A stretch of DNA of 21,110 nucleotides, taken from positions 1-21,110 of the IMG/VR virus record IMGVR_UViG_3300030329_005272; one strand, 5' to 3'. Origin of the DNA: a virus. Within the stretch, counting starts at the first letter, position 1; the number at the start of each line of letters is the position of its first letter. Under the pieces are notes generated by a model, which was given only the letters and a program-made list of their open reading frames with translations, was not told the origin of the DNA and made no database searches. A program made the translations under genes and the position numbers. Shown piece by piece: positions 1 to 21,110 of the stretch.

Positions 1-292
1 CCCGCTGAACGTAGTCGCGGTCTAGGCGTTGAAAAGATCCCCACTGGCGGAACCAGTCGCCCGAAACCATATGCCTGACCAAATCCATTCCGGCAGCATT
101 GTCCAGATCGCCGGTTTCGTCGGCTGATCGTTTTGAATGGATTGCGACGTGGCCCCGTTCGGCGTAGCAGCCGTTTCCGGCAAGATCACACGGTGGGCAA
201 GTCAAGCCGGTTGGGCGATAGGTGGCAGCAACAGGTCCGGTTTTGCGGTCACCGGAAACCCTGACAACTTTAGTTTGTTGTAATGCGTACAT
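1..292 (-). CDS. Cys-motif phage/plasmid-type protein, 3' end cut by window edge
   Basis: A leftward reading frame opens with ATG at 292 and runs without a stop off the left edge, giving 97 N-terminal residues. GGGAG lies six bases upstream of the ATG and supports this start. The protein carries CPPCDLAGNGCYAERGH (about residues 32-48) followed by RHMVSGDW (about 75-82). This cysteine-plus-GNGCYA pattern resembles a family of uncharacterised phage and plasmid proteins (gene-product-88 type) with a C..C...GNGCYA signature and a later SGD motif. That family match is from memory, and no biochemical function is known to me. A consensus-like leftward promoter lies at 414-443, so the gene is divergent from the HTH gene at 460. 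The missing C-terminus prevents a firmer call. Confidence 0.72.
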   Translation of the reverse strand, partial: MYALQQTKVVRVSGDRKTGPVAATYRPTGLTCPPCDLAGNGCYAERGHVAIHSKRSADETGDLDNAAGMDLVRHMVSGDWFRQWGSFQRLDRDYVQR

Positions 293-361
293 TGTCGTCT
301 CCCGCGATAGTTTCCGGTCGCGTTGTCCGGATCTGATCTCTTGCGGCTGACCAGTTAACCA

Positions 362-390
362 TTGACGTCTCAGCGTCTGTTTAGTATTAT
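362..390 (+). promoter_or_regulatory. sigma70-type promoter for the 460 gene
   Basis: TTGACG (362-367), a 17-base spacer, then TATTAT (385-390). This is close to the bacterial vegetative consensus and is oriented toward the HTH gene starting at 460, leaving a leader of about 60 bases. It faces the leftward promoter at 414-443, so the two transcripts would overlap at their 5' ends. Confidence 0.6.
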
Positions 391-413
391 CGTTACGTGG
401 TAAGTGTTAAGTC

Positions 414-443
414 ATAATATTATCTTTACGGCGCAATTGTCAA
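414..443 (-). promoter_or_regulatory. sigma70-type promoter for the leftward 1-292 gene
   Basis: On the minus strand TTGACA (plus 438-443), an 18-base spacer, then TATTAT (plus 414-419). The -35 box lies inside the palindrome at 433-447. The arrangement recurs at 2722-2749. Confidence 0.5.
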
Positions 444-447
444 TTGC
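433..447. repeat. palindrome GCAATTG-T-CAATTGC, operator-like
   Basis: Perfect 7-bp arms around one base. It lies between the rightward promoter and the 460 start codon and contains the -35 box of the leftward promoter, so a bound protein could affect both transcripts. A near copy sits at 2739-2753 with one mismatch. The 22-base segments 432-453 and 2738-2759 differ at one base. Confidence 0.6.
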
Positions 448-459
448 ATTTGAGGGAAA

Positions 460-813
460 ATGTTAAAAATGTCAGAAAATCCTAAAAAGTTCCGAAAACC
501 GGTTGGTGCGGAGAAGCGTTTGGTTTGCGTAACCTATTCGACGATAGCTAGTTGGGTCGGTCTGACGAAATCTACGGTGGTTCAGTATGCTCATGCCGGC
601 CATTTCGATTCGAGTGATTTGGAATCAATAATCGGCTGGGTAAATGGCCGTAGAGCGAAGCTTGGATTGCCTTTGTTGGGGGATGATTCATCGGCTGAGG
701 CGTCGGTTTCTGGGTCCGTTGGTGTGGCGCCAGAGCGCCGAATTCCGGAATCGGGGTTGCCAGTTGTTTCAGGTGGTGGCTATGATCCGCTGACGGGTTC
801 GTTTTCGGGGTGA
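460..813 (+). CDS. small helix-turn-helix DNA-binding protein
   Basis: 117 residues. Residues about 25-65 contain a tyrosine-rich helix-turn-helix-like segment (YSTIASWVGLTKSTVVQYAH, then an acidic patch and GWVNGRRAKLGLP), which suggests sequence-specific DNA binding. The C-terminal 45 residues are Ser/Gly/Pro-rich and probably disordered. The start is ambiguous: GAGGG lies three bases before ATG 460 and twelve before an in-frame ATG at 469. The gene is four bases upstream of the 818 gene and probably co-transcribed with it from the 362-390 promoter. A palindrome at 433-447 could be an autoregulatory operator; that is inference. A decayed copy of its first codons and leader appears at 2738-2896. 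The exact family is not recognised. Confidence 0.72.
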   Translation: MLKMSENPKKFRKPVGAEKRLVCVTYSTIASWVGLTKSTVVQYAHAGHFDSSDLESIIGWVNGRRAKLGLPLLGDDSSAEASVSGSVGVAPERRIPESGLPVVSGGGYDPLTGSFSG

Positions 814-817
814 GTCA

Positions 818-1831
818 ATGTCTAAAAAAAAGACAGTCAAACACGGCAGGGGCGTTTCTAATGGAGTGGTCGGCTCTGAGGTTGGTGTGTCTGGTAGCGG
901 GGATACTTCTGACGATCGCGCTGAACTGGTCGGACACCCCTCAGGCGTAGGCGGCGAAGGTGCTTGCGTCGTTTCCTCGGCAACCATTTCCCCCGATAAC
1001 CCTAAAGACTCTAGAAGTAACTCCAGGCAGCCTAGAACCGATAGAGGCATTGAAGGCGGTTCGACGGACAGCGATGGCTCTGAATCTCGGGCTGAGGCTC
1101 GGGCTGAGGCTCGACCTGAATCTCGGGCTGAATCCGTTGAGAGGGAACGTGGGAACGTGCCATCGGACCCGGTGGCCGTCGACCTAGGCGATATCCCGCT
1201 CTCGGATCTACTACGCACGCGAGAGTCTAAATCTCAGGCTTCCAGGCGTTGGTATGAGGCCGGTCAGAAGAAAGAGACCGAGAATTACCGTGACGAAGTC
1301 CGCCGTGAGTGCCGGAAAGCTGGTATGGACCGGCAAGATTCTGTGGATGAGGCATGGCGTCGATGTCTGCTGGCGTTTCCTCCACCCGAACTACCAAAGG
1401 TAGAGATGCCGCCGATAGAAATACCAGAGCCAGTGTCTGAAACGTTCCAGGACGTCGATGCGGCGTTAGAAGAGGATGAGACGCCAGAAACCCCTAGGGG
1501 AATCACCGGTTTGGGCGAAATCCCCGAGGGTTGGCCGGCCCTACCAGCTAATGCAAACCTCTCCAAGGAAATAGCTTGGGTACAAGCCAATCGACTATTG
1601 ATAGTAACGGGCGATGAAGAGTGCGCCACCGTCGATCTCTCGGCCGCAAACACGCCAGCCCCTTCTTACGCAACCCTCGGCTGGCTCGAAACATCAATAC
1701 GGGCTTATAGCAAGTACTGCGATATCGCCGCGAAAGCCACGGCGAAGGATGAAGGCGAGAAAGAATTGGTACGCCGCGAGCGTAAATTAATTGCAACGGT
1801 CCGGTCAGTGCTCGAAGAAGTTGCCGGATGA
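818..1831 (+). CDS. hypothetical protein with conserved C-terminal domain
   Basis: 337 residues. The first ~130 are Ser/Gly/Asp-rich low-complexity sequence containing a short Arg-Ala-Glu repeat (about residues 90-106). The middle is charged and Pro-rich. The C-terminal ~105 residues (IPEGWPALPANANL, then EIAWVQANRLLIV, PSYATLGWLETSIR and a final charged helix) look like a conserved folded domain that I associate with planctomycete proteins of unknown function. GGGTGAG overlapping the upstream stop serves as ribosome binding site, and the gene follows the HTH gene by four bases, so the two form an operon. No catalytic motif is visible. The tract with both strands open around 770-1220 reflects repetitive codons; the plus-strand frame is preferred because of operon position and the conserved C-terminus. 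Confidence 0.75.
   Translation: MSKKKTVKHGRGVSNGVVGSEVGVSGSGDTSDDRAELVGHPSGVGGEGACVVSSATISPDNPKDSRSNSRQPRTDRGIEGGSTDSDGSESRAEARAEARPESRAESVERERGNVPSDPVAVDLGDIPLSDLLRTRESKSQASRRWYEAGQKKETENYRDEVRRECRKAGMDRQDSVDEAWRRCLLAFPPPELPKVEMPPIEIPEPVSETFQDVDAALEEDETPETPRGITGLGEIPEGWPALPANANLSKEIAWVQANRLLIVTGDEECATVDLSAANTPAPSYATLGWLETSIRAYSKYCDIAAKATAKDEGEKELVRRERKLIATVRSVLEEVAG
1086..1133 (+). repeat. four tandem 12-bp units within the 818 gene
   Basis: Units resemble CTCGGGCTGAGG. Units one and two are identical and three and four diverge slightly. In frame they encode an Arg-Ala-Glu-type tetrapeptide repeat in the disordered part of the protein, a likely site of length variation by slippage. Confidence 0.8.
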
Positions 1832-1912
1832 ACGCCAGGAATCCATTGCATTGACCGTCTCAAAGCCGTGCAACTCTTACCTAAGACTATACAACTTGCC
1901 TAGTGTGCCAAA

Positions 1913-1930
1913 AATGCAACGCGTTGCATT
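1913..1930. promoter_or_regulatory. perfect 18-bp palindrome, candidate operator
   Basis: AATGCAACGCGTTGCATT is its own reverse complement. It lies between the stop at 1831 and the ATG at 1989, about 60 bases before that start. An imperfect inverted repeat (TTGCG...GCGCAA) follows at about 1933-1951. No T-run follows, so an operator is likelier than a terminator. Confidence 0.55.
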
Positions 1931-1988
1931 CTTTGCGTGCCAATTGCGCAACAAAATTAAATATTTGGTCATTTTGCGGGAAATACTT

Positions 1989-2255
1989 ATGGCCGAGAAT
2001 GCATTTAGGTCAGTCGCAACTCGTAGAGCGATTGCGGTTGCTTCGCTTGTGCAAGAGTTTAGCAAGGGAGTGTGTGTATCCGTGTTTGTTGACTACGACC
2101 TAAATCTGGTTAGGTGGGTTTGTCACCACGAGAGTGCGCTGTCATCAATGGCCACTGAGGGTACGGTGACCATTGATGATTTGCTTTGTTCGGACGCCGA
2201 GATGCTGTCCGCAACTGCACAATCGCTGGCCGACGTTAGCTTGGGTCCAAGCTAA
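1989..2255 (+). CDS. small hypothetical protein, convergent with the next gene
   Basis: 88 residues. ATG 1989 is preceded by GCGGGAA about five bases upstream, so it is preferred over starts further upstream in the same frame, which would read through the operator-like palindrome. The protein starts MAENAFRSVATRRAIAVASL and has an alternating hydrophobic middle (VCVSVFVDYDLNLVRWVC) and an acidic tail. No motif is recognised. Its last seven codons lie within the palindrome shared with the convergent gene, so both products end in VSL-x-PS. This sharing and the sensible ribosome site are the main support that it is real. Confidence 0.55.
   Translation: MAENAFRSVATRRAIAVASLVQEFSKGVCVSVFVDYDLNLVRWVCHHESALSSMATEGTVTIDDLLCSDAEMLSATAQSLADVSLGPS
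2236..2255. terminator. 20-bp palindrome containing both convergent stop codons
   Basis: TTAGCTTGG, GT, CCAAGCTAA. The plus-strand TAA (2253-2255) and the minus-strand TAA (2236-2238) form the two ends. It could fold as a hairpin in both transcripts. No T-run is adjacent, so the terminator function is inferred from its position. Confidence 0.45.
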
Positions 2256-2628
2256 CCGACCAGTCGCTAACAAGTCCCAGGGATCCGTCACTGTACGTTA
2301 CCCATATTTTGCCTCGCTCGCTTGCCCATTGTATCAAAGCAGCTTTAGCGACTTTTGGCTGATCTCCCATTTCCACGCAATCGCATGCATCGAGTACTGT
2401 ATGCTGCTGGTCGATCGGGATTTCGGCAAGCATGGATTGCACTTCCTCATCTCCGGCAATCCATGCTTGCCACCACTCAATTGTGCCGCTGTCCGCCAAA
2501 TAGATACCACGGTCTGCGTCGTAAGTGATTCCATCGTCCTGCGCGGTTAGGTCGCGCAGGACGTCGCTTGCGTAAGATGTGTGGCATAGATTGATTGTCT
2601 CCCACGTTGTCTTGTTGATAATTTGCAT
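2236..2628 (-). CDS. hypothetical acidic protein, leftward
   Basis: 130 residues from ATG at 2628, chosen because AGGAGAGAG lies just upstream; a longer frame to 2742 would start inside the promoter. The product is acidic, with YDADRGIYLADSGTIEWWQA near residues 36-55 and a Trp-rich C-terminal region (IQWASERGKIWVTYSDGSLG). The short pattern G-x-Y-L...I-x-W-x-x-W-x-A also occurs in the small protein at 8180, a weak hint of a shared family. No function is recognised. Expression is probably strong from the consensus promoter at 2722-2749, with a leader of about 90 bases that can form a short GCACG/CGTGC hairpin before the ribosome site. Confidence 0.68.
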   Translation of the reverse strand: MQIINKTTWETINLCHTSYASDVLRDLTAQDDGITYDADRGIYLADSGTIEWWQAWIAGDEEVQSMLAEIPIDQQHTVLDACDCVEMGDQPKVAKAALIQWASERGKIWVTYSDGSLGLVSDWSVSLDPS

Positions 2629-2721
2629 TTTGACTCTCTCCTGCACGTACACGGCGTGCAACCGTGCTAGCCACAGTAGCCGACTAGCTGGCTGATAATA
2701 ACGCTCTAGTGTTGGCGTCCC

Positions 2722-2749
2722 ATTATACCTTATACGTCGCAATTGTCAA
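2722..2749 (-). promoter_or_regulatory. consensus sigma70 promoter for the 2236-2628 gene
   Basis: On the minus strand TTGACA (plus 2744-2749), a 16-base spacer, then TATAAT (plus 2722-2727). Both boxes match the consensus exactly. The -35 lies in an imperfect copy of the 433-447 palindrome, so the same regulator may act here. Confidence 0.7.
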
Positions 2750-2766
2750 TTACATTTGATGAAAAG

Positions 2767-2896
2767 GTGATAAAAATAAAAAAAATAAAAAAACGTCCGA
2801 AAACCTGCTGATGCAGTTGCCGGGTCCGCATCAGCGTCTGTTGTAGTTGATGCAATGGGTGACCTATGGGCCACTGGAGTGTCTGGTGGTCAGTGA
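2767..2896 (+). pseudogene. decayed partial copy of the start of the 460 HTH gene
   Basis: The segment after the duplicated palindrome aligns with the leader and first codons of the gene at 460: the CAATTTGA-type lead-in, a GTGATAAAAAT counterpart of ATGTTAAAAAT, then a CCGAAAACC counterpart of the codons for R-K-P. A poly-A run puts the start and the later codons in different frames. After the shift a short open stretch (RKPADAVAGSASASVVVDA...) continues to TGA at 2894-2896. The HTH part is absent. I infer a truncated, frameshifted duplicate. Confidence 0.4.
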
Positions 2897-3122
2897 CGGG
2901 CTGCCAGTCATCACTCGGAGCTCCTGTCCGCAACTGCCAAATGCCGACGTCTAGCACGAGGTTTCCGGAATTCCAACCAGACCCCCACCCCCGTCGAGTG
3001 GGACTCCAGTACGTACATCCCTCCCACCCCACATCAAATTTTCAGTCACGCCCCGGTGTCCATCCCTAACCTATACCGGCCTTGCATTCCTGAGTGCTCT
3101 GGATGTGGATGCCATCCTATTT

Positions 3123-3156
3123 CAGCTTTAATGATGTACAAACAAGTGTAAAGCTG
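3123..3156. repeat. inverted repeat CAGCTTTA / TAAAGCTG
   Basis: Eight-base arms separated by 18 bases (3131-3148). It lies near the start of the repeat-rich gene-free region. Function unknown. Confidence 0.5.
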
Positions 3157-3206
3157 GGCATCATATATGCTTTGGTCTTTGTTGTTTTCACAGCCGACAT
3201 ACGAGT

Positions 3207-3331
3207 AGCTGTCTGAAATGAGCTGTCTGAAACTGACTGCTTGTTTTCAGACAGTCAATGGATTGCGATAGCCTGCAATTCATAGCTTCCTTGCGGCTGT
3301 CTGTGCTGTCTGACTGACGAATTTTCAGACA
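3207..3331. repeat. cluster of CTGTCTG(AAA) motifs, iteron-like
   Basis: AGCTGTCTGAAA occurs twice 14 bp apart (3207-3218, 3221-3232). TTTTCAGACAG appears on the opposite strand (3244-3254). CTGTCTG occurs at 3297-3303 and 3306-3313, and TTTTCAGACA at 3322-3331. Six sites in 125 bp with mixed orientation suggest protein-binding sites for a regulator or initiator. Confidence 0.6.
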
Positions 3332-3401
3332 CCACTCCTTTAGGAGATGTGCTTTAGTTTTCGGTTAAGTTAGTTATTTTGCAGATCATCAGATCGAGCT
3401 T

Positions 3402-3537
3402 GCACGAAATATTGCCAACAATCGTGCCACGAAAAAAATCTTTCGTGCTGCGAAAAAATTCTGCTCTAGGTTTCCCGGTGCGAGATCACCTCTTCTCTTG
3501 CACGAATTCCATCCCGGCGAAACCGTTCTTTTCGTGC
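3402..3537. repeat. cluster of GCACGAA / TTCGTGC motifs
   Basis: GCACGAAA at 3402-3409, TCGTGC and CACGAAA around 3422-3436, TTTCGTGC at 3441-3448, GCACGAA at 3500-3506 and TTTTCGTGC ending at 3537. The sites occur in both orientations with A-runs between them. This is distinct from the CTGTCTG cluster just before it. Confidence 0.6.
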
Positions 3538-3580
3538 ATTCTCCGCTTAGTATCTTTGGTGTGGTTGTATTTTCTTCAAC

Positions 3581-3606
3581 ATTGATGCATAATATTGATG
3601 CATAAT
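3581..3606. repeat. perfect tandem pair of the 13-mer ATTGATGCATAAT
   Basis: Two identical head-to-tail copies, each with the palindromic core ATGCAT. The pair sits about 35 bases beyond the terminator of the leftward 3691-3921 gene. Confidence 0.75.
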
Positions 3607-3640
3607 ATGGTCGTCCGTTCCTGCGGATGATTGAAGAAAA

Positions 3641-3676
3641 GCGAGACCCGGGAAGTGTAGAGCTTCCCGGGTTCGC
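3641..3676 (-). terminator. rho-independent terminator of the leftward HTH gene
   Basis: CCCGGGAAG (3647-3655) and CTTCCCGGG (3663-3671) with a 7-base loop, extended by GCGA/TCGC at the base. Read leftward the hairpin is followed by a T-rich tract (CGCTTTTCTT), placing it 15-50 bases after the stop of the 3691-3921 gene. Confidence 0.8.
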
Positions 3677-3690
3677 ACTTGCGGCGTTAC

Positions 3691-3921
3691 TCAGGCGTCA
3701 TGTGACACCTCGCTTTCGTTGGCATTCAACTCCTTAGTTTGCCACTGTTCGAGTAGCTGCCAGTCATACAGCACAGATTTTCCGATTCTCATACAGGGAA
3801 TCGGCCCCCGCGGCTGCGAATGTTCCCAGAGCCATCGCTCTGATTTGCCGAAGAATTCGGCGGCGGTGTCGCGAGTGTTTCGAAGTCGCGACTGCTTCGG
3901 TACGGTGATGGCCGTTGACAT
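3691..3921 (-). CDS. AlpA/excisionase-type helix-turn-helix protein
   Basis: 76 residues from ATG at 3921, with AGGAG eight bases upstream. A GTG nine bases earlier overlaps that ribosome site and is rejected. Residues about 17-66 form a winged-HTH pattern (RNTRDTAAEFFGKSERWLWE, then RIGKSVLYDWQLLEQWQTKE) as in HTH_17 proteins, which include phage excisionases and AlpA-type regulators. The acidic tail is short. It is transcribed away from the late-direction genes, ends at a strong terminator, and shares its upstream region with the paired ACCGTCA repeats and the operator-covered promoter at 4150-4179. It is therefore a good candidate for a regulator of this switch. Excisionase is possible, but no integrase or att site is seen in the window. 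Confidence 0.75.
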   Translation of the reverse strand: MSTAITVPKQSRLRNTRDTAAEFFGKSERWLWEHSQPRGPIPCMRIGKSVLYDWQLLEQWQTKELNANESEVSHDA

Positions 3922-3942
3922 TGTCTGCACTCCTTCAGGTTC

Positions 3943-3965
3943 ACCAGATGCGAATTGCGTCTGGT
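3943..3965. promoter_or_regulatory. ACCAGA / TCTGGT inverted repeat, candidate operator
   Basis: Six-base arms (3943-3948, 3960-3965) with an AT-rich core containing GAATT. It lies about 10 bases upstream of the ribosome site of the leftward HTH gene, where binding could block its transcription or translation. Confidence 0.45.
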
Positions 3966-3978
3966 TTGACCATCAGGA

Positions 3979-4004
3979 AACCGTCAGAAAAAAGAATGAC
4001 GGTT
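3979..4004. promoter_or_regulatory. AACCGTCA-N10-TGACGGTT inverted pair, first copy
   Basis: Perfect 8-bp arms (3979-3986, 3997-4004) around an A-rich spacer. A second copy with a 17-base spacer lies at 4058-4089. Both lie between the divergent HTH gene and the 4151 promoter. Confidence 0.6.
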
Positions 4005-4057
4005 GGCTATGACTGCCTGATTGATGTTTACTGTTGCAGGTGGCGGCAATCTTCGGG

Positions 4058-4089
4058 ACCGTCAGAAATCGCCAGAAAAGATGACGGTT
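4058..4089. promoter_or_regulatory. ACCGTCA-N17-TGACGGT inverted pair, second copy
   Basis: Seven-base arms (4058-4064, 4082-4088) identical to the core of the first copy. Half-sites of the two copies start 78-85 bases apart. This arrangement is typical of cooperative repressor sites, though nothing here names the protein. Confidence 0.6.
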
Positions 4090-4104
4090 CGGACTTCTCG
4101 GCGT

Positions 4105-4140
4105 AGCAGTCGTTTCTTGCCGGGCGGCTGCTCTTTTTTT
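4105..4140 (+). terminator. candidate rho-independent terminator before the late-direction promoter
   Basis: AGCAGTC (4105-4111) pairs with GGCTGCT (4126-4132), with one G-U pair and a 15-base loop, followed by seven T residues (4134-4140). It would stop rightward transcription just before the promoter at 4151, insulating it from upstream reads. No rightward gene ends immediately upstream. Confidence 0.5.
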
Positions 4141-4149
4141 ATTGAAAAC

Positions 4150-4179
4150 ATAGACACGTCGTGGCGACGTGTCTATAAT
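4150..4179 (+). promoter_or_regulatory. rightward promoter overlapped by a 27-bp operator palindrome
   Basis: TAGACA (4151-4156), a 17-base spacer and TATAAT (4174-4179) make a near-consensus promoter. ATAGACACGTCG (4150-4161), TGG, CGACGTGTCTAT (4165-4176) are perfect 12-bp arms covering the whole -35 box, the spacer and half of the -10 box. A dimer bound here would occlude polymerase. It is oriented to drive the gene chain beginning at 4225/4326. Confidence 0.75.
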
Positions 4180-4224
4180 GTCGTTCTTCCTGTGGCGTCA
4201 TCCCTGATTTCTTTTTGGTGCTTT

Positions 4225-4329
4225 ATGATCGATGGAATTGAATCAATGCTGATGGCCTTGGCTTTGGTCTTAGGGAAAGAAGAGGACTGGTTGGTTCGTC
4301 AGGTGAATTCCATTAGAGGGCAGAGATGA
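4225..4329 (+). CDS. possible 34-residue leader peptide/small ORF
   Basis: ATG 4225 opens a 34-codon frame (MIDGIESMLMALALVLGKEE, then a Trp/Arg-containing tail) whose TGA overlaps the ATG of the next gene as ATGA. This is the same coupling used by most genes of the chain. A weak GGTG lies four bases upstream of the start. It is the first frame after the operator-covered promoter. The evidence is the overlap and the position, not similarity. Confidence 0.4.
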   Translation: MIDGIESMLMALALVLGKEEDWLVRQVNSIRGQR

Positions 4330-4628
4330 GACGAGTAGAGATTACTCCCGGCCAGCAGTTCGGGGTGTTTACGGTTATTCGAGAGGCTTCCCGCTCGGGA
4401 GAGAAGCGAATGGTTCATTGCCGCTGCTCTTGCGGTAATACGAGGATCGTCCGGCTCGGAAGTCTTCGGTCAGGCCACACTCAGAGCTGTGGAGAGTGTG
4501 GATACCTTTCGTATAAGGGTAAGAAGAAGTCGGTTTCAGCTTGGTCCAAAGAGCACAAGATCAATGAGAGCACTTTGCGTTCTCGGCTCAAGAACATGTC
4601 ACTTAAAGAAGCATTGGAGAAGAAATGA
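4326..4628 (+). CDS. HNH-less homing-endonuclease-type DNA-binding protein
   Basis: 100 residues. The N-terminal half (GQQFGVFTVI near 9-18, then a CRCSCG zinc-knuckle-like cluster near 32-37 and SCGEC near 54-58) matches the N-terminal domain of the HNH enzyme nested in the terminase intein ([20 protein letters not shown]). The C-terminal 32 residues (SVSAWSKEHKINESTLRSRL, then SLKEAL) match that enzyme's final helix-turn-helix segment ([26 protein letters not shown]). The nuclease core between them, about 95 residues in the other protein, is missing. It is therefore probably a DNA-binding protein, either a domesticated regulator or a deletion remnant. The coding frame is intact, coupled by ATGA on both sides, and lies directly behind the 4150-4179 promoter. 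Confidence 0.75.
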   Translation: MRRVEITPGQQFGVFTVIREASRSGEKRMVHCRCSCGNTRIVRLGSLRSGHTQSCGECGYLSYKGKKKSVSAWSKEHKINESTLRSRLKNMSLKEALEKK

Positions 4629-5029
4629 ACGATCGAAATGTACTTGCAGTTCAAGAACAGTGGACTAAGCGTTGCGATGAGGCCGCGGTGGATAAGCCGT
4701 TGGCTATTGGTGCGTTTGGGCCATTGATTGCCGTTATCCTTCCAGTACTGATGGAGTGGCTGGTAGGCAAGCTTGGAAACCAGTCCAAGGAAGAAGTTGT
4801 TAAGTGCGCCAAGGAGCTGAACTGGTGGCAGAAGACCATTCTGGGCATCCGAGCTAAGCGGGCTGCTCGATCGAAACGCAAGAAGCTCGGACTTTCGAAG
4901 GAAGATTCCGACGAAGCTGCTGAATTTGCTACGCAGCAGTTGATTTCGGGTATCGATGAGATGCCCGAGATGGTGGACGACCTTGTTAATGAAGCCGACG
5001 AGAACAAGGAAGGATTAAGTCTCATATGA
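4625..5029 (+). CDS. one-helix membrane protein, unknown role
   Basis: 134 residues, starting in an ATGA overlap with GGAGAAGA upstream. Residues about 26-48 (LAIGAFGPLIAVILPVLMEW...) form one hydrophobic segment long enough to span a membrane. A Lys/Arg-rich stretch (about 74-88) follows and then a strongly acidic C-terminal third. Size and topology would allow a holin-like or other lysis-associated role, since a protease and signal-peptide proteins lie downstream in the same chain. That is inference; no holin family is recognised. Confidence 0.65.
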   Translation: MNDRNVLAVQEQWTKRCDEAAVDKPLAIGAFGPLIAVILPVLMEWLVGKLGNQSKEEVVKCAKELNWWQKTILGIRAKRAARSKRKKLGLSKEDSDEAAEFATQQLISGIDEMPEMVDDLVNEADENKEGLSLI

Positions 5030-5214
5030 GGGTCAAAAAAATTTGGGTCGTCGTTAATTCGAATCAAGAGCCTATCTGGTTCGGAACCTTTCAAGACGCA
5101 AAGGACAGAGCTGCTAAGCTCGCTATGGAACATCCAGGAGACGAGTACATTGTCCTTGAGTCAGTTGGATCCGTTAAGGTCGCTGATACGGCCTGGCTTG
5201 CTCACAATGATTAG
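5026..5214 (+). CDS. small hypothetical protein
   Basis: 62 residues, starting at an ATGA overlap with the upstream gene. AAGGA lies about ten bases before the ATG. It begins MRVKKIWVVVNSNQEPIWFG and has an alternating beta-like pattern followed by DAKDRAAKLAMEHPGDEYIV. It may be a small alpha/beta fold. No family or function is recognised; the support is the coupled position and ordinary composition. Confidence 0.6.
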   Translation: MRVKKIWVVVNSNQEPIWFGTFQDAKDRAAKLAMEHPGDEYIVLESVGSVKVADTAWLAHND

Positions 5215-5231
5215 AAAATAGGATGATTAAA

Positions 5232-5918
5232 ATGACAGCAATTGTATTGATGCTTGCTCTGGCTCAGGAGACTGTAGTTGCTAAAGTCGAGGCTCCGGAT
5301 TCCGTGAAGCTTGGAGAACCTTTGATACTCGACGCCACCGGAAGCATCGGAGAAGTAATGCTCTGGGAAGCCTGCAACATCGGAGAGGAAAGATATCGTC
5401 TTTTCAGCGATGGCAAGGTAATGGCAGTTTGGCCCGAGACGGCCGGCCAGCTTGATTTCATACTGTTCGTTGCCGCCGGCAAGAAGGCAGAGACCAGCAG
5501 AGTCAAGGTGATGGTGACCGGCACTGGAGAGCCGCCAAGGCCAGCGCCGCCTTCCCCACCGAAAACGCCTTCATTCGGAATGGACAAGAAGGTTCTTGCT
5601 TGGTATCGAGATATTGAAGGAGACGAAGATCACCTGGAAGTAGCCAAGATTGCCGCGACGTTCGTTACCGTGGCAGGCATGGTTGCTTCTGGAGCTTTCG
5701 GAGATGAACCAGACATGGCCAAGATTGCACCAGTCATTTCGAATTTGAATCAGGCTGCAATCCCTGAAGGCAGAAGGGATGAATGGGCTTCTAAGGTTCT
5801 CGGTAAGTTTGCGAATGAGCTTTCTGAGTTGATTACCAACGGCAAGCTAAAGACCAAACAGCAATACTCGGCGCTGTTTACGGAAGTAGCCAAGGGCTTA
5901 GCTCAGGGTGCAGCATGA
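5232..5918 (+). CDS. secreted protein with PKD/Ig-like domain
   Basis: 228 residues from ATG 5232, which has GGAT nine bases upstream; an in-frame ATG at 5223 abuts that site. The N-terminus is a short signal-like segment (MTAIVLMLALAQETVVA). Residues about 20-95 (APDSVKLGEPLILDATGS...) look like a PKD or Ig-like beta-sandwich. A Pro-rich linker (EPPRPAPPSPPKTPS) leads to a helical C-terminal domain of about 110 residues. Such architectures are common in planctomycete secreted proteins. A role in envelope interaction or lysis fits the metalloprotease and secreted gene nearby, but is inferred. The gene ends in an ATGA overlap with the methyltransferase. Confidence 0.7.
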   Translation: MTAIVLMLALAQETVVAKVEAPDSVKLGEPLILDATGSIGEVMLWEACNIGEERYRLFSDGKVMAVWPETAGQLDFILFVAAGKKAETSRVKVMVTGTGEPPRPAPPSPPKTPSFGMDKKVLAWYRDIEGDEDHLEVAKIAATFVTVAGMVASGAFGDEPDMAKIAPVISNLNQAAIPEGRRDEWASKVLGKFANELSELITNGKLKTKQQYSALFTEVAKGLAQGAA

Positions 5919-6886
5919 AACCATGCTACGATAACCAGGGCATCGAGCTATACCACGGCGACTGCTTGCAGGTACTCAAAGAGCTACCAGCCGAGAGCGT
6001 GCATTGTGTCGTGACCAGCCCGCCATACTGGGGCCTGCGGGATTATGGGGCTGACGGTCAGTTAGGATTGGAAGAGACGCCGGCCGATCACGTGGCAAAT
6101 ATGGTGGAGGTGTTTCGGGAGGTGCGGCGAGTACTGCGCGAGGACGGCACGCTTTGGTTGAATTACGGGGACAGCTATACCGGCGGGAAAATCGGCAGAG
6201 ATGATAAAAACACGGGCGGAGGTTTGTACGATGGTCAGCAAAAAGGATGGACAGGCAAAGAAACTAGGCAGCGGCCAGTACCCCCCGGCCTAAAGCCTAA
6301 AGACCTCTGCGGAATCCCGTGGCGCGTGGCCTTTGCCCTACAGGCAGACGGCTGGTGGCTGCGGCAGGATATTATCTGGCACAAGCCAAACCCGATGCCG
6401 GAAAGCGTTACCGACCGCTGCACAAAAGCGCATGAATACATTTTTCTGATGACTAAGGCGGCCAGGTATTACTACGATGAAGACGCAATAAGGGAAAAAA
6501 CTGGTAGTGAGATGAGTAGTCGGGAATATGACACAAAAACAGCCAGCGGCGCGGCTTGGAAATCAGGCGGAGTAAAAAACTACGCTGGGGCTAATAAAAA
6601 AGATGGCGGACGGAGCCACCCAAACGGACGCAACCGCCGCAGCGTCTGGACAATCGCCACGGCACCCTACCCCGGCGCACACTTTGCCACCTTTCCACCC
6701 AAGCTAATCGAGCCTTGCATCATGGCTGGATGCCCTGAAGGCGGCACGGTTCTAGATCCGTTTCTAGGTAGCGGCACCACGGGAGCAGTAGCCCGGAAAA
6801 ACGGCTGCAAGTTTATCGGCATCGAGTTAAACGAGGACTATTTACAGTTAGCAGTAAAACGATTTACACAGAAAGTGCTTTTCTAG
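5915..6886 (+). CDS. beta-class DNA N4-cytosine/N6-adenine methyltransferase
   Basis: 323 residues. The catalytic motif TSPPYWGLRDYG (about 34-45, motif IV) precedes the S-adenosylmethionine-binding motif LDPFLGSGTTGAVARKNGC (about 283-301, motif I), the order that defines beta-class amino-methyltransferases. An N-terminal ELYHGDCLQVLKELP strand and a C-terminal FIGIELNEDYLQLA complete the fold. It probably methylates phage DNA to protect it from host restriction or to mark it. No restriction enzyme is adjacent, so it is an orphan. The target base and site cannot be read from the sequence. The start overlaps the upstream stop as ATGA. Codon use looks somewhat richer in GGC/CGG than its neighbours, hinting at separate acquisition. 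Confidence 0.92.
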   Translation: MKPCYDNQGIELYHGDCLQVLKELPAESVHCVVTSPPYWGLRDYGADGQLGLEETPADHVANMVEVFREVRRVLREDGTLWLNYGDSYTGGKIGRDDKNTGGGLYDGQQKGWTGKETRQRPVPPGLKPKDLCGIPWRVAFALQADGWWLRQDIIWHKPNPMPESVTDRCTKAHEYIFLMTKAARYYYDEDAIREKTGSEMSSREYDTKTASGAAWKSGGVKNYAGANKKDGGRSHPNGRNRRSVWTIATAPYPGAHFATFPPKLIEPCIMAGCPEGGTVLDPFLGSGTTGAVARKNGCKFIGIELNEDYLQLAVKRFTQKVLF

Positions 6887-6902
6887 CAGCCCAGGGGGTA
6901 TC

Positions 6903-7736
6903 ATGAGCATAGTACCGGAAGGCCCTATTGGTGATGTTGAACTATCCAGATCGCTATGGCTGGCTGGTTATTTCGAGCCTTGCAATCCAAAAACTATGTT
7001 TCCCGATACTCCGCTGATAGAGTTTTCCCAGAAGAGAAATATAGACGATGCTGTAGCCCTTTATCAGTCAGCATATAATTCCGAGTTAGTTGTTGATGGA
7101 CATGCTGGGCCTCTGACTAGGGACCATGTAAATTCTAGAAGTTGTCGAGTCCCCGATAGAATGATGGAAGCTCAGTCTGCTTGGCCTCGTTCGTGCATGA
7201 AAGAGATCACTTGCAGCCATCGGCTTGCTGGCCTCAAGCCCCTTTCATCCGAAGAAGAAAACCAAGCATGGCTCGAAGCTCTTTCTAACATCAGCGCCGT
7301 AAGCGGGATCAATTTGGTAAACACCGACGATCATGAACGATCGCATATTTACGCCGATGTAGGCTCAATGGGAAGAGGTACTCTGGCCTGGAGCTACCTT
7401 CCCAATGGGAACTGTTCCGATCGCATGGAGCAACAATACAATCGATCGAAGAACTGGTCCTACGCTCTGCTGTTGGAAGTGATGGTTCACGAACTGCTTC
7501 ACGCTTGCGGACTAGGTCATTCCGACGATCAGAACTCGATAATGCATCCAACGGTCACCGGTCGGTTCACGTCTCCTCAGACATGGGAAATCCAAGAGCT
7601 TCAAGAAAGATACGGAGAACCCGAGACACCTGGACCGTCTGGCGGGCAGAAGGTAGGCAGCTTTGTTTTCAACGGTAAGACCTACGACATTGTTGATCCG
7701 GAGAAGTCAACAGACGTAATAGGAGGCTTGATATGA
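6903..7736 (+). CDS. matrixin-like zinc metalloprotease with prodomain
   Basis: 277 residues; AGGGGG lies five bases upstream of the ATG. Residues about 35-80 resemble a peptidoglycan-binding-type prodomain (helical, with VVDGHAGPLTRDHV). The segment SRSCRVPD (Cys81) resembles the cysteine switch PRCGVPD that keeps matrix metalloproteases latent. The catalytic domain has HELLHACGLGHSDD (His196, Glu197, His200, His206) and the Met-turn SIMHP (Met214), followed by IQELQERYGEP, as in family M10A. A C-terminal extension (about 245-277, VGSFVFNGKTYDIVD) is unassigned. It probably cleaves envelope or surface protein, during lysis or entry. There is no obvious signal peptide. It is coupled by ATGA to the next gene, which has one. 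Confidence 0.88.
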   Translation: MSIVPEGPIGDVELSRSLWLAGYFEPCNPKTMFPDTPLIEFSQKRNIDDAVALYQSAYNSELVVDGHAGPLTRDHVNSRSCRVPDRMMEAQSAWPRSCMKEITCSHRLAGLKPLSSEEENQAWLEALSNISAVSGINLVNTDDHERSHIYADVGSMGRGTLAWSYLPNGNCSDRMEQQYNRSKNWSYALLLEVMVHELLHACGLGHSDDQNSIMHPTVTGRFTSPQTWEIQELQERYGEPETPGPSGGQKVGSFVFNGKTYDIVDPEKSTDVIGGLI

Positions 7737-8128
7737 AGCGAAGAGTAGTGATCGCGTTTCTGTTGGCCGCTTCCGTGGCAAAGGCTGCGGAGTTTAACCT
7801 AATCGGAACCAAGAAATCTGTCAGATTCTCTCTTATTCCCAGTGACCGCGACAAATATTCTGAGGCGCGGAAGGTTAAGGATTACAAGAACCGCTGGACA
7901 ATTAATGGGTATGGAAGTGTTGATAAGAAGTACCTGATAGATCATTTGGTCAGTGGGCACAAAGGTTTCGATAGAGTCAAACTATCACTATTGACAAGAC
8001 ATCAGTTGTACTATCTGCATGACCAGGACCACGAAAGAACTAAAAAGACTGAGAATGTTAATTCACCGGCCATAAATAGGCGTAAGTCTCTGTTGGGTAT
8101 TTTCAAGCGTCCGTTGTTTCGAAGGTGA
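7733..8128 (+). CDS. small secreted hypothetical protein
   Basis: 131 residues beginning MKRRVVIAFLLAASVAKA, a typical signal peptide with probable cleavage after AKA (residue 18). The mature part is basic and rich in Tyr, Lys and His (KKYLIDHLVSGHKGF, LTRHQLYYLHDQDH). The ATG overlaps the metalloprotease stop as ATGA, so the two are translationally coupled and may act together in the envelope. No enzyme motif is recognised. Confidence 0.65.
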   Translation: MKRRVVIAFLLAASVAKAAEFNLIGTKKSVRFSLIPSDRDKYSEARKVKDYKNRWTINGYGSVDKKYLIDHLVSGHKGFDRVKLSLLTRHQLYYLHDQDHERTKKTENVNSPAINRRKSLLGIFKRPLFRR

Positions 8129-8179
8129 CCAAAATAAGGATGTTGACTGGCAGTTAGCTAGCTAGGAATATTAAATTAA

Positions 8180-8377
8180 ATGCAAGATCGTCAACGTAGG
8201 TTTGAGCAGTGGATTGCCAGTGAGGCATCTGGCTGCTGTGATGAAGATGAAATCAATCGTCTCCTTGAGAGGTGCGATGATTCGGATGGTGTGGTGTACC
8301 TTGACCCAACAGTTCAGATTCAATGGCAGACATGGCTCGCTGCGGTGGAGCCTCATGTCACTGTGCGAAGTCTATGA
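8180..8377 (+). CDS. possible small acidic protein upstream of the terminase
   Basis: 65 residues, starting MQDRQRRFEQWIASEASGCC and ending after VQIQWQTWLAAVEPHV. The ribosome site is weak: GGA lies about 15 bases upstream of the ATG. The pattern G-x-x-Y-L...I-x-W-x-x-W-x-A resembles part of the 2236-2628 product. A small terminase subunit is often encoded at this position, but no HTH or coiled-coil signature supports that. It may not be a gene. Confidence 0.4.
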   Translation: MQDRQRRFEQWIASEASGCCDEDEINRLLERCDDSDGVVYLDPTVQIQWQTWLAAVEPHVTVRSL

Positions 8378-8383
8378 GCGGTC

Positions 8384-8435
8384 GGGGTGGGCTTTCGTGG
8401 GCGCAAGGGTGGGCAAAGGTGGGGAATGGTGGGCG
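8384..8435 (+). repeat. five GTGGG direct repeats at 10-12 bp spacing
   Basis: GTGGG occurs at 8387, 8397, 8409, 8419 and 8429, often extended to GGTGGGC. Spacings are 10, 12, 10 and 10 bases, so all copies face roughly one side of the helix. The G-runs could also form a quadruplex. The cluster lies about 150 bases before the terminase start in a gene-free stretch (8378-8586), a typical place for a packaging recognition site. That role is inferred. Confidence 0.55.
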
Positions 8436-8586
8436 TCTAAATGATGCGGTAGCCCTTGCCTGTTGTGCCGGGAAACGAGATTACGGATTGCCAGCCAGAA
8501 TCGGAATCTGACAGCCGCTTGAGAATCTTCCGGGCGTCACCGCGTCGGCTTTTCGGATTTAATCCAAGAACAATCGGAGTTCAAGC

Positions 8587-11403
8587 ATGCCTGGGAAGGG
8601 TAGTCCCTACTACGATCTGGTTCCTCGGGACGTCATCGAAAACCTCAAGTGGCGTATTGCTTGCCGAGAACGCGCGATTGAGGACATTGAATTTCGGGAA
8701 TGTCTTATTCAGGCGTGCGAAGAAGACCTTCTCTTTTTTATGGGGTTCGCCTGCATCGGAAAGGGGACTCGCGTCGTAACTGACAGAGGACCAGTCCCAA
8801 TCGAAGATGTTGAAGTGGATGATCGTGTCTGGGACGGCGCTGAATGGGTCTCTCACGAAGGGGTATTGCACAAGGGTCGTAGGGCCAGTATATTCGCATA
8901 CCAAATCAACGTTACTCCTGACCATAAGATTTGGACGAAAAATGGCTGGAAAATCGCAAGTGAAAGACATGACCGGGAAGACGTTCGGCTACCTAACGGT
9001 TATTCGGAGAGATGGGAGTTACCGAAACACTACGAGGGCAGCTTGGTTGTGCCAGTGCAAGTGCGGAAAGCAGAGGACGGTTGCTGGAGACAACCTGAGA
9101 CTGGGGAAGAGCACGAGCTGCGGTTGCAAGTCGAACGAATCCAAGGTTACGCACGGGAAAACCGGGACGAGGGCTTTCAATACTTGGAACGGGATGCTCC
9201 AGCGATGCACCAATCCGAACAACCAAGCCTGGGACGATTATGGTGGTCGAGGAATAACAGTCTGCGAAAGCTGGTTCAAGTTCGAGAACTTTTACGAAGA
9301 CATGGGCGATCCTCCAGAAAACAGAAGTCTGGACAGGATAGACAACGATCAAGGGTATTCACCCGACAATTGTCGTTGGGCAACTCGTTCTCAGCAGAAC
9401 TCGAATCAGAGGAAACGGCGCGTGAAGCTGTTTCAGACTGCAAAGGGTCTAATGAGTATAGCTCAGATAGCAGAAGAGGCAGGCATAACAGCTCAGTCTG
9501 CGGGATACAGGCTGAGAGCGGGTTATTCCCCGCAGGAGCTTCTTCTTCCGTCGCACTCTACACGGAAGTCTACGACTTGTTGAATTGCGGCACTCGCCAG
9601 TGCTTCACCGTACTTGATGCCGATGATAGGCCCCTGCTGGTTCACAACTGCTGGGCTTACGATCCGCGTGCGAAGCATAAAGTTGTTCCGTTCATACCAT
9701 GGCCTCATCAAGAATATGTTTTCCTGAGTATCGATGAAGCGATAGATATTGCTCAGGACAACGAAGAGACTCTGGACGTTCTCGTTGATAAGTCCCGCGC
9801 ACAGGGCGGCACGTTCGGCTACCTTTGGGTTGATCTTCGCCGTTGGCTTCGAGACAAGATGTTTCTTGCCGGCTACGTGACTCGTAATGAAAAGCTAGTC
9901 GACTCCAAGACCGACGCCAATACCGTGCTTTGGAAGATTCAGTTTGCTTTAGACATGCTTCCCGTGTGGATGGTTCCGGAATACGAACGATCGCTGAACC
10001 AGCACACATTCATCAACAAGGACAATGGTTCGACTCTGGTAGGCTTCGCTGCTGGCCAAGACGTGGCCGCTGGTGGCCGTGCGACGGTCTTTACGATGGA
10101 TGAAGCAGGTGCCAAGGACTTCGTTGCTGGGGGCAAAGACGAGGACGTAATGGAGTCTCTACACGATGTGACCAACTGTCTGCGCCTCGTTTCCGCTCGT
10201 TACATCGACCAGGGTGTGTTTCACGAGGCGTGCGAAGCTGGTGGTGGTGAAGGCGGCATGCATCTAATACTGGACTGGAAAGATCACCCGGTTCACGGCA
10301 AGAACAAATACATCGTCAAGGATGGCAAGGCCAAGGCCGTCAAGGAAGAAGAAGAGGCAGCGGTAGATGAATACATCTCCAGCAAGCCGGAGTTAAAGAA
10401 GAACCTTGAGAGGAAAGGCTTTAAGTTTGAGGACTGCATCCGAAGTCCTTGGTACGACATGCGTTGTTTGAGGAAAACGGCGCGGCCGCAGTTGATTGCC
10501 TCTCAGCTCGACAGAAATCCCCGCGGAGCTGTTGGTAAAGTATTTCAGTCGCATTTCCTAGAGGAGATGAAGGAGAAGCACGCTAAGCCACCAGTGTGGG
10601 TTGGGAAGCCTGTGTTCGACAAAGAGACACTTGATCTGATTGGGCTCATTAAGCAGGATGATGGCCCGTTGGCTCTATGGTTTGATCCTGGACCGGGAAA
10701 CATGCCGCCGATGGGGCCGTTTACGCTCGGGAGCGATATTGCCCTTGGTGGAGAGTCTGCCTACGCTAGTAACTCGGTTACTTCTGGAATTGACGATCGA
10801 ACTGGAGAGCAAGTTCTGGAGTACACCGTCAAGGGGATGGTTCCTGTCAACTTTGCTGACATGACGGTTGGTCTTGCAATTTGGATGCGTCGGGCACTTC
10901 TTGCGTGGGAAGATTCTGGGATGTCCGGAAGCTTCGCAAAGCAAGTTATGGAAGTCAGGTATTACGGAAACGTTTACTACCGAGAGGTTTCAGCACTTGG
11001 TCAGGAACGTAAGTCAAACAAGCCCGGTTGGCCTTGTAGGGACGCTGACAAAGCCGAGATGTTTGATAATTTCACACTTGGAATGCAAGATGGAAGATAC
11101 ACGCCTCGTTCCTTCGAGCTGATCAAGGAGTGCGGAGAGTACGAGTGGGATAAAGGAAAGATCATTCATGCTCCAACTCAAAACCATGGTGCGAAGGACA
11201 AGAACCACGGCGATCGTTGTATTGCTGCTGCTGGTGCTTATTGGATTTATTCACAAGATAAGCTAAAACACAAATCGATCGACATCGATCTAGAGCCTGA
11301 AACAGCCGAGTACGGCAGTTTCAAATGGAGAGAGCAGCAGGAAATGATTTATAACAAAGTCGGAAGCCCGGAATATTCAATTCGAGATTTACTAAGGAGT
11401 TGA
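8587..11403 (+). CDS. terL: phage terminase large subunit interrupted by an intein
   Basis: 938 residues as translated. Residues 56-354 are an intein, leaving a 639-residue terminase. GGAG lies seven bases upstream of the ATG. After the intein come IPWPHQEY (about 370-377, adenine-motif region), a Walker A-like [11 protein letters not shown] (402-412), a Walker [10 protein letters not shown] (about 501-509), then a nuclease domain with GSDIALGG (Asp717), WEDSG, and a C-terminal HGDRC acidic site. The protein is the DNA-packaging motor and headful or cos nuclease acting at the portal. The intein sits upstream of the ATPase core, between GFA and CWAYDPR, not at the Walker A site where many ATPase inteins sit. 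Packaging therefore depends on protein splicing. The 58-residue gene at 11405 and the portal follow immediately. Confidence 0.93.
8752..9648 (+). mobile_element. intein in terL (299 residues)
   Basis: The element starts at Cys56 with [20 protein letters not shown] (block A). Block B is [15 protein letters not shown], with the TxxH residues Thr110 and His113. Block F is [17 protein letters not shown] (about 326-342) and the end is LLVHN followed by Cys as the first C-extein residue. All standard splicing positions are present: first Cys, block B Thr/His, penultimate His, terminal Asn and Cys+1. About 200 residues between blocks B and F are Arg/Ser/Glu/Gln-rich with no recognisable domain. The homing endonuclease lies in another frame of that same DNA (8942-9583). 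Confidence 0.92.
8942..9583 (+). CDS. HNH homing endonuclease nested out of frame in the intein
   Basis: 213 residues in the +1 frame relative to the intein. The N-terminal domain ([17 protein letters not shown] at 37-42, SCGC at 59-62) is zinc-knuckle-like. The HNH core runs from about 70 to 157: [20 protein letters not shown], then [12 protein letters not shown], then [22 protein letters not shown]-terminal helix-turn-helix segment (about 170-202) probably contacts the target. It should cut intein-less terL alleles so that repair copies the intein in. The frame is open further upstream to ATG 8807, but homology begins near residue 11 of this start, which has GGA six bases before it. It starts just after block B and stops within block F. 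The linker-like composition of the other frame suggests that this frame is the one under protein-level constraint. Confidence 0.88.
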
Positions 11404-11404
11404 G

Positions 11405-11581
11405 ATGGAAAAGGAAATAGAAACCGCACTTAAGAACTGCCTTCAGTTGATTCGTGCTAACTCGAAACCTGAAGAGGCATTGCAGTTTTCTCAGGCCGCT
11501 CTTAATCTGATGCAGGTACAGCAGTTGAATTCGGCTTTGCTGTCTCAGTCTGAAGCTAGCAAACAGAAACCTGGCAAATGA
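11405..11581 (+). CDS. 58-residue helical protein between terL and portal
   Basis: ATG 11405 lies one base after the terL stop, with AAGGAG upstream, and the TGA overlaps the portal ATG as ATGA. The product (MEKEIETALKNCLQLIRANS, then SKPEEALQFSQAALNLMQVQ and a Ser/Gln/Lys tail) is predicted fully helical and amphipathic. Tight coupling on both sides makes it a real gene. Its role is unknown; a small packaging or head-assembly partner is plausible from position. Confidence 0.75.
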   Translation: MEKEIETALKNCLQLIRANSKPEEALQFSQAALNLMQVQQLNSALLSQSEASKQKPGK

Positions 11582-13365
11582 TTGATCTTTCGAACAAAGA
11601 GAAGCGGGATCGGCTCCTGAAGTCTATCAAGAATTCACGGCAGTCATTGCTACCTTTTCGTCGAGTTCGAAAAAGGCTCATACAGGACTACGTTGGGTCG
11701 TGGTGGAACGAGGATGGCGCTGAATCCAAGACGCTGGTCAATCTGATTAATCAGACAGCCAAAATCTACACGGTGTCCTTGGCAGCAAATACTCCTCAAG
11801 TACTGGTGACCACTCCGGTTTATGAATATTCTCCGTTTGCAAAACGATTCGACGTTAATCTTAACAAGCTTCTGGTTGATATGAATCTTGACAGGACGTT
11901 TCGTTCGATCGTGCTCGATGCGTTCTTCTGCATTGGTTGCAGTGTGACGATGATGCGTGACACTGACACGGAGTATCACGGAATCCTTCAGGGCGAAGAG
12001 GACATCTATATCGACCCTGGTGAGCCTTGGGTGAACCGGGTTTCTGTCGATGACTTAATTTTGGACATGTCCGCTAAAGAGCTTTCCAAGATGAGGTACT
12101 GCGGACATCGTTATCGCGCAGACTACGAGAAGGTCATGGATGAGGGCGGATACTCGAAGAAGGTCCGAGATAAACTTACCCCCGAATCCAAGAGCGGAAG
12201 AGAGAAAGGCAATCCAGCCCGCGACATGTCTGGCTATCACGGGAATTCTCAGGATGATGACCTAAAAGACATGGTTTGGTTGCAGGATATCTGGATCGCT
12301 GAAAACAATTGCGTCGTCACGATGGCTTGCGACCAAAACATTGAGCCTCTTATTGAGCGAGAGTGGACTGGCGGTCAAACTGGTCCGTATGACTTCCTTT
12401 CGCTTGGAGACACTCCAGACAATGTCATTCCGACTAGCCCAGGGGTTAATCTGAAGGGGCTTCACGACTTCCAGAACCGGTTGCATCGACGTATGGAATC
12501 GGACTCGGATGCTCACAGGAAGGTCAACGTTTACCCGCCGGGTGGTCAAGACGATGCCTCTAAAATACAGCACGCTGAGCGTAATTCGTGGCACCGAATG
12601 GCTGATCCGAAGTCAATAACTCAAGTGGAAGTTGGCGGAATCGATCAGGGAGACATGGCTCTGGCTTCGTTCGTTGAGCAGACCTATGATCGAATGGCCG
12701 GAAACCTTCAAGCTATGGGCGGTCTTGGGGCTCAGTCCGGCACGGTTGGCCAGGAAGAGTTGATAATGGGTCAGCTTTCTAAAAACGTAGCTGACATGAG
12801 AATGCAGGTTGTTGGATTTGCATCGAACGTTTGCCTAAAAGTAGGTCGTTTGATGTGGGAAGATGAGGTCCTAGAGTTGCAGTCATCTACGCCGGTTGGC
12901 GACTCTGGGATCGAGGTTTCAATGAATTGGGAACCAGGCAACCGAGTTGGAGAATTTGAGGACTATGGATTTCGGGTTGAGCCCTACTCGATGTCTTTCA
13001 AGACGCCTGAGCAGAAGCTTCAAGAGCTGTTCAAGACATTAGACCAACTTGCCCCACTTTGGCCGATGATGCAGGCATCAGGCGCCACGTTGGACGCCAG
13101 GGCGATTGTGGATGAGATTGCAAGGCTTAAGAATCGTCCTGAGTTTAGGCGTTTTATTACATTCACCGATCGATCCGCGCCGCTGGGTGGAGATCAGAAT
13201 ACAATCCGTCAGTCGCCGGTCACTCGAAACGAAACAATTCGAAGAAACATTCCGACTGGCGGAACTCAGCAGGCCCGTACCGCTGCGTTGGTTCAGTCTA
13301 TGATGGGTGGCGGATCGCAAACAAATAGCCAGATGGCAGCAGCAATGGGCAGGAGTCCCGCGTGA
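11578..13365 (+). CDS. portal protein
   Basis: 595 residues. It would form the dodecameric ring at the packaging vertex and head-tail connector. Support is its size, its position between terL and scaffold/capsid, and the usual portal pattern: a helical N-terminus (LLPFRRVRKRLIQDYVGSWW), an early helix with NLINQTAKIYTVSLAANTP, a wing region with DIYIDPGEPWVNRVSVDDLI, a long stem region (about 360-440), and a Gln/Met/Gly-rich flexible C-terminus. It resembles podovirus head-tail connectors more than siphovirus HK97-type portals. The start codon overlaps the upstream stop, and the stop overlaps the GTG start of the next gene. Confidence 0.82.
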   Translation: MIDLSNKEKRDRLLKSIKNSRQSLLPFRRVRKRLIQDYVGSWWNEDGAESKTLVNLINQTAKIYTVSLAANTPQVLVTTPVYEYSPFAKRFDVNLNKLLVDMNLDRTFRSIVLDAFFCIGCSVTMMRDTDTEYHGILQGEEDIYIDPGEPWVNRVSVDDLILDMSAKELSKMRYCGHRYRADYEKVMDEGGYSKKVRDKLTPESKSGREKGNPARDMSGYHGNSQDDDLKDMVWLQDIWIAENNCVVTMACDQNIEPLIEREWTGGQTGPYDFLSLGDTPDNVIPTSPGVNLKGLHDFQNRLHRRMESDSDAHRKVNVYPPGGQDDASKIQHAERNSWHRMADPKSITQVEVGGIDQGDMALASFVEQTYDRMAGNLQAMGGLGAQSGTVGQEELIMGQLSKNVADMRMQVVGFASNVCLKVGRLMWEDEVLELQSSTPVGDSGIEVSMNWEPGNRVGEFEDYGFRVEPYSMSFKTPEQKLQELFKTLDQLAPLWPMMQASGATLDARAIVDEIARLKNRPEFRRFITFTDRSAPLGGDQNTIRQSPVTRNETIRRNIPTGGTQQARTAALVQSMMGGGSQTNSQMAAAMGRSPA

Positions 13366-13667
13366 TTTATCGACGGAATGGTAAGGTTGTTTCTCGGGAA
13401 GATTTCCAGAAGGGGCGTAAGTCGAATTGGCTGGAAGTCCCGCCGATGGTGCCTAACACCTACACCGAGCACGATCCGCTGCTATCAGAAGGATGCGGAG
13501 TCATGAAGTCTCAGGTAGGCGAGGCTCGGGAAATGATTAAGAGGCATAACATTCAGGGTGCTGCCGTCCTCCCGTCTGGAAAGCTTCGGTTCACAAGCAG
13601 ACGAGCAAGAAAAGAGTTCCTCAATCGTAGAGGATTTGTTGATAATCAGGCAGGCTATGGAGACTAG
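13362..13667 (+). CDS. small head-module protein
   Basis: 101 residues from a GTG start that overlaps the portal stop as GTGA. The sequence is basic, with VPNTYTEHDPLLSEGCGVMK in the middle and a C-terminal LRFTSRRARKEFLNRRGFVD...GYGD. I recognise the FTSR...R...RG...D..GYGD ending from small proteins next to portal genes in related phage and planctomycete clusters. No activity is known to me. Position between portal and scaffold suggests a head-assembly accessory. Confidence 0.7.
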   Translation: MIYRRNGKVVSREDFQKGRKSNWLEVPPMVPNTYTEHDPLLSEGCGVMKSQVGEAREMIKRHNIQGAAVLPSGKLRFTSRRARKEFLNRRGFVDNQAGYGD

Positions 13668-13669
13668 AC

Positions 13670-14575
13670 GTGGAATTAAATGAGCAGACAACAACCGAAG
13701 AGCTAGAAGAAGTTGCTGACCAGCTTTTCGAAGCAGATCAAAACGAAACTAATGAAGATGACTCCTTGAATGAAGATTCGGAGTTGACTTCAGATGATAC
13801 TAGCGACGATGATGCCGCTGGTGGGGATGGCCTGAATGAAGAAGACTCAGGTGATTCCGATGAAGAATGGCTTGATGATGAATTGAAATCTCAAGCAAGT
13901 GATTATGGTTTGGATGAGGAAGATCTCTCTGAATTCGATGATCGCGACCAGTTAGAACGACATCTTGCCATAATCCAGAAGCGAGCTCTGCGGGCTGTTA
14001 ATGTGAGAGGCAAGAACGAAGAGGCAAGTTCAGAGGATAAGGCCGAAATTGCTTCGGACTTTAATATCGAACTTGATGCTGAAGAGTTTCCGGAGGAGAT
14101 CGTAGACCATTTCACGCGAATGCGTGACCACTACGAATCCAAATTAAGCGCGTTGGAGCAACGTGTCCAGCTGGCGGAGGAGCAATTCAGTTCTGCGAGT
14201 CGGGAGGCTGAGGAAGGTCGATTTGACGATGAAATTGACAAGCTTGAAATGTCTAAGTTCTTCGGGACGACCGGCAATGAAAGCCAAGTTCAAATGCAGC
14301 GTCGAGAAGAAGTTATGGAGCTGGCTACTGCTCTACAGAAAGTTTTAGAGCAGCAGAACGGCAGGAATGTTAAGTTGTCAAACTTAGTCCGGAGAGTTGC
14401 CCCAGCGGCGTTTCCTGATGAGTTTGACAAACAAAAACACAAGGAAAGAACCCGCAAGATCACAAAGCAGTCGAATCGAAGGATGGGCGGCTCGCAGACT
14501 CGGGCAACCGAGACTAGAGAAAGCGATCGTGATCACTTCGAACGTCTCTACAGGGAGCTTGACGGGCAAACATAA
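13670..14575 (+). CDS. scaffolding protein
   Basis: 301 residues from GTG 13670, with GGAG seven bases upstream; a nearby ATG is in another frame. The N-terminal 100 residues are extremely acidic (long Asp/Glu/Ser runs), then comes a predicted coiled coil (about 140-185, HYESKLSALEQRVQLAEEQF) and a basic C-terminus (about 255-280, KQKHKERTRKITKQSNRRMG). Acidic, helical, with a basic tail and immediately before the capsid gene: these are the usual features of a capsid scaffold, which guides shell assembly through its C-terminal helix and is then released. Identification rests on composition and position, not on a sequence motif. Confidence 0.78.
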   Translation: MELNEQTTTEELEEVADQLFEADQNETNEDDSLNEDSELTSDDTSDDDAAGGDGLNEEDSGDSDEEWLDDELKSQASDYGLDEEDLSEFDDRDQLERHLAIIQKRALRAVNVRGKNEEASSEDKAEIASDFNIELDAEEFPEEIVDHFTRMRDHYESKLSALEQRVQLAEEQFSSASREAEEGRFDDEIDKLEMSKFFGTTGNESQVQMQRREEVMELATALQKVLEQQNGRNVKLSNLVRRVAPAAFPDEFDKQKHKERTRKITKQSNRRMGGSQTRATETRESDRDHFERLYRELDGQT

Positions 14576-14586
14576 GGAGTTGCGAA

Positions 14587-15705
14587 ATGGCACTCGGCAT
14601 TGAGCAAATTGAGGATTTTGTAAATTCAATTCATCAGAAGTTCGCTGGCGAAGATCGTCGTGCGGCTCAAGATATTTCACTTCCGCTTCAGCAATACAAG
14701 TACGCCTCGCGTCTATTTACTGGGAATATCCAGAAAGACACGATGTCAACTTCCCAGTGCAAATGGAAGCTGAAGACCAAGACGAACAACAACTTCCAGG
14801 TTGTCAGTCTCTACCATCGCGACCGAAGCGACCGTACTAAAGTCTTGGAAGAGGCCGAATTGAAGTGGGGCCTCACGACTAACAACTACCACTACGACAT
14901 CGACGAAGAAATTTTCCGGCAGGGTGGCGACCAAATCTACGATTACATCAAAGATTTGGAAACTGACCTTGAGACATCGTTCTACACCGGAATGGAAGAT
15001 TTGATCTTCGGCGAAGGTCCATCTGGACCAACGCAGAAGCCGTTCCCTCCTGTTTCGTTGCTGTGGTGGATTACGGCCACGCAAGACGGTGTCACTGACA
15101 ACAACGCGGCTGAAGGCTTCAATGGCCATTCACCGATTGGTTGGACTGACAACGGAATTGGTGGCATCAAGACCGCCGATTATGAGCAGTGGCGGAATCG
15201 AACTTTTCCGTACACGGATGTCAGTCGAGATGACTTCGTAGAAAAAGTTGTCAACTCGATGGACTTGTGTCAGTTCGAGCCACCGGTTGAGCGACCTGAC
15301 ATCGTTTCTCAACATCGAAGCGACTGGGATTTGCTGACAACGCACAGCCGAGTTGCCGCGCTGCGTCGGCTGCTTCAGATTTCAAACGACGATATCGGTG
15401 ATGATGTTGCCAAGCACTCTGGTAAAGTGCACGTCCGTGGGGTTGCCGTTGATTGGGTGCCTGCTTGGACTAATTCGGCATCCGAGAATGTTCGTACTGA
15501 CGGCGTTATTATTGGTATTAACTGGTCGACGTTCCGTTGCTACCATGCCAAGGGGCGTACTATGCGTAAGCGTCCGGCGTTCCAACACAAGGAAATGAGC
15601 AACGTAAGGGTTCGTCCTATGGACGACTCAGCACAGTTGGTATGCTTCAATCGACGTGCCAACTTCCGTGGTTATTCAACTGCGGCTGTCACTGAAACTA
15701 CCTAA
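14587..15705 (+). CDS. major capsid protein
   Basis: 372 residues; AAGGAG lies eight bases upstream of the ATG. It follows portal and scaffold, has the expected length, and shows even, globular composition with little lysine bias, as in shell proteins. Segments include QYKYASRLFTGNIQKDTMST, YDIDEEIFRQGGDQIYDYIK and a C-terminal beta-rich region with VRVRPMDDSAQLVCF. The HK97-like fold is expected for tailed phages but I cannot show it from the sequence. A GC-rich hairpin follows the stop, consistent with a highly expressed, differently dosed transcript. Confidence 0.82.
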   Translation: MALGIEQIEDFVNSIHQKFAGEDRRAAQDISLPLQQYKYASRLFTGNIQKDTMSTSQCKWKLKTKTNNNFQVVSLYHRDRSDRTKVLEEAELKWGLTTNNYHYDIDEEIFRQGGDQIYDYIKDLETDLETSFYTGMEDLIFGEGPSGPTQKPFPPVSLLWWITATQDGVTDNNAAEGFNGHSPIGWTDNGIGGIKTADYEQWRNRTFPYTDVSRDDFVEKVVNSMDLCQFEPPVERPDIVSQHRSDWDLLTTHSRVAALRRLLQISNDDIGDDVAKHSGKVHVRGVAVDWVPAWTNSASENVRTDGVIIGINWSTFRCYHAKGRTMRKRPAFQHKEMSNVRVRPMDDSAQLVCFNRRANFRGYSTAAVTETT

Positions 15706-15718
15706 ACCATGCCTGACC

Positions 15719-15753
15719 GGCGGGCTGACTCCTCGTCAAAGGGTTGGCCCGCC
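15719..15753 (+). terminator. GC-rich hairpin after the capsid gene
   Basis: GGCGGGC (15719-15725) and GCCCGCC (15747-15753) with further partial pairing inside the 21-base loop. No T-run follows, so it may be a leaky terminator or an mRNA-stabilising or processing hairpin at the 3' end of the capsid transcript. Confidence 0.5.
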
Positions 15754-15815
15754 CATTTCACAGGGACTACGCTCACTCTTCGCTGAGCTAACCCAAAACC
15801 TTCAAGGAGATCGAT

Positions 15816-16676
15816 ATGATTACTTGGTCGGAACTGACACAGCCTTACTTGCCATCATCTGAGTTATGGAGAGGAATTACGCCGCCTCTTGCCCTTGGTC
15901 CAGACGGAGCCTATTGCATTGAGCATGCCGGAAATGCCGCCTTTGGATTTTTCGACAACTTCCACTCTTTCCAAGCATCCACTCTCGAAGGTCCATATCG
16001 GATTCTCGAAGGAACTGGATGTACGATCGAGCAAATTGCTGATACGGCAAATGAAAAGGGCTTGGTGCAACTAGCCTTGGATGGAAACGCTGAAAACGAC
16101 GAAGCTGTATTGCAGTGGGGTCGCGGCCTTGGTGCGCCGTTCAAGCTTGCGGACCGAGACCTAGTCTTCGAGGCCCGGTTTAGTGTTTCTCAGATTACAG
16201 CCGGCAAGTACTCACTTGCTTGTGGCCTGGGCGAAACGTCAATGGGCGCTGCTGACGGTCTGTTTGTCGACAGCACTCAAGCACTTGCTGACAAGAACTT
16301 CATCGGCTTTGTCAGTTTGAACGCGGAAGGTGCCAGCCTGGATGCAGCTTACAAGGCTGATGGCCAGACCTATCAAGACGGTGGTACGAAGTCGAAGCTG
16401 GACGCTTTGCACACGATGGTTGCCGATGCCTACTTTAAGGTCGGTTTCCGATATCGTGCTCACCCGAAGAAGTTAGAGTTCTACGTCAATAACGTCTTGC
16501 CGGGCGGAATGATTACTCCATCTCGGTTGACTCGCGCTGAAATTGACGCGTCAACGTTTCCGGATGATGTATTCTTGGCTCCGATCATCGGCGTGAAGGA
16601 TGCTGCTGGAGATACCGCACTCAACGTCAAGCTTGACTGGTGGGGCTGCGTGCAAGAGCTGGAAGGTCCAGCATAG
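15816..16676 (+). CDS. virion surface/decoration-type protein
   Basis: 286 residues. AAGGAG lies six bases upstream of the ATG. The protein begins MITWSELTQPYLPSSELWRG. The remainder (FKLADRDLVFEARFSVSQIT, YFKVGFRYRAHPKKLEFYVN, DTALNVKLDWWGCVQELEGP) has the alternating strands of a jelly-roll or concanavalin-like sandwich, suited to a head decoration or glycan-binding role. It is isolated between a hairpin after the capsid gene and a strong terminator, suggesting expression linked to capsid levels. The family assignment is by predicted fold only. Confidence 0.65.
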   Translation: MITWSELTQPYLPSSELWRGITPPLALGPDGAYCIEHAGNAAFGFFDNFHSFQASTLEGPYRILEGTGCTIEQIADTANEKGLVQLALDGNAENDEAVLQWGRGLGAPFKLADRDLVFEARFSVSQITAGKYSLACGLGETSMGAADGLFVDSTQALADKNFIGFVSLNAEGASLDAAYKADGQTYQDGGTKSKLDALHTMVADAYFKVGFRYRAHPKKLEFYVNNVLPGGMITPSRLTRAEIDASTFPDDVFLAPIIGVKDAAGDTALNVKLDWWGCVQELEGPA

Positions 16677-16687
16677 TTCAATCAGGA

Positions 16688-16745
16688 GCCGTTCCAGGCA
16701 TGGTATTCCATCGCCTGTCCAAGTGCCTGGAGCGGCCCTTTCTTT
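16688..16745 (+). terminator. rho-independent terminator
   Basis: GCCGTTCCAGGCA (16688-16700) pairs with TGCCTGGAGCGGC (16724-16736), with a single G-U wobble and a 23-base loop, followed by TTTCTTT (16739-16745). It lies 12 bases after the stop of the 15816 gene and marks the end of the head module. Confidence 0.85.
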
Positions 16746-16760
16746 ATATTTGGCATATTG

Positions 16761-17705
16761 ATGATATCCACGTATCAAACATTGCTTGAACGAATCGGCC
16801 ATTATCTGTTCGGGAAACGGACCAGCTTCAGTGTTGATGAGACGTCAGATATCGAGCAGTGCATGAAGGATGGCTTGCGGGAAGTGTACGATTCCCATGA
16901 GTGGTCCTTCTTCAGACCAGTTCAAGAGATCGTAACGACTGCTCCCTACGCAACTGGCACGGTCACGATTGCTGCTGGAGTCGTTACGCTTGTTGGCGGA
17001 ACATTCCCTTCTTGGGCGGCGGAAGGCGTATTAAATACGAATAGCAAATACTACACAGTGGCTAGTCGAGGTGGAGACACGTCAATAACGCTCAACGACA
17101 CCAGTGTGACTTTGGCGACTGCTTCTTCATTCAAGCTTGGTCGCCCTGAGGTTGCCGTACCTGATGCATTCGATGCAGTTTCTGGTGATTCGGACTTGAA
17201 CTTCATTCATGGCGAAGAGCTGTGTGATCCAGTGATCCAGCTTCATGACACAGTCATTCGTCGCAATGAGCAGAGTGATCCTTGTTTCGATCGGCCAGTT
17301 GTTTACTCGATTCGGACGCTGAAATTCGATCCTACGGTGGGTTCGCGAAAAACGATCGCGATGTATCCGACGCCAGACAAGGCTTACACGCTTCGATGTC
17401 CGATGATTCTTAGGCCAACAATGATCACGGCGGTTAACAATAATCCAGTTGGATCAGAGGCATTGTCAAATGTTATTCTCACGGCATGTCTTGCTGCTGC
17501 TGAGATGAATTTCGGTGACAAGATTGGATTGCATAGTAATCGGCTGCCTCAGTTGCTTGCAAGTGCCGTCGAGGTCGATAGGCTGAGGACGTCTCCGACC
17601 AGTCTTGGCCCTGACATGCCTGCTGGGGAAAGTAGACCGACTAGCTATGAGGATTGGCGTGCTAACAGGATTGGGGAAATAACTCTTGCAGGGGAAGTCT
17701 TGTGA
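16761..17705 (+). CDS. head-tail adaptor / tail tubular protein A-like
   Basis: 314 residues from ATG 16761; a TTG three bases earlier is less likely. The helical N-terminus (YQTLLERIGHYLFG...DIEQCMKDGLREVYDSHEWS) with a Trp after a helical bundle, a beta insertion (about 60-125), and a C-terminal helical region (ALSNVILTACLAAAEMNFGD) match the general layout of podovirus adaptors that sit under the portal. No clear ribosome site precedes the start, and the terminator ends only 16 bases before it, so a promoter within 16700-16760 or readthrough is needed. The stop overlaps the next GTG start as GTGA. Confidence 0.7.
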   Translation: MISTYQTLLERIGHYLFGKRTSFSVDETSDIEQCMKDGLREVYDSHEWSFFRPVQEIVTTAPYATGTVTIAAGVVTLVGGTFPSWAAEGVLNTNSKYYTVASRGGDTSITLNDTSVTLATASSFKLGRPEVAVPDAFDAVSGDSDLNFIHGEELCDPVIQLHDTVIRRNEQSDPCFDRPVVYSIRTLKFDPTVGSRKTIAMYPTPDKAYTLRCPMILRPTMITAVNNNPVGSEALSNVILTACLAAAEMNFGDKIGLHSNRLPQLLASAVEVDRLRTSPTSLGPDMPAGESRPTSYEDWRANRIGEITLAGEVL

Positions 17706-18076
17706 TCTGGCAAATTACTAGCGTTGACATTGAGACGGACGCATCCGGAAACGCTGAAGTCTATCTGGGTAGCTCGATAAGAGGACTTGTCTACGCTTTG
17801 ATGTATGATCCTGGGTCGTTACTTACCGGATCGGACCTGACGATCACCACCGAGACAAATGAGTTCGATGTTTTGTCCGTAACAAATGCAGGCACTTCCA
17901 AAGTGGCATATTACCCGAGAGCCAAGAGCAATGAGATTGCGGATGCCTCGGAGGCGTCATCAGGAAGCGAGATGGTTCCTATTATTAGCGAGAGAGTCAA
18001 GGTGGCTGTTGCTCAAGGCGGCGCCAACAAGAATGGCTCGATAAAGCTCATTTACCTGACTGGTTCACCATTCTAG
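17702..18076 (+). CDS. small virion-type protein
   Basis: 124 residues from a GTG overlapping the adaptor stop. The pattern DIETDASGNAEVYLGSSIRG near the start, SDLTITTETNEF, then RVKVAVAQGGANKNGSIKLI at the end matches a widespread family of small phage proteins found among tail genes, whose members begin with a TTDASG-type strand and end with a KVVIAQGG..K.G strand. The family is recalled by pattern and its role is not established. All-beta composition suits a structural subunit. Confidence 0.7.
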   Translation: MIWQITSVDIETDASGNAEVYLGSSIRGLVYALMYDPGSLLTGSDLTITTETNEFDVLSVTNAGTSKVAYYPRAKSNEIADASEASSGSEMVPIISERVKVAVAQGGANKNGSIKLIYLTGSPF

Positions 18077-18084
18077 GAGCTGCC

Positions 18085-18384
18085 ATGCGTGGCCTTATAA
18101 ATCGAGACGCGGCATTTGTAGCCAAGGCTCATGAACCAGCAGCTAACACTGCGGCAGTCATAACCTTGGCTGCTGAAGAGGGTGTTCGCCACGTTGTTGA
18201 CCGTGTTTCTGGCGGTTACAAGGCAGCACCAACTAACGTTCTGCTGACGATACAGTCAACAGTTCATGGAACGACTGGTCCGAAAGGGCTGAGTCCAAAT
18301 TTTGGGAATTTTCCCTTTGATTACCAACCGGGGCGGAGGCGTCCCCAGCACAAGGAGACATCATGTCTGGTCACCGTGTTTTGA
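18085..18384 (+). CDS. small beta-type phage protein, apparently C-terminally truncated
   Basis: 99 residues; AGGAG lies before the ATG. Residues 1-75 (EPAANTAAVITLAAEEGVRH, VVDRVSGGYKAAPTNVLLTI) follow a known small phage pattern in which NTAAVVTLAA...HVVD...Y...PTGGLLTI is followed by more strands. Here, after NFPFDYQPG, the frame runs into RRRPQHKETSCLVTVF, basic and unlike the rest, and ends 22 bases inside the next gene. A frameshift or deletion near 18330 that removed the last strands is likely. The protein may still fold. Confidence 0.6.
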   Translation: MRGLINRDAAFVAKAHEPAANTAAVITLAAEEGVRHVVDRVSGGYKAAPTNVLLTIQSTVHGTTGPKGLSPNFGNFPFDYQPGRRRPQHKETSCLVTVF

Positions 18385-18767
18385 ATGATTTGCTGCGTGC
18401 GTTTGTTGATGGTCCCGGAAAAGTGTCTCCGGTTGCTAATGACGATGGCAGTGGCGATGCAGTTCTTGGAGACAACAGGCTTGTTCAGTTTGCCGATGTT
18501 AACTGGGATGGTGACGCTAACCACATCATCACCCTGCCTTCTCCCCGTCCAGGCATGGTTGTGGTCATTGCCGGAAAGACAACGGGTGGAGAGCTTCGGA
18601 CGAATGACCCTGCGACTGTTGGTATTAACGGTGGTACGGGAGCGAATGCCGAGTCAGCTATCGCTGCGAACCAGATGGTAATCTGCATCTGCAATTCAAC
18701 GACTGACTGGCGAGCCTTTACGATCGCCGCCAATGGTACCACAGCCGGTCTAGAAGCCGCATCTTGA
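18363..18767 (+). CDS. virion-type protein with glycine-rich repeat end
   Basis: 134 residues; AAGGAG lies before the ATG. The N-terminus is helical (MSGHRVLNDLLRAFVDG). The rest (HIITLPSPRPGMVVVIAGKT, GGTGANAESAIAANQMVICI) is beta-strand and Gly/Thr-rich, with the LP-x-P-G-x-x-V-V-V motif seen in small phage tail or fibre-associated proteins. The precise role is unknown. It overlaps the end of the truncated-looking upstream gene and is followed by a hairpin. Confidence 0.6.
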   Translation: MSGHRVLNDLLRAFVDGPGKVSPVANDDGSGDAVLGDNRLVQFADVNWDGDANHIITLPSPRPGMVVVIAGKTTGGELRTNDPATVGINGGTGANAESAIAANQMVICICNSTTDWRAFTIAANGTTAGLEAAS

Positions 18768-18773
18768 TAAAAA

Positions 18774-18803
18774 CCCGACAAAGTGCAGCAACACTCTGCC
18801 GGG
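18774..18803 (+). terminator. imperfect hairpin after the 18363 gene
   Basis: CCCGACAAAGTG (18774-18785) and CACTCTGCCGGG (18792-18803) form 10 of 12 pairs around a 6-base loop, seven bases after the stop codon. No T-run follows, so it may be a weak terminator or processing site. The rest of 18768-18886 has no gene that I can support. Confidence 0.4.
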
Positions 18804-18886
18804 ATGTGAACGGCAAATTGGTTGATCGAACAACCGTTCATAAGGTTAATCGAGTATGCTCTTCGAAAGTGGACATAGTTTTTTCG

Positions 18887-19108
18887 ATGAATCTGGAAAA
18901 TGCCCTGCTCAAGGCGGTTTACGTTCTTTCTGGTGTTATAGTTGTCCTTGCTGGGGCGATTGTGACAATGTGGAAAATACACCGAGCAAGGGAAGACGAA
19001 ATCCATGCTGACCACCGCAAGGAACGTGAGGAACTGGAATGCGCTCATAAGCGAACTAGAGACGAATTCATCAGCGTTCTGCTCAAGATTATTGGGGAGC
19101 AGGGATAG
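18887..19108 (+). CDS. one-helix membrane protein with charged helical tail
   Basis: 73 residues from ATG 18887. A TTG start at 18764 would add 41 residues but overlaps the hairpin and has no ribosome site; the chosen ATG also has only a weak one. Residues about 8-32 (LLKAVYVLSGVIVVLAGAIV...) are a single transmembrane segment. The rest (HRAREDEIHADHRKEREELE...) is a highly charged probable coiled coil. Topology resembles inner-membrane spanins or small holin-like lysis proteins, but no family motif is present. It directly precedes the receiver-domain gene by 16 bases, so the two may be co-expressed. Confidence 0.6.
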   Translation: MNLENALLKAVYVLSGVIVVLAGAIVTMWKIHRAREDEIHADHRKEREELECAHKRTRDEFISVLLKIIGEQG

Positions 19109-19124
19109 GACGAAAGATCCAGTC

Positions 19125-19448
19125 ATGCTTCTTGTGATTGAGGACTCACCAACACAGGTATCTATGATTTCGCATTTGGCTGAAAAACATGGAGCCAACT
19201 TTGTTGTTGTCCAAAATTGGATGCAGGCAGTTTTGCATCTGGCGAATGTTTCTCTTGTGTTGATTGATTGGGTTCTTTCTGATGGCGATAATGCTGAAAG
19301 TTGTGGTGCCTTGGATTACTTGAGAAAGAACGAGATACCGCATGCCATTTGGTCTGATTTCGACTTTTCGGATAGACAGTTCGATTGCGAGATCGTTGGC
19401 AAGCCGGACGTTCAGCGTTTGAATTCTTTAATTGAAGAATACTGCTAG
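19125..19448 (+). CDS. single-domain receiver (CheY-like) protein
   Basis: 107 residues from ATG 19125, the start that places the first beta strand MLLVIEDSP at the N-terminus. The receiver-domain positions are present: acidic pair Glu6-Asp7 after strand 1, phospho-acceptor Asp48 in SLVLIDWVLSDG, Ser77 in AIWSD, and Lys93 followed by Pro in VGKPD. There is no output domain. Such proteins take phosphate from histidine kinases and act by protein contact, as in chemotaxis. In a phage tail-gene neighbourhood it might tap or divert host signalling; that is inference. The ribosome site is weak (GGA about 14 bases before). Degeneration cannot be excluded because helix 4 and strand 5 look short. Confidence 0.75.
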   Translation: MLLVIEDSPTQVSMISHLAEKHGANFVVVQNWMQAVLHLANVSLVLIDWVLSDGDNAESCGALDYLRKNEIPHAIWSDFDFSDRQFDCEIVGKPDVQRLNSLIEEYC

Positions 19449-19464
19449 AGGATAGAGGGGAGTG

Positions 19465-21033
19465 ATGATCAAGAATCTACAGTTCCCTCTGCTGGGTGTC
19501 CGAAGACGCGGAAACTATTCTAAGGAAACGGATAGTCGTGGGCTTTTCCCTGCGGCCTGGGGTGCAAACGTTCGCAGCGAGGACGCATTACAGCGAAGGC
19601 TTCGTGGCGGTAGCCGTCCAGGGCTCACGAAGGTTGTCGCGGATGACTTCGGCTCAACCATATCGGATATGGTTTCGATCGACGTATCCGACGCGTCTGG
19701 TAATGCTCGGCCAATTCTGTTTGTCCTGGTGGATTCAGCAATCAAAACTCTTGACGGAGCCACTGTTTCATCCCCAGTGGCATACCTAACGAATGAGTCT
19801 GGAGATACGCTCACAGACGCATCCACGAACAAGATAACGGTTAGCTCTGGTACAGCTCCGAGTTCCGGGTTTCTTGTCTGCGGCCAGCAGCATGTGTTTG
19901 CCATAAACACCAGCGGCGTTGTGAAGATGGAGCCAAAGACTGGAAAGACTGACTCGCTGGTTGCTTCGAGCGGTTCGATTCCACTGAGCTGTACGTTTGG
20001 TGCTGTTTACAGGGATCGACTGTTTCTCAGCGGGCAAGACAATGCCATCTACGCTAGCCGAATGGGAGACTTCACGAACTGGAACTTCGGAGATCACTTC
20101 GAAGACTCCCGTAGAGCGATGGCGATTCAGTTGTCTCACAGCTCCGAAGTTGGCGAGCCGCCGACGGCGTTGGCGTCTTGCATGGATCAGTATTTGATTG
20201 CAGCAAGTCGACGTTCACTGTGGTTGATCCAGGGAGACCCAGCAGCAGGCGGGTCCCTTCGGCAGATTTCAGATGAGGTCGGAATAATATCGAGCAGGGC
20301 ATGGGTTAAGTTCAGCAATATGCTGATGTTCCTAGCCGAAGACGGAATCTACAAAGTGAATGTTGACGGTTCCGGTCTAGGATTGATGACCGATTCGATA
20401 CCAGATGAGTTGAGGCATGTAGACACTTCAACGAAAACCGTCAATTTGGACTGGGATGAGGATCGCAAGGCGGTTCACGTTTATCTTCGGACGTCAGGCG
20501 GTTCCGATACACATTGGGTGTATGAAGTGGATAGCCAGTCTTTCTGGCCGGTCAGGCTTCAGGACTCTCATTCTCCCTTGGTGACATGTCGGCATGCAGG
20601 AGATTTGCTTTTGGCTGGGAGTGATGGTTTCATCCGAAAGACATCCGGAAACGACGATGACGGATCGAACATCGAAAGCCATGTTGCAATCGGTCCAATG
20701 AGAGCTGCCGGCCCGAATGAGTTTGGGCGCATTCTGAATTTGCATGCCAGCATGGCCAACGGTGGCGGTACGGTAAACTGGAGAGTTGTGACCGGAAACA
20801 CTGCCGAAGAGGCCGCGGAAAACGCTAAACTTGCGATCGAAGCTTTTCAATCTGGCAGCAGCTATAGCTCATACGTTGCCTCTGAGGGCACTTGGTCTAG
20901 TGGTCGCGCTGTAATGTCCTATCCTCGCGTGCGGGCCGTCTGGGCTTGTCTGTGGCTTCAGAGCACAGCAAAATGGGCATTCGAGACAGTTTCAATGGAG
21001 TCTACGGCAAGTGGACGCTGGAGAGGTGCCTAG
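19465..21033 (+). CDS. beta-propeller tail nozzle/stabilisation-type protein
   Basis: 522 residues from ATG 19465, with GAGGGG just upstream; the in-frame GTG at 19462 abuts it. The N-terminus (LQFPLLGVRRRGNYSKETDS) and the opening LRGGSRPGLTKV pattern are typical of podovirus tail proteins that carry a beta-propeller. Internal segments recur in the same order as propeller blades: RDRLFLSGQDNAIYASRMGD, FTNWNFG, then MDQYLIAASRRSLWLIQGDP and MLMFLAEDGIYKV. By analogy with P22 gp10 and T7 gp12 it forms the tail nozzle or plugs the connector. Family assignment is by pattern and context. The next gene starts three bases later. Confidence 0.72.
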   Translation: MIKNLQFPLLGVRRRGNYSKETDSRGLFPAAWGANVRSEDALQRRLRGGSRPGLTKVVADDFGSTISDMVSIDVSDASGNARPILFVLVDSAIKTLDGATVSSPVAYLTNESGDTLTDASTNKITVSSGTAPSSGFLVCGQQHVFAINTSGVVKMEPKTGKTDSLVASSGSIPLSCTFGAVYRDRLFLSGQDNAIYASRMGDFTNWNFGDHFEDSRRAMAIQLSHSSEVGEPPTALASCMDQYLIAASRRSLWLIQGDPAAGGSLRQISDEVGIISSRAWVKFSNMLMFLAEDGIYKVNVDGSGLGLMTDSIPDELRHVDTSTKTVNLDWDEDRKAVHVYLRTSGGSDTHWVYEVDSQSFWPVRLQDSHSPLVTCRHAGDLLLAGSDGFIRKTSGNDDDGSNIESHVAIGPMRAAGPNEFGRILNLHASMANGGGTVNWRVVTGNTAEEAAENAKLAIEAFQSGSSYSSYVASEGTWSSGRAVMSYPRVRAVWACLWLQSTAKWAFETVSMESTASGRWRGA

Positions 21034-21035
21034 TT

Positions 21036-21110
21036 ATGGCTGATGTTGCGTACTCAGATTTTGTCACCGGGCTTGCAGTCGACGTGATTGGTGGTGCTGA
21101 GAAGATTGGT
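21036..21110 (+). CDS. next tail-module gene, cut by the window edge
   Basis: ATG 21036, three bases after the preceding stop, with GGAGAGG about ten bases upstream. The frame is open for 25 codons to the edge (MADVAYSDFVTGLAVDVIGG...). Too short to assign; context suggests another tail protein. Confidence 0.6.
   Translation, partial: MADVAYSDFVTGLAVDVIGGAEKIG

Follow-up and report, generated by a model that had tools for sequence, protein, structure and literature searches.

Inteins are usually described as one protein in which the splicing and endonuclease parts are read in the same frame. Canonical full-length inteins, with nested LAGLIDADG or in some cases HNH endonucleases, are recognized by a Hint domain with blocks A, B, F, and G, a catalytic Cys1, and a His-Asn/Cys junction (the slash marks the splice point), with the endonuclease slot lying between blocks B and F and the insertion at conserved sites of DNA-processing genes. 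A second arrangement is the fractured gene, which Dassa et al. are said to have described in 2009 as a split intein with a free-standing endonuclease gene between its halves. The statement that all endonuclease domains within inteins share one conserved insertion site is found in a structural paper (PMC6801210). TerL inteins are among those listed in a survey of inteins in mycobacteriophages, in which the displayed passages dealing with HNH and reading frame make no mention of a shifted-frame endonuclease (PMC5050341). The closest precedent in the full text that was searched is the ShiLan domain, which together with Pacc40 gp60 represents out-of-frame HNHs in phage methylases, carried in a gene without a splicing domain (PMC11855218). 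The literature searched, outside which most subscription journals and preprints lie, yielded no account of an intein whose endonuclease is read in a different frame, and such a two-frame design is apparently undescribed.

The locus analyzed here is located on a single metagenomic virus contig from IMG/VR (IMGVR_UViG_3300030329_005272), whose whole 21,110 bases are referred to below as the window. An earlier note, made from the sequence alone, had proposed that the window's terL gene contains an intein, the frame of which remains open and supplies the splicing residues at both ends, and that an HNH enzyme with its own ATG and stop lies in the +1 frame of the same DNA. The features of the host gene and of the splicing frame are as follows.

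8587..11403, + strand: terL (terminase large subunit) precursor ORF of 938 aa, interrupted by the intein (weak phrog_5989 match, E=0.0007-0.0018; intein-less orthologues)
8587..8751, + strand: N-extein (alignment to orthologues L084-L086 as far as FMAAT/C)
8752..9648, + strand: intein in the splicing frame, 299 aa, with Hint halves at residues 1-85 and 270-299 and a disordered linker between them (alignment, fold model)
8752..8784, + strand: intein block with the catalytic Cys1 (invariant in 31 aligned inteins)
8911..8949, + strand: intein block B (T55, H58, G65, and W66 invariant; HNH ATG 8942 overlaps its NGW codons)
9568..9615, + strand: intein block F (HNH stop TGA 9581-9583 within its Leu-Asn codons)
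9631..9648, + strand: intein block G, PLLVHN, with the penultimate His and terminal Asn (HN invariant)
9649..11403, + strand: C-extein, first residue Cys+1 (orthologue alignment)

The terL ORF is continuous and open throughout, and the window TerL is 67 to 71% identical to intein-less TerL proteins. In orthologues L084-L086, the empty site reads FMAAT/CWGYDPRAK or FMAAV/CWGYDPRAK, so that the flanks join cleanly and the insert has a precise empty site. The insert itself corresponds to residues 56-354 of the precursor, begins with CIGKGTRV, ends with LLVHN before Cys, and displays the expected landmarks in order (CIGKGTRV, TPDH, NGW, VYDLLNCG, and LLVHN/C). Across 31 relatives, blocks A, B, F, and G are conserved with Cys1, TxxH, and HN/C; T55 and H58 of the block B TxxH and the C-terminal pair H298 and N299 are invariant in the aligned inteins, and of the two nucleophiles Cys1 is invariant in 31 sequences and Cys+1 is present in the window. 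Profile searches, which the earlier note had suggested for both frames, connected the HNH frame to phrog_374 and the intein family profile to the Mtu RecA intein; at Pfam cut-offs neither frame of the window was recognized, the intein frame giving a weak match to Hint_2 (E=0.007). An AlphaFold model built with the family alignment has a Hint fold with a pLDDT of 93 to 98 in residues 1-85 and 270-299 and a pLDDT below 50 for most of residues 93-265, and a Foldseek search with this model returned the RecA, DnaB, and DnaX mini-inteins (probability 1.00, E about 1e-3). By all sequence and fold tests made, the insert is an intein, the splicing itself being predicted. The features of the second frame are given below.

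8942..9583, + strand: HNH endonuclease ORF nested in the +1 frame, with a second possible start at 8969 (phrog_374 match, fold model, synonymous shuffling)
9056..9127, + strand: zinc-knuckle-like motif CxCG...SCGC at the N terminus of the HNH protein (four Cys invariant in 33 sequences)
9242..9412, + strand: HNH-like core YGGRG... (PHROG match; weak match to the I-HmuI core, E=0.032)
9431..9541, + strand: helix-turn-helix-like segment at the C terminus of the HNH protein (three helices in the model; weak Pfam HTH_20 match, E=0.19)

The nested ORF lies wholly inside the intein and is free of stops as far as its TGA at 9581-9583, with ATG codons at 8942 and 8969. Since the ATG at 8942 spans the Asn64/Gly65 codons of the block B NGW and the TGA at 9581 spans the Leu277/Asn278 codons of the block F VYDLLN, the HNH gene coincides precisely with the slot in which inteins usually carry an endonuclease; nested HNHs occupy the corresponding place between blocks B and F. 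Compared with PHROGs, this frame matches phrog_374, annotated as HNH endonuclease, at E=1.4e-68 as well as 12 further PHROGs, the phrog_374 match covering residues 47-206 of the ORF counted from 8807, i.e., the zinc knuckle and the HNH core. Both parts of the proposal, the shifted HNH ORF and the open intein frame with its splicing residues, were therefore borne out. The AlphaFold model of the HNH frame has a mean pLDDT of 89.9 and three C-terminal helices, and a Foldseek search with it against PDB gave no significant match. The suggested order of zinc knuckle, HNH core, and helix-turn-helix holds for the four invariant cysteines, the core, and the three helices; the catalytic triad, on the other hand, appears to be noncanonical. 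Catalytic positions aligned to I-HmuI, in what is a weak alignment, are Arg, Asn, and Gln, and the HNH family, nested and free-standing alike, has an invariant Arg at the first catalytic His of I-HmuI and Gln at the third position, a later Asn in I-HmuI. The product of the HNH frame is thus likely, but less than certain, to be a nuclease by family membership, its cutting being predicted. Elsewhere in the window, a 100-aa ORF at 4326-4628 (+ strand) contains the zinc knuckle and the C-terminal part of the same HNH family without the HNH core (phrog_374, E=6.9e-16), and could possibly be a regulator or a remnant.

Relatives were sought with the intein N half, with the HNH, and in bacterial genomes, intein N-parts being drawn from IMG/VR, isolated phages, and bacterial MAGs. 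The three profile scans selected on the intein N half, independently of the HNH frame, and comprised the best 80 loci each of 318, 380, and 414 relatives. Among the matches listed (best 80 loci per scan) there are 199 distinct intein N-parts, of which 175 have an HNH within 800 nt; relative to the intein, this HNH lies in the +1 frame in 111, in the +2 frame in 64, and in frame in none. Of the 175, 168 have an intein frame that reads through the HNH without a stop. Two patterns that the earlier note had set against its own proposal, an HNH in frame with blocks B and F and the absence of an open intein frame from the relatives, are thus respectively missing from the 175 listed and at odds with these 168. 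Distant inteins with an in-frame HNH may exist beyond the best 80 loci per scan. At least 149 elements are nonredundant at 90%. Three bacterial MAGs share the design, as do the named phages APSE-1, APSE-2, Shewanella SFCi1, Gardnerella AB1, and four Caulobacter phages. The interrupted genes encode TerL, with three insertion sites, family A DNA polymerase, with several, and SNF2/DEAD helicases. In the APSE-1 record, the HNH is already annotated as P46, starting late and overlapping P45, the polymerase. Judged from these comparisons, the two-frame design looks widespread and mobile.

Chance was ruled out as the reason for the open frame by synonymous shuffling and by free-standing HNH controls. 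In the window element, 13.2 intein-frame stops would be expected after shuffling of synonymous HNH codons, against none observed; for 69 nonredundant elements, 420 intein-frame stops are expected and none is seen, and the third frame has 849. Since elements were admitted to this set only with the intein frame open over at least 500 nt, the unbiased figure is the 168 open among the 175 listed. In 68 nonredundant free-standing HNH controls, the -1 and -2 frames are closed without exception, the mean numbers of stops in the two shifted frames being about 21 and 11. When close pairs are compared, most substitutions in the overlap affect the third position of HNH codons, and the HNH protein diverges about half as much in amino acids as the intein frame does; in the N-terminal Hint part, constraint lies on the intein frame instead. 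This pattern by region indicates that splicing is selected at the ends and the nuclease in the middle, where the intein frame need only stay open. Strong protein-level constraint on both frames was accordingly rejected for the intein middle, with the HNH frame conserved and the intein frame not. The idea of dual coding stands insofar as both frames are open in 168 of the 175 listed, but constraint in the overlap falls on the HNH frame, the intein frame there being a freely evolving disordered linker. A pair of inteins from one metagenome, L146:4422 and L150:4186, is identical except for a 531-bp (177-codon) deletion in L146; being a multiple of three, the deletion removes most of the HNH, keeps the intein frame, and leaves a 135-aa mini-intein. 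By sequence, this pair would represent a natural nuclease knockout with the splicing frame kept.

The reading that we regard as very probable is that the window carries a mobile intein whose homing endonuclease is an independent gene in a shifted frame, with splicing, HNH translation, cutting, and homing of the terL copy all predicted. The terL mRNA would be read in two frames: (i) the terL frame would give the precursor, whose Hint halves would fold together, excise the 299-aa intein, and join the exteins, the stretch between blocks B and F being merely an open, disordered loop, and (ii) in the +1 frame, ribosomes would initiate within block B or immediately downstream of it, producing a free HNH protein that ends inside block F. 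This protein would recognize and cut or nick intein-less terL, after which repair would copy the whole intein across. A nuclease gene with its own start and stop cannot occupy the host frame, and hence its own sequence must avoid host-frame stops.

Compared with the systems described at the outset, the element shares the Hint domain, blocks, junction residues, endonuclease slot, and type of insertion site with canonical inteins, but its endonuclease stands outside the spliced protein, as a separate +1 (in relatives also +2) ORF with its own start and stop; with none of the 175 listed in frame, it is not a canonical endonuclease intein. It has in common with fractured genes an N half, an autonomous endonuclease gene, and a C half, and differs from split inteins in that its intein frame continues through the endonuclease gene within the ORF 8587-11403. 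Group I introns with HNH ORFs likewise place an autonomous HNH ORF inside a self-removing element, whereas removal here would take place at the protein level; a group I intron was rejected, there being no Rfam match in the window at gathering thresholds. Free-standing phage HNHs of phrog_374 share the protein family and domain order and differ in that their shifted frames are never open (0 of 68).

Evidence for movement comes from the polA genes of APSE phages and not from the window's terL. The APSE polymerase genes measure 2982 or 2064 bp, and the difference is exactly the 918-bp intein. Occupied alleles differ from APSE-1 at 1 to 4 of 918 positions in the intein and at 24 to 40 of 1824 in the 5' flank; at the 3' flank the maximum is reached by L179, with 31 differences from APSE-1 in 240 bases downstream and one in the intein. 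Presence and absence of the element, together with inteins more alike than their flanks, suggest an element that is moving. Empty APSE alleles read GGK-Ile-Ile-ENICQ and occupied ones GGK-Ser or GGK-Leu, then the intein, then Cys-ENICQ, from which the splicing-competent Cys+1 seems to have arrived with the element. The intein-less alleles L175, L176, and L177 (APSE-8, APSE-7, and APSE-2 strains) were deposited as "partial, missing large internal portions"; from their sequences, these polymerases look like an intact empty site, and the two-frame design explains the misannotation. The same data bear on the rather unlikely alternative that the HNH is a free-standing parasite targeting a mini-intein allele lacking an endonuclease, so that the intein would be only a safe harbor and would not itself be mobilized. 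Mini-inteins without an HNH do occur in the same intein family (L006, L096, and L146), and the nested HNHs are scattered over different parts of the HNH tree, the slot thus having probably been filled more than once; however, the APSE alleles differ by the whole 918-bp intein, with no mini-intein among those seen, and L146 looks like a deletion derivative because its retained ends are identical and remnants of HNH DNA persist.

How the HNH frame would be translated can be judged from its start region. Among members of the window's subgroup, the position of the HNH start hardly varies; it is found within block B or directly behind it and follows an AAGG or GAGG-type sequence. In this subgroup, Shine-Dalgarno pairing has a median of -7.0 kcal/mol versus -2.4 kcal/mol for control codons (P=2.5e-15, the sequences being partly dependent). 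This signal is mostly a by-product of the K/E-G-W residues, and its excess over synonymous codons (P=0.012) gives slight support for selection of a Shine-Dalgarno site beyond the block B amino acids. The other two subgroups include several members without a Shine-Dalgarno signal or a good start nearby. Start position and Shine-Dalgarno pattern together favor independent initiation, which is the best reading for the subgroup and a plausible one for the window. A programmed +1 ribosomal frameshift in or near block B, which would yield a fusion of the TerL N-extein, the N half of the intein, and the HNH instead of a free enzyme, is distinctly unlikely. Such a shift is physically possible, as the open stretch of the HNH frame extends beyond its likely start back to 8807, and the window's own starts pair weakly (-3.0 at 8942 and -1.6 at 8969); against it, (i) in the +1A subgroup the start codon, ATG or GTG, hardly varies in position and is accompanied by Shine-Dalgarno-like sequence, (ii) the +2 members would require another shift, and (iii) a fusion would waste TerL and bind the nuclease to a dead-end product.

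Very improbable is a ShiLan-like case, in which an out-of-frame HNH would sit in a nonsplicing host gene that tolerates the insert's translation as a loop. This has a published precedent in phage methylases, and the likeness is substantial: there, too, the HNH ORF is shifted relative to an open host gene, the host frame reads as disordered, and the distribution is patchy (PMC11855218); a Pacc40 stretch matches the window's intein frame weakly (E=3e-3). For ShiLan and Pacc40, however, the authors found neither an intein or intron signature nor splicing motifs (PMC11855218), whereas the window's HNH lies inside a complete intein of an essential host gene, the full set of conserved splicing blocks and catalytic residues is found in it, its model has a Hint fold, and the hosts include essential genes (TerL and DNA polymerase) interrupted at conserved residues. 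With a full Hint domain modeled in the host frame, the window element is not of the ShiLan type. An assembly or sequencing artifact, or a pair of compensating indels in an otherwise ordinary intein with its HNH in frame, might be considered for a single metagenomic contig but has a negligible probability, sequencing error being ruled out by the at least 149 nonredundant relatives, among them isolate phages (APSE, Caulobacter, Shewanella, and Gardnerella) and three MAGs, with none in frame among those listed.

The separation of mobility and splicing into different proteins made from the same DNA would have several consequences: (i) the nuclease need not fold inside the precursor and could have its own production level; (ii) the ban on stops in the second frame ties the nuclease gene to splicing; (iii) with its size, the class would permit evolutionary tests on overlapping genes; and (iv) APSE and the Caulobacter phages provide named genomes for bench study of homing, splicing, and internal translation.

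In a quick tree, nested HNHs fall into separate groups, namely, the window's group, another +1 group, and a +2 clade, and all seven members of the window's HNH subclade are located in TerL genes. The occurrence of two shifted frames in separate tree groups indicates at least two origins, the number being uncertain because the free-standing HNHs in the tree were drawn with the window's HNH as query. In L100 (L100:3501), the N half of the intein is stopped early and is followed by the HNH and by a C half whose ATG overlaps the HNH TGA, and in L112:1287, L152:695, and L204:1679 the N half, HNH, and C half lie on separate ORFs; these four resemble split inteins with endonuclease genes between the halves. 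We lean, with some reserve, to the broader view that in a large, mostly phage-borne intein family a self-standing HNH in a shifted frame is the normal mode of endonuclease carriage, having arisen at least twice and in both shifted frames, initiating inside the splicing domain, and forming an evolutionary bridge between ordinary and split inteins.

Several individual loci deserve mention. L112, L152, and L204 are DNA polymerase genes, with a second intein of the same family in the same gene, and L095:3501 possibly has a split-intein arrangement. The terL gene of L094 contains two inteins (L094:1884 and L094:3270), each with its own +1 HNH. In the helicase intein L081:1273, a single indel displaces both frames, splicing and HNH, at once, reflecting either decay or a sequencing error.

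Follow-up and report, generated by a model that had tools for sequence, protein, structure and literature searches.

Receivers can lose helix alpha4, and until CckA-Rec the known cases were mainly Rec-only or accessory receivers; the helix is reported to be missing from the Rec-only proteins Sma0114 and SdrG, and also from CckA-Rec (PMC9981736). Receivers that serve as phosphorelay intermediates leave the alpha4-beta5-alpha5 face unused and need no allosteric change (PMC9981736). In Caulobacter, LovK and the single-domain receiver LovR drain phosphate from MrrA and act as a phosphate sink (PMC5964349). Receiver genes are also carried by phages, as in Alteromonas phage V22, where the CheY-like gene CDS-30 is listed among the auxiliary metabolic genes (PMC7289586).

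Here we analyse an open reading frame that a sequence-only reading had singled out as a stand-alone receiver (REC) among phage tail genes. It lies in a window of viral DNA (the whole stretch that was analysed) that is a complete IMG/VR record of 21,110 bases, classed as linear, a class that in IMG/VR often denotes a fragment. The virus belongs to a large set of uncultured phages, whose portal proteins are 61-74% and capsid proteins 69-80% identical. A contig of the MAG 'Proteobacteria bacterium isolate Glo_12' (L131) was considered as a host assignment and rejected, since the contig appears to be wholly viral. The features around the receiver gene are as follows.

18363-18767, + strand: small, conserved protein of the structural module at the left border of the junction (homologues: 15 loci, plus 45 in a second set)
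18887-19108, + strand: small protein of 73 residues whose N terminus forms a single membrane segment and whose charged tail is coiled-coil-like (resembling holins or spanins in anatomy only)
19125-19448, + strand: stand-alone receiver (REC) gene, 107 residues (ATG start; profile, alignment and model evidence)
19465-21033, + strand: tail or virion structural protein, right border of the junction (weak PHROG matches to virion and tail proteins)

The receiver gene and its phosphorylation site

The gene product is MLLVIEDSPTQVSMISHLAEKHGANFVVVQNWMQAVLHLANVSLVLIDWVLSDGDNAESCGALDYLRKNEIPHAIWSDFDFSDRQFDCEIVGKPDVQRLNSLIEEYC. Scored with the phage's own codon usage, taken from a reference set that excluded this gene itself, the frame appears to be coding, with 0.18 per codon against -0.22 to +0.02 for the other five frames. 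Its codon usage in frame fits that of the phage's late genes, its G+C content is 0.43 compared with 0.51 for the window, and on the same strand it is separated by 16 nt from the preceding gene and by 16 nt from the tail gene.

Sequence comparison by itself gives modest to weak, yet consistent, evidence for a receiver. The expectation that profile searches would identify a receiver held in kind, in that every NCBIfam and PDB match is a response regulator or receiver, but not in score: the single-sequence Pfam search matched PF00072 over residues 3-63 only, at 17.4 bits (E 0.005), which is below the curated cut-off of 30.2 bits. All four NCBIfam matches are response regulators (including PhoB, DgcR and CpxR; best E 0.0016), and a phmmer search of PDB sequences returned eight, every one a response regulator or receiver domain. 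The top PDB match is 3gt7, the receiver of a 'sensor protein' (E 4e-4), and the alignment to 2msw, which we take to be EL_LovR, extends through the Lys-Pro. A profile of 34 reference receivers, 30 from one bacterial replicon and four classical ones, scored the protein at 20 bits (E 2.5e-8 as a single test), and hhalign against four classical receivers gave a probability of 85%. The best PHROG is phrog_731 (E 0.0019), which other viral receivers match too. Identity to aligned receivers is 12-27%. In our judgement, the structural evidence presented below and the conserved residues outweigh the sub-cut-off Pfam score.

No close homologue of the protein was found in the phage, plasmid or viral-contig collections searched: tblastn against 50,697 phage records gave nothing at E 0.1, tblastn against plasmids gave weak receiver matches only, and a scan of viral contigs for close relatives gave no match. 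A search of viral contigs for the pattern VEDSPTQ returned nine chance matches, none of which (0/9) is a receiver, and was discarded. Many phage-labelled database matches to ordinary receivers trace back to bacterial contigs given a phage label, or to phage assemblies that are unannotated and probably contaminated, so we draw no frequency of phage receivers from them.

The coordinates and the five residues named in the sequence-only reading proved to be correct. In the alignment, E6 and D7 (the acidic pair), D48 (the phospho-acceptor), S77 (the switch residue) and K93-P94 occupy canonical receiver positions, and when the protein is aligned with 23 viral-contig receivers, L3, D7, D48 and K93 do not vary, and E6 and P94 hardly do. 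The spacing of 29 from D48 to S77 is normal (27-31 in the reference receivers). The C-terminal pair of motifs, a hydrophobic strand with S/T and then K-P, arose at receiver-like spacing in 251 of 200,000 shuffles. Profile dynamic-programming alignment alone could not place S77 and K93; applied to the C-terminal half, it paired C60-N69 (CGALDYLRKN) with the GADDYLxKP motif, which we rejected as spurious. The placement given here is the one on which mafft, the D-to-S/T spacing and the AF2 model concur. Judged from these alignments, the phosphate-accepting site is complete, and phosphorylation itself is a prediction.

The fold model and the beta4-beta5 region

An AF2 model of the protein, built from a 24-row alignment, has a mean pLDDT of 93.1 and a pTM of 0.85, and its topology is the five-stranded alternating beta/alpha fold of receivers, with strands beta1-5 and helices alpha1, 2, 3 and 5. 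The input alignment consisted of other receivers and may help the fold along; the model departs from most of that alignment in having no alpha4. Prediction without an alignment was poor (pLDDT 65), and the single-sequence model was discarded. Over its whole length, the AF2 model aligns in VIA-align with Z 14.9 to 8svz (KdpE-REC) and 14.8 to DivK (1m5t), and the Foldseek list consists mainly of receivers; other viral receivers also appear in the structure search. Structure prediction, with Z values of about 15 to solved receivers, thus bears out the receiver assignment, and alignment and model agree with the earlier description of a receiver that stands alone, has no output domain and keeps its phosphorylation site intact.

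That description overlooked the loss of helix alpha4. The spacing from S77 to K93 is 16, compared with 22 in 34 of 34 reference receivers. Since this S/T-to-K distance is short while the D-to-S/T distance is normal, the deletion would fall on alpha4. In the model, beta4 (73-77) leads to beta5 (89-92) with no helix at 78-88, so that a six-residue deletion appears to remove helix alpha4, an element that is usual in receivers and not strictly defining. The aromatic switch position of beta5 (K minus 3) is I90, and no residue on beta5 is aromatic. As the model has neither alpha4 nor a beta5 aromatic, the usual output face is probably missing, with the phosphate-accepting site kept. Shortened linkers also occur in some other receivers from viral contigs (L190, L196 and L197).

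The junction before the tail gene and other features of the window

Across this virus group, the junction that precedes the tail gene (18768-19464) varies in its accessory genes. Homologues of its two border genes are adjacent in most relatives, being 9-15 nt apart in 37 of the 45 measurable loci, and in other relatives the junction holds glycosyltransferase, methyltransferase or sulfotransferase-like genes (L083, L090, L101, L087, L200 and L202). Homologues of the tail protein were found in 15 loci and in 78 loci, at 28-61% identity. A comparable receiver is absent at the junction from about 130 related viral loci: a PF00072 search of 50 whole related records found one stop-broken, sub-threshold stretch only, while the same search recovers the window's own receiver gene at E 2.5e-4, and a receiver-profile search of 78 further loci around the tail gene found no receiver. 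In the late module of this phage, the receiver stands alone as an accessory gene at a variable junction.

The 50 records and 78 loci support the view that the gene is unusual at this place. Its location among tail genes, as first described, is right in that a tail gene follows it and a membrane/coiled-coil gene precedes it, but the site is an accessory junction and not a part of the tail module. The rarity claimed for such proteins in the structural module of phages likewise applies to the relatives at this junction, but phages with receiver proteins are known (V22 and the PHROG families).

The membrane/coiled-coil gene immediately upstream (18887-19108) matched no family above chance in the Pfam, NCBIfam and PHROG searches. 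Because L200-L203 and L210 have a similar single-membrane-segment coiled-coil gene immediately ahead of their tail gene, the gene in the window is probably the phage's own. The idea that this gene and the receiver form one unit was dropped, since the same anatomy occurs at that place in these five loci without a receiver.

The strongest observation beyond the receiver finding lies in the terminase large subunit gene (8587-11403), which contains an apparent intein (8755-9648; CIGKGTRVV...LLVHN, then C) overlapped in the +1 frame by an open reading frame (8807-9583) for a protein resembling HNH homing endonucleases. The two frames are both recognisable in eight of eight related intein loci, offset by +1 in every case and 36-46% identical each; these loci (L004/L111, L018/L091, L025, L026 and L077/L125) lie partly on the same contigs, and in one of the eight the HNH-like frame is interrupted by a stop. 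In Pfam, the intein has a weak Hint_2 match only and the HNH-like frame has no match. Such dual coding of an intein and an endonuclease looks unusual.

Upstream of the terminase, the window also encodes a metzincin-type protease (6903-7736; Matrixin, E 5e-9) that may also have a peptidoglycan-binding region and for which the first set of related loci contained no homologue. Positions 5915-6886 encode a CcrM-like DNA methyltransferase (NCBIfam E 1e-31, under the cut-off), and 4326-4628 a protein of 100 residues that matches part of the phage HNH endonuclease family phrog_374 (E 7e-16) and has matches in 68 related loci. Among other viral contigs, a 15-kb one (L185) encodes three receiver proteins within 3.2 kb (392-3542), one of them overlapping a holin-like coiled-coil/membrane gene, and another (L195, 1926-3391) encodes a stand-alone receiver near phage head-tail adaptor genes.

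Possible roles and comparison with known systems

The reading we favour, at somewhat less than an even chance, is that the virus has gained, in the form of an accessory gene, a single-domain response regulator that draws phosphate from host histidine kinases as a sink or decoy. We favour it because such receivers are mostly phosphorelay intermediates or sinks, although some alpha4-poor receivers are relay hubs and not sinks. The phage would have acquired the gene at a variable junction of its late module. The protein, made during infection, would dock on host histidine kinases or phosphotransfer proteins by its alpha1 and beta5-alpha5 surfaces, and a phosphoryl group would pass from these to Asp48. 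Having no alpha4-beta5-alpha5 output face, it would hand no signal onward and would, late in infection, damp a host phosphorelay, for example one that governs a response to stress, the envelope response or attachment; this assumes a stoichiometry at which the protein is abundant enough to drain a kinase. Interference with a host phosphorelay, already proposed in the sequence-only reading, is our best guess, and the control of host motility or cell-cycle kinases that it mentioned is possible. A strongly selected role in the virus group is less likely, since the receiver is absent from relatives. A bolder form of the sink proposal, in which a 'stripped' viral receiver with its output face deleted is a dedicated phosphate sink against host phosphorelays late in infection, and so a new class of phage anti-signalling protein, seems to us rather unlikely.

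A regulator that binds a specific host protein and a neutral passenger are serious rivals to the sink. A specific regulator in the manner of DivK, CpdR or CheY would, phosphorylated or not, bind one host protein (a kinase, protease adaptor, motor or biosynthetic enzyme) and alter its activity by contact and not by draining phosphate. This is a common mode of single-domain receivers, and it agrees with the complete acidic pocket and with the presence of DivK among the closest structures (1m5t, Z 14.8). However, the alpha4-beta5-alpha5 face that CheY-like regulators use is incomplete, and the beta5 aromatic for Y-T coupling is missing; we regard this explanation as unlikely. The gene might instead be a recently acquired passenger, a host-derived receiver, gained at this junction, that is folded and perhaps phosphorylatable, with no selected role. 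Its occurrence in 0 of about 130 related loci, a junction that is empty in most relatives and a G+C content (0.43) lower than that of the window (0.51) all favour a passenger. Yet the catalytic positions are all intact, the codon usage matches the phage's late genes and the spacing on each side is a tight 16 nt, and these properties suggest expression of the gene and its retention over some time. A passenger is, in our estimate, quite unlikely.

Two further explanations concern functions outside host signalling. The receiver could be packaged with, or act on, a neighbouring tail or membrane protein, for example in the timing of lysis. Its gene does have a membrane/coiled-coil gene directly on one side and a tail gene on the other, and in the unrelated viral contig L185 a stand-alone receiver gene overlaps a holin-like gene (phrog_689, E 9e-4); but relatives build the same tail module without a receiver and the L185 arrangement is a single case, which makes a virion or lysis role very unlikely. 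An enzyme of the cRec type, a divergent receiver that processes cyclic phosphates (ADP-ribose or RNA 2',3'-cyclic ends) and does not signal, is highly improbable. Such proteins are present in jumbo phages (PMC7824862), and one cRec protein occurs far down the viral structure list, at rank 50. Nonetheless, two-component receivers are the best matches in Pfam, in NCBIfam and among PDB sequences, no cyclic-phosphate-processing REC model matched in Pfam at E 10 (a search in which HMMER filters drop most weak matches), and the genes on either side are those of a membrane/coiled-coil protein and a tail protein and not NAD/ADP-ribose or RNA-ligase genes, as judged from the part of the genes scanned in this 21-kb fragment.

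The phage protein resembles stand-alone or Rec-only receivers of PF00072 in its modelled fold, acidic pair, phospho-Asp, Ser/Thr and Lys-Pro, and differs from PF00072 receivers in its sub-cut-off score, its 12-27% identity, the putative alpha4 deletion and the lack of a beta5 aromatic. With Sma0114, SdrG, MrrA, LovR and CckA-Rec it has in common that these are single or intermediary receivers, in several of which alpha4 is weak or absent and which do not need an output face for phosphotransfer (PMC9981736, PMC5964349). Unlike the Rec-only phosphorelay proteins, it has a shortened beta4-beta5 linker, is encoded by a virus and has no known partner kinase; it also lacks the beta4 motif of FATGUY-type proteins (MrrA, SdrG and Sma0114), reading A74-I-W-S-D-F-D-F81 instead. 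Phage-borne receiver proteins are represented by V22 CDS-30 and by PHROG 731, 5982, 20458 and 8810, and receiver families include several PHROGs that carry no label. The protein PIT4 of Pseudomonas phage LSL4 acts on several host histidine kinases (PMC10714779); it is comparable by its published function only, and is the product of an early gene, whereas the receiver gene sits in a late module. Phages are known to block host histidine kinases with unrelated proteins such as PIT4, and a few carry receiver genes. A phage receiver that keeps its phosphate-accepting site and has no output face would allow a concrete and inexpensive test of the idea that phages drain host phosphorelays with receiver decoys, and it bears on whether alpha4-less receivers in general act as sinks. 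Compared with all of these systems, the phage receiver is a divergent and unusual example of a type of protein that is known in bacteria and, occasionally, in phages.
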